From Planctopirus ephydatiae (GTDB lineage: Bacteria > Planctomycetota > Planctomycetia > Planctomycetales > Planctomycetaceae): a stretch of DNA of 64,000 bases. The notes below the pieces were generated by a model. It searched no databases. It had not been told where the DNA came from and saw only the letters and a list, made by a program, of their open reading frames with translations. The stretch lies in the NCBI RefSeq assembly GCF_007752345.1, contig NZ_CP036299.1:1054001-1118000 (forward strand), read 5' to 3'. Position 1 is the first letter of the stretch; the number at the start of each line of letters is the position of its first letter. Below, piece by piece: positions 1-64,000 of the stretch. The translations under genes and the position numbers were made by a program.

Positions 1-73
1 GACGATTGGCTCAGTTGGTTAGAGCGCCACGTTGACATCGTGGAGGTCACTGGTTCGAGTCCAGTATCGTCCA
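1..73 (+). tRNA. tRNA-Val (anticodon GAC), first base outside window
   Basis: The cloverleaf reads through completely: acceptor strand GACGAT (the first G of GGACGAT lies before the window) pairs with ATCGTCC at 66-72, D stem GCTC/GAGC, anticodon stem CCACG/CGTGG around loop TTGACAT (anticodon GAC, valine), five-base variable loop, T stem ACTGG/CCAGT around TTCGAGT, and A73 as discriminator base. CCA is only partly encoded. The gene is followed by a strong intrinsic terminator. Confidence 0.95.
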
Positions 74-110
74 ATCCGCCAAATCTGCCCGCCTCATCAG
101 CAAGCATCAC

Positions 111-143
111 AACCCCGCAAAACGCCTTGTTTTGTGGGGTTTT
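111..143 (+). terminator. Intrinsic terminator of the tRNA-Val transcript
   Basis: A 13-bp stem (AACCCCGCAAAAC at 111-123 with GTTTTGTGGGGTT at 129-141, one G-U pair) with a five-base loop runs into a short T tract. It sits 38 bases after the tRNA and is the obvious end of that transcript. It has little T tail in the other direction, so it is a weaker stop for the convergent ATPase gene. From 144 to 293 I see no gene. Confidence 0.85.
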
Positions 144-293
144 CTCGTGTGGGTGGGAGGAATGGCCAGTGGCGGGTCATTGCCAATCAAGGGATCGAAT
201 TTCCGTCCGATGCTGTCTCTTGAGCATCGCGAAGATTGGTTGGCAACTTTTGTTCATCAGCTGCACGTCCGTGCTGATGTTTTCGCCAACCGC

Positions 294-2729
294 TCATCTT
301 CGCAGGCGTAACGAATTCAGAATCACGCTGACCGAACTGAGGCTCATGGCGGCACTGGCCCACATGGGAGTAATCCAGCCCAACGCCGCCACCGGGATGC
401 AGATGGCGTTGTAGCCGAAGGCGAGTAGCAGGTTCTGGCGAATCGTTCGCGAGGTAGCCTGGCTCAGTTCCATGGCCCGGACAATGCCCGACAGATCTCC
501 TTTGACCAGTGTGACGGCAGCACTCTGGATGGCGACATCTGTCCCTGTTCCCATGGCAATACCCACATTGGCCCGAGCCAGAGCCGGTGCATCGTTGATG
601 CCGTCCCCTGCCATCGCCACAACACGCCCTTGCTGCTGAAGCTCTGCAATCACCGCTGCCTTTTCATCGGGTAGAACTTCGGCGATCACTTCCGTGATTC
701 CCAGCTTATTGGCGAGATGTGCTGCCGTGCTTTGTCGATCGCCCGTCAGCATGACGATGCGGAGCCCTTGTCCACGAAGCTTACTCAGCATCTCGGCAGC
801 CGATGGCCGCACCTGATCGGCCAGCAGGAACGTGGCTGCGGGTTGCTGATCGATCGCCATGAGGATGACGATCTGCCCATCCTGCTGCTGAAAACGGGCC
901 TTTTGCCACTGGTCAACCTTGAGCCCAGCTTGCTCCAGGAAGCGGGCATTGCCAATCTGAATCGCATGACCCTGCACCCGACCGGCAATGCCCAGGCCCG
1001 GGGCTGTCTTGATCTCATGGGCCATTTCGATGGTCAGGTTTTTTGCACGAGCACCGGCCACGATCGCTTTCGATAATGGATGCTCACTTCCCAGTTCGAC
1101 AGCTGCAGCCCACAGCAGCACAGTGGACTCATCGAAACCGGTCTCTGGGAAGATGGCTGTCAGTTCGGGTTGGCCCAGTGTGAGCGTGCCGGTTTTGTCG
1201 ATGACGAGCGTATCGATCGCACGTAAGGTTTCAATCGCTTCGGCATTTCGAAAGAGGATCCCCATACGGGCACCACGCCCCATCCCCACTGTCACCGCCA
1301 TTGGCGTAGCCAGGCCCAAGGCACAGGGGCAGGCAATCACCAAGACAGAAACCGCATGAATCAACCCTCGTTGCCAGCCTTCAGGGCCACCTAGAAAGCT
1401 ATGGCCAGCCCATGCCGTCAGAGCCACCAGCACCACCGTTCCCACAAAGTATCGGGAGACGTGATTGACGAGTTGTTCGATAGGGGCTCTGGTCCGCTGG
1501 GCTTCAGAGACTGAGGCAATAATGCGGGCCAGCATCGTCTCTGTTCCCACATGCTGTGCTTCAAACAGCAACGGGCTTGAGCCATTGGTTGTGCCACCCA
1601 GTAACGAGCACCCGGGATGTTTTTCCACGGGTAACGATTCCCCAGTCATCATCGATTCATTAACGTCGCTGGTTCCTTCGAGAACAACACCATCGACAGG
1701 GATCGTCTCACCAGGTCGAACCAGTAATCGATCACCCACCAGCACATGATCAAGGGCAATTTCCTCTTCTCTCCCTGATGGATGCCATAATCTGGCTTTC
1801 GGTGGAGTGAGCGACAATAGCGAGCGAATCGCTTCGCCAGTCGCCTGGCGAGCCCTCAGTTCCATCAACTGCCCGACGAGCACCAGCATGATGATCACTG
1901 CGGCACTATCAAAATACGGCTCCACGACAGGAGCGAAATGAGGTTCAACGACTTGGGCTTCAGGCGAGGTGTTCATGGCCTGCATATGAAATGAAGTCGG
2001 GAACTGCCCGGGAATGATCGTGGCCAGCAGGCTGTAGAGGTAAGCCGTACCGACACCTAAGGCGATGAGCGTGAACATATTCGGGTTACGACTGAGGATC
2101 GACTTCCAGGCGCGCTCAAAGAAGGGCCAGCCGCAATAGAAGACGATCGGCGTGGTCAGAAGCAATTGAATCCAGTTGAGCCATGACAGATTGGCATGCA
2201 GCCACTGCATGGTGGCACGCGCAGGGAGCATGCCCAGCATCGCAATGACAAAAACAGGGAGACCCAAAAGAATGGCCCAGCGCAAACGGGATGAGAGCAG
2301 CAGCCATTCGGGATCGGGCCCTGCTTGAAATGTGGGTTGTGACGGTTCCAGAGCCATGCCGCAAATGGGGCAGCTACCTGGTGCGGATTGGACAACTTCG
2401 GGATCCATGGGGCAGATGTATGTTTGACCCGGGGCAGCGGGTGTGGACTGTGCACAATCGTGACGAATCGCATCGGGGGATAAATAGACTTCTGGATTTG
2501 CACGGAACTTGATCAGGCAGGAGCGGGCGCAGAAGTAATAGGTGGTGCCGGCATGTACCAGGGAACCTGAAGCATGGGCTGGATCGACAGACATCCCACA
2601 AACCGGATCTGTTTCTCGATGCGGTTCGAGAATGGTCAGCAGAGAGGATGTTCTGGCAGGTGGCACAGGCATGATGCAGGTCTTCAGCAGAGGATCAGAG
2701 GGCCTGAGAGCAGAGAGCGTGCGTGTCAA
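294..2729 (-). CDS. Copper-type P1B heavy-metal translocating ATPase
   Basis: An 811-residue inner-membrane metal pump that would export Cu(I) or Ag(I) using ATP. The N terminus carries a YHS-type metal domain (DPVCGM near residue 42, then paired cysteines) and a heavy-metal-binding segment (CPMDPEV then CPICGM, residues about 105-127) instead of the classic ferredoxin-like HMA domain. The core is complete: TGES actuator motif, CPC in transmembrane helix 6 ([13 protein letters not shown]), phosphorylated DKTGT, and the [10 protein letters not shown] hinge. This layout is that of the SilP/CopA-like group. The first codon of the frame is TTG with a weak AAGG upstream; an ATG at 2672 is an alternative that would keep both metal domains. 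The gene converges on the tRNA and has no metal-responsive regulator beside it in the window. Confidence 0.93.
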
Positions 2730-3275
2730 GACCTTGAGGACCGATCCATCCTAGTCCATAAGAGAGATGCTCACTGGAATTGATACAGGTTTCGCTCCAG
2801 CAGCTTACGAGTGTTGATCACCAATCGCCCGTTGTTGTGGCAAAAAGTTCTCGCAATGCTTGTGGACTTCACCACTGTCGCCGGCAGATCTTCGATTGTC
2901 GATGCATGCAGTTTTCAGCATCTTCAATGCGATGAGTTCATATTTTTGCAGTCGGGGCACTTGAGTCGAATTTTTCGTCGCCCCGAAAAACTTCAAAAAA
3001 AATAGAAAACTGCTCTTTGCAGCGGCGGAATCTTCCGATACACCCCGCCTCAGCAATGAAAATGTTCCCCGCATTGGCATTGCCGGGTTTTGTCTCGACA
3101 CGCTGCAGTCACGAATGTGAGTGAGCAGTCCTGCCAGAATTCTTCTAGAAAAGACACTTCGCGTGGTCACTGTCCGGCGGCCACCAGACGATTGAAAACC
3201 CCTCTCAAGCCCGAGCGTTTTGCTCATCGGCTAACCGATTTCCCCCCTCTCTCCCGTTCCTGAAGGAATCTGTTC
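2730..3275. other. Gene-free stretch with divergent upstream regions
   Basis: About 550 bases separate the ATPase from the small lipoprotein gene, so promoters for both probably lie here. A 140-codon frame on the minus strand (2805-3227) has no recognisable protein character and I do not call it. A 7-bp inverted repeat (TCGGGGC at 2952, GCCCCGA at 2980) lacks a T tract on either strand and is not a convincing terminator. No RNA gene is recognised. Confidence 0.5.
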
Positions 3276-3578
3276 ATGTTCACTCGTATGGCCCTGGCAC
3301 TGGCTGGTCTCGCGATTGCAATTTCGGCTTCTGGCTGCTGCTGCTCTGCCAATCGCTGCAATCCTTGTGGCCCTTGTGGTGCTGCAGCTCCGTCACCCTG
3401 CTCGACAGGGAACTGCTCGCCCAGCTTCTATCCTCCGGCCGGTGGCGGCGGTGGGCAATTCTTTCAGGGTGCTGATGCCTCTGGCATGAACCTGGGAACC
3501 TCCACAGTGGCGACATCTCAGCCATTCGGTGGATATCCAGCCACAGCCATGGCTCCTGCACAGCTGCTGCCAAACTAA
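3276..3578 (+). CDS. Small Cys/Gly/Pro-rich putative lipoprotein
   Basis: A 100-residue secreted protein of unknown function. A hydrophobic signal segment (residues 4-20) ends in ASGC, which fits a lipobox, directly followed by a CCC run and a Cys/Asn/Pro-rich segment. A Gly-rich patch (residues 55-60) and an Ala/Pro-rich tail follow. GAAGGA upstream, spaced about nine bases from the ATG, supports the start. The mature protein looks unstructured; small Cys-rich lipoproteins like this are common in planctomycetes. It stands alone between the ATPase and a NIPSNAP gene. The translation start and export signal are the reasons to believe it is real. Confidence 0.7.
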   Translation: MFTRMALALAGLAIAISASGCCCSANRCNPCGPCGAAAPSPCSTGNCSPSFYPPAGGGGGQFFQGADASGMNLGTSTVATSQPFGGYPATAMAPAQLLPN

Positions 3579-3776
3579 TGGGCATTCCACGTGAGTACTC
3601 TCCACGTGAATGCTCTCCTGGAACAGATGGCTTTCGCGGGCCCGTTTGACTCCTGAAAATGCACGTCGATCAAGGATTCACTTGTGCGGCTGATCGCTGA
3701 AGTTTGGTATCATTGAGCAGAGCATCACTCGGAAAAGATGCTTTCAAGTGACCCAAATGGAACTGGAGCCGCATCA

Positions 3777-4331
3777 ATGAGTCGACTCATCTCTCACGCG
3801 CAGACACCTAACACTTCCAAGTCCGAAAACAATCATGCATCGGCTCTGGATGACCGTACGATTCAGGCCTTGCAGTCATCGTGCAGCAGCCCTTCCACTT
3901 TCCGGAAGACCCTGTTGCTGTGGGCCTTGGCCTCACTGATCGGTGGCGGGCTGGGATACGGTTACACATTAAAAATTTCGCAGGCCGAAGCGAACCGGGC
4001 AGAGACCAAAAAGCTCTACGAACTGAGGACTTACACGGCACTACCCGGGCGGCTCGATGCGCTGAACAAACGCTTTCGCGATCACACCACTCAGCTTTTC
4101 GCTAAGCATGGGATGACGAATGTGATCTATCTCACACCGGCCAATGGTGACAATAAACTCATTTATCTGATTGCCCATGAGAACGAAACTGCTGCGGCAG
4201 CCTCATGGAAGGCCTTTCGCGAAGATCCTGCGTGGAAAGCGGCACGCGAAGCCTCTGAGGCAGACGGCAAGATTGTCGAGAAGGTGGAATCGGTTTATCT
4301 GAATGCAACCGATTACTCTCCCATGAAATAG
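3777..4331 (+). CDS. NIPSNAP-family protein with N-terminal membrane anchor
   Basis: A protein of about 184 residues. After a polar N terminus there is one membrane segment or uncleaved signal (TLLLWALASLIGGGLGYGYT), then a NIPSNAP domain of the dimeric ferredoxin-like fold starting at KLYELRTYTALPGRLDAL and ending near the C terminus. The family has no settled enzymatic role; planctomycetes carry many exported copies. I chose the ATG at 3777 because GGAG lies eight bases before it; the ATG at 3738 has only GGAAAAG directly against it. No operon partner is apparent. Confidence 0.8.
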   Translation: MSRLISHAQTPNTSKSENNHASALDDRTIQALQSSCSSPSTFRKTLLLWALASLIGGGLGYGYTLKISQAEANRAETKKLYELRTYTALPGRLDALNKRFRDHTTQLFAKHGMTNVIYLTPANGDNKLIYLIAHENETAAAASWKAFREDPAWKAAREASEADGKIVEKVESVYLNATDYSPMK

Positions 4332-4478
4332 CCGTCAATCAGCGATCTCACTTCGTGATGTCACTCATCATGAAAGCTCCGACCGTCCAGAGAATTTCGA
4401 TCTGCACGGCATGTTCCAGATAGGAATCGCATTCTCGCCAAGAACCGCAAGTTCGGCAGAAACTCAGATCGCACTCGG

Positions 4479-6674
4479 CTATTTGAATGCGGGATCAAAT
4501 TCCGGACTGGATTCGTTTTCGTTGGCCCCTGGAGCCGGTGGGATGAACGCAGGCGAGTTCCCTGCCGGCTGAGGCGGTGACGAGAGAACTTTATCAAAGA
4601 GCTGTGTGGCTTCTGGTGAACCGGGGGCGTCAATGGCCTGGTCATCGTAGAGGACAGAGCCTCCCTCAACCGGTGGGAATGTCGTCCCCTGCGGTTCATT
4701 CAGAGCCGGTGCCAGAGTCTGAATCATCGGGCCTTCGCTGACCTGTGGCGCCAACTGTTTAGGATGATCGAACCGGCTGGCCGGGTGAGTACGCAGTTGC
4801 CGCTCGAGAGCATCGCAATAAGCTTGTTCTGGCCAGGGCCCTTCTTCGAGCGAGATTTCGTTGTAATCGAACAACGTTCCTTTCTCGAGTTGGACGTTCT
4901 TGATAGACAGCGAGTATTCGATGACTGCCCGGAAGTAGGAAATGTCGGCATCAGCCATCCGCCGCTGAGCTTCGAGCAGCAGGTCAACCGTCGCATTGTC
5001 GGCGTCAAAGGCCGCTTGAACCGCTTCAACCTGCTCTCGCGCAGCCATGCGGCGGTTCAGTGCAGTTTCGACAATCTGGTAGGATCGATCCACGTCGGCA
5101 ATGGCGTTGCTCAAGTCGTGGATGACTGATCGTTCCTGCTCGAAAAGTAACGCACGATCACGGGCCAGTTGCAATTCCGCATTGCGAACGGCGGTATAAG
5201 CCTGACGAAATCCTAAAGGCATGGAGAACTCGAGACCTAACTGCCACTCCTGGAAGTTCCCCGACGTCAGGTTCGAATAGGCATCGCCAAACTCGCCACC
5301 TGTTCCATCTGGCAACAGATCTTTGCCGAAGCCACGGAAGCGGTATCGGGCCATCGCATCAAGTTGAGGTTTAAGAAAGTTCTTGTTGGCCTGAAGTTCG
5401 AGTTCACGTTTGCGAACCTGCCACTTCTGGCGGCGGAGTTCAACTCGTCGTGAAAGTGCTTCACCAAGAGTCGATTCCCAGGAGTATGAAAGCTTGGCAG
5501 CCGACGGTTCGTCGGCAGTTCGAATGAGTCGGCCATCGTTGATGGGCATGCCAATCAGCAATCGCAGCCGGCGTTCGCATACAAACACTCCGCCTGTCCC
5601 GCGGAAGGTCCCCCCGGTACTGCCGTTGTTGGTTCGTGTGCCATCGAGCAAGCGTCCATGCAGTGCGTTCTGGGCTTCTTCCTGAAAACGGAAGTACTGC
5701 TCACGAGCCTGAGCTTCTTTTTCGGCTTCGCCGCCGCGTCGACCTTGTTCATACAAGGCCCGAATGCGACGCCAGGTTTCGAGTGCGGCATCACGGGCGG
5801 CGATCTTCGATTCCAGATCTCGCCACGCGAATGACAGATCCCAGTAGCAGTTCTCAACATCACTCACGTAGTTGCGGACACCAACTTCAAAATCAGCCAG
5901 TGAGATATCCGAATTGATCCGGGCAATCACCACACCGTTGATCAGGCCAGGCTGGGCATTGGGCCCGGCAATCCGATTAAAATCGACCCCGGCGCCTTGC
6001 AGCAATGGCTGACGAACTTCACCTTCGTACCAGGTTGTCCACGCGCTGGGGAAGAAGTTCCCGGGTGCATTGTTGGCATCGTATTGGGTGTAGTTGCGAA
6101 TGGCAAAATTCGAACCCGTCGCGGCTGTTTTCGAGATCTGAGCCTGATAGACGTTGAAATCCTGAGTGAGGAGCCGCGTCCCACCACCAAAGAACTGGTT
6201 ATTCAGTGCGCGGTCGTTTTTCTCCCACATGGCACTGGCGGCCACCTGTGCATCAAATGCACTGAGTGCAGCTTCGATCCCGAACCTGGGATCCGTCTGT
6301 GCAATTGCAGGATCATTCTTGGTACGCACAATCTCAGGAGATCTTAGCACTAATCCACCCAGATCGCGGAAGGCCTTGGATTGTGCCAGACCCAGTCGCA
6401 TCACTTCTTCAAGCGAAAGATCAAGGTACTCTGTCGGTGTTTCGCTGCTGAGCGAGATCGGTGCACTGGTCGCTTCGAGAATCTGTTCGTCCGAAACTTT
6501 TTCGATTTTCGGATACTCGATCTTGCGGCCCATCGCCTCGTAATGCGAGGTGTCGATTCCAATGTTAGCCGCGGGAGTGGGCTGGTAGCGGGCGCAGCCT
6601 GGGCCGGGCAAAGTGATGATGGCCACCACTACGCTCAACCATCGCCAGCGGAGAATCCGCTCACGCGACCACAT
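4479..6674 (-). CDS. TolC-like outer-membrane efflux protein
   Basis: A protein of about 731 residues of the outer membrane efflux (OEP) family, which forms the outer-membrane channel of tripartite exporters. It begins with a hydrophobic signal ending in PGPGC, possibly a loose lipobox, and a conserved-looking EYLDLSLEEVMRLGLAQS segment typical of OEP starts. The middle has the long alternating helical/strand segments with two OEP repeats. The C-terminal 110 residues are Pro/Ser-rich and disordered. It is longer than E. coli TolC (about 470 mature residues) through a central insert and this tail. The ATG at 6674 has GGAG upstream; the longer frame begins with a TTG at 6701. No pump or adaptor gene adjoins it. 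Confidence 0.85.
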   Translation of the reverse strand: MWSRERILRWRWLSVVVAIITLPGPGCARYQPTPAANIGIDTSHYEAMGRKIEYPKIEKVSDEQILEATSAPISLSSETPTEYLDLSLEEVMRLGLAQSKAFRDLGGLVLRSPEIVRTKNDPAIAQTDPRFGIEAALSAFDAQVAASAMWEKNDRALNNQFFGGGTRLLTQDFNVYQAQISKTAATGSNFAIRNYTQYDANNAPGNFFPSAWTTWYEGEVRQPLLQGAGVDFNRIAGPNAQPGLINGVVIARINSDISLADFEVGVRNYVSDVENCYWDLSFAWRDLESKIAARDAALETWRRIRALYEQGRRGGEAEKEAQAREQYFRFQEEAQNALHGRLLDGTRTNNGSTGGTFRGTGGVFVCERRLRLLIGMPINDGRLIRTADEPSAAKLSYSWESTLGEALSRRVELRRQKWQVRKRELELQANKNFLKPQLDAMARYRFRGFGKDLLPDGTGGEFGDAYSNLTSGNFQEWQLGLEFSMPLGFRQAYTAVRNAELQLARDRALLFEQERSVIHDLSNAIADVDRSYQIVETALNRRMAAREQVEAVQAAFDADNATVDLLLEAQRRMADADISYFRAVIEYSLSIKNVQLEKGTLFDYNEISLEEGPWPEQAYCDALERQLRTHPASRFDHPKQLAPQVSEGPMIQTLAPALNEPQGTTFPPVEGGSVLYDDQAIDAPGSPEATQLFDKVLSSPPQPAGNSPAFIPPAPGANENESSPEFDPAFK

Positions 6675-7261
6675 CCTTGCCGGTCTCCATGAAGTCTTCA
6701 ATGACTATCGTTATTCGATTCTTCGCGATCTGATTCTCAGGCAATATCTGCGCAGAAAATGACAGTGAAATGATCCGTCATCGGGAGTGATCGGCACGCC
6801 AGACCGCAGGCTTTGGGTAACTTTTCAGAACGATAGTCAATCGGCAGTACCTGCCGTCCCCAGGAGCGCGATATCGCGAGATGTCACCACCAGCTGTTGG
6901 AATCAGGAAAAACGTTCAGGCTGGTAAACTCAATACAACCAGAGAAGTTGTTGATTTCCGAAAGAACAGCTCGAACTTGTGATTCAGCAGGCAGGCGTTG
7001 TTTGATCCCGAACCCGTTGTGCTCAATTTCATTGAGCACAACGAAACTGACGTTTGCTCTTTCAGCAAAGTTCGATTCAAAACTTCTGCGCGACTTCCAA
7101 ACCCGTGCTAAGTTAGCAGCATTGGGTATTCGGAATTCCTTTTTCCGGTGAAATTCTCAAGTGAAGCCTGTGGCTGACTTTGCCTTTACGCAACGTTTCA
7201 TGACCATTTGCTAAGTTTTCCCTGATAATTTCCTGGTGGCCAATGAGGGGCATTTCCATTC
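6675..7261. other. Divergent promoter region without a recognised gene
   Basis: About 590 bases lie between the divergent TolC-like and GGDEF genes, so both promoters should be here. The stretch holds a short palindrome (CGGCAG TAC CTGCCG near 6842-6856) and a perfect 12-bp hairpin at 7016-7042, listed separately. An 84-codon frame at 6897-7151 has no protein-like features. Confidence 0.5.
7016..7042. repeat. Perfect 12-bp inverted repeat in divergent promoter region
   Basis: GTTGTGCTCAAT at 7016-7027 is exactly complemented by ATTGAGCACAAC at 7031-7042 around TTC. There is no T tract after it on either strand, so it is not an obvious terminator. It lies 219 bases before the GGDEF gene and about 340 bases before the TolC-like gene. 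It could be an operator or an RNA hairpin. Confidence 0.6.
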
Positions 7262-8995
7262 ATGCACGGCCTGGTATCGATTCTTGCACAACTTGAAGGA
7301 GTCCTTTCCGGGACTGCCGGCCTGTTGGCTTTAGCCACTGTCTGCCTGTTCCAGCACGGAATTCATGTTCTGCAGCGACAGCGATCTGATCGAAATTCCG
7401 CTCGAATTCTTGGTGAAGTCAAAAGCCTTGAACGCGAGGTCATGCACCTGACTCGTGACAAGATGATCACCCGGCTGGAGAACGTTGTTCTCCGCGAAAT
7501 TCTCACACAGAACGATCCCGAGCGAGGGTACGCCGTTCTTCTCAAACGATTCATTCCCGATACGGATTCTGGTTTTGCAGCCATCATTCGTCTCGATCGC
7601 AGCAGCGGAACTGTCTTTGAAGCCCGTGGTCTGAGTGACGAATCGCTCGAAGCATTCCATATTGATACACATCATCTGGCGACATTGGCCAGTGGTTCGC
7701 CTTTGGTCCTGGAAGACCAGCCTCTGCGGAAAAGCCAGATCTATGCGTCGTTGACACCTTCCGACAAACGCAAGGCCAGTCGGATTTTCCTGATTCCGGT
7801 AGGCGTCGGACAAGAACTTTGCGCTGTTCTGGCGACAACACAGTTATTACCCACGGCAGCACCACAAGCCGAGCAGTTGGATCTAAGTACCCGCCTGATG
7901 TCCTGTGTGGCAGGTTCACTCAAGCAGCTTTTTACGCTCGAACATCATACCCATCAGCTGCGCTCCACTCGCGAGATGCTCGAATTACGCTCGATCGCGG
8001 ATAGCCAGAGCGAGCAACCACTGCGCATGATCGAACGATTCATGGTTCGACTGGCACAGATCACAGGCTCAGAGCGAGCCAGTCTGTACGTGCTGCCTAA
8101 AGAAGGGGCCGCCACCTGCAAGGCACTCATTCGCTGTGGAGTTCAACTCCCACCAGGCGTCGAGACACGCTGGTTTCAGCACGAAGATACACTTTCAAGT
8201 ATGGGTCAATTGTATGGCCAGGTCACGGTCTTCGATCAACTCCATCTCAAGCGAGTGGGTGTCGATACGCTCATGCAGTCGGCTGTGACAGCGCCGATCC
8301 GACACAAGCATCGCTATGCAGGATTGCTTTGCCTCACACGCCGACAGTCAGCAGCACCACTCCCCGTTGATCTGGAGTTGATTACCTGGGCAGCGGATGT
8401 CCTTTCGGAAACCATTCAGAAGTCGATCAACTTCCTGCAGATGGAGCGACAGGCGAGGCAGGATGGATTGACCGATCTGGCCAACCGCCGGACATTCGAT
8501 CTGCAACTTGCTCGCGAGATCGACAGTGTTCAGCAAGGGCTGGGACTCGAATGCTCTCTGCTGTTGTGTGATCTCGACCGGTTCAAATCGATCAACGATC
8601 AGTATGGGCATCAGGCAGGTGATCTCGTCCTCCGCGAAACCGCTCAGATTCTGCGTGAGCAAATGGGCAAGATTCGCTCGGGAGATCGAGCACTCCTGGC
8701 GCGTTATGGCGGTGAAGAAATGGCTATTCTGCTTCCGGGCGTGGGAATCACGGGAGCATTACGCATAGCCGAAGGCATCCGCGCAGCGATCGACGCTCAC
8801 CCCTTTGCAGTCGAATCGGCATTACTCACAGTCACCATCAGCGTGGGCGTCGCCACTTGTCCGCTCCACGCCTCCTCACCAGAAGCCTTGATCTCGGCGG
8901 CCGACGCTGCCTTGTACGAAGCCAAGTCGGCTGGCCGAAATCGAGTCTGCTGTGCTCAGGAACCAACGGCCATCTCTGCCACGGGAGTGTCTTGA
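7262..8995 (+). CDS. GAF-GGDEF protein, probable diguanylate cyclase
   Basis: A 577-residue protein predicted to make cyclic di-GMP. An N-terminal hydrophobic helix (residues about 15-37) is followed by a coiled segment and two GAF-like regions (roughly 75-215 and 240-395), then a GGDEF domain (about 405-565) with the expected DGLTDLANRRTFD entry and LLLCDLDRFKSINDQYGH. The signature reads RYGGEEM instead of GGEEF, so its last position is changed. Two extra residues separate the only nearby RxxD-like RSGD from GGEEM, so the standard product-inhibition site appears absent. The ATG at 7262 has GAGGGG upstream at slightly long spacing. No EAL partner is nearby. Confidence 0.88.
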   Translation: MHGLVSILAQLEGVLSGTAGLLALATVCLFQHGIHVLQRQRSDRNSARILGEVKSLEREVMHLTRDKMITRLENVVLREILTQNDPERGYAVLLKRFIPDTDSGFAAIIRLDRSSGTVFEARGLSDESLEAFHIDTHHLATLASGSPLVLEDQPLRKSQIYASLTPSDKRKASRIFLIPVGVGQELCAVLATTQLLPTAAPQAEQLDLSTRLMSCVAGSLKQLFTLEHHTHQLRSTREMLELRSIADSQSEQPLRMIERFMVRLAQITGSERASLYVLPKEGAATCKALIRCGVQLPPGVETRWFQHEDTLSSMGQLYGQVTVFDQLHLKRVGVDTLMQSAVTAPIRHKHRYAGLLCLTRRQSAAPLPVDLELITWAADVLSETIQKSINFLQMERQARQDGLTDLANRRTFDLQLAREIDSVQQGLGLECSLLLCDLDRFKSINDQYGHQAGDLVLRETAQILREQMGKIRSGDRALLARYGGEEMAILLPGVGITGALRIAEGIRAAIDAHPFAVESALLTVTISVGVATCPLHASSPEALISAADAALYEAKSAGRNRVCCAQEPTAISATGVS

Positions 8996-9000
8996 GGGCT

Positions 9001-9092
9001 GGCATTGGGTGTTCGGCGTTTGGTATTTGACGTCAACGGTATGACTTCTCAAATATCAAACACCAAATACCAAACACCCAACACCAAACTCA
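9001..9092. repeat. CAAATACC/CAAACACC heptamer-type inverted repeat, copy 1
   Basis: The short gap between the convergent GGDEF gene and leuA is filled by one strand of GT-rich units (TTGGGTGTT, GGCGTTTGGTATTTGA) followed by the complementary units TCAAATATCAAACACC, AAATACCAAACACC and CAACACCAAA. The two arms can fold on each other, with one extra unit in the right arm. Related arms occur at 11144-11180 and 14597-14725. Its position at the ends of two convergent genes suggests a transcription-stopping or mRNA-end hairpin. Confidence 0.7.
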
Positions 9093-9094
9093 AC

Positions 9095-10666
9095 TTACAC
9101 CCCGGGCTCTCGTTGCTCGCTTGGCTGGCCGATAGCCGCTTTGTTCAAAGCCTTCAAATACGCCTGAGCGCTGGCTTCGAGAATATCAGTGCTGACCGCT
9201 TTACCATGGTATTTGCGGCCACCAGTAATGAGTTCGATCATCACTTCACCCTGGGCATCTTTCCCTTCGGAGACACTGCGAACCTGATAATTGTCGAGTG
9301 TCCCGGAGACTCCCATGATGCGTTCAATCGCTTTGCAGACGGCATCCACCGGGCCATCTCCAATGGCAGCATCGCAATGCACCTGATGCTGGTCATCGTG
9401 CAGTTCGACAGTCGCTGTCGGAATCGTGCCCGTCCCGGCAGCAATATGAAACCTCTGCAGTTTCCAGCGATCCGAAGCGTTTCGATCCTGATGCTCAATA
9501 ATCGCGATGATGTCCGCATCGTAGACCGATTTCTTTTTGTCGGCGAGAATGATGAATTCATCAAAGACACGCTGGAACGTTTCATCGTCGAGAGTGTAGC
9601 CCAGTTCCGCCACTCGACTGCGAAAAGCATGTCGGCCTGAGTGCTTGCCCAGCACCAGATTCTGGCCCACAAACCCCACGTCTTCAGGACGCATGATTTC
9701 ATAAGTCTCACGGTTCTGCAGCATGCCGTGCTGATGAATACCCGATTCGTGTGCGAAGGCATTCTGGCCGACAATTGCTTTATTACGCTGGACAATCATG
9801 CCCGTCACGTTACTCACCAGTCGGCTGGCCTGGCAGAGCTTCTGAGTGTTGATCTTCGTACCGACTTTGTAATAGTCCTGCCGCGTGCGGAGTGCCATGA
9901 CGATCTCTTCCAGGGCCGCATTTCCAGCGCGCTCACCGAGCCCATTGATCGTACATTCGACCTGTCGGGCACCGGCTTCAACTGCCGAGAGGCTGTTGGC
10001 GACTGCCAGTCCAAGATCGTTGTGGCAATGCGCACTGATGACGGCTTGCTCGATATTGGGCACGTTTTTCTTGAGATAGCTGATCACGTTGAAGTAGTGA
10101 GAAGGCGTGGCGTAGCCCACGGTATCCGGAATATTCACAGTCGTCGCGCCATGACGAATCGCCGTCTCGACCACCTGTGCGAGAAATTCGAGTTCAGTTC
10201 GCGAAGCATCTTCGGGAGAGAACTCAATATCTTCGCAGCGCTCTTTGGCGCGACTGACCATCTCGGCGGTACGCTTGAGGATCTCTTCCGTGGCCATTTT
10301 GAGTTTGAACTCTCGATGAATGGCACTGGTAGCGAGGAAGAGATGAATTCGCTTGCGGCGGGCAGGCCCCACAGCATCCGCAGCTCGATCAATGTCTTCA
10401 TTCCGGCAACGAGCCAGGCCGCAGATCGTGGCCTGCTCGCCGAACCTTTCGGCGACCTTACGTACTGCTTCGAAGTCGCCAGGACTGGCAATCGGGAAGC
10501 CCGCTTCAATGACATCGACGCCGAGATCGACCAGCGCCTTCGCCACTTCGAGCTTTTCATCGGTGTTCATACTGCAGCCAGGAGACTGTTCACCATCGCG
10601 CAGTGTCGTATCAAAGATAATGATCTGGTCAGCAGGTGAGGTCTTTGTGGCAGATGTCATTTTCAT
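9095..10666 (-). CDS. leuA: 2-isopropylmalate synthase
   Basis: The first enzyme of leucine synthesis: it condenses 2-oxoisovalerate with acetyl-CoA. At 523 residues it has the usual length. The catalytic barrel (about 13-280) begins with [14 protein letters not shown] and has the metal-binding HCHNDLGLA; the linker carries [10 protein letters not shown]. The C-terminal LeuA regulatory domain, which binds leucine for feedback inhibition, occupies about residues 390-510. Start ATG at 10666 has GAGGA five bases upstream. No other leu gene is adjacent. The 5' leader contains a leucine-rich mini-frame and a terminator, so expression is probably also controlled by attenuation (see those entries). 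Confidence 0.97.
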
Positions 10667-10838
10667 AATCCTCGATTTAGTAATCCAAACTTACGGTTGA
10701 AGCTGAGAGAGCTGGAGTCGATCCAGCGTTCCACAGGCATTCACCATTCATCGAACAGTTGAAGACAGGTTGCGGGAAACCAGAACTGGCATCACCTGCT
10801 GGCACCTGTACCTCACTGCGAGTAAAGAGTCCGGGTAT

Positions 10839-10870
10839 AAAAAAACCCCGGTGCCAGCAGGCAACGGGGT
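10839..10870 (-). terminator. Attenuator terminator in the leuA leader
   Basis: Read on the minus strand, ACCCCGTTGCC (10870-10860) pairs with GGCACCGGGGT (10855-10845) around TGCT, ten of eleven positions matching, and runs straight into seven Ts (10845-10839). It lies 170 bases before the leuA start and 23 bases after the stop codon of the leader frame. Such a terminator inside the leader of a biosynthetic gene is the mark of attenuation. Confidence 0.88.
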
Positions 10871-10910
10871 CAAAATTCTGGTCATCAATCGACTACAGAT
10901 TTTCCCCCGT
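10864..10910 (-). promoter_or_regulatory. Candidate antiterminator of the leuA leader
   Basis: On the minus strand ACGGGGGAAAAT (10910-10899) can pair with ATTTTGACCCCGT (10876-10864): six pairs ACGGGG/CCCCGT, a small 1x2 internal loop, then five pairs AAAAT/ATTTT. The 3' strand is also the 5' arm of the terminator, so the two folds exclude each other. The 5' strand lies in codons 18-22 of the leader frame. A ribosome that finishes the leader would cover it and allow termination; a ribosome stalled early on leucine codons would leave it free. This logic is inferred from the sequence. Confidence 0.75.
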
Positions 10911-10964
10911 CCTGCGTAGTAGCAGGCTGGAGAGTCGTAGTAGATTAAAGTTTTCTGGATGCAT
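10893..10964 (-). CDS. leuL: Leucine-rich leader peptide of leuA
   Basis: A 23-codon frame read as MHPENFNLLRLSSLLL followed by RRTGENL and TAG. Seven of its 23 codons are leucine, in two clusters (codons 8, 9, 11 and 14-16) plus codon 23, mostly CTA. AAGGAT lies about eight bases upstream of the ATG. The CGACT in the leucine region can pair with AGTCG just after the stop codon, a possible strand 1:2 pairing. It is too short for ordinary gene finding. Known leu operons of Proteobacteria and Actinobacteria have such leaders; the symbol follows that usage by analogy. Confidence 0.82.
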   Translation of the reverse strand: MHPENFNLLRLSSLLLRRTGENL

Positions 10965-10986
10965 AGGGCTTTATCCTTATGACATA

Positions 10987-11015
10987 ACGCTAGAGACTCA
11001 CCGGACGGAAGTCAA
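10987..11015 (-). promoter_or_regulatory. Possible sigma70-type promoter of the leuA leader
   Basis: TTGACT at 11015-11010 is a good -35 match; with a 17-base spacer the -10 would be TAGCGT at 10992-10987, which is weak. Transcription from here would start some 15-20 bases before the leader ATG, as expected for an attenuator leader. The -10 assignment is uncertain. Confidence 0.4.
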
Positions 11016-11143
11016 GGGTTGGGTGTTGGCATGGACAAGGGAGGTTGAGTCTGGGTTCGGGGAACTGACATTCCATTGACCGCAGCTCAGCCAATGACAG
11101 TCCCATCTTGAAAACTGCTGAGAGACTGCCCATCGGTCTGATT

Positions 11144-11180
11144 CAAATACCAAACATCAAATACCCAATACCCAGCACCC
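11144..11180. repeat. CAAATACC-type repeat, single arm, copy 2
   Basis: CAAATACCAAACATCAAA, TACCCAATACCCAGCACC and a few bases more abut the stop codon of the large secreted-protein gene. Only one arm is present here, without a complementary GT-rich arm close by. The units match those at 9001-9092 and 14597-14725. Confidence 0.6.
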
Positions 11181-13676
11181 TCATTTCCCGTACACCAGCC
11201 AGGCCGTGAACTTGCCATCTCGTGTCGCACGGGCACGAATCCAGTAACCCACTGTGTCATCCGGAATCTGCTCCACGATGGCTTTGCCAGCAGGAACAGC
11301 GATGGTCTTCCAATCGGTCCATAGACCTGTTCCTGTCACATCGATTTCAAGTGTCACGTCCACAGCCTCCGCCTGATCATGCGAGAGTTCAATGCGCCGG
11401 TGGTGATAGCCCGTCAGCAGATAGGGATCACTGGGAACGTTCGCCATCACCTGGCTGTTCTTCCATGGGCCGCCACTTCCTTTCGGTTGGCCCAAAGACC
11501 AGAGATCATCAACAGCACCCACCCACAGAGCGCAAGCTCCATCAGTCGAGCGGACCACATGTGGCCCGGCAACGGCGTCTGCGACACCCGAAAGCACCAG
11601 CAATCCTCGGTGGCTGGCGTAGTCATCAATGCTGTAACGGTGCGTAGTCACGGGCCGAATCTTGGCCATCCCGCTCGCATTTTCGGCTGGCAGTTCAAAG
11701 AAGGTCTGTCCAGCATGGAACAAGTCGCGCTCGGTACAGACTTCCCGGCACACACGCTGCGGGCCATAACTGCCCGAAGCCAGAGGTGCCTGCCAATCTC
11801 CCACTGGCAAGCGCCAGCGGCCCGATGCATCCTCATACACAATCGATGCTTCATCCCGGCTGATGACATTCTGCGGAATGGCGACATTTTTTGATGTCCA
11901 TGCCATGCCGTCAACATCATCGACTTTGACCAGCGTGAGTGCACCAGTCTTCAGATTCGTTGTCAGATCGTAGCAGCCCGTCTGGCCATTGGAGGTCCTG
12001 GCCACATGCCGCAACGAGCGAAAATTCCCCCCGCGCGAATGAATCACACCCCCCGAGCGCTTTTCAGAACCTGCCAACGATAAACCTTGAGCAAGATCAC
12101 TCACGTTTTTTCGAGACTCTGCGGGAGGGTTCGATGAGCCAAAAGTTGCTGTCACATTTTCGATGGGCTGATCGGAAACCAGTCGCATCCAAACACCCTG
12201 GAGATCGCGCGGCAGGCTCTCCCAGTGCGTCGAGCGACCATTGGCTGCCAAAGTTTTATAAGTCGTCCATTCACCAGTTCCCGCTTTGTCGACTTCCAGT
12301 CGAATACTCGCTAGAAGAGGCTGCGGGCTGAGAATGACCAATTGTCGATGGGTGTAGCCATCGATCAGATAGGGGTCGCTGGGTTGATTGGCGGCGACGC
12401 TTTCGTTGAGCCAGACCGAGCCGCGACCAATAACGGGTCCCAGGTGGTCAAGCTGCTCTCGATCGAGAAACCACAGGTTGGAGTGCGACTGACCGGGGCC
12501 GGCAATTTCTCCCTTAGCCTTGCGTTTGTTGAGGAACTCACTTTTTGCCGTGTCGTCGCATCCCAGAACGATCTTGTCGTTCCATGGACAGAAGTCGCCC
12601 ACAACCTTGAGATAGTTGCTGCGAGGAGTAATACCAGCCGAGTTGCCTGGTGAGAATGTTTTAGGAAACTTCCAGAAAGTTCCATGCATCGTGGCGAGCA
12701 GACTCTCTTCACCAATATCACGAATGCGGGGCCACTCGGTGTTCCAGCCGTGAGCTCCATCATAGCTGTGCGAAGCTTTGGGCAATCGATAGGTGTGCCA
12801 CTGACCTTTCTCACAGACCATGAGCAGAAGTGACTTAGCATCCCAGCCAAGACTCCAGATGGGTTGTGTTGAATTCGGATCGCTCGAAATGATCCCGCCA
12901 GGGCCAGTGACTTCTGTGAATTGATTACGTCGAATCAACTGCCAGTCCGTCCCGCCAACACCATCAAAATAGCCCAATGCTCCACTGGGAACCGTGGGAT
13001 CCTTTACGACGCGCGGATCGTGATCGCCGTTGTTGGCGTAAACGACAATCCCCTGCGAAGTGAATAATCCTTTGCCGTGATATCCAGGCAGTTTAGAGGA
13101 GACCGCTTTCGAGAGATCAATGGCCAACTGCTCGGGCTTGAAGTTGTTACCATCCCGGATCAGGCAGTTGACTTCGAGAGTCTTGAGATCGACTTCGTAG
13201 AGCCCTTCTTCCATCGTCGCGAAGTAGACTTTGGTTTGTGGGCTCGACAGGTGCGTCGCGTTTCCCGTCAGGCGGCCCGGCATCTTGTTGCGAGGAATCG
13301 TCCGTACTTTTCCATCAGCGTCGATCACATGGCTGCCAATGACGAGTTGATTGGTGGCTGCATGGATCATCCGGTTGGCGTTGGTTCCGCCTACACTTTC
13401 CGGGCGAATGATTTGCTGCAGTTCAGGCGTGACTTCATACAGTTTGTCGGATGATGCCAGCGGCAGATGCGGGCCATAGGTAATGACCCAGAGCTTGCCA
13501 CCAAACGGCACGACGGCTCCAGTACCACATTCCCCTTCGTCGTTGAACATCGCCAGGTGCGGATAGATCCCCGAGATCGGAGGTGCGACCTGCGGTGCTT
13601 GAGCCATGACAAAATCTAATAAGGCCCATAGCGAGAACAGGCAGGCGGAAAACCTCAAGACAGTACGGTCGATCAT
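11181..13676 (-). CDS. Large secreted protein of unknown function
   Basis: An 831-residue protein I cannot assign to a family. It opens with a signal peptide (hydrophobic core about residues 8-23, ending near AQA). The region to about residue 450 has repeated short beta-rich stretches with Gly/Asp turns (for example KLWVITYGPHLPLASSDKLY, TKVYFATMEEGLYEVDLKTL), as in beta-propellers that display a measured value. The rest has two similar blocks containing SDPYLIDGYTHRQ and SDPYLLTGYHHRR followed by TGxWTxWKT, so the C-terminal half seems to be an internal duplication of a beta-sandwich-like module. No catalytic motif is evident. A propeller plus carbohydrate-binding-like modules is only a guess. 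Confidence 0.75.
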   Translation of the reverse strand: MIDRTVLRFSACLFSLWALLDFVMAQAPQVAPPISGIYPHLAMFNDEGECGTGAVVPFGGKLWVITYGPHLPLASSDKLYEVTPELQQIIRPESVGGTNANRMIHAATNQLVIGSHVIDADGKVRTIPRNKMPGRLTGNATHLSSPQTKVYFATMEEGLYEVDLKTLEVNCLIRDGNNFKPEQLAIDLSKAVSSKLPGYHGKGLFTSQGIVVYANNGDHDPRVVKDPTVPSGALGYFDGVGGTDWQLIRRNQFTEVTGPGGIISSDPNSTQPIWSLGWDAKSLLLMVCEKGQWHTYRLPKASHSYDGAHGWNTEWPRIRDIGEESLLATMHGTFWKFPKTFSPGNSAGITPRSNYLKVVGDFCPWNDKIVLGCDDTAKSEFLNKRKAKGEIAGPGQSHSNLWFLDREQLDHLGPVIGRGSVWLNESVAANQPSDPYLIDGYTHRQLVILSPQPLLASIRLEVDKAGTGEWTTYKTLAANGRSTHWESLPRDLQGVWMRLVSDQPIENVTATFGSSNPPAESRKNVSDLAQGLSLAGSEKRSGGVIHSRGGNFRSLRHVARTSNGQTGCYDLTTNLKTGALTLVKVDDVDGMAWTSKNVAIPQNVISRDEASIVYEDASGRWRLPVGDWQAPLASGSYGPQRVCREVCTERDLFHAGQTFFELPAENASGMAKIRPVTTHRYSIDDYASHRGLLVLSGVADAVAGPHVVRSTDGACALWVGAVDDLWSLGQPKGSGGPWKNSQVMANVPSDPYLLTGYHHRRIELSHDQAEAVDVTLEIDVTGTGLWTDWKTIAVPAGKAIVEQIPDDTVGYWIRARATRDGKFTAWLVYGK

Positions 13677-13738
13677 GGTGTTCTCACGGAGTCGAATCTT
13701 GGAGGATTTCTTGTCACTTGCTGAAGGCAGAGAGTCTG

Positions 13739-14041
13739 CTAACTGGCTGCCCAGAGGATGACCTGAATGACCACCAGCAACGAACAGACTTTAGGAGTCG
13801 AGGAGCGGAGTTTGGATGGGGGCAATAGAAGGCTGACCATCGACGTAACAATGCACACTCCCACGACCACAGGTGCAAGGACGGGTAGGAGCAACAGGTA
13901 TTGCTGATCGATTTTGTCACCTGTCAAAGCGGTGATCGCGAAGACCACCTGTGCGAAGACGGCAATCAGCAGTACGATCAGAAGCCCGTAAACGACGAAG
14001 TTCATCAATCCCTTGCCCGGTGAATCCGCAGGTGTTGTCAT
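13739..14041 (-). CDS. Small three-helix membrane protein, unknown
   Basis: About 100 residues with three hydrophobic segments (roughly residues 12-37, 43-68 and 80-99 from the chosen start) and a short polar N terminus. The ATG at 14041 is preceded by AAGGAAAG at good spacing; the frame extends six codons further to a TTG that would overlap this ribosome-binding site. No family is recognised. It lies between the large secreted protein and a VOC gene, all on one strand, but gaps of about 60 bases give no proof of co-transcription. Confidence 0.6.
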   Translation of the reverse strand: MTTPADSPGKGLMNFVVYGLLIVLLIAVFAQVVFAITALTGDKIDQQYLLLLPVLAPVVVGVCIVTSMVSLLLPPSKLRSSTPKVCSLLVVIQVILWAAS

Positions 14042-14106
14042 TGTTTGTCTTTCCTTCAAATACGGGCACGGATGGTCAATGAGTGCGAAATGTGTCAGTG
14101 GCTTCG

Positions 14107-14592
14107 TCAGGTCAAGAGTGAGATAAATCCATCCAGCATGATATTAGTGCTCACATCGACTGCCAGTGACGCCCCGGGTTGAAACAGACTCTCAGGTGGC
14201 GACGTCAGTTCAATCAGGTGGCCATCGGGGTCATGCAGAAAGGTCTGCAAGGCACCATCGGGTCTGAGCTTGCAAGGGACGACAATCGGCACACCGGCCT
14301 GCTGCAGGAACTTTTCTGCGACGCGAACATCTGGCACTTCGAAGGCGATGTGATGTCCTCGGGAAGATTTCCCGCCACTCTGGCCAGCCGGGCCTGAACC
14401 GTCAAATTCGAGGATGGTGTGGATCAGTGTGGAGCCTGCCTGAAACCACTGACCTTGAAAAGAAAAGGCCGGGCGAGAGACTTCGGCCATCCCGAGCATC
14501 TCGTGATAGAACCAGCGGCTGCGGGCAAGGTCCTTCACCACGATGGTCACGTGGTCAATCTGTTTCACGTGGAATGGTCGAGGAGTGGACAT
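14107..14592 (-). CDS. VOC-superfamily (glyoxalase/dioxygenase-fold) protein
   Basis: A 161-residue single VOC unit with two beta-alpha-beta-beta-beta modules. It begins QIDHVTIVVKDLARSRWFYHEMLGM, supplying the first metal-ligand histidine; later GHHIAFEVPD and FLHDPDGHLIEL supply the second-module His and the terminal Glu that normally completes the metal site. The family covers glyoxalase I, ring-cleaving dioxygenases, fosfomycin resistance and epimerases; the substrate cannot be read from sequence. It is upstream of the small membrane protein and downstream of mqnE on the same strand, but a repeat element separates it from mqnE. Confidence 0.88.
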   Translation of the reverse strand: MSTPRPFHVKQIDHVTIVVKDLARSRWFYHEMLGMAEVSRPAFSFQGQWFQAGSTLIHTILEFDGSGPAGQSGGKSSRGHHIAFEVPDVRVAEKFLQQAGVPIVVPCKLRPDGALQTFLHDPDGHLIELTSPPESLFQPGASLAVDVSTNIMLDGFISLLT

Positions 14593-14596
14593 GAGG

Positions 14597-14725
14597 AATT
14601 CGGTGTTTGGTGTTTGGAATTGGGTATTTGAGAAAGAGTTCTCTCCCTAGACCATCACCCTAACGATACACAGTTTGAGTTCCAAACACCTTTCCCAACA
14701 TCCAATACTAAACGCCAAATACCAA
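14597..14725. repeat. CAAATACC-type inverted repeat, copy 3
   Basis: The gap between mqnE and the VOC gene has a GT-rich arm (TCGGTGTTTGGTGTTTGGAA, TTGGGTATTTGAG, about 14599-14631) and, about 50 bases later, a CA-rich arm (TTCCAAACACC, TTTCCCAACATCCAATAC, AAACGCCAAATACC, about 14682-14716). The arms are imperfectly complementary. It is the same family as the copies at 9001 and 11144. Confidence 0.65.
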
Positions 14726-14728
14726 CTC

Positions 14729-15889
14729 TCAAGCACCAATCATCTTGAGTTCACCTTCGACTGACCACTTCGCCCCTTCTCGAACGACCCGGCGGTAGAG
14801 TGTGTCGCGCTCGACAGGCACACGCCCAGCCTCCTGGATCAATCGGTGCAGCTTGCTGACGGTCAGACCTTCGGGAGTTTTCGCACCTGCATCGTGGTAG
14901 ATCAATTCGTGCACGACAGTTCCGTCCAGGTCGTCGGCTCCGAAGCTTTGAGCGACCTGAGCTGTCTCTTCACCCAGCATGATCCAGTAAGCTTTGATGT
15001 GGTCGAAGTTGTCGAGCATGAGCCGGGCCAGGGCGACCATGCGAAGATCCATCCGTGCCGTCGGCTTGGGAATGTGTGCCAGCTTGGTGTTGTCGGGATG
15101 AAAGGCGAGTGGAATGAAGGTCTGGAAACCACCGGTTTCATCCTGCAGTGACCTGAGCCTCAAGAGATGATCAAGCCGGTGCTCGGCCCGTTCGACATGC
15201 CCATAGAGCATGGTGGCGTTTGAGCGAAGCCCGAGTTGATGGGCGGCCCTGTGAATGCGAATCCAGTTCTCGCCGTCGGCCTTATGCTCGCAGATTTGTG
15301 GGCGAACCTCGTCGTGGAAGATCTCAGCACCACCTCCGGGGAGACTCCCCAGGCCAGCAGCCTTCATCTCGGAAAGGACCCAGTCCACGGGCTTCTTGGT
15401 CAGGAATGAGAACCATGCGATTTCGACCGCAGTCCACGCCTTGATATGGATCTCGGGGCAGGCCTCGTGAAGGACGCGGATCAGGTTCACATACCAGTCA
15501 AACTTCTTCTGGTGATGCAACCCACCGACCACATGAATCTCAGTGGCTCCTCGGGACCTCGCTTCCAGAATACGCTCGCGGGCCTGGTCATCAGTAAAGG
15601 CGTAGGCTTTCTCGTCGCGAAGGTCAGCCCGGAAGGCACAGAATCGACAGCGATAAACGCAGACGTTGGTGGGATTGAGATGGATGTTGGTGTTGTAAAA
15701 AGTGATGTTGCCGTGACGCTTTTCACGGACTTCATTGGCCAGGCGGCCCATGGACATGAGGTCAGCTTCACGGTCAAGAAAGAGACCGTCTTCGAGAGAA
15801 AGCCGTTCGCCCTGTCGCACTTTTCGAGCGATCTGCAGAAATCGTGGATCATCCGGACGGGCTGTCGCCTGCTGTTGCTGACTGACCAT
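14729..15889 (-). CDS. mqnE: Aminofutalosine synthase, radical SAM
   Basis: A 386-residue radical SAM enzyme of the futalosine route to menaquinone; MqnE joins 3-[(1-carboxyvinyl)oxy]benzoate and SAM to make aminofutalosine. The 4Fe-4S motif appears as CVYRCRFCAF near residue 80, preceded by NTNIHLNPTN. Family features EIHVVGG, GGGAEIF and SNATMLYGH follow in the expected order. Length matches MqnE rather than the similar MqnC, though the two are close relatives. The ATG at 15889 has AAGGGA seven bases upstream. No other mqn gene is in the window, so the pathway genes are scattered. Confidence 0.9.
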   Translation of the reverse strand: MVSQQQQATARPDDPRFLQIARKVRQGERLSLEDGLFLDREADLMSMGRLANEVREKRHGNITFYNTNIHLNPTNVCVYRCRFCAFRADLRDEKAYAFTDDQARERILEARSRGATEIHVVGGLHHQKKFDWYVNLIRVLHEACPEIHIKAWTAVEIAWFSFLTKKPVDWVLSEMKAAGLGSLPGGGAEIFHDEVRPQICEHKADGENWIRIHRAAHQLGLRSNATMLYGHVERAEHRLDHLLRLRSLQDETGGFQTFIPLAFHPDNTKLAHIPKPTARMDLRMVALARLMLDNFDHIKAYWIMLGEETAQVAQSFGADDLDGTVVHELIYHDAGAKTPEGLTVSKLHRLIQEAGRVPVERDTLYRRVVREGAKWSVEGELKMIGA

Positions 15890-16090
15890 GACGTGTTCCC
15901 TTACCTGTTTTTAGTCGTTTCAGGATTCTAGGCAGGCGGCACACGTCCCGTCATCTCTAGCGGGGATTTCCTGTCGGAGTCGCGGAATCTCGGTGGAGCT
16001 AAGGATGGGCGAATGGACAGATGTTGGTTGAGGTGTCGTGATTTTGGGAGTTGGGTGGGACTCAAAATATGAATCTGAACTCAGCGAAGA

Positions 16091-16128
16091 CCACACCCTT
16101 TCGCAAAGCCTCCAGGGACGTGCCACAC
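16091..16128. repeat. 38-base dispersed palindromic element, copy 1
   Basis: CCACACCCTTTCGCAAAGC followed by CTCCAGGGACGTGCCACAC matches a second copy at 53189-53226 at nearly every base. The element contains an interrupted palindrome (CCCT...AGGG flanked by CAC.../...GTG). This copy sits in the 296-base gap between mqnE and the Uma2 gene, where I see no other feature. Confidence 0.7.
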
Positions 16129-16185
16129 GGAATTAGATGTCGGGGGGATCGCGAAGAACGCTGTGTTCCACGTGAAACTTGCGAG

Positions 16186-16770
16186 TCAGATGCCAGAGAA
16201 GGCCTGTCCGACTTCCATTTGAAACTCTTTGAGCGATGGCGATGTGACCGTCTCACCCATGCGGAAGCGGATGGGATCGCGATCGAGCCGGTGCGATTCG
16301 ATGAACCGGTCGGCAGGGGCCAAAGTGGGTTCGACCAGCCAGACTTCTTCGACGCCAATCTTCAGGTACTCAACCGCCTTCTCCAACAGGTCAGTCCAGC
16401 GGTTTGAAGGTGACCTGACCTCGATGCATAGCTCGGGAGCCGGGAGCAACGGACCTTCGGGAAGCACGTTCCCTTTGAGGCGTGCAAACGAAATGTAGAA
16501 GCCGTCAACGCCGCGAACGGTGTCTGGTTCGGATTTTGTTTGTAGAGCCGTCTCATGCCCACCAGCCAGACCGCAATTGTTGGTGCAGGCCCAAGCTTCC
16601 AAAGAAATGACCAGGTTCGTCATGACTCGACTATGACGCGGGGATGGCGGATTCATCTCGATAATGACTCCCTTGACCAGTTCACACGGTTGCTCGTCCG
16701 GCAGTGCCAGGAACTCAGCAGCCGTCATGCGTCTAGTCACTGGGCTCAGGGGAAGTTCGGCAATCGACAT
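16186..16770 (-). CDS. Uma2-family (DUF820) putative endonuclease
   Basis: A 194-residue member of the Uma2 family of PD-(D/E)XK-fold nucleases, which are expanded in cyanobacteria and planctomycetes and whose biological role is unsettled. Typical features are the entry MTAAEFLALPDEQPCELVKG, GVDGFYISFARL with the acidic residue, PELCIEVRSPSN with the catalytic Glu, and DLLEKAVEYLKIGVEEVWLV carrying the lysine. GAGGAGG seven bases before the ATG at 16770 is a near-perfect ribosome-binding site. It is a single gene, downstream of a strong-looking 5' end and unrelated to its neighbours. Confidence 0.9.
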   Translation of the reverse strand: MSIAELPLSPVTRRMTAAEFLALPDEQPCELVKGVIIEMNPPSPRHSRVMTNLVISLEAWACTNNCGLAGGHETALQTKSEPDTVRGVDGFYISFARLKGNVLPEGPLLPAPELCIEVRSPSNRWTDLLEKAVEYLKIGVEEVWLVEPTLAPADRFIESHRLDRDPIRFRMGETVTSPSLKEFQMEVGQAFSGI

Positions 16771-16884
16771 CGTTATGCCTCCTCGATTGAAGATTCACTC
16801 GCTCTCAGCCTACCACCTGGCGTGAGGTGTCGAAACCCCCTCAGTGCGGAGAGGAAGTCGTGGGCCTGTGTGCTGAATCCTGAT

Positions 16885-19800
16885 TCAGGCTCTCACGAGG
16901 AGAGGAAGGCGCACTGCCAGTCGCACGGCAGCCAGGGCCGAGAGCATCCCGACCACGAAGACCAGCAGGAGCCAGGCGGCACCTGTCACCCATGGGACAT
17001 CTGCCCCAGCGGAGAGAAGTTGAGGCAACATCGAGACCAGAGCCGCCACCGTTCCAAAGCACAACCCCCAGACCAGCAGCAGAGCATTCTCGCACAGAAT
17101 CATGCGGGTGATCAGCCCGTTGCCAAAGCCAATCGCTCTCATCAGCGAAAGCTCGGCTTGCCGCTCCCAGACGTTTCGCAGCATGACGGTCGCCAGCCCA
17201 ATGGTTCCCAGCAGCAACCCTAAGCCACCCAGAGCCTGGAACGCGGCGAGGTAAGTGTTCTGTACCGCCAGAAACCGGGCGATCCGCACTCCCACCGGTT
17301 CGAGGTCGAGGCCGTACTCCACCAGACGGGATTCCAACAGGTCGATCGCTGGTTGTTCCTCGGCTGGAGGCACTTCGATGAGAAAGTAGCTATATCCCTT
17401 CTGCTCGGGATAAAGCCTCAGGAAGTTCTCCTCGGACATCAAGAGCACACCTTGCAGCACCGAACCATCGAGCATCCCGGCGATCTTCAAAGGGGGTGAA
17501 TCAGAAGGTGCTTCTGGTGCAGGAAGCGTGGCCCCCGGGCCCTTCTTGAGGCTGTAGAGCAAAGTGTTGATATCGCCAATCACAGGGATCGCTTCGGTAC
17601 TGGTGCCCAGCAGTAGCTCCCACGGATTCGCTCCTGTCGCACCGACAAACTTAAAGCCACCGCGTTCGATGAATGATCGCGGCACACCCAGAATCGTGGG
17701 GGCCGTCGCCTGGAACAGGTTGATGCAACTGGCATCTTCTCCCGGCTTCACGCGGAACTGATAAGCCCGCATCGCATCGAGCAGGCTGGCTTCTTTCGAT
17801 CCTGCGGGGAACTGGAGCTGGAGCGATTGCCTCCCTGCGGGTGTGTTCAAGTCGTACAGAATGGGACTGGCTGATTCTCCCACGAGGGCAAAGCCGCCAT
17901 TCCCGCTGGACTTCATCGGTCGGTCAGCGGCGGGATTTCTTTGCCCGGCAGCCACGGTCACAATCACGAAGGTCGCCGCGGAGATCATGCCGACAGTGAG
18001 CAGACTTCGCTGCCTCGCTCGAGTGACGTTTCTTTCTGCCAGTCTGGTGATCCCCGCCAAGCCACTCCCTTGGAGGACACTGATCACAGGCCGATCCAGC
18101 CACGCACTCAGCGTCCAGAGGGAGGTGGCCAGTAGCAGCATTCCGGAAGCGAAGAATCCTACGATCTGCCACGACAATCCGCCAAAGGCTTCACTGGCGG
18201 GAACTACCCCGGCCACCAGGAGGAGGATCATCACGGCCGAGATTCCACCACTGGTCATGGCCTTCCATCGTGCCTGAAGATACCTCGATGGTTGATCTTC
18301 CATGAGGTTGCTCTGTCCTGAAAGGAGATCCCGAATCTCGATCCGGGAGAGATCCCGCAGTGCCCACCAGACGCTGAACATCGCACCGGCAATCGCAATT
18401 GCGGCCCCCATGACGAGACTGCCAGGGAGGACATACAGGTCAATGGCACTGGTACGAATCGCCCCCTGCCACCAGTTGGTGAGACCGTAGATCATGAGCC
18501 GGGCATAAGCGGTCCCCAGCAAAAGGCCCATGAGTGAACCCAGGCATGCCAGCCAGAAGCCTTCGCAGAGGAGCAGCCAGCGGATCGATGTGGGTGTGAA
18601 TCCCGTGGCTGCCAGCAGACCCAGTTCGCGAGTGCGCTGTTCGACACCCAAGCGGAACAAGAGGCTGATGAGTATCAGTGCCGCCACAATCAGGAAGAAG
18701 CTGAAGCCAATAAACAGCCCGGTGAAGTCTGTCGCTCCCGCTGCTGTCTTCAGGCCGTAGGCTTTGAGTGGCTGGAGCGATAACCCCGCCGCCGACAGAT
18801 CGAGCTGCTCAACCATTTGCGAGGCAAGTCCTGTTTCGATTGCCTCGCGCGTTGTGCCTGCTGGCAATGCCAGACGTATCGATGTCAGCGTCCCGTACCG
18901 GCTGGGCCAGAGTTGCTGGGCCGTCTGGAGCGACAGGAAGAGTTTCGGGAGTGCCTTGTACTGATCCCAGTATTCATCATCACGGGTCGTCACCAGATCG
19001 AGCTTCATTGGAAAGGGCTGATCCCAATCCGACAGCGAATCGACATCTGTAATCCCCTTCACTTCAGGAGTGAGATGACGGTCAGCGGCTGGCCCCTCGA
19101 TCTTTGTGATAGCTTCGACCTTGAACAGTCCCGACTCTTCGGGAAGCTCGCCATGTGCCCCGACCTGATGCCATTTCAGTTCAAGCTCGTCGCCGACTTT
19201 TGCGCCCAGATCTTCTGCAAGATAAGTGTTGATCATCACCCCACGCCCAGAGAGTTGAACCGGTGTCGCAGGTTGACCATTGATGACTGACGAAGGCTCG
19301 ACAAGAGGGAATGGGCCAAAGGGTGGTTCCAGCGCTTTCGCATTGATCCCGGCGACAGTCGAGTACATGGAGTACTGCCGGGGTTCCCCACCCACTTTTC
19401 GAATCGAGTTTGCGAGGTAAACCATGACTGGCGAACTGGCCAGCTTCAGCTTGTCGGCTGCTGACTGAATGGCCTGGGCCAGCGGGTCTTCCAGCAGCAT
19501 CCTTTCGCTGTCTATACTCAGGCCCCCAATCGCAGAATCCGTGATGACCCGGAGCTGCAGATCGCTGAATGAAATGACGCTTCGCAAAGCCTCCTCAACG
19601 GCGGCTCGGTCTTCTTGTGAGGCCAAGGCACTCTCTGGAGAAGTCGCTTTGGAGTCATGAAAGAAGATCGCATTGACTCGGGCCGGCGAGCCTTGAGGAT
19701 CCCGGCGGCTGGGCCGAACTGCACCCAGCCCCAGATCCGCTTGCAATGTCTTGTGATTCATGAACAGGCTGAGAGGATCGAGCTGACTGGGTGCCAGGCC

Positions 19801-20466
19801 AAAGTGAGCTGCGGTCACCTCCTGAGGAAGAATCTCGCGAACCGTGAGCGTCACCTCCTGCGAGTCGTTGTCTTTCTGGCCCAGCAGAGTATCGCGGGGA
19901 ACCGCCGACGGCAGCTCGACCCAGAGTGTGATTGTGTCTCCCGCCCTCGCTTGGAGTGCTTCAGCCAGTGCCAGAGTGATGAGAGCTTCTCGCCCAGCAG
20001 GAGGTGCCACTCGCGAAGCTGCTGACGAAATGCTGGTGCCGGGTGCAGATCGATCCAGCCACGGCCAGAGCCGTTCATCGACGCCATAGGCCATCACCTG
20101 CCCTGCCCGGCGAACGAGCGAGTCAGTTCCAGATTTCGACGATTGTTGATGCTCAACGCCCCCGCGGAGCATCAGTGCCGGAGCAATCTCGATGCCCTGA
20201 TCTTTGAGTTTTGCCTGCAACCGGGAGGCGAGGTCTTCACGAACAAACCTGGGCCCGGTGATGACAGCATCCACTTCACCCAGCCGGCGCAAGGTCATGG
20301 CTCGCAGGCTGCCGCGCATGGAGTCGCCCACCAGCAGCGCGCCCGTCACGACGGCAGTGGCCGCAATGACTCCCAGCCAGACGGCCAACGAGGTTCGCCA
20401 GTAGTAACGGAGACTGGATTTGATCAACTGTGAATGGCGAAGCGAGGCGGCTCCAGAATGTGGCAT
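16885..20466 (-). CDS. Large FtsX/MacB-type ABC transporter permease
   Basis: A protein of about 1,190 residues with two FtsX-like permease domains, the layout of lipoprotein- or lipid-type exporters. A first membrane helix lies near residues 30-50, followed by a very long extracytoplasmic region; a cluster of helices follows around residues 585-790 (for example FSFFLIVAALILISLLFRLG) and a final set around 1070-1190. Such permeases need an ATPase subunit, which is not adjacent, so it must be elsewhere. The ATG at 20466 has AGAG upstream; the frame continues two codons to a TTG. Substrate unknown. Confidence 0.88.
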   Translation of the reverse strand: MPHSGAASLRHSQLIKSSLRYYWRTSLAVWLGVIAATAVVTGALLVGDSMRGSLRAMTLRRLGEVDAVITGPRFVREDLASRLQAKLKDQGIEIAPALMLRGGVEHQQSSKSGTDSLVRRAGQVMAYGVDERLWPWLDRSAPGTSISSAASRVAPPAGREALITLALAEALQARAGDTITLWVELPSAVPRDTLLGQKDNDSQEVTLTVREILPQEVTAAHFGLAPSQLDPLSLFMNHKTLQADLGLGAVRPSRRDPQGSPARVNAIFFHDSKATSPESALASQEDRAAVEEALRSVISFSDLQLRVITDSAIGGLSIDSERMLLEDPLAQAIQSAADKLKLASSPVMVYLANSIRKVGGEPRQYSMYSTVAGINAKALEPPFGPFPLVEPSSVINGQPATPVQLSGRGVMINTYLAEDLGAKVGDELELKWHQVGAHGELPEESGLFKVEAITKIEGPAADRHLTPEVKGITDVDSLSDWDQPFPMKLDLVTTRDDEYWDQYKALPKLFLSLQTAQQLWPSRYGTLTSIRLALPAGTTREAIETGLASQMVEQLDLSAAGLSLQPLKAYGLKTAAGATDFTGLFIGFSFFLIVAALILISLLFRLGVEQRTRELGLLAATGFTPTSIRWLLLCEGFWLACLGSLMGLLLGTAYARLMIYGLTNWWQGAIRTSAIDLYVLPGSLVMGAAIAIAGAMFSVWWALRDLSRIEIRDLLSGQSNLMEDQPSRYLQARWKAMTSGGISAVMILLLVAGVVPASEAFGGLSWQIVGFFASGMLLLATSLWTLSAWLDRPVISVLQGSGLAGITRLAERNVTRARQRSLLTVGMISAATFVIVTVAAGQRNPAADRPMKSSGNGGFALVGESASPILYDLNTPAGRQSLQLQFPAGSKEASLLDAMRAYQFRVKPGEDASCINLFQATAPTILGVPRSFIERGGFKFVGATGANPWELLLGTSTEAIPVIGDINTLLYSLKKGPGATLPAPEAPSDSPPLKIAGMLDGSVLQGVLLMSEENFLRLYPEQKGYSYFLIEVPPAEEQPAIDLLESRLVEYGLDLEPVGVRIARFLAVQNTYLAAFQALGGLGLLLGTIGLATVMLRNVWERQAELSLMRAIGFGNGLITRMILCENALLLVWGLCFGTVAALVSMLPQLLSAGADVPWVTGAAWLLLVFVVGMLSALAAVRLAVRLPLLVRA

Positions 20467-20684
20467 CGTCAACTCTGTTTGGAATCGTGGTGCGTCGAAG
20501 GTTCATCTTCGAATCGATCTACCGGCAGCGAGGTCGATCTGCCCCGATTTATCCTACGAAAATCACCCGCCTGTTGCGCCGCATCCTGAAAGATCCCATC
20601 TCGTCGGAACTGTGCTTAGAGGCCAGAATCGGTGAACTTTGTGAGAAATGCCGGCGTGGTCAATAAAACTGCGCGTTTCGTCAA

Positions 20685-20755
20685 TGATCAATCTTCATGA
20701 CTAAATTAGCATAATCGACTGATTGATCATCCCCACCTGTTTGAGCTACGCTCAA
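20685..20755. promoter_or_regulatory. Inverted repeats upstream of the FAD oxidoreductase gene
   Basis: TGATCAAT at 20685-20692 is matched by ATTGATCA at 20722-20729, and TTGAGC at 20741-20746 by GCTCAA at 20750-20755 around TAC. The second palindrome touches the ATG at 20755. Both lie just before the oxidoreductase gene and within its likely promoter. They could be operator sites; no regulator gene is next to them. Confidence 0.4.
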
Positions 20756-22059
20756 TGCCTCGTAAGCTGGACGAACCCGTGACTCTTGATCTGACGACGA
20801 CCATGCCATCTGCCGACCACACCGACATCAGTCCGAATTCAACGGACACATCAAGGCCCACCTTCGATGACATTGTGGTTGGAGCGGGCGTGATTGGTCT
20901 GGCACATGCCTACGCACTGGCACGTCGTGGCCGCAAGGTGCTGGTCATCGAGCGGCATGCCCGGGCCTTGGGCGCCTCAGTTCGCAACTTCGGCATGATC
21001 TGGCCGATTGGCCAAACCTTAGGTACGAACATGAACCTGGCCCTCGACAGTCGCCAGATCTGGGCCGGGCTGCTGGAACGATCGGGGATCTGGCATCACA
21101 AGAGGGGCTCACTGCATGTAGCTCATCACGAAGATGAGGCTCAGGTACTGCGCGAATTTCATGAACTGGCCACTCAAGCCGGTTATGAACTCGAACTGCT
21201 GGATGCGCGGGCGACGACCGCCTGCTCACGGGCCGTCAATCCAGAGGGACTCAAACTTTCGCTTTACAGCCGGCATGAGATTGCTGTCGATCCGCGCGAG
21301 GTCATTGCGAAACTGCCAGGCTATCTGCGAGCCCACTATGGCGTGCGATTTGAGTATGGCCAGATGGTGCGTTCCATTGATGGCCAGAAGGTCAAGACGT
21401 CTGCAGGTCAATGGTCGGCCCGGCGCGTCTGGCTTTGCACGGGTGATGAAACACAAATTCTGTACCCTGAGATTTTGACCCGGCAAGGGATGTTCCCCTG
21501 CAAACTGCAGATGCTCCGCACGGCGTCTCAAACGGGTGATTGGAAAATCGGACCACACCTGGCTGGTGGACTGACACTACGGCACTACTCATCGTTTGGA
21601 GCCTGCCCGACACTCGCTGAACTCAAGGCGCGAGTGGCCCGAGAAATGCCTCTGATGGATCACTTTGGAATTCATGTGATGGCTTCGCAGAATGGGCGTG
21701 GCGAACTCACGATTGGTGATTCGCACGAATACAACCCGCCCGAAGAACCCTTCGGCACCGTCTCGCCATTCAATACCCGGCAGATCGACGACCTGATCAT
21801 GAGCTATCTGAAAACCATCATGGTCGCACCCGATCTGGAGATTGCCGAGCGATGGTTCGGAGTTTATCTGAAGCACCCCGGCAAGCTGTGGTTTGAAGCG
21901 GCTGCCGAACCACACGTCGAAATCCTGACCGGCATCGGTGGGAATGGCATGACTCTCTCGATGGGTGTGAGCGAACAGCATGTGGCCCGTGTGCTCGGAG
22001 AAGCAATCACTCAGGATGCGGCTCCAGCCGATGCCAGTACGAAACCAGCACTGGTGTAG
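20755..22059 (+). CDS. TIGR03364-like FAD-dependent oxidoreductase
   Basis: A 434-residue flavoprotein of the DAO (D-amino-acid oxidase) fold. The dinucleotide-binding motif VVGAGVIGLAHAYALARRG sits near residues 42-60, followed by RHARALGASVRNFGMIWPIG, a stretch I recall as typical of TIGR03364, a family often found beside phosphonate-catabolism genes and thought to oxidise an amine or amino acid. No phosphonate gene is visible here. The C terminus has GIGGNGMTLSMGVSE, the second FAD contact. The start is uncertain: 20755 lacks a clear ribosome-binding site and lies in a palindrome, and ATG at 20803 would still leave the FAD motif intact. Confidence 0.8.
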   Translation: MPRKLDEPVTLDLTTTMPSADHTDISPNSTDTSRPTFDDIVVGAGVIGLAHAYALARRGRKVLVIERHARALGASVRNFGMIWPIGQTLGTNMNLALDSRQIWAGLLERSGIWHHKRGSLHVAHHEDEAQVLREFHELATQAGYELELLDARATTACSRAVNPEGLKLSLYSRHEIAVDPREVIAKLPGYLRAHYGVRFEYGQMVRSIDGQKVKTSAGQWSARRVWLCTGDETQILYPEILTRQGMFPCKLQMLRTASQTGDWKIGPHLAGGLTLRHYSSFGACPTLAELKARVAREMPLMDHFGIHVMASQNGRGELTIGDSHEYNPPEEPFGTVSPFNTRQIDDLIMSYLKTIMVAPDLEIAERWFGVYLKHPGKLWFEAAAEPHVEILTGIGGNGMTLSMGVSEQHVARVLGEAITQDAAPADASTKPALV

Positions 22060-22064
22060 CTGCG

Positions 22065-22317
22065 AGACCCTCGCCCACGTCTGCGTGTGAGAGGGTGGTA
22101 CGGAGTGCCGGGTGAGGTTTTTTCCTGGCGATGTGGAGCAGCCACTTACACTTCCGCTGGGTGCCACTGCTGGCTTGCCAGCAGTGCTCATCCCACGATG
22201 CTTTCGGCGTCAGAACTTATTGATGACGACTGGGGGTCAAAGTACCTCGTTGATAGAATATCCAATACGTTCGGGCTCACCCTCATCCCGGCCTTTTCCC
22301 GTCGGAACGGGAGAAGG
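22065..22317. repeat. Cluster of three intergenic hairpins
   Basis: Within the 377-base gap between the oxidoreductase and ruvX lie three separate palindromes: CCCTC..CACG with CGTG..GAGGG at about 22070-22096; a perfect 10-bp stem CACTGCTGGC/GCCAGCAGTG at 22165-22186 around TT; and CCTTTTCCCGT/ACGGGAGAAGG at 22292-22317 around CGGA with one G-U pair. None has a good T tract. They resemble REP-like repeats that gather at gene ends. No gene is seen in the gap. Confidence 0.6.
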
Positions 22318-22436
22318 GGAATCCGATGCCATGAAGCAGTCGCGATCGCCCCTCACAACTCCAACCTATCAAGCTCTTAGCGGGCATTAATGTGGAGAGT
22401 GGCATCCATCGCACAATGGCGTCAGTCTCCAACGGC

Positions 22437-23036
22437 TCACCGCGAGTTCGACCACAGTTCCCGATTTTCGGCTGCCAGAAACGCGGTCAGAATCATGTGA
22501 GCAGCGAGCTTATCCACCGGGCTGACGGGAGTTTTTTTCTTCGCACGATTCTGAGGTGAGGAGTGACCAGCACCTGGGGATTTTTTAGAGGTTCGCCCAC
22601 TGGCTGGTTTGTTGCCAGAGCGTGGAAAAACTCCATCCTGCCACAACAGCAGTTCTGCCGAGACCGAGGTGTATCGCTCATCCCAGTATCGAAGTGGCAG
22701 GCTCGTGCAGCGAGCCAGCCATTCACCGAATTGCCGAGCTTCCTGCGAGAGCTCACTTTCTTCACCACTGGTATGGAGTGGCAGACCCACAACCAAACCT
22801 GCGACGCGGTAATCGAGACAGGTGGCCTTAAACCATTCCCGATCAACCGACTCAGACTTACGCTGATAGATCTCCATGGGCATGGCCAAAGTCTGCTCGA
22901 ATGTCGAGATCGCCAGACCCACCCGCTTCTGGCCGTAGTCAACTCCCAGGAGACACCCTTCGCGAGGAAATGCCTGCTCACTCGCCGACTGGCCTTCTTC
23001 CGGCTGCTCACCAGAGATTGGAGAATCCTGTGGCAT
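22437..23036 (-). CDS. ruvX: RuvX/YqgF-type Holliday junction resolvase-like nuclease
   Basis: A protein of about 199 residues of the YqgF/RuvX family, RNase H-fold nucleases implicated in 16S rRNA maturation and junction resolution. The first catalytic Asp is in LLGVDYGQKRVGLAIS; VVGLPLHTSGEES, WDERYTSVSAE and SPVDKLAAHMIL supply the other family motifs. It is longer than the usual 140-150 residues: a roughly 35-residue Lys/Ser/Pro-rich insert separates the WDERYTS block from the last Asp, and the N terminus has about 30 extra residues. I prefer ATG 23036, with GGAT upstream, over the longer frame start at 23120. Confidence 0.85.
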   Translation of the reverse strand: MPQDSPISGEQPEEGQSASEQAFPREGCLLGVDYGQKRVGLAISTFEQTLAMPMEIYQRKSESVDREWFKATCLDYRVAGLVVGLPLHTSGEESELSQEARQFGEWLARCTSLPLRYWDERYTSVSAELLLWQDGVFPRSGNKPASGRTSKKSPGAGHSSPQNRAKKKTPVSPVDKLAAHMILTAFLAAENRELWSNSR

Positions 23037-23381
23037 CAAGTAATCCAGGAAAAATAGGGGGTTGATTTTCGGGGGTGAACCAGCGGAGAAAAAACTCTGT
23101 CGAGCTGGCGTAACATGCATTTCGACATCAGTTTACGCAGTTTCAGGACTCTTCGTGAAGTCGCTTGTCTGGTTCTGGAAGCCAGATTGACCCATTTTCC
23201 GGCCCAGACATATACTCCCGGACGCTGGAATACTGCCCAATCTGCAGGCTGACAACCTGAAGATGGCCGCAGTCTTCCAACAAGTTGCCAGGGAAGGTCA
23301 TCGTTTGGCAGGTCTTGCCAATTTTCGCCGGGGTCTTTCGGTGACACATCCAAGGACGGATGTGACAAGACAGGAGTGCCC

Positions 23382-26300
23382 GTGAAGGGCTATCTCAGAC
23401 TATCGATCTGGGTCTTCATAGGACTCGTGGGATTGCTGCTGGCAATCACGGGGATCGGTGGCGGTGCGCACCTCTGGGCACGCACAACAGCTCTTCAAGA
23501 ATCCATCAGTCTCTCGGCTGACTGGCTCCAGGAATGGGAACAGGGACGCGAGCACATTGGGCTGTTCCGTGGTCATTGCCGGATCACTCAAGGGGCGACC
23601 ACGTGGCAGGCCGACAAAATGGTCGTCTGGGTCGAAAGTGCCGATGTCGATAGCACGATCGTCGAAGATCGACTGGTGATCTGGCTGGAAGGGAATGTGC
23701 AGGAAATCTCGGCCACTGGTCATCGTACCGATTCTTCCAGGCTGCTGAAGCTGAGGACGATTGCCGGGGTTGACCTCTCGGTTCGAGGTCGAGTCAGTGA
23801 TCAGCCCGCGATTGATGACGCACTATATATAAGGGCGCTCAAGCAGCGGTTAGCCGGGACTCCTGAAGCTGCCCTGGCGCGCAGTGAACTCCTCCAGACA
23901 CAACTGACGGTCGATCCTCCGGCCCTCACCATACCGCCGGGTTCCGGGAATTCCGGGTTTGCCAATCCAGGTGTCATGACGCCTCAGTTTGGCCAGCCTG
24001 CTCCCTTGATGAACAATTCGCCCACTCCAGCCGCCATGCGGCGAGTGAGGATCTTCCCGCGCAGTGCCGTTCCTTTCGATGTTCGCAGTTTCCGCAATGA
24101 GAACACATTACCGCCTGAGCAGGTCGTGCAGTTGACCGGTGGTGTGACGATCATCGTCGATGGCATAGAGCGTGTGGGGGTGATCGACCTTTCCGCGGAT
24201 AACGCGGTCATCTGGACGACTGCCCTGGGTAAAGAAGAGTTCTCGACAGAATCTCTCCAGACAGGTGATACGCCTTATCAGGTCTATCTCGAAGGGAACA
24301 TTGTCATCCGGCAAGGTGAGAATATTGTTCGCGCCACGCGTGCCTTCTACGATGCCCGCGAAGATCGCGCTCTCATTCTCGACGCCGAACTGAAGAGCAT
24401 CATTCCTGATCAGCAGGGGCTGACGGTACGAGTCCGGGCGGAATCCATTCGCCAGCTTTCCCGCGATTCGTTCCAGGCCCGCAATGCCTATGTTACGACG
24501 AGTCAGTTGGGCGAACCGGTTTACCGGATTCAATCCAGCGATATTTTCATCGATCAAAGGACATGGTCTCCCTGGTCACAGCCGACGGTGGATCCAGAGA
24601 CAGGCTTACTGAAGCCGAACACGATCCCGTGGGTCACAGCTCAGAACAATGCCTTTGTTTTTGGAAGTGTGCCGTTGCTCTATGCTCCGGTGATCTCAGG
24701 GCCGGCAGAAGATCCGAACATCCCGATTCAAGGTTTCACCTTCGGTCAGGATAATATTTTCGGCTCGCAGATTCGCACCCGATGGGATGCCTTTCAGATC
24801 TTTGGTCTGCAGAAACCAGCCGATACTCGGTGGACTCTCGAAGCGGATTACCTTTCGGATCGCGGGCCATTCCTGGCCACTGATGGCAAATACCGTGGAC
24901 TTGATAATTATGGCAACAGCTTCTTTGGCCAGGGCCTGGCGGCTTATGTCAATGATGGCGGCGTCGATAACCTCGGCCTTGGCCGGCGCGATCTCGCCTT
25001 CCCGAATGCCAACCGCGGGATTGTCGATGCCCAGCATCGGCATCAGTTTCTCAACGGGATCGAACTCCAGGCGGAAGCTGGCTACGCCAGCGACCGCAAC
25101 TTCCGCGAACAGTATTACGAGCAGCAGTTCGACACGGGCAAAGATCTCGAAATGTATCTGGGGATGACTCAAAGATACGATCAGCTGGCATGGTCCATCT
25201 GGGGTCGGCCGAGTGTGAATGATTTCGAATACACCACACAGTGGTTACCGCGAGGCGATCTGTTTGTGCTGGGTACTCCCCTGCTCTCCAACATCCTGAG
25301 CTACAGCTCGCACAGTTCGCTTGGTTATGCCCAGCTCGATAATGCGGCACCACCACCGGACCCCAACGATCTCTTCACTCCGCTCCCTTATTACACAGAT
25401 GCCAATGGTCTGGTGGCCATGACAAGGCATGCTATCGAAGCACCATTCCAGCTGGGAGAGCTGATGCTCGCTCCTTACGCCATGGGCGAAGCGGCTTTCT
25501 GGAGTGATGGCTTTACGAATGATTCCGTCGACCGGTTCTATGGCCGGGCGGGCTTAAGGGCCAATCTGCAGATGTGGCGGGTCTACCCATATGTGCAGAG
25601 CGATCTCTATAACTTGAATGGCCTGGCTCACCGCATGAATTTCGGAGCTGACTATGGTTATGCGGCCAGCAGCAGAAGTCTCAGTGAGATCCCCCAGTGG
25701 AATGAATTCGATGACAACTCGCAGGAGCGATTCCGCGAACGTCTGGTCGTGAACACTTTCGGTGGCGTACTGCCCAATGTCTTCGAACCGCGAAATTATG
25801 CCGTTCGATCTGGTGCCGCCACAGGTGTCGCCGATCCTTACCACGAGCTGGTGGATGATCAGCAGGTTCTGGCACTCGCATGGACACATCGATTGCAGAC
25901 GAAAGTCGGACCTCCGGAACGATTGCGGATTAAAGACTGGATGACACTCGATCTGGGGGTCAACTACTATCCGGATGCAAGTCGAGATAACTTTGGGGAA
26001 TCGTTCGGCCTCTTCAATGCCCGCTATGCCTGGTATGTAGGTGATCGCACCAGTATTCATGCCAGTACGTTGCTCGACTTCTTTGACGATGGCCAAAAGA
26101 TCTTCAACGTCGGTGTGCTGACTCAGCGCAGCGTTCGCGGCAGTGCTTACGTGGGCTTCCGACAGGTCGATGGTGGTGCCCTGCTCAGCCAGATTCTGAC
26201 GGCCAGCTACAGCTATCAGATGAGTCCCAAGTGGATCTCCACGGCGGGAACTGCTTACGACGTGGGTGAAGGTCAGAATCGCGGCCAGTCGCTCACAATT

Positions 26301-26453
26301 ACTCGAGTCGGCGAATCGTTCCTGGTTCACCTGGGAGCCAGTTACGACGCCAGTAAAAACAACCCCGGGATCGCCATTTCGATTGAACCCAAGCTGGGCA
26401 ATCGAAAGACATCCCCGACCATGATCAGCCCTTTGATGGGGGCAGGCTTCTAA
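23382..26453 (+). CDS. LptD/OstA-like outer-membrane assembly protein
   Basis: A protein of about 1,023 residues related to LptD, the barrel that inserts lipopolysaccharide into the outer membrane. After one membrane/signal helix (residues about 5-28) there are OstA-type beta-jellyroll segments (RGHCRITQGATTWQADKMVV near 70-90; VYLEGNIVIRQGENIVRATR near 305), then a C-terminal half with barrel-like alternation and many Tyr/Phe/Asp strands. The GTG at 23382 has AGGAG five bases before it; an upstream in-frame GTG at 23376 overlaps that site. It supports a Gram-negative-type outer membrane. The usual second cysteine pairs of LptD were not identified. Confidence 0.75.
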   Translation: MKGYLRLSIWVFIGLVGLLLAITGIGGGAHLWARTTALQESISLSADWLQEWEQGREHIGLFRGHCRITQGATTWQADKMVVWVESADVDSTIVEDRLVIWLEGNVQEISATGHRTDSSRLLKLRTIAGVDLSVRGRVSDQPAIDDALYIRALKQRLAGTPEAALARSELLQTQLTVDPPALTIPPGSGNSGFANPGVMTPQFGQPAPLMNNSPTPAAMRRVRIFPRSAVPFDVRSFRNENTLPPEQVVQLTGGVTIIVDGIERVGVIDLSADNAVIWTTALGKEEFSTESLQTGDTPYQVYLEGNIVIRQGENIVRATRAFYDAREDRALILDAELKSIIPDQQGLTVRVRAESIRQLSRDSFQARNAYVTTSQLGEPVYRIQSSDIFIDQRTWSPWSQPTVDPETGLLKPNTIPWVTAQNNAFVFGSVPLLYAPVISGPAEDPNIPIQGFTFGQDNIFGSQIRTRWDAFQIFGLQKPADTRWTLEADYLSDRGPFLATDGKYRGLDNYGNSFFGQGLAAYVNDGGVDNLGLGRRDLAFPNANRGIVDAQHRHQFLNGIELQAEAGYASDRNFREQYYEQQFDTGKDLEMYLGMTQRYDQLAWSIWGRPSVNDFEYTTQWLPRGDLFVLGTPLLSNILSYSSHSSLGYAQLDNAAPPPDPNDLFTPLPYYTDANGLVAMTRHAIEAPFQLGELMLAPYAMGEAAFWSDGFTNDSVDRFYGRAGLRANLQMWRVYPYVQSDLYNLNGLAHRMNFGADYGYAASSRSLSEIPQWNEFDDNSQERFRERLVVNTFGGVLPNVFEPRNYAVRSGAATGVADPYHELVDDQQVLALAWTHRLQTKVGPPERLRIKDWMTLDLGVNYYPDASRDNFGESFGLFNARYAWYVGDRTSIHASTLLDFFDDGQKIFNVGVLTQRSVRGSAYVGFRQVDGGALLSQILTASYSYQMSPKWISTAGTAYDVGEGQNRGQSLTITRVGESFLVHLGASYDASKNNPGIAISIEPKLGNRKTSPTMISPLMGAGF

Positions 26454-26480
26454 CTGAGCGGGCTGCGAGGAACGGAATCC

Positions 26481-27104
26481 ATGAACCCAGCATCCTTGAA
26501 AGCACTGGCCAATTCATCTGGCGGCAGGACGGAAGAGAGTCACGCTTCCGTTGTTGATACTCATCCACGAGCGGACAGTCCGATGATCGCCCGGTTGAGC
26601 GCATCCCCGATGCCCGGATCGTTACCGAAGCTCGCGCCGGGATCGTCGGCGGTTCGAGACCAGGCCATAGAGACAGTCCCCATCGATCCCTTGAAGATTC
26701 GGATTCATCAGTCGGCCGTTGATCGTCCCGAATGGCGCCAGCGTCTAGTGGAAATTGAAAAGGGATTAGCCACCGCCCTGCGCACAGACAGTACGCTCTT
26801 CATGCATCTGTTTTTCGATTCGATCATTATGGCCAGCGGGGCTGTGCTCGGTCTGCATTTGTGGCAATGGGTGGCCCTCACGGCCACTCTGATGATCGTG
26901 TTGACTGTGGAACTCCTCAGCCAGGCGATTCGCCGACTGGCACTGTTAGCTCACCGCCCTCACGAAAAGCGTACGCCACTCACCGAAGTGACCCATCAGA
27001 CCGAAGCGCTTTGTTTCGCAGCCAGCTTCGTCACCATTCTGGGCGGGCTGGTCATCACCACGTTGATCTTTGCTCAACGCATTTACGAAACGATTCCTGA
27101 GTAA
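26481..27104 (+). CDS. Divergent diacylglycerol kinase (DgkA)-like membrane protein
   Basis: A 207-residue protein. The first 90 residues are polar and low-complexity; the C-terminal part has three membrane helices arranged as in prokaryotic DgkA: FRxD-like entry (LATALRTDSTLFMHLFF), WQWVALTATLMIVLTVELLSQAIRRL, and a last helix FVTILGGLVITTLIFA. The VELLNSAIE signature of DgkA appears as VELLSQAIR, so the first Glu is kept but the second, catalytically important one is replaced by Arg. Kinase activity is therefore doubtful. GAGGA lies nine bases before ATG 26481, 28 bases after the LptD-like gene, so the two may be co-transcribed. Confidence 0.55.
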   Translation: MNPASLKALANSSGGRTEESHASVVDTHPRADSPMIARLSASPMPGSLPKLAPGSSAVRDQAIETVPIDPLKIRIHQSAVDRPEWRQRLVEIEKGLATALRTDSTLFMHLFFDSIIMASGAVLGLHLWQWVALTATLMIVLTVELLSQAIRRLALLAHRPHEKRTPLTEVTHQTEALCFAASFVTILGGLVITTLIFAQRIYETIPE

Positions 27105-27130
27105 GCAAAAACGCTCGGCGATAATTGTGC

Positions 27131-27221
27131 TGTAGGGTGCAAGGAGTTCCGACGGATTGCACCAGTGAAAACGTCACATGTGCATATCGTTCCAGATTGG
27201 TGCATTGGCATGCACCCTACA
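27131..27221. repeat. 91-base element with 11-bp terminal inverted repeats (MITE-like)
   Basis: TGTAGGGTGCA at 27131-27141 and TGCACCCTACA at 27211-27221 are exact complements. Inside, ATTGCACCA and TGGTGCAT form a nested pair, so the whole element could fold as a long hairpin. It has no reading frame. Similar GTAGGGTGCA-type repeats are known from several bacterial groups; this looks like a small non-autonomous mobile or REP-like element in the gap between two convergent genes. Confidence 0.65.
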
Positions 27222-27374
27222 AATGCGGTGTATAGAGACCACGCCAATCGCATGATCTGCCACAAAATTTCCCGCGTATTTGGGTGGGAAACTCTTGTAA
27301 TCGATCGCTTCCCATCATCGTGAGGGAGGGTTCTACGACTAGTTGCAGAACCATCGACGACTCAGCATCAAGGC

Positions 27375-29282
27375 TCACACATCCAGATCATCCACCTGAT
27401 TCGCCTGCTCCATGATCAGCTTATAGCGCTCGGCCGGTTCCTTCCCCAATAGTTTTTCAAACGTCTGGTCGGCTTCAAGCTGATTATCGATATCGATGCG
27501 GAGCAGGATGCGCGTTTTCGGGTCGAGTGTCGTCTCTTTCAACTGGGAGGGAGTCATCTCACCCAGTCCTTTAAATCGCAGCACATCCGGGTTTCGATTT
27601 GCCGGTAGCGAATCGAGAATCTCTTCTTTATGCAGATCGTCGCGGGCATAGAAGATCTGGTTGCCTGACTGGATGCGATACAACGGGGGCTGTGCCAGAA
27701 ACAACTTGCCCTGTGTGATCAACACGGGCATGTGCCCAAAGAAGAAGGTCAGCAACAGCGTACTGATGTGATACCCGTCCGAATCGGCATCCATCATCAG
27801 AATGATCTTGCCATAGCGCAAGCGATGCAGATCAAAGTTCGGCCCGATCCCTGTCCCTAACGTCTCCACCAGATCCTTGATTTCCTGATTATCGAGGATC
27901 TTCGCCGTCGTCAGATTCTGGGTATTGAGCACTTTGCCGCGAAGTGGCAGGACGGCCTGAGTTCGACTGTCGCGGCCCATGCCGGCAGTCCCACCAGCTG
28001 AAAGACCTTCGACGATGAAAAGCTCGGATTCATCCGCATTGGTGGATCGACAATCGAGGAGTTTGCCGGGCAGACTCAGTCTGCGGGCAGCGGGAGATTT
28101 CCGGCGAATTTCACTGGCTGCCTCTCGACTGGCAGCACGAGCTCTTGCGGCCAGCACAATCCGCCCGACAATCGCGTCGGCTGTTGTCTTGTTACTCGAC
28201 AGCCAGTTCTCGAGAGCGGGCCGGATCTGCCCTTCGACGACACTCGACATCTCAGGGTTATTGAGTTTTTCTTTGGTCTGGCCCTGGAACATGGGTTCTG
28301 CGAGAAAGACCGAAAGCAGCCCCACGATTCCTTCACGAATGTCATCGTTCTGGATCGTGAGTCCTTTGACCTTGATATCGTGCACTTCCATGTAATTGCG
28401 TACGGCTTTGCCGATGGCACTTTTGAGGCCGCTTTCATGTGTGCCGCCAGCGTGGGTGCGAATGCCGTTCACATAACTTCGCAGGTGCTCATCCGTCGAT
28501 TCTGACCAGCGGAAGACTGCTTCGACCTTGTAGCTGCCATCATCTTTCGAGAACTGAAACAGATTCTCATGGACAGGTTTACGCTGCCCTTCGGTCATCA
28601 GGCGGGCCAGATAGGTCTGCAATCCATCGGGATGATGCAGGACGGTCGTTTCCTTTTTGGCTTCGTCGATCAACGTGATCTTGAGCCCGGCATGAATGTA
28701 CGAGATGTCTTCCAGATGAGCTTTGATCGTCTCAATGCTGAAGACTGTTCGTGCGAAGATCTCTTTATCAGGCCGGAAGAAAATATCGGTTCCGCGACCT
28801 CGGAATGGACGCACCTGCTTGAGAGCGGTGGTGGGTTTGCCGCGTTTGAAGCGTTGCTGCCATTCAAAACCATCGCGATGGATGGTGGCCACCATTTCTT
28901 CCGAAAGGGCGTTAACCACCGATGAGCCCACACCATGCAGACCACCACTACGGGCATAGGCATTTTTGCTGAATTTCCCACCCGAGTGAAGCGTGGTGAG
29001 GATCGTTTCGAGAGCCGACTTTTTTGTTTTGGGATGCAGATCGACAGGAATGCCGCGACCGTTATCGCTCACGGAACAGGACTCGCCATCTTTATGCAAA
29101 GTGACCGTGATTTCTGTCGCTTCACCTGCCAGGCATTCATCGACACTGTTATCGACGATCTCCCATAAGAGGTGATGCAGCCCGCGGGTATCGACACCGC
29201 CGATGTACATGCTGGGTCGGCGGCGCACGGCCTCCAGACCTTCGATGACTTCAATATCTGATGCGGTATAGGCTGTCGCCAT
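27375..29282 (-). CDS. Type IIA DNA topoisomerase subunit B (GyrB/ParE-like)
   Basis: A 635-residue ATPase subunit that drives strand passage by a gyrase or topoisomerase IV. The GHKL ATPase region begins IEVIEGLEAVRRRPSMYIGG, with the DNSVDE helix and DNGRGIPVD. The TOPRIM region has ELFIVEGLSAGG, PLRGKVLN and the metal-binding DADSDG. The usual EGDSAGG reads EGLSAGG, so the Asp of the quinolone and metal neighbourhood (E. coli GyrB Asp426) is Leu, and the Lys447 position is Arg. The length fits GyrB/ParE without the long gyrase insert. AGGA precedes the ATG. It follows its subunit A gene by 124 bases. Confidence 0.92.
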   Translation of the reverse strand: MATAYTASDIEVIEGLEAVRRRPSMYIGGVDTRGLHHLLWEIVDNSVDECLAGEATEITVTLHKDGESCSVSDNGRGIPVDLHPKTKKSALETILTTLHSGGKFSKNAYARSGGLHGVGSSVVNALSEEMVATIHRDGFEWQQRFKRGKPTTALKQVRPFRGRGTDIFFRPDKEIFARTVFSIETIKAHLEDISYIHAGLKITLIDEAKKETTVLHHPDGLQTYLARLMTEGQRKPVHENLFQFSKDDGSYKVEAVFRWSESTDEHLRSYVNGIRTHAGGTHESGLKSAIGKAVRNYMEVHDIKVKGLTIQNDDIREGIVGLLSVFLAEPMFQGQTKEKLNNPEMSSVVEGQIRPALENWLSSNKTTADAIVGRIVLAARARAASREAASEIRRKSPAARRLSLPGKLLDCRSTNADESELFIVEGLSAGGTAGMGRDSRTQAVLPLRGKVLNTQNLTTAKILDNQEIKDLVETLGTGIGPNFDLHRLRYGKIILMMDADSDGYHISTLLLTFFFGHMPVLITQGKLFLAQPPLYRIQSGNQIFYARDDLHKEEILDSLPANRNPDVLRFKGLGEMTPSQLKETTLDPKTRILLRIDIDNQLEADQTFEKLLGKEPAERYKLIMEQANQVDDLDV

Positions 29283-29406
29283 GTCACTTCCTGATCGACT
29301 GAGTTTTTCGCTTGAATACTACCGCTTTGTGCCATGCTTGTAGCTCTGGGCCAGCATGTCTTCGAGATGATCAACACGGGCTAGTGAGGGTCTTCCTTCC
29401 AATGGA

Positions 29407-31788
29407 TCAACCTTCAATGCTGTTCCAATCCACCAGTGCAATCTCGGGTCGCACAATTTCGCCCACCTGACTGCGATGGCTGACCTTGACCCCTTTGCCT
29501 CCACGTGTCGTCAATGCATATTTCATCTGCCCGCAGGTCAGTTCCTTTTCGTTAGCCAGCTTGAGCCTCAACACATCGCTGGGTCGCGACATCAGTGCCG
29601 CACCCAGGACGAGATCCTTCTCTTTCTCTTCCAGGCGAATGCCGCGCACACCTTTCCCTGCTCCAGAAAGGACAGGAATCTCTTCGAGTGAGAAGTGAAT
29701 GAGCCGCGCTTCGCGAGTGACGAGAAAGACCGATGTCTGATCAACGATCAATTCGACCTTGGCCACCACATCACCTTCCTGCAGCTTACAGAACTTGCGG
29801 CCCGATCTCGTGCTCGCTGTCCGAAATGGCTGCAAAGGCACCCGCATCACCTGCCCCTGGGCTGTGGTGACAAAGAGATGTGGCGGTGCCGGTTCAGCTC
29901 CTTCGGCTGTCTCTTCGGTAACCGCAGTAAAGCGAGGGTCTGTCGTGACGGCAGCAATCACCTGCACACCATCTTTGAACTTGTAATGCTTGGTAAGTGG
30001 CTCGCCGTAGCCGGAAGAAACGGGCACTTGAGAAATGGGCATCGTGTAGGCAATCCCATCGCTCGCAAAGAAGATCACATGATCGACCGTGCTCCCTGGG
30101 AGGACATCGAGCACCTGATCGCCTTCACGGACGCGCGTCGATTCCACACTTTGCAGCCGGCCGACACGCTTGATCCATCCATCCTTGCTGAGCACGACGT
30201 TCGTGTTCTCGCGAACAATATAGTGCGATTCATCAAACTCAGTGACTTCGTCGGAAGAGCCCAAAGTCGTTCGCCGCTTATCGCCAAACTGCTCACTGAG
30301 TTCGCGCAGTTCGCCTTCGATAACATTCCAGATGCGATCGTCTTTGGCAAGAATGCGTGTGATCCGGTCGGCCTCTTTCTGTTTGGTATTCAGTTCCGCG
30401 AGGACGGTATCAATTTCCAGTTGAGAAATGCGGTACAACTGCATTTCGAGGATCGCCATGGTCTGCGGTTCATCGAGTGGGAAGGCCGCCATCAACTTGT
30501 CGCAGGCATCTCGCTTGCCGTTGCTATTGCGAATGATCTTGATCGCCTTGTCGATCCCGTTAAAGATGATCTCGAGACCCCGCAGGATATGAATCCGCGC
30601 CTGCAGTTGATCGAGTTGAAACTGGAAACGTTTCTTGACAACCTTCAAACGGAACTTGAGAAACTCACCCAGCAGAAGATGGAGCGGCAATCGTGCTGGA
30701 GTTAACAACCCCTGATCATCCGGAATCAAGACCGTGCTGTTGTAGTTGAAGTTCTGCTCCAGTGGCGTCTTCTTGTAGAGGAACGCCATCACCGATTCCG
30801 GGTCACTCCCCTTCTTCAGTTCCAGAACCACACGCAAGCCGTGTTTATCGTCGGTTTCATCAGCTGCGTTAATCAGTTGAGGCAGCTTGCGGCTGGCGAT
30901 CACATTGCCAATCTCTGCGAGTAACGGCCCTGTTTCGACGCCATAAGGTACTGAATAGATCACCACCCGGTCTTCCACTTCCGCCCGCTTCTCTTTATCC
31001 ATCCGCCATTCGGCCCGCACCTTGAAAGCCCCACGCCCTTCCTCATAAATGGGGAGCATCGCTTTCCGATCGGTAATCATTCTCCCACCCAACGGAAAAT
31101 CGGGGCCCTTGATGAACTTGAGCAGTTCCTTGGTAGACGCCTCAGGATTTGTAATGAGGTGAATACAGGCTTCGAGCACTTCTTTTAAGTTATGGGGCGG
31201 CATATTCGTCGCCATCCCCACGGCAATGCCGGCAGTACCATTGACCAGCAGATTGGGAAATCGGGTCGGCAGGACCACTGGTTCTTTGCGGGTGCCGTCA
31301 TAGTTGGGCCGCATTTCGACAGTGTCGAACCGCAGTTCGTTCATAAGTTGTTCGGCAATGCCCGTCAACCTGGCTTCGGTGTATCGCTCGGCGGCAGCGG
31401 GCAGGCCCATGATGGAGCCAAAATTTCCCTGCCCGTCGACGAGCGGGTATCTCAAGGTGAAATCTTGAGCGAGGCGAACGAGTGTGTCGTAGACCGATTG
31501 ATTGCCGTGAGGGTGATAATTGCCGGTGGTATCGCCGGAGATCTTCGCGCATTTGCGCGTCTTCGCATCCGCCGTCAGCCGCAATTCTTCGTACATCACA
31601 TAGAGGATGCGACGCTGGACGGGTTTGAGACCATCTCGAACATCGGGCAAAGCACGCGACTGAATGACAGACATCGCGTAGTTAAGGTATCTCCGCCGGG
31701 TCTCAGAGGAGATTTCCCGAAACTGAATCCGGTCTTCCTGATTTTCTGTCACGGAGGATCCTGGTGTCGAACTGTTTCGTTTTGGCAC
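29407..31788 (-). CDS. Type IIA DNA topoisomerase subunit A (GyrA/ParC-like)
   Basis: The 793-residue DNA-cleaving partner of the downstream B subunit. The N-terminal breakage-reunion domain has RALPDVRDGLKPVQRRILY and the active-site tyrosine in AAERYTEARL; a coiled tower and a C-terminal beta-propeller follow. A GyrA-box-like RGGKG occurs only at the extreme C terminus, so gyrase versus topoisomerase IV cannot be settled by motif. The QRDR reads HPHGNQSVYD where E. coli GyrA has HPHGDSAVYD, replacing Asp82 by Asn and the quinolone-contact Ser83 by Gln. The start is GTG with GGAAGG eight bases upstream. Confidence 0.92.
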   Translation of the reverse strand: MPKRNSSTPGSSVTENQEDRIQFREISSETRRRYLNYAMSVIQSRALPDVRDGLKPVQRRILYVMYEELRLTADAKTRKCAKISGDTTGNYHPHGNQSVYDTLVRLAQDFTLRYPLVDGQGNFGSIMGLPAAAERYTEARLTGIAEQLMNELRFDTVEMRPNYDGTRKEPVVLPTRFPNLLVNGTAGIAVGMATNMPPHNLKEVLEACIHLITNPEASTKELLKFIKGPDFPLGGRMITDRKAMLPIYEEGRGAFKVRAEWRMDKEKRAEVEDRVVIYSVPYGVETGPLLAEIGNVIASRKLPQLINAADETDDKHGLRVVLELKKGSDPESVMAFLYKKTPLEQNFNYNSTVLIPDDQGLLTPARLPLHLLLGEFLKFRLKVVKKRFQFQLDQLQARIHILRGLEIIFNGIDKAIKIIRNSNGKRDACDKLMAAFPLDEPQTMAILEMQLYRISQLEIDTVLAELNTKQKEADRITRILAKDDRIWNVIEGELRELSEQFGDKRRTTLGSSDEVTEFDESHYIVRENTNVVLSKDGWIKRVGRLQSVESTRVREGDQVLDVLPGSTVDHVIFFASDGIAYTMPISQVPVSSGYGEPLTKHYKFKDGVQVIAAVTTDPRFTAVTEETAEGAEPAPPHLFVTTAQGQVMRVPLQPFRTASTRSGRKFCKLQEGDVVAKVELIVDQTSVFLVTREARLIHFSLEEIPVLSGAGKGVRGIRLEEKEKDLVLGAALMSRPSDVLRLKLANEKELTCGQMKYALTTRGGKGVKVSHRSQVGEIVRPEIALVDWNSIEG

Positions 31789-32161
31789 TCAATCAACCTT
31801 CCTGGGAGAGCTTGACGCTCTTATCGGCTGGGAAAAGCGGGTTGCTTTTGCCGGGGATCATGACGGATTTCGCTTCTTTGGCAAACTTTTCCGTTCAGCG
31901 GGTTTTTGCCGATAAGCGGGAATACACCAGTCTTACGAGATTTGCAACTCGACGTAAGGCATGAATTGCCAACAGCTTGTTGGCTTGGAGAACTTGGACG
32001 TTCCAGCCCGGGAATCGTTCATTTCTCGACGGGCCAAATTCCGAAAAGAGAAGCGAGTCTGATTTGTAGTCTCCGCGACGAATCGCCACGAAGGCAAATC
32101 CCGTTGCGTATGGGACTCAATTCAATTGTTGCTGATGAATCCGTCCCACGGAGGGGATGAA
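31789..32161. other. Upstream region of topoisomerase and secreted-protein genes
   Basis: About 370 bases between divergent genes with no coding signal. A perfect 7-bp hairpin GCCAACA/TGTTGGC around GCT lies at 31968-31984. It must carry the promoters of both neighbours, but no clear -35/-10 pair was identified. Confidence 0.5.
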
Positions 32162-32806
32162 ATGCAATTCCTGAAATTGTCTGTCTTGATCCTGCCTGCA
32201 GTCATCTGTCATTCGGCAATTGCCAATGATCCGATTTACTTGCCGGCCGAAGTGGTTGCACCCGCACCTCAGGCAGCATCCTTTGGTAATATGCCTGTGG
32301 TGACTGCACCAACAGAGCAGGTTCCACCTTCTCCACTGTATGCATATCCGACGGCTGCTGAATCGGAGTTCGCTCCGATTCCCAAAGCCCCATCGATCCA
32401 TACACCGGTCATCTCCCGCCAGGTGACTCCACCTCCTGCTGCGACGACCACGATCCCACAGGGGGCATTTGTTACGGAAGCTCCACAAAGCGGATATGTT
32501 CGCCTGGGTGCACCGCTCTACCCATCACCCTCACCACACGTGCCAGTCTGGACAGGTGGAAGCATGATTACAAATCAGGCTTTTGCACCTCACGAAATGC
32601 TGTATGCCCATAAGTACAAGGCTCTTTATCCACCTTACTATCACAAGGTGAAAGGCCACTGGTTACTGACTCCGTTTGGCGTTAAATCGCATGAGCGATG
32701 GGAACTGCAGGGGACGATGGTCGAAGTGAACTACCACAGTCACTATCCGCTGCTACCGAAGTTTACAAAGCCCCATACCTCGCAAAACCATGGTCCATGG
32801 CGTTAA
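32162..32806 (+). CDS. Secreted Pro/Tyr/His-rich protein, unknown (first of three)
   Basis: A 214-residue exported protein. The signal peptide covers about residues 1-20 (FLKLSVLILPAVICHSAIAN). The next 110 residues are Pro/Ala/Thr-rich and probably disordered; the end has an ordered-looking patch with YYHKVKGHWLLTPFGVKSHE and many Tyr and His. GGAGG seven bases before the ATG at 32162 decides the start over an upstream ATG at 32126. It resembles the next two genes in composition and layout rather than in close sequence. Such proteins are frequent in planctomycetes and unassigned. Confidence 0.75.
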   Translation: MQFLKLSVLILPAVICHSAIANDPIYLPAEVVAPAPQAASFGNMPVVTAPTEQVPPSPLYAYPTAAESEFAPIPKAPSIHTPVISRQVTPPPAATTTIPQGAFVTEAPQSGYVRLGAPLYPSPSPHVPVWTGGSMITNQAFAPHEMLYAHKYKALYPPYYHKVKGHWLLTPFGVKSHERWELQGTMVEVNYHSHYPLLPKFTKPHTSQNHGPWR

Positions 32807-32823
32807 GCAAAGATTGCTCGAAA

Positions 32824-32863
32824 AGGTTGAAGGCCTGCCTGCGAACAGGCCACTGTTCAACCT
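32824..32863. repeat. 14-bp stem-loop between secreted-protein genes
   Basis: AGGTTGAAGGCCTG at 32824-32837 pairs with CAGGCC (32846-32851) and TTCAACCT (32856-32863), with a four-base bulge ACTG and an eight-base loop. There is no T tract, so it may be an mRNA-stabilising or processing hairpin rather than a terminator. Confidence 0.5.
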
Positions 32864-32955
32864 GAGAATGAACTCTGAATTCTGGCACTTACTACAACTC
32901 TCTGAACTTTGATCGCCTGGTTGATGCTCGACCAGTACACAGGAAGTGATTTGTC

Positions 32956-33672
32956 ATGAATGCATTCACACACCCGACAACAAGGTTGGTTTTCGCACTT
33001 GCTTTGTGCGGTGCCTGTGAGTGGCCCATGGCCCAGGCTGCCGAACCTGCACCAATGCCAACCGATGCAGCACCGGCTGTAACGGCGCCAGCGGCAGTGT
33101 CCAGCCAATCTGCCGGTGTCGTTCGAATTCGTAAAGAGCGAACTCAGGCAGTGCAGCCCCAAGCTCAAATCAGTGGGCCCGTAGCTCCTGTCGGCTTCCG
33201 CGATGCAATCTCGGAAGGGTTTGAATCCTTTCAGGCCCCAGCCCGCCCTGTGACGATGACGCAGGCTTATGCTCAGCCTTACTCCTCACAAGCTTATACG
33301 GCACAACCCGTTGCCATGCATGGTCATGCTCACAGCTATCCTGTGGAGACAGTCTATACCGATTGCCCGAACGGCGAATGTGATCGTCACGGATACTGCA
33401 AAGAGCGATTCCATGAATGGCTCAAATACAAGTTTGGCTACTTCATTCCCACAGGTAACGGGGGGACAGGGACTCCGCTGTTTGGCAAATATCATCGCGT
33501 CTATCCACAGGATCCTGGCTACTTCGATCAGCGGGATGGTCAGCTTTATTCCGCTCAAGGCTACGGAGTGCCCGTTTCTGTTCCTCTGGCGCCAGTTGTG
33601 GGTCACCAGTACAACTATGGTTGGGGAATTCCTTCCAGCCGATTAACACCGATTTCTCATCCTGCGAACTGA
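32956..33672 (+). CDS. Secreted Pro/Ala/Tyr-rich protein, unknown (second of three)
   Basis: A 238-residue exported protein with a signal peptide to about residue 29 (ending AQAAE). A Pro/Ala-rich linker is followed by VVRIRKERTQ, and a conserved-looking block DCPNGECDRHGYCKERFHEW then LKYKFGYFIPTGNGGTGTP, where a cysteine cluster may bind metal or form disulphides. A Tyr/Gly-rich tail follows. AGGA upstream supports the ATG. Same orientation as its neighbours, with 149 bases before and 125 after it. Confidence 0.75.
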   Translation: MNAFTHPTTRLVFALALCGACEWPMAQAAEPAPMPTDAAPAVTAPAAVSSQSAGVVRIRKERTQAVQPQAQISGPVAPVGFRDAISEGFESFQAPARPVTMTQAYAQPYSSQAYTAQPVAMHGHAHSYPVETVYTDCPNGECDRHGYCKERFHEWLKYKFGYFIPTGNGGTGTPLFGKYHRVYPQDPGYFDQRDGQLYSAQGYGVPVSVPLAPVVGHQYNYGWGIPSSRLTPISHPAN

Positions 33673-33797
33673 TGTGAGAAGGTGGCGGCAAGGTGACCAC
33701 AGGGTGGTTGCCGGGTCGTGTCAGTGAATCTGTAGTAAGTCGATTTTCACAAGGAACAACAGAGCCTTAATCCGGCCTGCGTAAAGAGGATTCTCTT

Positions 33798-34583
33798 ATG
33801 ACTTCCCAGGATACTCGATGGCTGGCACTCGCGGCCGTTTCGGCTGCAACGAGCTTGTGCGGTGGTCTTGTTGAACCGACCATCGCCAATGCTCAGGAAG
33901 TTGGCCTTGTGCGAATTTCTGACCGCTCTCCATCCAGTGTGCAGACCACACCTGTGGGGCACAAGCACCATGCTCATGGCCCGGTCATGACGACCACCAT
34001 CCCTGCTGATGGTTCTGGTCAGTACTGCGATAATTGTGACCGCCGCGGCGGTCACGGTGGCAATGCCTGGCGGATGCATCTGCCACCCGATCATGGTTAC
34101 TCAGTGCCTGCGAAGTTTCCACTCCAGCGTCGTGGTGTCGAGTACGAAAACTACTTCCCACCACAGTGGTACGGTGCTGGTCTGACTTACCAGCAGAACT
34201 ATCCTATGGTCTACATGCCTACCGATACCACACAGCTTGGCTTCTACTATCAGCATGTGCCATTCTGGCGGCCCAATCCCAATATGCTGCCACCACGTCC
34301 AGTACCTTCACAGTGGCACATCCACGCTCCTGTGGTTTATTCGTCGGATTTCCATCGCATGCATGCCGGTGCTGGTAGCCAGGGCTGGCAGGAAGTGCAA
34401 GTTCTCGATTCCACCACAGCCCCTGTGACCAACGGTGCCCAGCCCACACCCATCGATGGAAATGGCTTGCAGCCAGTTCCAGCACCCATGGTGCCACAAA
34501 TTCCAGGTACAGAAGTTCCACCAGCACCTATGCTCGATTCGGCGGCCAGTGGACATATCAAGCGAGCGGCTGCCCAGCAGTAA
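33798..34583 (+). CDS. Secreted His/Pro/Tyr-rich protein, unknown (third of three)
   Basis: A 261-residue exported protein. The signal peptide runs to about residue 32 (NAQE). A VGLVRISDRSPSS patch echoes VVRIRKERTQ of the preceding protein. The middle holds a Cys/His-rich motif YCDNCDRRGGHGGNAWRMHL and several Tyr/His-rich strands (FPPQWYGAGLTYQQNYPMVY). The C terminus is Pro-rich and low-complexity. GAGGA eight bases before the ATG fits. The gene ends 28 bases before a strong terminator, so the three-gene run probably stops here. Confidence 0.75.
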   Translation: MTSQDTRWLALAAVSAATSLCGGLVEPTIANAQEVGLVRISDRSPSSVQTTPVGHKHHAHGPVMTTTIPADGSGQYCDNCDRRGGHGGNAWRMHLPPDHGYSVPAKFPLQRRGVEYENYFPPQWYGAGLTYQQNYPMVYMPTDTTQLGFYYQHVPFWRPNPNMLPPRPVPSQWHIHAPVVYSSDFHRMHAGAGSQGWQEVQVLDSTTAPVTNGAQPTPIDGNGLQPVPAPMVPQIPGTEVPPAPMLDSAASGHIKRAAAQQ

Positions 34584-34611
34584 CGATGTTCGATTGAGTT
34601 GAATCAGATAC

Positions 34612-34653
34612 AAAAAAGCAGCCGTAGTGATATTTCACTACGGCTGCTTTTTT
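34612..34653 (+). terminator. Strong intrinsic terminator after the secreted-protein genes
   Basis: A perfect 19-bp stem: AAAAAAGCAGCCGTAGTGA at 34612-34630 with its exact complement at 34635-34653, around TATT, the right arm ending in six Ts. The A tract on the left makes it usable from both strands, so it may also stop minus-strand transcription. Confidence 0.93.
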
Positions 34654-34821
34654 CGTGGCTAGCACAGATAGGGAATGAAGCGAACACACGCATCCCTGAA
34701 ATCAACGACGTGTTGAGAGTCAGTTAAGCATGCTTGCTCCGAGCCGCAAGCATGGCACATAGAGCGCTGTGATAAACAGTGCTACGTATCACAAACAACT
34801 CTTTTCTCGACTCAAAATGAA

Positions 34822-34859
34822 GTGAACCGGGATCAGACCATCGTCTAACCCCGGTTCAC
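34822..34859 (-). terminator. Probable terminator of the Gfo/Idh/MocA gene
   Basis: GTGAACCGGG at 34822-34831 and CCCGGTTCAC at 34850-34859 form a perfect 10-bp stem with an 18-base loop. On the minus strand it is followed by TTCATTTT. It lies 73 bases after the stop codon of the minus-strand oxidoreductase gene. The T tract is broken, so this is moderate evidence. Between this hairpin and 34653 I see no gene. Confidence 0.6.
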
Positions 34860-34931
34860 AATTCATCCATAAGCCAAGCTGGTATGACAGGCTGTTAGAA
34901 AAGCTGCACAGCCCACCAGGCACACTTTGGC

Positions 34932-36365
34932 TTAATACTCGCGAGTCGTCTTCAGACCAGGCATCGGCACTGGATACTTGCCTTCGGCATCTGCCACGAC
35001 GGGGGCTGGGCCATCTTCTGTGAGTGAATCGACATTAGGTGCGAACTCGTGATCACAGTTGAGCATGGCATCGTAGGTGATGACCTGTCCGGTGTGAGCT
35101 GCCATACGCCCCATGGAAGTCACGAGGCTGGCTTCGGCACCACGTCGAACTTCATTGTAAGGTCGATCCTTGCGAATGGCTTCCACCAGATGATCCCATT
35201 CAAGCTGGTAGGGGCTGGGCTCTTTCGCCCCGAATTGCCAGAGAATGTTGTCCTTGCTGGACATATCCTGACTCTTGTAAGTACGGGCACGCGAGGGAGC
35301 ATGGCCTGATTGAGAGATCACAGCAGAACCCTTCGAGCCATGGGCATAGCTGGCGAACTCCTGATGGCAGCCGGGCATGGTGCGGCCTTCCATCAACAGT
35401 TTCGTGCCATCAGCAAAGGTGTATTCAACGGCATACTGATCGAAGTTCTGATCGACATAGTCACCGCGGAAGTGACGTCCACCCGTTGCCTGGGCTTTCA
35501 CTGGCCAGGCATTCTTCATCCAGCAGCACTCGTCAATGTTGTGAATGAGGAAGTCGCTGAAGCCGCCCCCAGAGGCCCACAGGAAGGCATGGAAATTCTG
35601 GATCTGGTACATCAGTTCCTTCTGATTTTCCGGCTTCTTTTTCGCAAAGGCAGTGGCTGTTGGCCCGGCCATGCGATAAGCCCGCAGCAGCAGGAGGTCG
35701 CCAATCTCGCCATCTTGAATCCGCTTGAACAACTCGCCACGGGCATCGCAGTGCCGGCACATCAGACCGACACCGACCTTGAGATTCTTCTTTTCGGATT
35801 CATCGGCCAGTTGCAGCATACGCTTTGTCGAAGGGCCATCCACGGTCACGGGCTTTTCCATGAACGTGTTCACGTCCTTGGCAATTGCGTAGGTGAACTG
35901 TACCCAGCGAAAGGCGGGAGGCGTCGCCATAATCACGACATCGCCGGGCGAGAGGCAATCGATGGCCTGCTTGTAAGCCTCAAAGCCCACGAATCTTCGA
36001 TCTTCCGGCACATCGACCTGATCTTTGAACTGACCTTTGAGTCCTTCGTAACTGCTGTTCAGTCGATTGGGGAAGACATCGGCCATTGCGACGAGCTTGA
36101 TAGGCCCTTGATTCTTCACTGAAAGAGCATTGGCTGCCGCACCGGTTCCACGTCCACCGCAGCCGACCAATGCCACCTTGATGGTATTGTCTTCACCGGC
36201 ATAAACCGTCTGCGGGATCGCCATGCTCGCAATCATCGATGTTGTCGCCAGTGCTCCAGTGGCCCTCAAAACATCCCGGCGACTGACGATCGAATTGGAA
36301 CCAGAACGGGGCTGCTGTGATGTGCCGGAAGCAAGATTGCCGGATGGTGAATTCGCAGGATTCAT
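34932..36365 (-). CDS. Tat-exported Gfo/Idh/MocA-family oxidoreductase
   Basis: A 477-residue NAD(P)-dependent sugar-type oxidoreductase sent across the membrane folded. A Tat signal (SRRDVLRATGALATTSMIA, residues 28-46) precedes the Rossmann motif VALVGCGGRGTGAAAN. EKPVTVDG provides the conserved family lysine, and the C-terminal alpha/beta domain follows with SGGGFSDFLIHNIDECCW. The family acts on a range of sugars, inositols and derivatives; the substrate here is unknown. Many copies exist in planctomycetes. GAGGATCCCTCCTG upstream of the ATG holds a ribosome-binding site at fairly long spacing. Confidence 0.92.
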   Translation of the reverse strand: MNPANSPSGNLASGTSQQPRSGSNSIVSRRDVLRATGALATTSMIASMAIPQTVYAGEDNTIKVALVGCGGRGTGAAANALSVKNQGPIKLVAMADVFPNRLNSSYEGLKGQFKDQVDVPEDRRFVGFEAYKQAIDCLSPGDVVIMATPPAFRWVQFTYAIAKDVNTFMEKPVTVDGPSTKRMLQLADESEKKNLKVGVGLMCRHCDARGELFKRIQDGEIGDLLLLRAYRMAGPTATAFAKKKPENQKELMYQIQNFHAFLWASGGGFSDFLIHNIDECCWMKNAWPVKAQATGGRHFRGDYVDQNFDQYAVEYTFADGTKLLMEGRTMPGCHQEFASYAHGSKGSAVISQSGHAPSRARTYKSQDMSSKDNILWQFGAKEPSPYQLEWDHLVEAIRKDRPYNEVRRGAEASLVTSMGRMAAHTGQVITYDAMLNCDHEFAPNVDSLTEDGPAPVVADAEGKYPVPMPGLKTTREY

Positions 36366-36471
36366 CAGGAGGGATCCTCAAAACAGGAACTGAGAACGGG
36401 CTTGGATGTCATTAAGCTGGGATACTTGAGCAGGTGACCCTGTATCTAGGCTAACCTCCTCCAGGTTCGTA

Positions 36472-37350
36472 TCACAAGTCATTGATACGAGAATTCCGGC
36501 CCTCGCGTGGGATTTGCGATGGCTCCGCGTCGTCTTCTTCATAGTCAGAGTCTGTTTCGTCCGCTCTGTCAGCAGACTGCCGCTCGAATTCCCGGATGAG
36601 CAATGTCTGTTCGGCTGGTGAGAGCAGCAGGAGTTGACCAGATTCGACGGGCTTAAGTGCCTTTGCGAGCTTCCAGCAGAAATTTGCTAACACGAGCACA
36701 ATTACGTATTGCGCGACCCAGAATCCCCAGATCACAGTGGGAACCGCTGCTGGAGGAATCATCTGTGGAAAAAACCGGACAGCCAGCATCGCAATCACGA
36801 GGATATTGATGATCTTGGCCATTTTCGCGTAGGCCTCCAGTAGTGATTGATCCATTCGGTAGACAGCCACTTTCTGCAAGGCGGCTGTCACGCCCAGCCA
36901 GAGCAGCATCGCCAGAACCTGCACGACCAGCCACCGTTGGCCGGGATCTGGCATGAGCATCAGGATCACACTTAATAGAGGTAACAGGATCGAGGCAAAC
37001 CGACCGGCCATCTCGAGTTGACTGAGCCGTTCGCGCGTCAGTTGCCAGGTAACCCAGGCGAGGGGAATCGTGAGTGCAAAGAGCACCCAGTTGCAGGCCA
37101 ATCGCTGAGCACGCAACCGTCGAAATTCCTCCATCACTTTTTCCAGACGATCATTGATCGACTTCAGCTCAGGAAGATTTTTCGCCTCACTGGCCACTTT
37201 CCATTCTCGTTCAATATCGACGATCCCTACCGCCAATTGACGAGCTTCTCTCTGCAAGTACTGCGAGAAATCGAGCCCCACCAGAAGTGCCAGAAACAGT
37301 AGAGGCAACAGCAGGATCGAGATTCGCCAGTATTTCCAATAAGGCTGCAT
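36472..37350 (-). CDS. Multi-pass membrane protein, unknown
   Basis: A 292-residue protein with about seven hydrophobic segments and a soluble helical stretch (residues about 35-90) between the first two; the last 45 residues are acidic and Asp/Glu/Ser-rich (TDSDYEEDDAEPS). No catalytic motif or family is recognised. I chose ATG 37350 because AAGG lies nine bases before it; the frame continues eight codons to a TTG. The nearest neighbour on the same strand, the Gfo/Idh/MocA gene, is 106 bases downstream, so co-transcription is possible. Confidence 0.65.
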   Translation of the reverse strand: MQPYWKYWRISILLLPLLFLALLVGLDFSQYLQREARQLAVGIVDIEREWKVASEAKNLPELKSINDRLEKVMEEFRRLRAQRLACNWVLFALTIPLAWVTWQLTRERLSQLEMAGRFASILLPLLSVILMLMPDPGQRWLVVQVLAMLLWLGVTAALQKVAVYRMDQSLLEAYAKMAKIINILVIAMLAVRFFPQMIPPAAVPTVIWGFWVAQYVIVLVLANFCWKLAKALKPVESGQLLLLSPAEQTLLIREFERQSADRADETDSDYEEDDAEPSQIPREGRNSRINDL

Positions 37351-37488
37351 ACGAGGTGGCCTTCTGTGCGACAAGCAATAGAACGGTACGTTTGCGAGAG
37401 ATCTCAGCGATGAAATCCGTTCGAAAGGATCTCATAACTCAAGGCAAAACTCCACCACCCGGCAAGCCTTGATAATGGCGATGTGCAT

Positions 37489-37529
37489 AAAACAAAACAG
37501 GCAATCCGATCATGGCCGGATTGCCTGTT
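37489..37529 (-). terminator. Minus-strand intrinsic terminator
   Basis: CGGATTGCCTGTT and AACAGGCAATCCG form a perfect 13-bp stem with an eight-base loop (37496-37529). On the minus strand it is followed by TTGTTTTATG. No annotated gene ends nearby; the nearest upstream minus-strand gene stops 500 bases before. It therefore ends either a long 3' tail of that gene or an unannotated RNA. Confidence 0.75.
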
Positions 37530-37760
37530 GTATGTTTGGTTCGACGTGGCTTTAAGAGCTGGGGACAGGAGAGCTTTAATTAGCAGGCCCATCCAGGACG
37601 ACTCGTCATGTTGGAGAGTTGTGTGTCCTCTCGAGCCGGAAGTCTTTCGCGAGAGGAGCCCCTGAGGAGAGCCTTAGCTCTCCCCAGGTTTGGCCTCACG
37701 TTCCCGGATCCGCCGGGCTTCAAGCTGGATTCATTCTAACCAGGCTTTTGGACGACAACA
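37530..37760 (-). ncRNA. Candidate structured RNA ending at the 37.5-kb terminator
   Basis: Between the Cys-Ala-Pro gene and the membrane protein the minus strand has no protein frame but several stems: a perfect GGAGAGC/GCTCTCC hairpin with loop CTTA on the plus strand at 37666-37683, and an 8-bp stem TCCTCTCG/CGAGAGGA at 37626-37657 spanning an AAAGAC-containing loop, then the terminator. Its 5' end is undefined. It does not match tmRNA, RNase P RNA or SRP RNA landmarks that I could look for. From 37760 to 38032 I see no gene. Confidence 0.35.
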
Positions 37761-38032
37761 GACTCTGAAGTGAGTGTCTGTTTCCATCTCGATCAGCAAC
37801 CAAATCTTTCGTTGCACCTGACATCGCTTAGACCTGATTCCATCAACTGCCTGGCATGTGCGTTTGATGGAGTTGTCTCGTACTCAGTTGACAACAACCA
37901 GAGTCGGCTATGGTCGATTTTTGATCGGGTGTGACCAGTCTGTTCGACTTGTCATGTGATCAGGCGGAAACCAGTTGCGGCTGAAATCCGCCCAATCGAC
38001 ACGCTTTGTTTCACGAACCAGTCGTTTTCAAC

Positions 38033-38638
38033 TTAGTGGCAAGGTGTGGCCATAGGAGCGGCACATGTTGGAGCACAAGCGGCTGGAGCAGCACATGTTG
38101 GAGCACAGGCGGCTGGAGCACATGCGGCTGGGGCAGCGCAGCTTGGGGCCACTGAGCAGCAAGAGGTCTTGCGGCTGCAAGCCTTGCGGATCTTGCACTT
38201 CATGGCAGCAAACTTGTCCTTGAGGCAGCAGCGCTTCTTGGCGCAAGGATCGCAAGCTGGAGCACATGTTGGTGCGCAGGTGGCTGGAGCACAGGCAACA
38301 GGAGCAGCACAGCTAGGAGCACAAGCGGCAGGAGCTGGTGCACAGGCAGCAGGAGCTGCACATGTAGGAGCACAAGCAGCTGGAGCTGGAGCACAAGCAA
38401 CAGGAGCAGCGCAAGTTGGAGCACAGGCTGCAGGAGCAGGAGCACAGGCAACAGGAGCAGCGCAGCTCGGGGCACAAGCCGCAGGAGCGGCACACGATGG
38501 GGCACATGCAGCAGGTGCAGCGCAGGTAGGCTCAGGAGCGCAACCGCAGTCGCTCTTCTTGAGCCAGTGGAAACCGGCGTCAGCCGAGTTCAAACCGGCG
38601 ATACACAGCAGCACAGCGGAAATCCATGCAAACTTCAT
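38033..38638 (-). CDS. Secreted Cys-Ala-Pro repeat protein
   Basis: A 201-residue exported protein built largely of the repeat CAAPxACAP or CAPxCAAP. After a signal peptide ([19 protein letters not shown]) and a short lead [11 protein letters not shown], some 100 residues of repeat follow, then a basic non-repeat centre ([20 protein letters not shown] and [14 protein letters not shown]), then more repeats to MATPCH. Roughly one residue in five is cysteine. Such a protein could be cross-linked by disulphides or bind metals at the cell surface; both are guesses. AGGAGAG seven bases before the ATG at 38638 decides the start against a longer frame beginning at 38752. Confidence 0.75.
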
Positions 38639-39025
38639 CTCAATCTCTCCTAAACAAATCCAAGGGAACGTGAGGAACCAGGAGCGAAACAGGACACCTT
38701 GTCCCGCCATCTGAACCCCTGGCCCAACCCTGCGTGTCACAACGGACATCACACCCTACTTTTCGGACTGAATAGACTTGGCGGTCTACGAAGTTTGCCC
38801 AAAATCTGCATGACTCAAGCTACTGGCGAGAATGTGAAGAATGCACCGAACTTGCTGGCGGATCACAGGCTGTTTTTGCCTTTCACACTTTGGGCACGTT
38901 TTTCCACTCAAGTTGGCTCCGCCAGAACTTTTTGCCCAGGCTCCACGAGGCTTCATTGTGTGGGCTGGAACTGACTCAATGAGTTCAATCGCCTACGAGT
39001 GATTGCTGTAAGTCCTATCTATTGA
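38639..39025. other. Divergent intergenic region, no gene seen
   Basis: About 390 bases between the divergent Cys-Ala-Pro gene and the PP2C gene. No hairpin, RNA gene or convincing frame was found; a 91-codon plus-strand frame at 38699-38974 has no protein character. Confidence 0.45.
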
Positions 39026-40399
39026 ATGAGATACGCATCCTGGTTCAACTTCCCATCGGAATTCCAGCCAATGCCTGATAAGATGCGGTGCATCAACAAA
39101 GGCCACACCATGCACGACATCACTCACGAGGACACCAGCCAGCATCGCATTCTTGCCTTGAACCGCATGCTGGAACTGGTCCTTAAGCTCAATGATGTCA
39201 ACGACCTTGCTGCCGTCCTGAACGCGATTACCCATGGTGCCTGTCAGGCGGTGGAATGTGATCGAGCCAGTCTTTTTCTCTATGATTCGCAAGCGGACGA
39301 ACTCTATTCTCATTCGACGACCGAATTGGAAATCCGCGAGATTCGCCTTCCCATCGATAGCGGCATCATTGGACACGTCGCCCGGGAGCGAGTTCCATTG
39401 GTCGTCTCACAACCTCATGACGATTCGCGATGGTCACCCGTGTTTGACCAGCAGACGGGCTATCGAACTCGAAACATTCTGGCTGTGCCCGTGGTTTCCA
39501 AATCGGAAAATCGGCTTCTCGGTGTTCTCCAACTGCTCAACAAGCATGCAGACTGCTTTGAAGACTTCGATGTTCAATTGATGCAGGCCTTTGCTATGCA
39601 TGCAGGAGTCGCCATCGAAAGGCAATGGCTGCAATCTGCTGCCAGGCAAGCGGACGATTACCGCCGCTCAATGGAAATGGCGCGACAGATTCAAATGGGG
39701 TTTCTGCCGAAAGAACGCCCCAGCTTTCCGCAGTACGAAGTGACGGCCTGGTGGGAACCTGCCGAGTATGTGAGTGGTGACTATTACGACTGGCTGGTGG
39801 CTCCTGATGGTCGTCTGGGTATCGCTGTGGGTGATGTCAGTGGTCATGGAATGGCTGCGAGTCTGATCATGGCGTCGGTGCGTGCCATGATTCATGCTTT
39901 AGGAAGACTGGCAACGACCCCCGCTGACATGATGGAACTTTTGCAGGATGTCGTGCAGGCCGATCTCGCGGAAGGTCGCTTTCTCACACTATTACTTCTG
40001 ACCATCGATCCCGTGACTCATTGCGTGGAATTTGCCAATGCTGGTCATGCACCTGCGATTTACTATCAGTCGTCCAAATGCACCTGCCGACGACTCGAAG
40101 CCACTCGCACGCCGCTAGGATTTCCAGTCAATCAATCCTTGCGGATGCCCATCTATCCCGTCATGCAGCCTGGCGATCTTCTTATTCTAGGTACGGATGG
40201 ACTGATTGAAGTTCATGACGAGAAAGGCAAGATTTTTGGCATGCAACGCCTGGAAGAACTCATAGCAAAACATGCACATGAGTCGGTTGAAAAGTTATCT
40301 CAGATTCTGAAACGTGAAGTTTTTGATTTCTCTGCAGAACATCCCTTTCCAGACGACATGACGTTGCTCATCATTAAGCGCACCGCCGAAGCCGCCTGA
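39026..40399 (+). CDS. GAF-PP2C (SpoIIE/RsbU-type) serine phosphatase
   Basis: A 457-residue signalling phosphatase. After an N-terminal stretch a GAF sensor domain lies at about residues 40-205 (LAAVLNAITHGACQAVECDR to the cyclic-nucleotide-like pocket), a linking helix at 210-235, and a PP2C-type catalytic domain at about 240-455. Metal-binding Asp residues are present in SGDYYDWL, GDVSGHGMAASLIM, LGTDGLIEV and PDDMTLL. The family dephosphorylates anti-sigma antagonists in partner-switching pathways; no anti-sigma or antagonist gene lies beside it. The start may be 39026, 39071 or 39110; none has a strong ribosome-binding site. Confidence 0.9.
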   Translation: MRYASWFNFPSEFQPMPDKMRCINKGHTMHDITHEDTSQHRILALNRMLELVLKLNDVNDLAAVLNAITHGACQAVECDRASLFLYDSQADELYSHSTTELEIREIRLPIDSGIIGHVARERVPLVVSQPHDDSRWSPVFDQQTGYRTRNILAVPVVSKSENRLLGVLQLLNKHADCFEDFDVQLMQAFAMHAGVAIERQWLQSAARQADDYRRSMEMARQIQMGFLPKERPSFPQYEVTAWWEPAEYVSGDYYDWLVAPDGRLGIAVGDVSGHGMAASLIMASVRAMIHALGRLATTPADMMELLQDVVQADLAEGRFLTLLLLTIDPVTHCVEFANAGHAPAIYYQSSKCTCRRLEATRTPLGFPVNQSLRMPIYPVMQPGDLLILGTDGLIEVHDEKGKIFGMQRLEELIAKHAHESVEKLSQILKREVFDFSAEHPFPDDMTLLIIKRTAEAA

Positions 40400-40501
40400 A
40401 TTTCTAGTGGCTGTTCGCAAGATCCGGCAGCCATTGAATTGCAGCCTTGTCTCGCCGCTTGTTCGGGTTCATCTCTTCAGCAATAGATGCAAACTTCTAT
40501 G

Positions 40502-41881
40502 TACGTCAGCGTGTTTGATCTGTTCAAAGTGGGTATTGGGCCGTCCAGCTCTCACACCGTCGGACCTATGAAGGCGGCTCAAATCTTTGCTCAGCGACTG
40601 GTCGACGAGGGCCACCTGGAAAAGCTGGGGATGGTGCAGGCTCACCTGTTTGGTTCGCTGGCACTCACCGGCAAAGGCCACGCGACAGATTCGGCAGTCA
40701 TCTGGGGGCTGGCTGGTGAAATGCCTGCGACAGCCCAGTCCGAAAATCTCGCCAGAATTCTCGATCGAGTCCAGAAGGAACATCGTCTTCCCATTGGAGG
40801 GACAGATCACGAGATCGAGTTCCTCCCCGATCGGGACATCTTCTTCCATTATAATGAGGTGTTGCCACAACACCCCAACGGCATGAAGTTCGTCGCACTC
40901 GACAAAAATGGTCTGCCACTTTCCATGGAGAGTGCGTTCTCTGTCGGCGGTGGATTTGTCATTTTTGAAGGGGAAGACCAGGCACAGACATCAACCTCAC
41001 CAAAAGTCGAGATTCCCTTCCCCTTCACGACGGCTGCCGAACTTCTCGAAATCGGTATCCGCGAGAAAAAGTCGATCGCTGCCATTGTTCGCGAGAATGA
41101 GCGAGCCTTCCGCACGGATGCTGAGATCGATGCCGGCCTCGACCGCATCTGGGAAGTCATGCAAAGTTCCGTCGATCGAGGTTGCCGCACCGAAGGGATT
41201 CTTCCTGGTGGCCTGAATGTCAAACGCCGTGCTGCGAGCATGTGCCGCACACTTATGACCTCTGGTCCTCGTCCGATTGATCCGCTGCAAAGCCTCGATT
41301 GGGTGAGTCTGTTTGCACTCGCCGTCAATGAAGAAAACGCTGCCGGTGGTCAGGTGGTGACGGCACCCACAAATGGAGCAGCCGGAGTCATTCCTGCGGT
41401 CATTGCCTACTACAAACGTTTATTGGCAGGTGCCACACAGGAAGGTGTTCGCACCTTCCTATTGACGGCTGGTGCCATTGGTATGCTCTATAAGCGTAAT
41501 GCCTCACTCTCTGCTGCCGAGATGGGTTGTCAGGGTGAAGTGGGCGTGGCTTGTTCGATGGCCGCTGGTGGCCTCGCTGCCGTCATGGGTGGCTCGAACG
41601 AACAGATCGAGAACGCTGCTGAAATTGGTATGGAACATAACCTGGGCCTGACCTGCGATCCCATCAAAGGGTTGGTGCAGGTTCCATGCATCGAACGCAA
41701 CACGATGGGGGCTGCAAAAGCCATTAATGCCGCCCGGCTCGCTGTGCTCCATGGAGATGGTACACACCGCGTATCGCTCGACCGCGTGATCGAAACCATG
41801 CGACAGACAGGTGTTGATATGCAGGTCAAATACAAGGAAACCTCCATTGGAGGACTTGCAGTCAACGTCGTTGATTGCTGA
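40502..41881 (+). CDS. sdaA: L-serine ammonia-lyase (iron-sulfur dehydratase)
   Basis: A 459-residue single-chain L-serine dehydratase that converts serine to pyruvate and ammonia with a 4Fe-4S cluster. The N-terminal beta domain has VFDLFKVGIGPSSSHTVGPM, the family hallmark. The C-terminal alpha domain has the cysteine-bearing segments ASMCRTLMTSG, AEMGCQGEVGVACSMAAGG and LGLTCDPIKGLVQVPC. An ATG at 40487 lies five codons upstream; neither start has a clear ribosome-binding site, and 40502 matches the usual N terminus better. It is a single gene downstream of the phosphatase. Confidence 0.95.
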   Translation, partial: YVSVFDLFKVGIGPSSSHTVGPMKAAQIFAQRLVDEGHLEKLGMVQAHLFGSLALTGKGHATDSAVIWGLAGEMPATAQSENLARILDRVQKEHRLPIGGTDHEIEFLPDRDIFFHYNEVLPQHPNGMKFVALDKNGLPLSMESAFSVGGGFVIFEGEDQAQTSTSPKVEIPFPFTTAAELLEIGIREKKSIAAIVRENERAFRTDAEIDAGLDRIWEVMQSSVDRGCRTEGILPGGLNVKRRAASMCRTLMTSGPRPIDPLQSLDWVSLFALAVNEENAAGGQVVTAPTNGAAGVIPAVIAYYKRLLAGATQEGVRTFLLTAGAIGMLYKRNASLSAAEMGCQGEVGVACSMAAGGLAAVMGGSNEQIENAAEIGMEHNLGLTCDPIKGLVQVPCIERNTMGAAKAINAARLAVLHGDGTHRVSLDRVIETMRQTGVDMQVKYKETSIGGLAVNVVDC

Positions 41882-42035
41882 TATCACTTGCTTCCCACTG
41901 CCGGGAATATATCTGTGGTGGTTGATGGGTTGATCCTGGTTGTGGTTCAATCAGTGGATTGAACTTCCTTGAGCCATGCCCCTCTCAGACGACTTGAGAG
42001 TCACCACGCTCATGAACAACCTGGCAGAGTGAACG

Positions 42036-43457
42036 ATGTCGCATCACATCCCCACGCGTCGCAGCTTCCTGACAGCGGCCGTCACAACGACATCCGCAGG
42101 CTGGCTGCTGGCCTCAGATCAGAGCGTCGTTGCAAACCCCGGCGAATTCGTCGAACCAGCCCGTACGCTCCCGGTTCAACGCGATGCCGATGTCATCGTG
42201 TGTGGCGCAGGACCGGCTGGCGTCACCGCAGCCATCACAGCCGCCCGACTCGGTGCCCGTGTGCGACTGTTCGAAGCTCATGGGTCACTCGGCGGAGTCT
42301 GGACAAGTTCGCTCCTCGGCTATCTCCTCGATTTTGATAAGCCCGGCTTCAACGTGGAACTTGTTCGCCACCTGCGCCAGCGCGGTGCCATTCGTGGTGA
42401 AGGGATGAACGGCCTCACCTATCACCCCGAAGAAATGAAGCTGATTCTCGAAGAGCTTTGCACGCGTGCGAACGTCCATCTCCAGCTCCATACCCGCGTG
42501 ACAGCTGCTTATCGCGAAGGGAACCGGCTCTCGACAATCATCACAGAATCGAAATCGGGCCGGGAAGCCTGGCAGGCTCCTGTCTTCGTCGATACGACGG
42601 GTGATGGCGATCTGGGTGCTCAGGCGGGCTGTGAATTCGAGATTGGCCGCGATCAAGCCTGCCCCTGCCAACCGATGACAATGTACGCCCTGCTTGTCGT
42701 CAGGAACCTGGCAGAGATCGCCACGTACCTTCACGGCGTCGGAAATGATGGCCAGCATGTCGGGCCGAAAGCCTTTCAGGAACTTCTCAAATCGGCAGGA
42801 GTTCAGCCCAGCTATGGCAAAGCCAGCCTCTTTCCGATCTCGGGCCAGCTTGTCCTCCTGATGGCGAATCATGAGTACGGCATCAACGCCACGAATGCCG
42901 CTCAAGTAACGACGGCCACACTTCATGCCCGGGCGGAACTTCACCAGATTGTGAAGGCTCTGGCCAAACTCGGCGGCCCCTGGCAAGGGACAGAAATCGT
43001 CGCGACTCCCGAACAGATTGGCATTCGTGATGGCCGCCGGATTCGTGGCCGCTACATCATGACTGCCGATGACCTCATTCGCGGTGCCACACAGGACGAT
43101 GCCGTTGTCAGGGCGAAATTCCCGGTCGATATTCATGCACTGACGCTCGAAGAAAATCGCAAGTCGGCTTATAGCAATGCGGGGGTGAAAGCGAAGCCTT
43201 ACGATATCCCCATCAGAGCTCTCATCGCCCGCGATGTCGATGGCCTGTTAATGGCTGGCCGCTGTATCAGTGGCGATTTCATTTCGCATGCCAGTTATCG
43301 CGTGACGGGGAATGCCGTCGCAATGGGCGAAGCCGCTGGCACAGTCGCAGTTCTTTCGGCAGAAACAAAGCAACTCCCTCAAGATATTCCCTGGTCCATC
43401 ACTCAAGCCGCCATCCAAAAATCCCGCACGATTGGAGAAGCGACCGTTCTGGAGTAA
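42036..43457 (+). CDS. Tat-exported FAD-dependent oxidoreductase
   Basis: A 473-residue flavoprotein. A Tat signal (TRRSFLTAAVTTTSAGWLLA, residues 7-26) precedes the FAD-binding VIVCGAGPAGVTAAITAARLG. The second FAD region, RALIARDVDGLLMAGRCISG with the following GNAVAMGEAAGT, is near the C terminus. This is the FAD_oxidored type common in planctomycetes, with no settled substrate. GAGTG upstream is a plausible ribosome-binding site. The sdaA gene precedes it by about 150 bases in the same direction, with no terminator seen between. Confidence 0.88.
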   Translation: MSHHIPTRRSFLTAAVTTTSAGWLLASDQSVVANPGEFVEPARTLPVQRDADVIVCGAGPAGVTAAITAARLGARVRLFEAHGSLGGVWTSSLLGYLLDFDKPGFNVELVRHLRQRGAIRGEGMNGLTYHPEEMKLILEELCTRANVHLQLHTRVTAAYREGNRLSTIITESKSGREAWQAPVFVDTTGDGDLGAQAGCEFEIGRDQACPCQPMTMYALLVVRNLAEIATYLHGVGNDGQHVGPKAFQELLKSAGVQPSYGKASLFPISGQLVLLMANHEYGINATNAAQVTTATLHARAELHQIVKALAKLGGPWQGTEIVATPEQIGIRDGRRIRGRYIMTADDLIRGATQDDAVVRAKFPVDIHALTLEENRKSAYSNAGVKAKPYDIPIRALIARDVDGLLMAGRCISGDFISHASYRVTGNAVAMGEAAGTVAVLSAETKQLPQDIPWSITQAAIQKSRTIGEATVLE

Positions 43458-43569
43458 AGATTGGCTCCAGCGATGGTGAATACGAAAATCCCTTCCGAAC
43501 ACATCGCAACACTTGATTGCAAAAAGAACAATTGTCACCCTACTCTTCTGGAAAGGTGATGAGTATTCC

Positions 43570-43737
43570 ATGATCATGCTCGGCGACATCTCAGGTATTC
43601 AAGGATTCGTCTTCGACGTTGCCGAAGAGGGCGGCGGGCAGGCACAGCGCCTCCGCGCCAGATCGTTCATGTTCCAACTCATCGCCGAGGTCGCGTCAAT
43701 ACGCATTCTGAACGCTTCAAATTGCCCACTCACATAA
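43570..43737 (+). pseudogene. Truncated Cas10/Csm1-like N-terminal fragment
   Basis: A 55-codon frame reading MLGDISGIQGFVFDVAEEGG, then GQAQRLRARSFMFQLIAEVA, before it ends in ASNCPLT. The GDISGIQ(G/D)F and LRARSF motifs in this order and spacing are what I know from the first palm region of Cas10 (Csm1/Cmr2), the large subunit of type III CRISPR complexes. The rest of Cas10 (usually 700 or more residues, with GGDD) is missing, so this is a stump. AAGGTGATG precedes the ATG. No other cas gene or CRISPR array is in view. The assignment rests on motif memory, not a search. Confidence 0.6.
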
Positions 43738-43857
43738 ACGACCAGCGGAGAGGATACAAACCTTTACTGAATAAGGCATACAGGTAGCTCGACGACGAGC
43801 AACCTATGCCACTCTGCGATCTGTTTATTGCACAAGGGGAGTCTTGGATCGCGACAA

Positions 43858-46800
43858 TCACAAGGCCCGTACGATGGATTTATAGACTTGTTGGAGTAGA
43901 TCCGCTTGAGTAAACGGCTTTTGCAGAAAGGCCTCATGAGGCTGTAATGCTGCTCCGCGGGCACCGAAACTCTCTGAATATCCGCTGATATAAACCACCG
44001 GGAGATCGCGATATATCGATCGCAATTCGCTCGCTAATTCCCGGCCACCGATTCCCGGCATGACGACATCGGTTACTAATAAGTCGATGGGATCAGGCAG
44101 CGTTCGTACCAGATCTAACGCCTCTTGACCATTCGCGGCTTCCCAGACGCGATAACCCTGTAATTCGAGCATCAGCCGCGTCGCTTTTCTCACTGCCGGT
44201 TCGTCCTCAACGAGCAGAATCGTTTCCGCCCCAAGGCGGGTGGTTGGTTGTTCACTGGCTGTCACCGACAGAGGTTCCTCAGCGACACTGGGAAACAGTA
44301 ATCGAAAAGTCGCCCCGACGCCTGGCTCTGAGGTCACATGGATCTGGCCATCGTGCTGTTGCATGATGCCGTGGACGACGGCGAGCCCCAGTCCGGAACC
44401 ACTTCCGATCTCCTTCGTTGTAAAAAAGGGTTCAAAGATATGGGCCTGGACTTCTGCGCTCATCCCGATGCCAGTGTCAGCAACTTCGAGTTGAACGTAG
44501 GGCGTCTCCAATGAAATGTTCGTTAAGAATTGTCGAGCGTCCTGTGATGAAAGATTGCTTGTGCGAATCGTCAGCCGGCCGCCGGCGGGCATGGCATCCC
44601 GTGCATTGACGACGAGGTTCATCAGCACCTGGTCCAGATGAATAGTATCGGCCTTGATCGCAGGCAAGCGGGGATCGAGATGCACGATCAATTCGATTCG
44701 TTCGCCGATCAATCGCCGCAGCAGTTTCTGCGATCCCTCAATCACATCATTCAAGCAAATGACTCGCGGCTGGAACTGCGAGCGGCGACTGAAGTCCAGC
44801 AATTGCTTGGTCAATTGTGCGGCCCGAAGTCCCGTGTCGCGGATTTCCTGCACGGACTCCCGCCAATTCTGGGGCTGTGTTTTCTGCTCCAGCAGTAGCT
44901 CGCAATAGCAGTTTATGACCGTGAGCAGGTTATTGAAATCGTGGGCGATGCCTCCCGCCAACTGCCCAACGGCTTCCATTTTCTGCGACTGCCGCAACTG
45001 CTCTTCCAGCTTTCGCCGTTCCGAGATGTCACGCATGATGGCACAGTTGTATTCCTGGCCTTCGTATTGCAGATAGTTGACGGTGACTTCGGTTTTCAAA
45101 ACGCGGCCGTCCTTGGTCGCATGATCGGACTCGAACGTGAATGACCCGCGGCACCGCAGTTCTTCCCAGTGGGCCGGCCAGGCTTCTGGCAGAAAATTCG
45201 GATCGATGTCCGGTATCGTCTTCCCGAGCATCTCATCGCGCGTGTAGCCCAAGGTGCGGCAGGCGGCGTTGTTGACGTACAGAATCTCACTGGAAGCGTT
45301 GATCCAAAAGATGGAATCCACTGCGTGATCGACGCTGAATTGATTTAAACGCAACATCCGCTCGGCTTCCTTGCGGTCCGTGATGTCGCGAGAAATGCCG
45401 ATTATGCCAATGACATTTCCAAGTTCGTCGCGATACGGAGCCTTCGACGCAAGATAGGTCCGTGTCACATAATTCGCCGTCAGCGTTTCTTCCATTGTTC
45501 TAACAAGGCCCGACCGCATGACTTCGCGATCCACTTCCAACACCAGACGGGCACCTTCGGCGTCAAACCACTCGCTATCGTCTTTTCCTAAAACCTGCTC
45601 GAGCGGCTTGCCCATGAATTGGCAAGCCGCCTGGTTCGCGAGGAGATACTTGCCATCCCGGTCCTTGACGAAGACCGCATCGGATGTGCCTTCCGCGACC
45701 GCTCGCAGCAATTCCGCTGTTCTCCGCACCTCCGTTTCAGCCCGTTTGCGATCGGTGATGTCCTGCGTAATACCCACGAATCGGATGGGTCGCCCGTGAT
45801 GATCACAGGTGGCGCGGGCCCTGGAGTGGAGCCAGCGTAGCTGGCCGTCGGGTCGGACAAAGCGAAACTCCGAATTGAGTGACGTCTGCGTGGCGATCGC
45901 ATTCGCCAGATCATGACGCACGGCATCACGGTTTGCCGGGTAGACCCCGTTCAAAAAGAGCTCCTGGGAAGGTTGGTCCACTCCCGGAACATATCCCAGC
46001 AGTCGGAAGCCTTCATCAGACCAGGTGGCCCGATTCTGCACCAGGTCGATGATCCAACTCCCCATGTCGCCGATCCGCATGGCCTCTTCGAGATTCGACT
46101 CGCTCTGCTGCAGCGCAGCTTGAGTCCGCTTCAAATCATCGATATCGGTGCACGTGCCGTACCACCTCACGATGGCTCCCGACGCATCTCGGATGGGAAC
46201 CTGACGACTGATATGCCAGCGGTAAGCGCCGTCGGTCTGGCGGATCCGGAACTCGATGTCGCTGGGAAGTTCCTGCTCCAAAGTCGCGGTCCAACGCTCA
46301 ATCGTGCTCGGCAAGTCCTCGGGATGAATGACCTGCTCCCAGGACCACCCCGAAAGCTGATCCATCCCGACGCCGGTGTACTCCGTCGTCTTGGCGTTCA
46401 GGTAAGTCAAGCCGCCATCCAACGCCGCGACCCAAACGATTTGCGGGATGGAATCGGCCAATTCGCGGAATCGTTGTTCGCTCTCCCGGAGCGATTGTTC
46501 GACCCGCTTGCGCTCAGTGATATCCTCGGCCGTGCCGATGATCTGGCTGACCCGACCGTCAGGCGTTCTTGCAAAAACCCGATCCCGGCTGACGAACCAA
46601 CGCCAGTTGCCATCAACATCCTGCAGGCGATATTCCGCGAGCAGGACTTGTTGATCGTCGACGGTGTCCCAGCGTTGGAGAAGCGTCGTCACGTTGGCGA
46701 AATCATCCGGATGTACCAGTTCCGCCAGTTCAGCCCAACTCCGGCCTTGGATCGCTTCTGGGGTGAAACCCAGATCTCGCATGAGATAATAATTCGAATA

Positions 46801-47751
46801 AGTGATTCTCTGCTGCTGTAGGTCGAACACGTAAATTGTCAGGGGGGATGTCTCAGCGACGGCTTTCACGAATTTCTGGCTGGCCTGGGCTTCCGCTTCG
46901 GCGAGTTTCCTGGCATCGATGTCCTGATCCGTCCCTTCCACACGAAGAATCTTGCCGTCGGCATCGCGTATGGCGACAGCCTGACTGTGCAGCCAGATCA
47001 TTTGCCCGTCAGGACGGATGATGCGCAAATCATCTTCAAAGCGATCGGCACCCGCGAGCATCGCATCAACCCGCGCGACAGCCTTCGGAATGTCATCGGG
47101 ATGCAGCAGTTGCAGGAACGCTTGAAAGCTGGGCTGAACGACTTGTGGATCGACACCAAACAACTCGAATACGCCGCGCGACCACCAGACTTTGCCTGAC
47201 GAGGGCTCCCACCCCCAACTACCGATGCGCGCGATGCGCTGCGCGTCCGCCAATTGGCGTTCGCTCTCCCGTAATGCCTGTTCTGCCCCGCTTCGCTCGA
47301 GATGGTTCGCTGCCGCGGTACCAACGGCATGCGAACGATTCCCCATCGCTGCATCCGCAAAGTCCCGTGCAATCACGATCACGCCTTGTACCGTACCGTG
47401 TTGATCCTGGTACGGCTTAGTCGTCATCTGGATTGAGCGAAGATCATCTCCGATTTGGACGACATGCGTCTCCGCTGCCGGGAGACCCGATTGCATGACT
47501 CGCTGGTCCTGCGCCCGCATGGTGCGCGCCGCGTCAGTACCATATACGGCGGTATCATCCTGATCGAGGATTTGCTCGCGTGTCCGATTCGTGAGCTTTA
47601 TTCCAGCGGCATTACAAAATAAGTACCGGCCGGAGTTGTCTTTCACGAACAGGGCATCCAGCGACGCTTCGCTTACGGCGGCCAGCAAATCGAGTAGTGG
47701 CAGCGAGGGGGCTGAATTCCGAACGTCGTCGCGATCTAAGTTCGCAGTCAT
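43858..47751 (-). CDS. Hybrid histidine kinase with seven PAS domains and a receiver domain
   Basis: A 1,297-residue sensor kinase without obvious membrane helices. Seven PAS or PAC units lie between about residues 15 and 925 (examples: [59 protein letters not shown]). HisKA follows with the phosphorylated His in [19 protein letters not shown], then the HATPase with [16 protein letters not shown] and [18 protein letters not shown], and a C-terminal receiver domain with [13 protein letters not shown] carrying the phosphorylated Asp. ATG 47751 has GAGG upstream; the frame runs eight codons further to a TTG. No DNA-binding partner is adjacent, so it may pass its signal by phosphotransfer. Confidence 0.93.
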
Positions 47752-47937
47752 CAGTGGAAAAGACCTCGGTTGCAAGTACGACCTGAGCTCGAAATCCCAA
47801 TGACGGGAATCAATAAAGTAGATAATGTAATCTTCACAGATGCAGAAAACACTTCAAGGATTATCTCAGCTTGCAAGCTGGGGATCGCCGACTCTCCGAT
47901 GCGCAACCCATTTCGTCAATAGCCTGTCCAAAAAGGC

Positions 47938-48153
47938 CTAGGTTTTGGCGAGGCGTCGTGCCATGAGGGCGATCATGGCGATTTGGAAGAGGGTTTCGCC
48001 GGAGGTGGTGGTGCGTTTATGGTCTTTGGAAAGTCGACGGTAGCGACCCAACCAGGCGAAGGTCCGTTCGGCGATCCACCACAGGATGGCCCCGGTTGAA
48101 CTTCTGATTTCTACCGGGGTGGTATCGCCATAGGAGGCATGAGTTTTACCCAT
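47938..48153 (-). pseudogene. IS5-type transposase C-terminal fragment
   Basis: A 71-codon frame with GAILWWIAERTFAWLGRYRR then LSKDHKRTT, the region around the final catalytic Glu of IS5-family (IS427/ISL2-type) DDE transposases, ending in a usual-looking ALMARRL tail. The two catalytic aspartates and the DNA-binding half are missing, and the N-terminal 30 residues seem unrelated to a transposase. No terminal inverted repeats were found beside it. It is a decayed insertion sequence. Confidence 0.7.
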
Positions 48154-48382
48154 TTGCCCAGATGATAATAGGCTTCGGTAAGGAGTGTGATTTCGGCCGG
48201 CAGGCCGTAGTTCGGTTCAAATTCCCTCGGAGTGTGGCTTCTCGATCTGAAAGCCTCTTTTGCAGTCATTGAGACGACAGACCCCTCCCATGCTGTTAAA
48301 CCACCCGATTGACTTTCTTCATTTTAAGGGGGAGAACTGTGGAAGAGTGTGGCTCTTTTCCTCTCATTTTTCAGGTCGTGCT
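48154..48382. other. Short gene-free stretch before the LamG-like gene
   Basis: About 230 bases between the transposase remnant and the secreted-protein gene. A plus-strand frame upstream of ATG 48383 is an extension of that gene only. No IS end, hairpin or RNA gene was seen. The promoter of the LamG-like gene should be here. Confidence 0.4.
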
Positions 48383-49732
48383 ATGCGTGTTTTTCCGTTG
48401 ATTGGCTATCTGTGGTTGGTGGTTGCCCCTGTTCTCGCAGAGGACAAAGCTTCTGAGCGGATGGCGGATGTGGTGAACATGCCGGGGAGTGTGGCGGTTT
48501 GGGATTTTGTGAAGCGGGAACCGGGGGGTAAGCGGCGGTTTCTCGCGCATGTCCCTGCCTTCGGCAGGCCTGCGGGGGGAAAGGCAGGCGGCGGTAATGC
48601 GCAGAAGGTCACGGGGGCGGGCGATGCGGCACCGAACGAGTTTCCGCTGGATGCCGGGAACTATGTGCGGGATTTCTGGGGCAGCGGGCGGGAAGCCACT
48701 TATGCAGATTTTCCACTTTTGGGCCGGGGGCCTTTCGGCAATGCAGTTCAAATTCGACAAGAGACCGATCCCGATTTTCGCCCCCTGTTATTTGTTCCCC
48801 GCGAACGTCTGCACGATACGCCTTTAGATATCAAAGGAGCCGGCAAATCGGTGACCGTTGTTGTCTGGGCGATTCGCGAAAGTGGTAACCATGCCCTGGC
48901 AGGGATCTGGCACGAAGGGACTGACCTCAAGCAAGACAGTACGGCTGGCATCCAGAAGGTGCAGCGCGGGCAAAGGCAGTATGCCCTCTTTGCCGGTCTC
49001 AATAAGGAAGGTTCGGCCTGTGGGCATGTTTCCGAGAACGGGGCGAGTTCGTTCCTCAATCGCTACGCCCTGCACAAGTGCAACTCGGCAGAGGTCTCGC
49101 CCAAAGTCCCGGCCAACGCTCCCGCAGAAAAGTTGGACGCTGCCTGGGAATGTTTTGCCATGACGTTCGACCACGAGAAGGATCAACTGACGGGCTGGCT
49201 CAATGGGCACGCCGGTGATCGCTGGCTGGAGAATCCGCAGAAGGACAACCTGCTCTCATTTGCGGCCAATGCGTGGAAGCAGGGGCACTTGCGGCGTGAA
49301 GAAGGAGTTCAACCGGGCGAAGACCCGAACTTCCCCGCAGACCAGTTCTACAACCCGCCCGAAGAGACACCTGTCTCTGCGAAGGTTTTGAGTGAGAACG
49401 ATGTTGAACGTGTCGAACTTCGGGAGTATGGCTACACCAAGGTGAAGTTCACGCTGCGCAAATCTGGTGATGAGTCGAAACTGGCGGAACGGGAACTGGT
49501 CGCTTTGAGGCTCAATCCGTGGTGGTATCCCCATGATTTGTACACGCCCGCCAACGATGGCAGTGGTGGGCCATTCACCATTGGCCGGGTGATCCACAGT
49601 TCAAGAAGTGTCGGCTTCACGGGCTGGATTGGCGGCGTCGCCGTCTTCGACCGGGCACTGAGTGAGGCAGAACTGAAAAAGCTGACCGAGTTGGGAAGAA
49701 AGCCGGTAAGTGCAGTTCCGAGTGGGTTGTAG
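48383..49732 (+). CDS. Secreted LamG/concanavalin-like domain protein
   Basis: A protein of about 449 residues. The signal peptide covers about residues 1-18 (FPLIGYLWLVVAPVLA). The mature chain has SVTVVVWAIRES, WECFAMTFDHEKDQLTGWLN and SVGFTGWIGGVAVFDRALSEAELKKL, as in LamG/concanavalin-like glucanase folds, which often bind carbohydrate. Residues about 58-68 (PAFGRPAGGKAGGG) come from two tandem DNA hairpins and look like an in-frame insertion. No catalytic motif is evident. The gene ends 11 bases before the next gene, so the two are probably co-transcribed. Confidence 0.75.
   Translation: MRVFPLIGYLWLVVAPVLAEDKASERMADVVNMPGSVAVWDFVKREPGGKRRFLAHVPAFGRPAGGKAGGGNAQKVTGAGDAAPNEFPLDAGNYVRDFWGSGREATYADFPLLGRGPFGNAVQIRQETDPDFRPLLFVPRERLHDTPLDIKGAGKSVTVVVWAIRESGNHALAGIWHEGTDLKQDSTAGIQKVQRGQRQYALFAGLNKEGSACGHVSENGASSFLNRYALHKCNSAEVSPKVPANAPAEKLDAAWECFAMTFDHEKDQLTGWLNGHAGDRWLENPQKDNLLSFAANAWKQGHLRREEGVQPGEDPNFPADQFYNPPEETPVSAKVLSENDVERVELREYGYTKVKFTLRKSGDESKLAERELVALRLNPWWYPHDLYTPANDGSGGPFTIGRVIHSSRSVGFTGWIGGVAVFDRALSEAELKKLTELGRKPVSAVPSGL
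48554..48589. repeat. Tandem palindromes inserted in the LamG-like gene
   Basis: CCTGCC TTC GGCAGG at 48554-48568 is followed at once by GCCTGC (48568-48573) and, ten bases on, GCAGGC (48584-48589). The palindromes lie in frame inside the coding region and encode a low-complexity Gly/Ala/Pro run. They resemble a REP-like or palindromic element that entered a gene without breaking it. Confidence 0.55.
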
Positions 49733-49743
49733 GGGTGTCTGCC

Positions 49744-50334
49744 ATGTGGACTGCCGTTGTAGAACCGCTGAAAGGTGAAGCGGGGTTTCGCTGTTCACTT
49801 GGCAAGGCAGGTGCGGTGGGCACCTGGAGAGAGGTCGCGACGGCAATGGCCGGTGATCTCGGTTTTCGTCGATTGCTCAATCACACCTTGGCAGAAATTC
49901 CCTGCGTGGCGTTTCGTTGGGAGTGTCCAGGGATCACCCAGGAGCGACTTGATCAACCGTTCGAGTGTGTGATTCTGGAAGATCGGAGCCTGCATCGAAC
50001 GCCGGACATCTCGGCATTTGCGAGTCATCTCAAGCAATGCCAGACGCAGGTGGCTGTCTTCGACAATCTAGGTGGTGACGCGACGCTCGTCGTGCCCACG
50101 AAGGCCACAGACGCGAATGCCTATGGTCATCTGGCTTCGTTCGTGCGGCTGGCACCCGAAAACCAGCAGAATGAACTGTGGCAAAGGGTCGGTGAAACCC
50201 TATTGCGAAAGGTGGGGGCAGCCCCCGTCTGGTTAAATACGGCCGGTGCGGGCGTCGCCTGGCTGCATGTCCGCGTCGATTCGCGTCCTAAGTATTATCA
50301 TTATGGGCCATACCGCCAGGAAAAGGTGGGTTAA
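49744..50334 (+). CDS. Unknown protein, possibly DUF6940 family
   Basis: A 196-residue soluble protein. The pattern of NHTLAEIPCVAFRWECPGIT, RTPDISAFASHL, VFDNLGGDATLVVP, and the C-terminal AGVAWLHVRVDSRPKYYHY is what I associate with DUF6940; that match is from memory. No catalytic motif is clear. The ATG at 49744 has an AGGGG ribosome-binding site; a GTG three codons earlier overlaps it. It begins 11 bases after the LamG-like gene, so they are probably co-transcribed, but the roles of the pair are unknown. Confidence 0.55.
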   Translation: MWTAVVEPLKGEAGFRCSLGKAGAVGTWREVATAMAGDLGFRRLLNHTLAEIPCVAFRWECPGITQERLDQPFECVILEDRSLHRTPDISAFASHLKQCQTQVAVFDNLGGDATLVVPTKATDANAYGHLASFVRLAPENQQNELWQRVGETLLRKVGAAPVWLNTAGAGVAWLHVRVDSRPKYYHYGPYRQEKVG

Positions 50335-50462
50335 CCGGGCGCCAGCATTTTCTCCGCTGAGAATTCGTCTGGAGGCGGATCGTCTTTTCGGCTATTTCTG
50401 TGCCCGTTTGATTTGCTGCGGGGCCGATGAAAAATCCCGGGAACTGACATGGAGGTCGGTTT

Positions 50463-51632
50463 GTGAGCCCATGGAAACATGTCCGTTTGATCCAGGCACT
50501 GGCCTTCTGGGGGCTGAGTTGCGGATTTATCCTCACCAGTGGCTGGGCCGCCTGGCAGTTCGCAAAGCCGGGCACGCTGGTCGAATGGGGCTTCGTTCCT
50601 ACGGGCGAGTTAATTGGTGCCGAAACTCCACCTGAGGCACTCGTCCCGAACAAACCACTTCCTCAAGCCGAAGCGACAACTTCCTTCGCGAGCTTCCCCA
50701 AAGTCCCTGCTGCAACGAGTGCAACTTCCGAAGCCACTGCCCTCATGGCCGCAGTCGGTGAACAAGAGCATCTGCGGCATTCGCAGTTGGCGCTGGCCCA
50801 AGAGGCGATGCCCGGCGAGCTCAACGAAATTCCCAGGCGATACCAGCGAAAACCTCTTAGTCGCGATCAGCTTTCGAGTTCGTTGGTGCAGCAGGTCAGT
50901 TTTCAACCGCCAGCCGAAGATCCCACGGCACAGATCTCCGACAGCCTTACAATGTCTCTGGCAGAGGTTGATGGTTTGCTGAAGGCGGGTGAGACACTCA
51001 AGGCCCACAAAAAGCTCTCACAGCTTTACTGGAGTGAACCGGCCAGCAGGCCTTTTTTTCAACAGCGAATCGAAGCCACAGCGCAGGTGATCTTTGAGCA
51101 AGCCGAACCCCATTTTGTCCCGGCTTATACCATTCAGCCTGGTGACCAGCTTCGAAAAATTGCCAGCGAGCACAAACTCTCGTGGGAGTACCTCGCCCGG
51201 CTCAATCGCATCGACCCCAGGCGACTGCAAGCCGGTAAGAAGCTGAAGGTCATTCGTGGCCCCTTCTCGGCTCATGTCTCGTTATCGCGATTTGAGCTTA
51301 CCATTCACCTGCAGAGCTATTTCGTCAAGAAGTACAGCGTCGGCATCGGGAAGGATCGATCGTCACCACAAGGGAAACTGGCTGTTCTCGAAAAGATTGC
51401 GGATCCACAATACACCGACCCTGAAGGCCGGGTGATTGAAGGGAAAGACCCACGCAATCCCTTAGGCCCCCGCTGGCTTGATCTGGGCAACAGCTACGGA
51501 ATTCACGGCACCATTGAGCCCGAAAGTATTGGCAAAGCCGCTTCGAGAGGTTGCATTCGCCTGCAAAACGACGACGCGATCGAAGTCTACGACTTCCTCG
51601 TCAAGGGCTCAGAAGTCGTCATTGAGCCGTGA
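50463..51632 (+). CDS. L,D-transpeptidase (YkuD) with LysM domain
   Basis: A 389-residue envelope enzyme that would cross-link or edit peptidoglycan. One membrane helix (residues about 8-32) anchors it; a low-complexity linker to about residue 210 precedes a LysM domain (YTIQPGDQLRKIASEHKLSW to LQAGKKLKV) and a YkuD catalytic domain with HGTIEPE and the catalytic cysteine in ASRGCIRLQNDD. It fits a planctomycete envelope that contains peptidoglycan with a low density of the usual enzymes (inference). The start is GTG with GGAGG eight bases upstream. Confidence 0.9.
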   Translation: MSPWKHVRLIQALAFWGLSCGFILTSGWAAWQFAKPGTLVEWGFVPTGELIGAETPPEALVPNKPLPQAEATTSFASFPKVPAATSATSEATALMAAVGEQEHLRHSQLALAQEAMPGELNEIPRRYQRKPLSRDQLSSSLVQQVSFQPPAEDPTAQISDSLTMSLAEVDGLLKAGETLKAHKKLSQLYWSEPASRPFFQQRIEATAQVIFEQAEPHFVPAYTIQPGDQLRKIASEHKLSWEYLARLNRIDPRRLQAGKKLKVIRGPFSAHVSLSRFELTIHLQSYFVKKYSVGIGKDRSSPQGKLAVLEKIADPQYTDPEGRVIEGKDPRNPLGPRWLDLGNSYGIHGTIEPESIGKAASRGCIRLQNDDAIEVYDFLVKGSEVVIEP

Positions 51633-51866
51633 TTTGCCATGCCAGCGTTAGGCATACACGAAATGCTTCGTCACACTTTTGTGTTCAGATGGCAGAAGAA
51701 TCATTTGAGGCAGTCAAACTCAGCCAAAACAATACGATCCAGCAGGAATGACTGATTGATCACGGAGGTATCTTCCAAACAAGAGCCTCAGATCAAGTCT
51801 CTCAGTCGCCAAAACATGTCAACTCGGATACGCTCCACCAGAAATTGATTTTCTGGAAGAGCCCTT

Positions 51867-52547
51867 ATGAAGCGACCTGCTCGAACTCAATCCCTTGCCT
51901 CCGCCGATTCTTCTGCTGCTGAGCAGGCGGAAGGAGAACTGCTGGAAGAAGAACTCCTGGAAGCCGCTCCTTTGCCGGAACTTTACGGAGAAGTGACACT
52001 TCCTGAGGGGAGCGATCAGCACTTCCAGTGGCAGTTGGTGCGGTTGCCAACCTTCTGGCTGATGGGCTACGAAATTTCGGCCCCGGACGAACCCCTGGCG
52101 CTCGAAAATCAGCTTCAAAGTGCCTTGCGTGAATTTCTCTCGAAACAACTGCTCCGGCGAATTCCGGGCCAGCAGACGGATCGCGTGATCTGCCTTGCCT
52201 CGTCAGTCAGCGCCAGCGAGTCAGAGGCTCTCCTTGAGAAAAAAATTCTGATTGGTGCTGAGGTTGATGCTGAGACGCCGATCCCTCAGGGAATGGCCAA
52301 GTGGGCCTTCTCGAGGGGGACCTCAGTCGTCATGTCACAACAAGCTGGTGCAGAACCCGTCGAGCCGGCAGTCTCCAGTTCGGCAATCGAAGTTAAACCC
52401 GTTTGCCTGCAGCATGCCGGCACGTTTCCACAATGGCTGGCCCGGCAGGAATCGCTGACCTGGCGCGAAGGGCCGCTCTTCGAACGGCACGATCTTAATT
52501 CCCCCGGCGAAGCCAAAATCTTCCTCCCCGTTCGCCTGAAAAACTGA
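51867..52547 (+). CDS. Unknown soluble protein
   Basis: A 226-residue protein without a signal peptide or family match I recognise. It begins with a basic patch and an acidic low-complexity run (ELLEEELLEAAPLPELYGEV), followed by mixed alpha/beta segments including DQHFQWQLVRLPTFWLMGYE and QWLARQESLTWREGPL. GGAAG seven bases before the ATG at 51867 supports the start. The L,D-transpeptidase ends 234 bases before it and a DinB gene follows in the same direction. Composition and upstream site make it a plausible real gene. Confidence 0.6.
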   Translation: MKRPARTQSLASADSSAAEQAEGELLEEELLEAAPLPELYGEVTLPEGSDQHFQWQLVRLPTFWLMGYEISAPDEPLALENQLQSALREFLSKQLLRRIPGQQTDRVICLASSVSASESEALLEKKILIGAEVDAETPIPQGMAKWAFSRGTSVVMSQQAGAEPVEPAVSSSAIEVKPVCLQHAGTFPQWLARQESLTWREGPLFERHDLNSPGEAKIFLPVRLKN

Positions 52548-52627
52548 ACCTTGAGCCGTCCTCCGGTCTCAACCTGACTTGCGAATTGTTTGTTCTGGCA
52601 TGCTCATTCATGAGTGGGAAATCAACA

Positions 52628-53113
52628 ATGGAAACGATGATTACCTCTGCACAGATTGACGCCTATGTGGCTGGTGGTGCGAAGCTGATCGCGGCCTTCG
52701 ATGGTTTAACCTCGGCAGATCTGCGGGCAATACCCGTCCCAGGGACCTGGAGCCTGCAGCAGATTGCGACACACATTTACGATAGTGATCTGATCGGGAC
52801 GGATCGCATGAAGCGGATAGCGGCTATGCCGAACCCGCTGATCTGTGCCTATGATGAATCCGCATTCAATGCCTTACCCGGGATGGAAGCGATTGATGCT
52901 CTGGCAGCCTGCAGAGCTGTTGCGAACAATCGGCAGTTCATGGCCGAACATCTGCGGCGATTCTCTCCCGAAATGTTTGCCCGGACGGGGATTCATACCG
53001 AAGTAGGCAAGGTGTCACTGGCAGATCAGGTCGTCAAGTACATTCATCATCTGGAACATCATCTGAAATTCGCTCTGCAAAAAAGAGCTCTTCTGGGAAA
53101 GCCACTGGCATAA
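52628..53113 (+). CDS. DinB-family metalloprotein
   Basis: A 161-residue four-helix protein of the DinB/YfiT superfamily, damage-inducible or thiol-linked metal-dependent transferases. Metal ligands appear as a His in IATHIYDSD near residue 48 and a His-x-x-x-His set in the terminal helix (KYIHHLEHHLKF). The substrate is unknown. I used ATG 52628 with GGGAAA upstream; an in-frame start at 52586 would add 14 residues with no clear domain. The gene is followed by a palindromic element. Confidence 0.8.
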   Translation: METMITSAQIDAYVAGGAKLIAAFDGLTSADLRAIPVPGTWSLQQIATHIYDSDLIGTDRMKRIAAMPNPLICAYDESAFNALPGMEAIDALAACRAVANNRQFMAEHLRRFSPEMFARTGIHTEVGKVSLADQVVKYIHHLEHHLKFALQKRALLGKPLA

Positions 53114-53188
53114 GCCAGCATGACCTGGTTGTGACAAGCTGGCAGCTTGATGCTGTTCAAGACATACAGCATAGCCACCCCGTGAAGG

Positions 53189-53226
53189 CCACGCCCTTTC
53201 GCAAAGCGTGCAGGGACGTGGCACAC
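53189..53226. repeat. 38-base dispersed palindromic element, copy 2
   Basis: CCACGCCCTTTCGCAAAGC followed by GTGCAGGGACGTGGCACAC repeats the element at 16091. Here GCCACG.CCCT pairs with AGGG.CGTGGC with a one-base bulge, and a CGC AAA GCG hairpin is nested in between. It lies between convergent dinB and HD-domain genes. Confidence 0.7.
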
Positions 53227-53274
53227 AGCGAGGGCGAATAACGCAATCGCTGCATGAGACAGAGAGCGGTGCGA

Positions 53275-54108
53275 TCACTCACCCTGGCACATTTCATCGA
53301 GGGCCATGAGGTAAGCGATCACTTCTTCGACGTCTGGCACCTGAGCACCGGCCACTCGTCCATCGCGATCAGCACGGGCCAGTTCGACGAGCAGGTCGAA
53401 ATCGGGATGCTTACGAAGCGATTGCGGGAAGCGGATTTGCCTCAGACCAGAGGACGCGACTGGCCGTTGTTCGATGAACCAGCGAGTTCGCTCCGAAAGC
53501 CAGTCACCCAGTACATCAAAGGTAGAGAGAATCGGTTGTCTGGGATTGATTGTCAGCCCGACATCATGGAGCAGGCACGCAACGAGAAACTCCTCATCGT
53601 AAGGCTCGATGGAGCGTCCAATTTCAAAGACCTGCAGCGAATGATAGAGGGCATCCCCTTCAGGGTGCTCTTGGGAATCCAGCCGGACGGTTTCCAGTCG
53701 ATAGAGGAGGTTCGCCAGCCGAATATAGAAATCCGTAGTCGATGGTTCAGGTTGAACGCGAGATTCAGGAGCGACGCCAGCTGGCTGGATGGAGTTGTCT
53801 GCAGGTGGCGAGGTGAAATCCTCTGGGCAGATTTTTGAACTGGTCGTTGCCTGTTCGGCTAATGAGAGATGCCCGGTACTATCGAGCTGGAGTGGCTTCA
53901 GCAGCAGGTCGATCTCCTGCTGAATTTCCTGGTTTGATGGCTGGTGGGCTGCCGTCAATCGTTGTGTCGAAAGGGATCGTGCAGCCCGCTTACGGGCAGT
54001 CGAGAAATTCTGCACCTTCCCGCGGACGAGTAATCGGGCGGCTTCACGAGCCAGTTCAGCTCGCAGGATTCCGGGATCATCCTCTGATGAAAATCGCCGT
54101 GTCGGCAT
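53275..54108 (-). CDS. HD-domain phosphohydrolase-like protein
   Basis: A 277-residue protein. The first 145 residues are polar and without clear fold; the C-terminal part is an HD-type metal-dependent phosphohydrolase domain with ligand segment YHSLQVFEIGRSIEP and the key LLHDVGLTI. The family hydrolyses nucleotides or phosphodiesters; substrate unknown. I use ATG 54108, preceded by AGGG, since the frame's upstream extension overlaps the permease gene and has no domain character. The gene follows the MacB-type permease by 83 bases in the same direction. Confidence 0.75.
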   Translation of the reverse strand: MPTRRFSSEDDPGILRAELAREAARLLVRGKVQNFSTARKRAARSLSTQRLTAAHQPSNQEIQQEIDLLLKPLQLDSTGHLSLAEQATTSSKICPEDFTSPPADNSIQPAGVAPESRVQPEPSTTDFYIRLANLLYRLETVRLDSQEHPEGDALYHSLQVFEIGRSIEPYDEEFLVACLLHDVGLTINPRQPILSTFDVLGDWLSERTRWFIEQRPVASSGLRQIRFPQSLRKHPDFDLLVELARADRDGRVAGAQVPDVEEVIAYLMALDEMCQGE

Positions 54109-54191
54109 GATGCGCCGCCCTGAAGGCGGATACTTGAGTGATGTGGAGTAATCAAAGTTCGAGAAGTTTTTTGTTTGGCTTTGAGGCGTTG

Positions 54192-55550
54192 CTATTCGTG
54201 GCGAAGGGCTTCGATCGGATCCATGCGGGCTGCCGAACGTGCGGGGTAGATGCCGAAGATCACACCAATTCCGACCGAGATTCCAAAGGCAATCGGCAGG
54301 CTCCAGAAAGCGATCTGAGGCCGCATATTTCCAAAGAGCTGACTGATTTCGGAAGTTCCTGAGCCTCCCGAAAGCACTGCATTTTCCACAATCCACTGGA
54401 TTCCCATGAAGGCCAGTGGTGTGCATAGACCCAGGCCGACACCCAATAATCCGCCAGTCCCTGAAAGAACAATTGTTTCCGTCAAAAACTGGCTGATGAT
54501 ATCCGATTGCCTGGCGCCCAGTGCCCGCCGGATGCCGATTTCGCGAGTTCGCTCGGTGACAGTGGCAAGCATGATGTTCATGATGCCAATCCCGCCCACG
54601 ACCAGACTGATCGCTGCAATCGAGCCCAGCACGATGTTGAAGATCTGCTTGATCTGCTCGGCCTGCTTCAGAAGTTCGAGAGGAACAATCACATCGTAGT
54701 CGTTTTTGCCACGATGATTGCGAATGAGTGATTCCCGCACGACGTCGGCGGTGCGCACGACATCCTGTGTTTCTGCTACCTGCAGCGTGATCTGGTTGAG
54801 TTGCACTTCTTCAGCAGAGAATGAACCACTGAGTGCCGTAATCACACGATCGCCAATTCGCGTCTGGAATGTTTTGAGTGGGATGTAGACATCTTTATTG
54901 AATTCCTGCCCGGACATACTGCCACCGATGGCTGCTGAAGCGGTTCGTGAGCGGGTGACACCCACCACAGTGAACCGGAACGACCGCATCAGAATGGTGT
55001 TGCCGATCGGGCTTTCATAGGGGAAGAGTCTGGCGGCGACTTCACTTCCAATGACAGCGACATTGGCCATCTCGCGTTCATCCTGATCGGTCAGAAAGCG
55101 ACCTTCAGCCATCTCCAGATGATTCATATCCTTGTAGCCTGTGGTCGTCGCGACCACGCGAGCATTGATCGTATTCTGCAGATAGCGAACTTCGGATTGA
55201 ATTTCGCGAATCGCAATTGTGCTGGTGATTGTGGGAATCGTTTCCGACAGCAGTCGATAATCGGCTCGCAAAAGCCCGTAGGCTAATACTGAAGGACCGC
55301 GACCTGACGAGCGGGATGAGTTCGACGAAGAATCGGCGGGGGGCTTGACGCTCACCACAATGATGTTTGTCGCTCCCAGTTGACGCACCTGAGCCTGGGC
55401 CTGGGCACTGGCCCCTTCACCAATGGCGAGCATGGCAATCACAGAAAAGACGCCAAAGACAATACCGAGCATCGTCAGGCCCGACCGCAGCTTATGCAGC
55501 AGCAGGCTCTTGAGTGCCAGACGAACAGCGCGGATCGTATTAAAGAACAT
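54192..55550 (-). CDS. MacB/FtsX-type ABC transporter permease
   Basis: A 452-residue permease with one N-terminal helix ([20 protein letters not shown] then [15 protein letters not shown]), a MacB_PCD periplasmic domain and three C-terminal FtsX helices ending in [10 protein letters not shown], the usual C-terminal coupling motif. It is the membrane half of a MacAB-like exporter for toxins, lipoproteins or antibiotics. No ATPase or adaptor gene is beside it, so they lie elsewhere. It follows the DUF1552 gene by 72 bases; the ribosome-binding site is weak. Confidence 0.92.
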
Positions 55551-55622
55551 GAGGCCAAGGTTACCCGAATGTCGGTGATGATTGAGTGAAGCTCGCTCTA
55601 TCCAGTGCTATTGCATTAAATG

Positions 55623-57017
55623 CTAAGCCGAAAACACTTCCTTGATGGGGCCTGTGCTGTCGCCAAACTGATTCACTGGGCAGCCCATGCCATCGAGCAT
55701 CGAAACATACAGGTTACACAGCGGAGTGCGTGGTTCACTGGCAATATGCTGCCCGCCGGCAAATCGTCCACCGGCATGGCCACCGACAACAATCGGCAGG
55801 TTGTCTGGCTGGTGAGCGTTACCATCGGCCATGCCGCACCCCAGCAGAATCATGGAGTTATCGAGCAGTGTCGATTCTCCTTCCCGAATCTGTGACATCC
55901 GCTCCAGCATTCGGCTGAACTGCGAAACATGCCAGCGATTGATCTTCTGGTACTGCTCGATCTTTTCGGGCTTGCCTTCGTGATGTGATAATTCGTGGTG
56001 CGAGCCGCGGACACCGTCGACAAACGAGAAGTTATGGCCCGAAACATCGTTGGCGAACATGAAGCTCGAAACCCGCGTCGAATCTGTCTGGAAGGCCAGA
56101 ATCATCAGGTCAATCATCAGGCGGACATGCTCCTGATAATCCCGAGGAGCACCGGGAGCTTCCATTTCGGCCTGAGGCGTTTCCGGATGCCAGACTCGAG
56201 GATCGGGCTGTGTAAAGAACTCGATCCGCTTTTCGACAGCACGAACAGAGTCGAGATATTCATCGAGTTTGAACTGGTCGTCGCGGCCCAGTTGTTGACG
56301 CAATCGCCGGGCATCAGACATTGCGAAATCGAGCAGGCTTTTGCGGTCTGCATCACGCGATGAAGCCGCCTGGCCGCGATTCTTCCCCGCCTGCTGGACG
56401 TTCATCAGTCGATCAAACACTGTCCTGGGATTGATTTCTTTGGCGACAGGCCGTTCGGCTGTCTGCCACGAAATGTGGGAACCATAAAGCCGCGTATAGC
56501 CGACATTCGAATCGATCCCGGAGATGACTGGATCAATCCCCAGTTCCAGGGATGGGAGAGGGGTCAAATGCCCCACTTGCTTTGCCATGTACTGATCGAG
56601 TGAAACTCCACCCGTGCTGATGTCTTTGCCGGTGGTTTTTTCGACCCGCAAGCCTGTGAGGAAGTTTGCTGTCTTTGCGTAGTGTCCATCCCCTTCGTGG
56701 CTGTGCCGCTTATCGAGCTGGGAGAGAATCGTGACGTGCTCTTTGAGGTTTGTCAGCGGCTGTAAGGAATCAGACAGCTCGAAATCTCTCCCCGTTTGTT
56801 TGGGAATCCAGGCATCCTTCCAGACACCATTGGGGAAGAACAGGCAACCAAATCGAACAGGGGCATACTTTCCGGCCTCGAGTGCATCGGCGGGGGTCGT
56901 CAACTCAGCCGCTTTGACAGGGGAACCCATCGCTTCCAGCCACGGCAAAGCGACAGCCACACCTGCACCTCGCAAAAACGTGCGACGAGGAATTGACCAA
57001 CGGGAGGTATGAGGCAT
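55623..57017 (-). CDS. DUF1552-family protein with Tat signal
   Basis: A 464-residue exported protein. A twin-arginine signal (RRTFLRGAGVAVALPWLEAM, residues about 11-30) leads into the DUF1552 domain, with the family segments RFGCLFFPNGVW, HSHEGDGHYAKTANFLTGL, and DNSMILLGCGMADGNAHQPD. DUF1552 is typically encoded next to DUF1592-type cytochromes in planctomycetes and verrucomicrobia and is suspected to work with them; its reaction is unknown. I chose ATG 57017 because GGAG lies eight bases before it; the frame starts 20 codons earlier. Confidence 0.9.
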   Translation of the reverse strand: MPHTSRWSIPRRTFLRGAGVAVALPWLEAMGSPVKAAELTTPADALEAGKYAPVRFGCLFFPNGVWKDAWIPKQTGRDFELSDSLQPLTNLKEHVTILSQLDKRHSHEGDGHYAKTANFLTGLRVEKTTGKDISTGGVSLDQYMAKQVGHLTPLPSLELGIDPVISGIDSNVGYTRLYGSHISWQTAERPVAKEINPRTVFDRLMNVQQAGKNRGQAASSRDADRKSLLDFAMSDARRLRQQLGRDDQFKLDEYLDSVRAVEKRIEFFTQPDPRVWHPETPQAEMEAPGAPRDYQEHVRLMIDLMILAFQTDSTRVSSFMFANDVSGHNFSFVDGVRGSHHELSHHEGKPEKIEQYQKINRWHVSQFSRMLERMSQIREGESTLLDNSMILLGCGMADGNAHQPDNLPIVVGGHAGGRFAGGQHIASEPRTPLCNLYVSMLDGMGCPVNQFGDSTGPIKEVFSA

Positions 57018-57261
57018 GGAATTCACTCCGGCGGATAAACGATGGTGATCACGTTTGATCAGAACAAACGGGTGCATCCATCGGGCAGGTAACTAACGTA
57101 TTGGCATTATGTTACGGAAAAATTGCTGGTTGTGCGGAAGTGGCCAAAACGCCAGACCCTCTGGCGGTACCGATTTCCGATCCTTGATATTCTATGCAAG
57201 TGGCATCGGCAATCGCTTACCGATTTAACCGTTGTGGTTCACAAAATGATCGATTTATCAT

Positions 57262-59424
57262 TTATTTCTTGGTGTAGCGGTGGCGAAATGGATAACTCAG
57301 GACAATCTGCTCAACAAGCACTCTTGACTTACCATCATTGGACTTCAGAGCTTCGAGCGTTTCCTTGATGACACACTGATCGAACTTGTTGAGACCACGC
57401 CCCAGTGCATAACCCAGCATTTTCTTGGTGAGATTCCGCAGAAACTCCTCCTTTCGCTTGAGCAGAATTTCTTTCATTTCAGCCGGGCCGCCGAAGTTTT
57501 CTCCGCTGGGAAGTTTGCCGGAGGCATCGATCGCGAGGCCTGCTTCAGTCGTTCGAAATCGCCCGAGCACATCAAAGTTTTCGAGGCCGAAACCTAATGG
57601 ATCCATGCGGTTATGGCAGGCCGCACAGGCGGGATCCAGCCGATGTTTTTCCAATCGCTCCCGTAAAGATAATGGTGGAGCATTCGGATCGTGCTCTGGC
57701 AAAGGAGGCACGCCCGGAGGTGGAGGCGGGACTTTACTACCGAGCACTTCTTCCAGAACCCATCGTCCACGCAGGACAGGACTCGTTCGAAACGGATACG
57801 AAGTATGCACCATGACAGCGCCTTGCGTCACAAGGCCGCCCCGGTACTTCTGATCATCGGTGAGCGATACCTGAACCATGGTGTTTGAGCCGGGCTTGGG
57901 CAGGCCATAATGCTCTGCCAGTCGATCATTCACGAAGACATAGTCGGCAACGAGAAGTTCGCGGAGACTGCGATTCTGCCGGAAAACCTCGGTCAAAGTC
58001 TCGATGCTTTCCTGTCTCATGGCCTGCAGAAGATCACTATCGAACTCTGGAAACAGCTTTGCATCAGGCCGGGTAGTTTCTCCGAACTGAGATAGCCCCA
58101 GCCATTGCATGCCAAAGTTTTCACCCAGACCACGTACGCGTGGATCGGCGAGCATGCGCCGGACTTGCGCCTTGAGCACGTCGTCCTGAAGCAGTTGGCC
58201 CGATTCAGCCAGTTGCAGAAGTTCATCATCCGGCAGACTCGACCACAGAAAATAAGAAAGCCGCGATGCCAGGGGATAAGGGGGCAGTGCATGCACCCCT
58301 TCCTGACTTGGCTCAGGTTCCGCAAGAAAGAGAAAATGAGGTGAAATGAGAATCGCCATCAAGGGCAATCGCATAGCCTGCGGGAAGGGATCGCCCCGCT
58401 GGGAGGCCTGATCGAACAACGCCAACAGCGGTTCAAGATCTTCCTTGTGGATGGGTCGCCTGTAGGCTCTTTTGACGAATGGCTCGAGATTCAATCGCGC
58501 GGCTTCTCGTGGCGTTAAGCCAGCACCTGGCCAATGTGCCAGCAGTTTGCGCCTCGCTGTCTCCAGTGGATTCGTCGATTGACTTCCCTCGCCCGGCTGT
58601 ATGGCTGCAGGTTGTTCTCGCAAGCTTTCGGGAAGAAGCTGACTGGCCACATCGGTGGCGACATCGAGATACTTTTCCGCCAGAATGGCCGAGGTGAAGA
58701 GTGAAGAACCGTTGGTATCAAAACCTTCACCACCCGCTCCATCGGCTGGGATTCGAGGGAGAATCTGGAAGTCGTAACCGAACAGATCCCGCACACTATT
58801 GGCATACTCGGCCCGTGTGAGCCGACGGCTCATCACGTAGCCTTGATAGAAATTCTGGGTGGCATCGGTCGCCAGATTGCGGCACTCGTTCTCAGGCCGC
58901 GGGAGTGTCCCATACCAGCTTAAGAATCGTTGGAACTCTTCCTCGGATGGCTGAGGGCTCCCTTCGGGAGGCATCTCTTTGGCTTTGACTCGCTGGATAA
59001 TCGTCTCCCATTTCGGGAGCGATTCCAGCACTCGCTGCGGCTCTTTATAGACGGCGAGATTCAGCTCTCCTTCCATTTTTTTATCGTCGTGGCAACTGAA
59101 GCAATATTTTTTGAGATAAGGCTTGGCATCGCGATCAAAGGCCACGGGATCCGCAGCATGGGTCATCGAAATGGAAAGCCCGAAACACACGATGAGCACC
59201 CACAACTGCAGACCGCATAGATGAGAAACAACATCTCGACGTAAACAAGCCTGGCTGAAAATCGTCAGCATTCGGCTGTCACAGAAATCGTCGAAATCTA
59301 TACAACGCATAGCAGTTGATCGATCGTGAGGAAGGCAGGATTCCGTCGGCGGGAGATCAGGCAGGTCTATCATCAACTGTTGTTGATGCTTATGAAGTTT
59401 AGGCCCCAGAGTCTGCATTTGCAA
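57262..59424 (-). CDS. DUF1587/DUF1592/DUF1588-type planctomycete cytochrome
   Basis: A 720-residue exported haem protein. After a signal segment (LWVLIVCFGLSISMTHA) the first haem motif is CFSCHDDKKMEGELNL, followed by DUF1587-like, DUF1595-like and DUF1592 regions (SRRLTRAEYANSVRDLFGYD, SRLSYFLWSSLPDDEL), then the DUF1588 motif ACAACHNRMDPLGFGLENFD and a DUF1585 tail. These proteins are linked with DUF1552 partners in surface polymer breakdown (inference from genomic context). The start is unclear: the frame opens at 59424 with a distant AGGAGG, and later ATGs at 59310 and 59271 would give a better-placed signal peptide. Confidence 0.92.
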   Translation of the reverse strand: MQMQTLGPKLHKHQQQLMIDLPDLPPTESCLPHDRSTAMRCIDFDDFCDSRMLTIFSQACLRRDVVSHLCGLQLWVLIVCFGLSISMTHAADPVAFDRDAKPYLKKYCFSCHDDKKMEGELNLAVYKEPQRVLESLPKWETIIQRVKAKEMPPEGSPQPSEEEFQRFLSWYGTLPRPENECRNLATDATQNFYQGYVMSRRLTRAEYANSVRDLFGYDFQILPRIPADGAGGEGFDTNGSSLFTSAILAEKYLDVATDVASQLLPESLREQPAAIQPGEGSQSTNPLETARRKLLAHWPGAGLTPREAARLNLEPFVKRAYRRPIHKEDLEPLLALFDQASQRGDPFPQAMRLPLMAILISPHFLFLAEPEPSQEGVHALPPYPLASRLSYFLWSSLPDDELLQLAESGQLLQDDVLKAQVRRMLADPRVRGLGENFGMQWLGLSQFGETTRPDAKLFPEFDSDLLQAMRQESIETLTEVFRQNRSLRELLVADYVFVNDRLAEHYGLPKPGSNTMVQVSLTDDQKYRGGLVTQGAVMVHTSYPFRTSPVLRGRWVLEEVLGSKVPPPPPGVPPLPEHDPNAPPLSLRERLEKHRLDPACAACHNRMDPLGFGLENFDVLGRFRTTEAGLAIDASGKLPSGENFGGPAEMKEILLKRKEEFLRNLTKKMLGYALGRGLNKFDQCVIKETLEALKSNDGKSRVLVEQIVLSYPFRHRYTKK

Positions 59425-59661
59425 TGTTGTTTACTTGCCTCCTCTATTTCGAGAGATCTGGGGTGTGCTGTTGGCTGGAATATCGCTGAGTGATTTCGCA
59501 GAAAAAACTTGGCCAAAGTCATCAAAACTTGAGATATTGATACATGAATGCTAATGACGGATGCCGCTGGCTCTTTCCGTAACTTCTCCAGACACTTGTC
59601 ACGGATGATGGGTATTGAACTGAACGCCTCTGTGGACACCGCATAGGCAAGGAGACCCGCC

Positions 59662-60009
59662 ATGAGTTCCATTGGTTTTGGAGGTTATGGTTCGCCATTT
59701 GTGTCTGGTGCTGCCGGTATTCCAGCGGCCCAGCAGCAGGGCTCACTGAATCAAAAGGCCACAGCCAGCAGCGATGCCAACCGCGATCTTTCCATCGCAC
59801 AACTCAACGAGAAATCGATTGGCGATCTGGCCGAAAATCACGGCGTCGATGATCGCGATGCCGATGGTCGCATGCCGTGGACAGCAAACGAAGAACCACC
59901 CGCGGAACAGCCCGAAGCCGGCGAAAGCCAACAGGCGATCCACAAACCGCCGCTGCATCCCCTCGATGCTGACGGTGAACGTGGCACTCTTTTTGATTGC
60001 GATGCCTGA
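59662..60009 (+). CDS. Small Gly/Gln/Asp-rich protein, unknown
   Basis: A 115-residue polar protein with an opening SSIGFGGYGSPFVSGAAGIP, a middle SIAQLNEKSIGDLAENHGVD then DRDADGRMPW, and a His/Pro-rich tail ending in TLFDCDA. There is no signal peptide. AAGGAG before the ATG is a strong ribosome-binding site. No family is recognised; it may be a planctomycete-specific protein. The gap before it, from 59425 on, shows nothing else. Confidence 0.65.
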   Translation: MSSIGFGGYGSPFVSGAAGIPAAQQQGSLNQKATASSDANRDLSIAQLNEKSIGDLAENHGVDDRDADGRMPWTANEEPPAEQPEAGESQQAIHKPPLHPLDADGERGTLFDCDA

Positions 60010-60138
60010 TCGATCTTCCATCTGGGAACATGCCGCTCTAACGGAATTGACGAGGATTCTTGACTCCTTCTGCCGTTCTGACGGGATAATGCTCGAGGGA
60101 AGAATCAGGGAAAGATGGGCCTCGATGGTGTGCTCGGC

Positions 60139-60909
60139 TCAAGTGAACCGGCCCAGAAAGGCAAAAATTCTCTGTGCGGCAGCATCCGGCTCGGAATTCC
60201 ACAGTGTTGCTGGAGTCGTTGCCAGGTTGACCTCGTGCGGACAACCTGTCGAACTCAATTTGGTCAGCAAAGTTTGACAACCCGGAAAGCAGAAGTCATG
60301 GGCAGGGTCGCAGAGAATGAGTTGATGGTTGGGACGCAGCAGTGGATTGAGCCAGACAGTCGCTTCCTGCTGGCGGACGGCTTCGGAGGTCGGGAACAAA
60401 CGGTCGAGGGATGTTCCCAAGCCATGAATATGGTGCAGATCGACCTTGGGAGCAATCGCGGCAACGATTGGAAACTTTCGGGCATGCCGATAAGCCACTC
60501 TCAAGGCCCCCTGCCCTCCCACTTCGTAACCGACAAGAAAGTAAGGCAGGCCAGATTCCTGCAGGTCAGGCTGAAGTTGATCGATCAGCCAGGCCTCGGG
60601 ACTGATGGGGATCTGGGTTGTGGAAGAACTTTTGGCGATGGGCATTTCTCCCGCATCGAGCCACCAGCAATAAGGGGCCGTGGTGTGGTCGAGAGGCTGA
60701 TCAGCAAAGATCTCACCATCGCCATGTGGCGCAATGATTGACACACTCGCCTTCAGTGCCTCTTGTGACCACACTTCGTTGTCTACCAGCGTGTTGCCAT
60801 CCATCCCGTGGAGGAAAACAATGATTGCTTTGACCGCAGGAGGTGTGAAGACATCGCAGGTAACATTGGCGACAAGGCGCGTCTGCCAGAGTTCAGAAAG
60901 TTGATTCAT
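60139..60909 (-). CDS. Alpha/beta hydrolase-fold protein lacking the catalytic serine
   Basis: A 256-residue protein with the esterase D-like fold: IIVFLHGMDGNTLVDNEVW (oxyanion-hole HG), ASVSIIAPHGD, and the nucleophile elbow as GYEVGGQGALRVAY. The elbow should be GxSxGG, but the Ser is Glu here, so normal hydrolase chemistry is not expected. A possible acid in LCDPAHDFCFPG survives. It may be a binding protein or a pseudo-enzyme. Its ATG overlaps the moaC stop as ATGA, so the two are translationally coupled. Confidence 0.75.
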   Translation of the reverse strand: MNQLSELWQTRLVANVTCDVFTPPAVKAIIVFLHGMDGNTLVDNEVWSQEALKASVSIIAPHGDGEIFADQPLDHTTAPYCWWLDAGEMPIAKSSSTTQIPISPEAWLIDQLQPDLQESGLPYFLVGYEVGGQGALRVAYRHARKFPIVAAIAPKVDLHHIHGLGTSLDRLFPTSEAVRQQEATVWLNPLLRPNHQLILCDPAHDFCFPGCQTLLTKLSSTGCPHEVNLATTPATLWNSEPDAAAQRIFAFLGRFT

Positions 60910-61382
60910 AACGGTGCCGACCAGTTTCCGGATTTCCCACCGGTTTTGGAAAGGAGCCGAATCGGGCCGATCGTCATGGCTTTATCGATACTTTTGCACA
61001 TGTCGTAGACAGTGAGAGCGGCAATCGAAACCGCCGTGAGAGCTTCCATTTCGACTCCTGTTTTCGCCGTCAGGCTGGCTGTGGCCACAATTCGAAGTTC
61101 ATCGGGTGATGTGAAAGAAAATTCTATTTCGACGGCATCGAGTCCCAGAGGATGACAGAGTGGGATCAGATCGGCAGTTTTTTTGGCCGCCATGATCCCC
61201 GCCAGACGCGCAACTTCGAGTACGTTTCCTTTGGACGTTCCTCCACCTGCCATGCGAGTGATTGTTTCCGGGTGAGCTGTGACAAAACCTTCGGCTGTGG
61301 CAGTTCTCTCCGTGACAGGTTTATTGCCAACATTCACCATGCGCGAGTGCCCTTCGCTGTCGAAGTGCGTCAAATCTGTCAT
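60906..61382 (-). CDS. moaC: Cyclic pyranopterin monophosphate synthase
   Basis: A 158-residue enzyme of molybdenum cofactor synthesis; it converts the MoaA product to cyclic pyranopterin monophosphate. Motifs are complete: MVNVGNKPVTERTATAEGFV, KKTADLIPLCHPLGLDAVEI, and the C-terminal MEALTAVSIAALTVYDMCKS then IDKAMTIGPIRLLSKTGGKS. ATG 61382 has GGATCT upstream; the frame opens 12 codons earlier. No other moa or mog gene is in the window. Its last base overlaps the next gene. Confidence 0.95.
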   Translation of the reverse strand: MTDLTHFDSEGHSRMVNVGNKPVTERTATAEGFVTAHPETITRMAGGGTSKGNVLEVARLAGIMAAKKTADLIPLCHPLGLDAVEIEFSFTSPDELRIVATASLTAKTGVEMEALTAVSIAALTVYDMCKSIDKAMTIGPIRLLSKTGGKSGNWSAPL

Positions 61383-61479
61383 GATAGAAGATCCAAAATT
61401 CTGGAATGAAGCCAGCACTCAGTCACAATTTAGATTAACTCGATTCTCCGGAATCTGCCTGCCTGTAAAAGTGAAGTTG

Positions 61480-62358
61480 ATGGAGATCCCTGCGGAAACA
61501 ACTCGTTATCCCCATTGCGATTCGACGCCTGCCGACGCCTTAGTCGTTGTGCCGGTTATTGATATTCGTAATGGCTGGGCAGTGCATGCAATTGCTGGAA
61601 ATCGAGCCCACTATCAACCATGGACAAATTCTTCCAATCAGCCACTCACGCCTCAACAACTGGCCGAAGAGTTTTCCAGGGTCTGGCAACCGCATTGGCT
61701 CTATGTGGCTGATCTCGATGGGATCATTGACGGCCAGACGCAAACAAGCAGCTGGCCTCGTTTGCCAGGAGATGGTCCGCGAATTCTGATTGATGCCGGC
61801 TTTCGGGAAATCGATGCTGTTCTGGCTGCTATGGAACTGGGTTACGACGTCATACTGGGAACAGAGTCTTTGCCGTCGATGGAGTGGGTGCGAAAACTGC
61901 TCGCACGAGTTGAAGATCCTCAGCGATTATGGATCTCGCTCGATTTTCGCCACGGGCAATGGCAGGCTTCGGATGAGTTTCAGCAGTTGGGGCTTATCAG
62001 CTGCATCAGACAACTCTCAACCTCGTCGATGACGCATTGGATCGTGCTGGATCTGGCAGATGTGGGGCAAAGCACAGGCGGTTCAACGGCAGAGCAGATT
62101 CGACGGCTCCAGGAAACATTGGAGAATACGAGTGGCAACTGGGAATACCCTGCCGAAAGTCGTCAAAGCATGCTTGCCCAAAGCTGCCAGCATCGCACAC
62201 AGGCAGTTCCAACGGTAAGAACCCCCACCATTCTGGCTGGTGGAGGCATGCGGACGGCCCAGGATGTTCTGCAATTGCAGACACAGGGGGTGAGTGGTGT
62301 GCTTGTGGCCACGGCACTGATGACAGGTGCGATTACACCCGATCAGTTCGCCCATTGA
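61480..62358 (+). CDS. HisA/HisF-related TIM-barrel protein
   Basis: A 292-residue barrel of the HisA family. It opens VVPVIDIRNGWAVHAIAGNR (the HisA pocket has PAIDLxxGxxVR) and ends ILAGGGMRTAQDVLQLQTQG with VSGVLVATALMTGAI, the phosphate-binding part. The N-terminal lysine or Arg and the catalytic Asp pattern of true HisA are altered, so histidine synthesis is not expected. Related hisAF-like proteins occur with genes for methanofuran/tetrahydromethanopterin cofactor synthesis in methanogens, methylotrophs and some planctomycetes (recalled, not searched). It diverges from moaC, whose promoter region it overlaps. Confidence 0.75.
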   Translation: MEIPAETTRYPHCDSTPADALVVVPVIDIRNGWAVHAIAGNRAHYQPWTNSSNQPLTPQQLAEEFSRVWQPHWLYVADLDGIIDGQTQTSSWPRLPGDGPRILIDAGFREIDAVLAAMELGYDVILGTESLPSMEWVRKLLARVEDPQRLWISLDFRHGQWQASDEFQQLGLISCIRQLSTSSMTHWIVLDLADVGQSTGGSTAEQIRRLQETLENTSGNWEYPAESRQSMLAQSCQHRTQAVPTVRTPTILAGGGMRTAQDVLQLQTQGVSGVLVATALMTGAITPDQFAH

Positions 62359-62426
62359 CGAATGCCTGAAACGAAATGACAAGCTGTTCAAAGAGAATTG
62401 CTCAATACTGATTGACTCGTCTCTTC

Positions 62427-63503
62427 TCAGGCAGTGACTTCAGCCGGTGTGGGGTTCATTTTTTCATACGCTGAGAGGATGAGTTCTTCGGTTTCTTCCC
62501 AGCCAATACAGCCATCGGTAATTGAGACACCGTACTTCAGATCGGCAGGGTTTTTGAGAGGCTGACTGCCAGGGAAGAGGTTGCTTTCCACCATGACTCC
62601 TGCCAGTGCCGTCTCTCCATCGAGACGCCGCTGGATGACATCGTTCCAGACAATGTGTTGCTTGGTGTAATCCTTGTTCGAGTTCGCATGGCTGCAATCC
62701 ACCATGATTCGATCACAAAGATTGAGTGCGCGGAGCTTGGAGACCGCTTCCTGCACGTTTTCTGGTGCATAGTTGGGAGCTGTTCGCCCGCCACGCAAGA
62801 CGAGCATCCCCCAGGGGTTCCCTTTGGTGTTGATGATGCAGGTTTTCCCTTCGGAGTCGATGCCCAGGAAACTGTGCGATGTTCGAGCCGCCTGCATGGC
62901 ATCGAGAGCGACCTGCAAAGTGCCGTCCGTCCCGTTTTTGTAACCGACGGGCATGGAAAGACCGCTGGCCATCTGCCGATGAGTGGGTGATTCTGTGGTT
63001 CGGGCACCAATAGCCGCAAAGGCCAGCAAGTCGGAAATGTATTGAGGCGTAATGGATTCGAGCAGTTCGGTCGCTGCTGGTAGCCCCATATCGTTCACTT
63101 CCAGCAGAATGCGGCGGGCAGCCCGCAAGCCGGTGGCGATATCGAAGGTCTCATTGAGGTGAGGGTCGTTAATCAGCCCTTTCCAACCGACGGTTGTGCG
63201 TGGTTTTTCGAAATAGACACGCATCACGATCAGCATGTGGCTTTTGACCTTCTCGGCCAGCTCTCGCAGCTTGCGGGCATACTCGAGGGCCGCCACATGA
63301 TCGTGAATCGAACAGGGGCCGACAGTCACAAACAGACGGGAATCTTCACCACTGAGAATCCGCTTGATCGCTTCGCGCCCTTCGACAACAGTTCGCATTG
63401 CGGAATCGGAAATCGTTTCTTCCGACTTCAGGTATCGGGGGGCAATCAGTGGCACAGTATCCCGAACATTCACGTTTTGGAGCGGTTGCATAACAGTCGA
63501 CAT
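62427..63503 (-). CDS. 3-deoxy-7-phosphoheptulonate synthase (class I, AroF/G/H type)
   Basis: The 358-residue first enzyme of aromatic amino acid synthesis, joining phosphoenolpyruvate and erythrose 4-phosphate. Family motifs are complete: VGPCSIHDHVAALEYARKL, RVYFEKPRTTVGWKGLINDP, MPVGYKNGTDG, and the metal-binding HANSNKDY region and SITDGCIGWEETEEL. Length matches E. coli AroF/G/H. Which feedback inhibitor it senses cannot be read. The ATG at 63503 has only weak upstream GAGTTC. A hairpin lies 67 bases upstream in the leader. Confidence 0.95.
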   Translation of the reverse strand: MSTVMQPLQNVNVRDTVPLIAPRYLKSEETISDSAMRTVVEGREAIKRILSGEDSRLFVTVGPCSIHDHVAALEYARKLRELAEKVKSHMLIVMRVYFEKPRTTVGWKGLINDPHLNETFDIATGLRAARRILLEVNDMGLPAATELLESITPQYISDLLAFAAIGARTTESPTHRQMASGLSMPVGYKNGTDGTLQVALDAMQAARTSHSFLGIDSEGKTCIINTKGNPWGMLVLRGGRTAPNYAPENVQEAVSKLRALNLCDRIMVDCSHANSNKDYTKQHIVWNDVIQRRLDGETALAGVMVESNLFPGSQPLKNPADLKYGVSITDGCIGWEETEELILSAYEKMNPTPAEVTA

Positions 63504-63569
63504 TCTGTGAAAGAACTCAGGAAAGCCTGATTGCTTGAATGCTGAAACTTCATTGATGACTCAGCGGTG

Positions 63570-63606
63570 GAATTCATCTGGCATGGGTTCAAGGCCGGAT
63601 GAATTC
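63570..63606. repeat. 13-bp hairpin in the DAHP synthase leader
   Basis: GAATTCATCTGGC at 63570-63582 pairs with GCCGGATGAATTC at 63594-63606, twelve standard pairs and one G-U pair, with an 11-base loop. No T tract follows on either strand. It lies between the DAHP synthase gene and the upstream aminotransferase and could be an operator or a leader structure. The rest of this 284-base gap shows no gene. Confidence 0.55.
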
Positions 63607-63787
63607 GACAAATTTCAGGCACCCTAAGGAAAGTCTCGTTTCTAGGATTTTAGATGAGAGCCAGGCCACGGAACAGTCGCAGAGCTGGTTTTCAGATGAG
63701 TTTGCCAGTGAAAAGAGAGCTCTGGTGCTCGTCAATTGAATTCTCCACGAGTCATTTCGCACTGATTCATCTCAGGATCCGCACCGA

Positions 63788-64000
63788 CTAACCTGCGGAT
63801 TCTGCACTGGCGAGGAACTTCTCGATGGCATCAAAACCTTGCTTGAGCGTTTCGTCATCCGTGGCGAACGAAAGTCTCACAAATCCAGGTGCGCCAAAGG
63901 CATCGCCCGTTACCAGAGCGACATGAGCCTCTTCGAGCAGTATGGTGCAGAACTCGCTGGCGTCCTTCGCGACTTTCCCACCCGCCAATGGCTTATTGAG
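63788..64000 (-). CDS. Class I/II aminotransferase (aspartate-type), C-terminal end only
   Basis: The final 70 residues of a PLP-dependent aminotransferase, open at the window edge. The visible part ends with FCTILLEEAHVALVTGDAFG, APGFVRLSFATDDETLKQGF and DAIEKFLASAE, as in aspartate aminotransferases of fold type I; the Arg in FVRLSF is the one that contacts the substrate carboxylate. The lysine and N-terminal parts lie outside. It reads in the same direction as the DAHP synthase and may feed the same aromatic pathway, but this is only suggested by proximity. Confidence 0.85.
   Translation of the reverse strand, partial: LNKPLAGGKVAKDASEFCTILLEEAHVALVTGDAFGAPGFVRLSFATDDETLKQGFDAIEKFLASAESAG

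Follow-up and report, generated by a model that had tools for sequence, protein, structure and literature searches.

Transcription of leuA, the gene for 2-isopropylmalate synthase, in the planctomycete Planctopirus ephydatiae is very probably governed by a ribosome-mediated attenuator, which would turn leuA on when leucine is short. This conclusion is drawn from the presence of all the necessary parts, their conservation, the covariation of helices 2:3 and 3:4, and the switch obtained in a folding model. Ribosome-mediated attenuation is a textbook mechanism, and it had been proposed for this locus in a sequence-only reading; conservation of the Leu-rich leader, terminator and antiterminator across the family, with covariation, supports that proposal. 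The analyzed stretch of DNA (hereafter the window, 64,000 nucleotides) spans positions 1054001-1118000 of the 5.21 Mb single-contig genome. The edge of the window truncates a tRNA gene at positions 1-73 (Rfam RF00005, 63.2 bits).

Examination of the region upstream of leuA confirmed the elements that the sequence-only reading had listed, namely a minus-strand frame of 23 codons including seven for leucine, with a ribosome-binding site of its own, an intrinsic terminator, and a second fold that uses the terminator-arm strand and begins inside the leader frame (Table 1). The codons of the leader are ATG CAT CCA GAA AAC TTT AAT CTA CTA CGA CTC TCC AGC CTG CTA CTA CGC AGG ACG GGG GAA AAT CTG TAG, so that the leucine codons are laid out as two CTA, CTC after one further codon, CTG CTA CTA after two, and CTG after six, with CTA accounting for four of the seven. 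At the place homologous to the Shine-Dalgarno-like sequence, ATAAGGA is also found in the congeners L004 and L005. The terminator stem consists of ACCCCGTTGCC and GGCACCGGGGT separated by TGCT, with 10 of 11 positions paired and a single T-C mismatch, and the first T of the U tract (10845) is also paired within the stem. This terminator is absent from the output of a simple terminator scan of the window, for which we take the stem mismatch to be the reason. In the antiterminator, ACGGGGGAAAAT (10910..10899) forms 11 pairs with ATTTTGACCCCGT, and RNAduplex lengthens this pairing to GCAGGACGGGGGAAAA with TTTTGACCCCGTTGCCTGC, reaching 10915, at -21.3 kcal/mol. The leuA product has 523 amino acids, and its ATG at 10666 lies 172 nt from the T run. 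The 211-nt stretch 10820-11030 folds with a z of -3.14, only 1 of 200 dinucleotide shuffles not being beaten. The minimum-energy fold of the window element also displays a feature beyond the earlier description, a 1:2 protector stem, to which the relatives point weakly (pairing z -3.9, mean fold z -1.0).

Table 1. Features of the leuA attenuator region, in window coordinates
Feature	Position	Strand	Basis and remarks
Leader ORF, MHPENFNLLRLSSLLLRRTGENL followed by a stop	10893..10964	-	Read from sequence; 23 codons, seven Leu
Shine-Dalgarno-like AAGGAT (AAGGA) of leader ORF	10973..10978	-	Read from sequence; about 9 nt 5' of ATG
Regulatory Leu codons 8, 9, 11, 14, 15, 16	10917..10943	-	Read from sequence
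Region 1, 5' arm of 1:2 protector stem, overlapping Leu codons	10922..10940	-	Minimum free energy fold
Region 2, GCAGGACGGGGGAAAAT, 5' arm of antiterminator, within the end of the leader frame	10899..10915	-	RNAduplex, swap test
Region 3, ATTTTGACCCCGTTGCCTGC, 3' arm of antiterminator, includes terminator 5' arm	10857..10876	-	RNAduplex, swap test
Terminator hairpin (regions 3:4)	10845..10870	-	Sequence; -16.4 kcal/mol; homologous helix covaries in relatives
U tract of terminator, seven T	10839..10845	-	Read from sequence
leuA, 2-isopropylmalate synthase, downstream of the attenuator	9095..10666	-	NCBIfam TIGR00973 leuA_bact, 738.7 bits, cut-off 598.7

A search at E<=1e-150 detected leuA in 133 of the 150 family genomes. 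After omission of three genomes with N-terminally truncated matches, 130 upstream regions (30 loci and 100 further ones) were scanned for a terminator (-9 kcal/mol or lower) preceded, at a distance of 5-90 nt, by the end of an 8-45-codon ORF in which a stretch of eight residues holds four or more Leu. This combination is present in 123 of the 130 upstreams versus 7 of 390 dinucleotide shuffles (three for each region), and the positive shuffles never exceed four Leu. The seven misses comprise upstreams that are cut or N-filled (L083, L117, L133), leaders displaced upstream by an intervening frame (L107, L109), and weaker Leu clusters (L029, L137). One of the 123 positives, L023, looks spurious on inspection; L103 looks genuine, although the scan picked another hairpin. 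Both were dropped for codon counts and folding tests, leaving 121 leaders, and removal of near-duplicates gave 96, of which 53 have the stop codon followed by GG (class a) and the remaining 43 form class b; 39 of the latter were aligned (alignment A2) and inspected by eye. Region 2 overlaps the stop codon in class a, typically within GGTCTTAGG, and precedes it (as in the window) or just follows it in class b.

Two loci carry a reading frame between the leuA attenuator and leuA, L107 (557-931) and L109 (139-966), and there the attenuator may control the intervening gene as well; the frame in L107 may encode a four-helix-bundle protein. A second leuA-like gene, 43-45% identical, occurs in L002, L006 and L007 (in the P. 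ephydatiae genome itself at G000:C1:2320352-2321416). The matched part of this paralogue reaches 406.9 bits, short of the 598.7 required for leuA_bact, and the three loci have no terminator in about 600 nt upstream.

The leader peptides retain their Leu runs and vary in the flanks, as in MNQNLLNLSLLLLLPHPSGMA, MSSLLLNLSLLLLPK, MRSSLRLLALSLLLR and the window leader. In L005, from a more divergent congener with a 94% identical leuA, the N-terminus of the leader differs, and the SLLL core, the match between regions 2 and 3 and the terminator are kept. These comparisons bear on the possibility that the Leu-rich peptide itself, through nascent-peptide arrest or translational coupling, and not the charging of tRNA-Leu, sets the position of the ribosome. 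Leader peptides are indeed alike within lineages (MRSSLRLLALSLLLR is shared by L116, L126 and L128), but across genera it is the Leu richness that persists and not the flanking peptide, and direct coupling is unlikely because 226 nt and the terminator separate the leader stop from the leuA start in the window. We regard this explanation as extremely improbable.

Conservation of the two helices, and not only of the frame, argues for attenuation. Helix 3:4 is 95.5% paired in 53 leaders, with 44 double-changed cells versus 16.1 in column shuffles, and on every measure 0 of 500 shuffles match the observed value. Helix 2:3 is 84.9% paired in 53 leaders and has 18 double-changed cells versus 9.0 in shuffles (0/500); three of its five measures are matched by none of the 500 shuffles, and the other two by 8 and 42. 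The gain in covariation for 2:3 is modest, since the core of this helix is nearly invariant. For both helices the covariation score peaks at zero slide, and changes in arm 3 are matched by two partners because this arm belongs to both. Loss of the leader frame or of the stems in related genomes, which would speak against attenuation, was looked for, and both proved to be conserved, with covariation.

Similarly, exchange of arm 3 between the 96 leaders showed a clear preference of region 2 for its own partner (-18.5 kcal/mol versus -15.1 with arms of other genomes, z -11.8). Within the two classes z is -6.8 and -8.3, and the window element pairs at -20.4 with its own arm versus a median of -10.95. 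Against shuffled region-2 sequences, the 2:3 duplex falls within the best 5% in only 70 of the 96 leaders. In L032, L033, L046 and similar class b leaders, CCTGAG is common to regions 1 and 3, and CTCAGG to regions 2 and 4, so that the four arms resemble two copies of one hairpin; an attenuator of this type may have arisen through hairpin duplication. A covariance model built on the leuA leaders (R1) and run on 61 family genomes, many of which also belong to its training set, matched the leuA leader in 57 of them by our reading of the table, including one genome (G020) in which the match lies at the edge of a contig and leuA is not visible there. At E<=0.05 the model misses the element of the window, as well as the leaders of G001, G027 and G054.

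To model the effect of ribosome position, the leading edge of the ribosome was set 12 nt downstream of the first A-site nucleotide, as an assumed footprint, and the rest of the RNA was folded. Without a ribosome, and with the ribosome at the stop codon, the probability of the window terminator is 0.99 in each case. Five Leu codons were modeled as stalling positions: for codons 9, 11 and 14 (0.07, 0.00 and 0.40) the model gives the textbook pattern, and for stalls on codons 8 or 15 the terminator stays at 0.73 or 0.86. Among the relatives, 38 of 96 leaders switch in this equilibrium model, and in the remaining 58 a Leu stall does not keep the terminator from prevailing. As modeled, this result speaks against a purely thermodynamic switch, and the mechanism in the 58 leaders would have to depend on which arms fold first. 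In transcripts truncated ahead of region 4 (n=96), arm 3 is sequestered with an average probability of 0.83 at the median Leu stall, versus 0.41 for a ribosome on the stop codon, 0.65 without a ribosome, and 0.63 at the best Leu stall of shuffled sequences; on average, the predicted shift is in the direction that an order-of-folding switch needs.

In the proposed mechanism, transcription would begin upstream of the leader and a ribosome would translate its 23 codons. With plentiful leucine the ribosome would reach the leader stop and cover region 2; regions 3 and 4 would then form the terminator, and transcription would end at the U tract ahead of leuA. A shortage of charged tRNA-Leu would stall the ribosome on the Leu codons, where it would cover region 1, so that the freed region 2 could pair with region 3, no terminator would form, and leuA would be transcribed. 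If the leader were not translated at all, pairing of regions 1 and 2 would free the terminator, and the default state would thus be off. Three steps of this scheme are inferred, namely the sensing of leucine (or of charged tRNA-Leu), translation of the leader, and the change in read-through.

Further evidence came from genes outside leucine synthesis, which the sequence-only reading had not considered: in the P. ephydatiae genome the citramalate synthase gene cimA is preceded by the same device, and in relatives both cimA and a DAHP synthase gene are. Nine weaker matches of model R1 were fetched; the gene downstream is cimA for five and a DAHP synthase gene for two, and neither of these for L260 and L261. 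The cimA and DAHP synthase upstreams, all within the family, were scanned over 450 nt at a distance of -12 to 90 nt, slightly more laxly than those of leuA. In 30 loci of 59 cimA matches (L271-L300; citramalate synthase by TIGR00977), at least three Ile in eight residues occur near a terminator in 26 family upstreams versus 0 of 90 shuffles. The cimA gene of P. ephydatiae itself, outside the window (L297, G000:C1:3625705-3627255, minus strand), has the leader MSLTFVYTVSIIGITTSGG, ending in a stop codon, with CCCCCGGTTATGCCGGGGG. Similarly, in 30 loci among the 65 DAHP synthase matches listed (L301-L330; by TIGR01361/NF006421), at least five Phe, Trp or Tyr in eight residues precede a terminator in 22 upstreams versus 1 of 90 shuffles, and 19 of these 22 leaders carry Trp, Phe and Tyr together, for example GGWWFYFYGFP. 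The eight DAHP synthase loci below the mark include L313, with 145 nt of upstream sequence, and L329, an N-terminally cut match that is not properly scannable; 18 of the 61 genomes, including that of P. ephydatiae, have no DAHP synthase match at E<=1e-80. Both kinds of leaders possess a terminator and a complementary region 2, with own-arm preferences of z -4.2 (cimA) and -4.8 (DAHP synthase).

The same scan detected no leader with at least two His in 30 family upstreams of hisG (29 of them with at least 300 nt of upstream sequence) and none with at least two Trp in 30 family upstreams of trpE (two loci being under the family cut-off). A Leu-rich ORF upstream of hisG in L345 was taken for chance. 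In the genus, 0 of 4 ilvB loci have an attenuator, with four weaker ilvB-like matches lying outside this count. The match between the leader amino acid and the pathway that the gene serves supports the mechanism more strongly than any other single observation. It also weighs against a reading in which the hairpin is the terminator of an upstream transcript or a small RNA, and the Leu-rich ORF and complementary stretch are coincidental. The upstream gene (11181-13676, minus strand) does end 216 nt before the leader, and many terminators stand between genes; coincidence is nevertheless very improbable, given the 123 of 130 upstreams versus 7 of 390 shuffles, the own-arm z of -11.8, and the finding of cognate leaders at cimA and DAHP synthase genes and of none at hisG or trpE.

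A T-box, a riboswitch (an RNA sensing tRNA or a metabolite) or a protein-bound attenuator, with the ORF incidental, was considered as well. T-box and riboswitch elements use the same exchange of terminator and antiterminator, and the accessible part of PMC2494555 reports that leuA of Geobacter and Pelobacter is preceded by a T-box. However, no Rfam family was found in the leuA element at the gathering score, and a permissive scan (E<=5) of seven loci returned five implausible matches, all under the gathering score. The T-box model in particular had no match in the window at the gathering score or in the seven loci at E<=5, and the Rfam Leu leader family, which we take to be RF00512, likewise had no match at the gathering score, no leader family appearing in the seven loci at E<=5. 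A search for known Rfam leaders or riboswitches at the gathering score returned only a tRNA match in the whole window. Moreover, the conserved part of the leuA leader is a run of CTN codons with a mixed third base, in an open frame whose end falls within region 2 or close to it, and the leader amino acid follows the controlled gene, which is hard to reconcile with an incidental ORF. A regulator of this kind is thus highly unlikely, and ribosome-mediated attenuation is the reading we retain.

The leuA-leader model R1 recognized the cimA and DAHP synthase leaders mostly through the terminator half, and the three leaders may share an origin, their codons having been exchanged. With moderate confidence, we suggest that planctomycetes use ribosome-mediated attenuation to control the entry enzyme in each of three pathways: leucine (leuA, in the family and probably beyond it), isoleucine (citramalate synthase), and the aromatic amino acids (DAHP synthase, with the Trp/Phe/Tyr cluster as a three-input sensor). 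The three would perhaps be of shared origin with exchanged regulatory codons, or convergent.

At greater distance, 16 leuA loci at 61-64% identity were considered (L203-L220, omitting the truncated L205 and the family member L214), including those of Zavarzinella formosa, Limnoglobus and other Gemmatales; 13 of them have a leader with at least four Leu in eight residues and a terminator, a count made without a shuffle control. In a sample across the phylum (30 of 31 non-family matches), also without a shuffle control, 7 of 30 loci, from five families, are positive at the stricter mark of at least five Leu in eight, and 23 are negative. As judged from these counts, the leader element appears to be old within the phylum yet not universal, or lost or replaced in places.

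The choice of leucine codons in the leaders differs from that in the controlled gene. Among the 796 Leu codons of 121 leaders, 744 (93%) are CTN with a mixed third base, and TTA and TTG together account for 52, being depleted against composition. CTA makes up 183 of the 796, versus 4 of 1028 in 30 leuA genes, and about 2% of Leu codons in window frames over 300 codons. The excess of CTA is mostly an absence of coding bias, because composition-shuffled leader regions already give 15.7% (0.157 versus 0.23 observed). In the selective-charging theory for E. coli, according to the accessible part of PMC1183508, CUA is the best of these codons, CUG is acceptable, and UUA and UUG are poor, and the codon choice in the leaders points in the direction of this theory.

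Several known systems resemble the planctomycete element. One is the leuL attenuator of Escherichia coli and Salmonella, in which a terminator precedes leuA and ribosome position sets the fold. As in the window, its leader ORF contains Leu codons including CUA, of which the Salmonella leader has three (PMC1183508, available part). It belongs to a different phylum, and the window element has no Rfam match at the gathering score; in planctomycetes, region 2 lies inside the leader frame (window) or overlaps or adjoins the stop codon (many relatives). For the actinobacterial LEU element upstream of leuA, the proposal is that a run of Leu codons pairs with the Shine-Dalgarno box of leuA and that the region folds into a pseudoknot, and mutations in the leader did not behave as in classical attenuation; unlike it, the window has an intrinsic terminator (172 nt before leuA) and an antiterminator well upstream of the gene. 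A Leu-rich attenuator peptide represses branched-chain synthesis in Staphylococcus aureus, according to the accessible text of PMC5794164; it belongs to the Firmicutes, acts alongside CodY, and is likened to the window leader by description. The aroR leader of Corynebacterium glutamicum aroF, which like the leaders of the relatives stands before a DAHP synthase gene (here with its operon), contains Phe-Tyr-Phe, and in the available part of PMC11802643 it is reported to be unresponsive to Tyr, whereas the planctomycete leaders hold Trp, Phe and Tyr in 19 of 22 cases.

In the accessible part of PMC4833913, short ORFs are described as statistically overrepresented immediately before genes, in Planctomycetes as well; the leader-gene peak there falls about 10-14 nt from the gene and is interpreted as reinitiation rather than attenuation, and leuA is absent from the main text. 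According to the part of PMC2965389 that could be consulted, leader-peptide control had, as of 2010, been known in no groups other than Proteobacteria and Actinobacteria until that study added its Firmicutes case, and the available text of PMC11109978 does not mention planctomycetes. The sequence-only reading knew of no planctomycete case; the literature searched, outside which most subscription papers lie, likewise describes no such leader in planctomycetes, be it before leuA or before DAHP synthase or citramalate synthase genes. The wide survey of Lopatovskaya et al. in 2010, cited in PMC4833913, could contain planctomycete predictions. The presence of attenuators in planctomycetes, the set of genes, and the aromatic leader appear to be undescribed in searchable papers. 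As judged from sequence comparison and modeling, the leuA attenuator would be ordinary in kind, well supported, and new in the phylum as far as we searched.

The cell plan of planctomycetes has long been debated. A conserved set of such attenuators would mean that in these bacteria ribosomes trail RNA polymerase at a distance short enough to direct termination, and it predicts short transcripts ending at the attenuators. It would also add many unannotated leader peptides, and with them candidate sensors of leucine, isoleucine, and aromatic amino acids.
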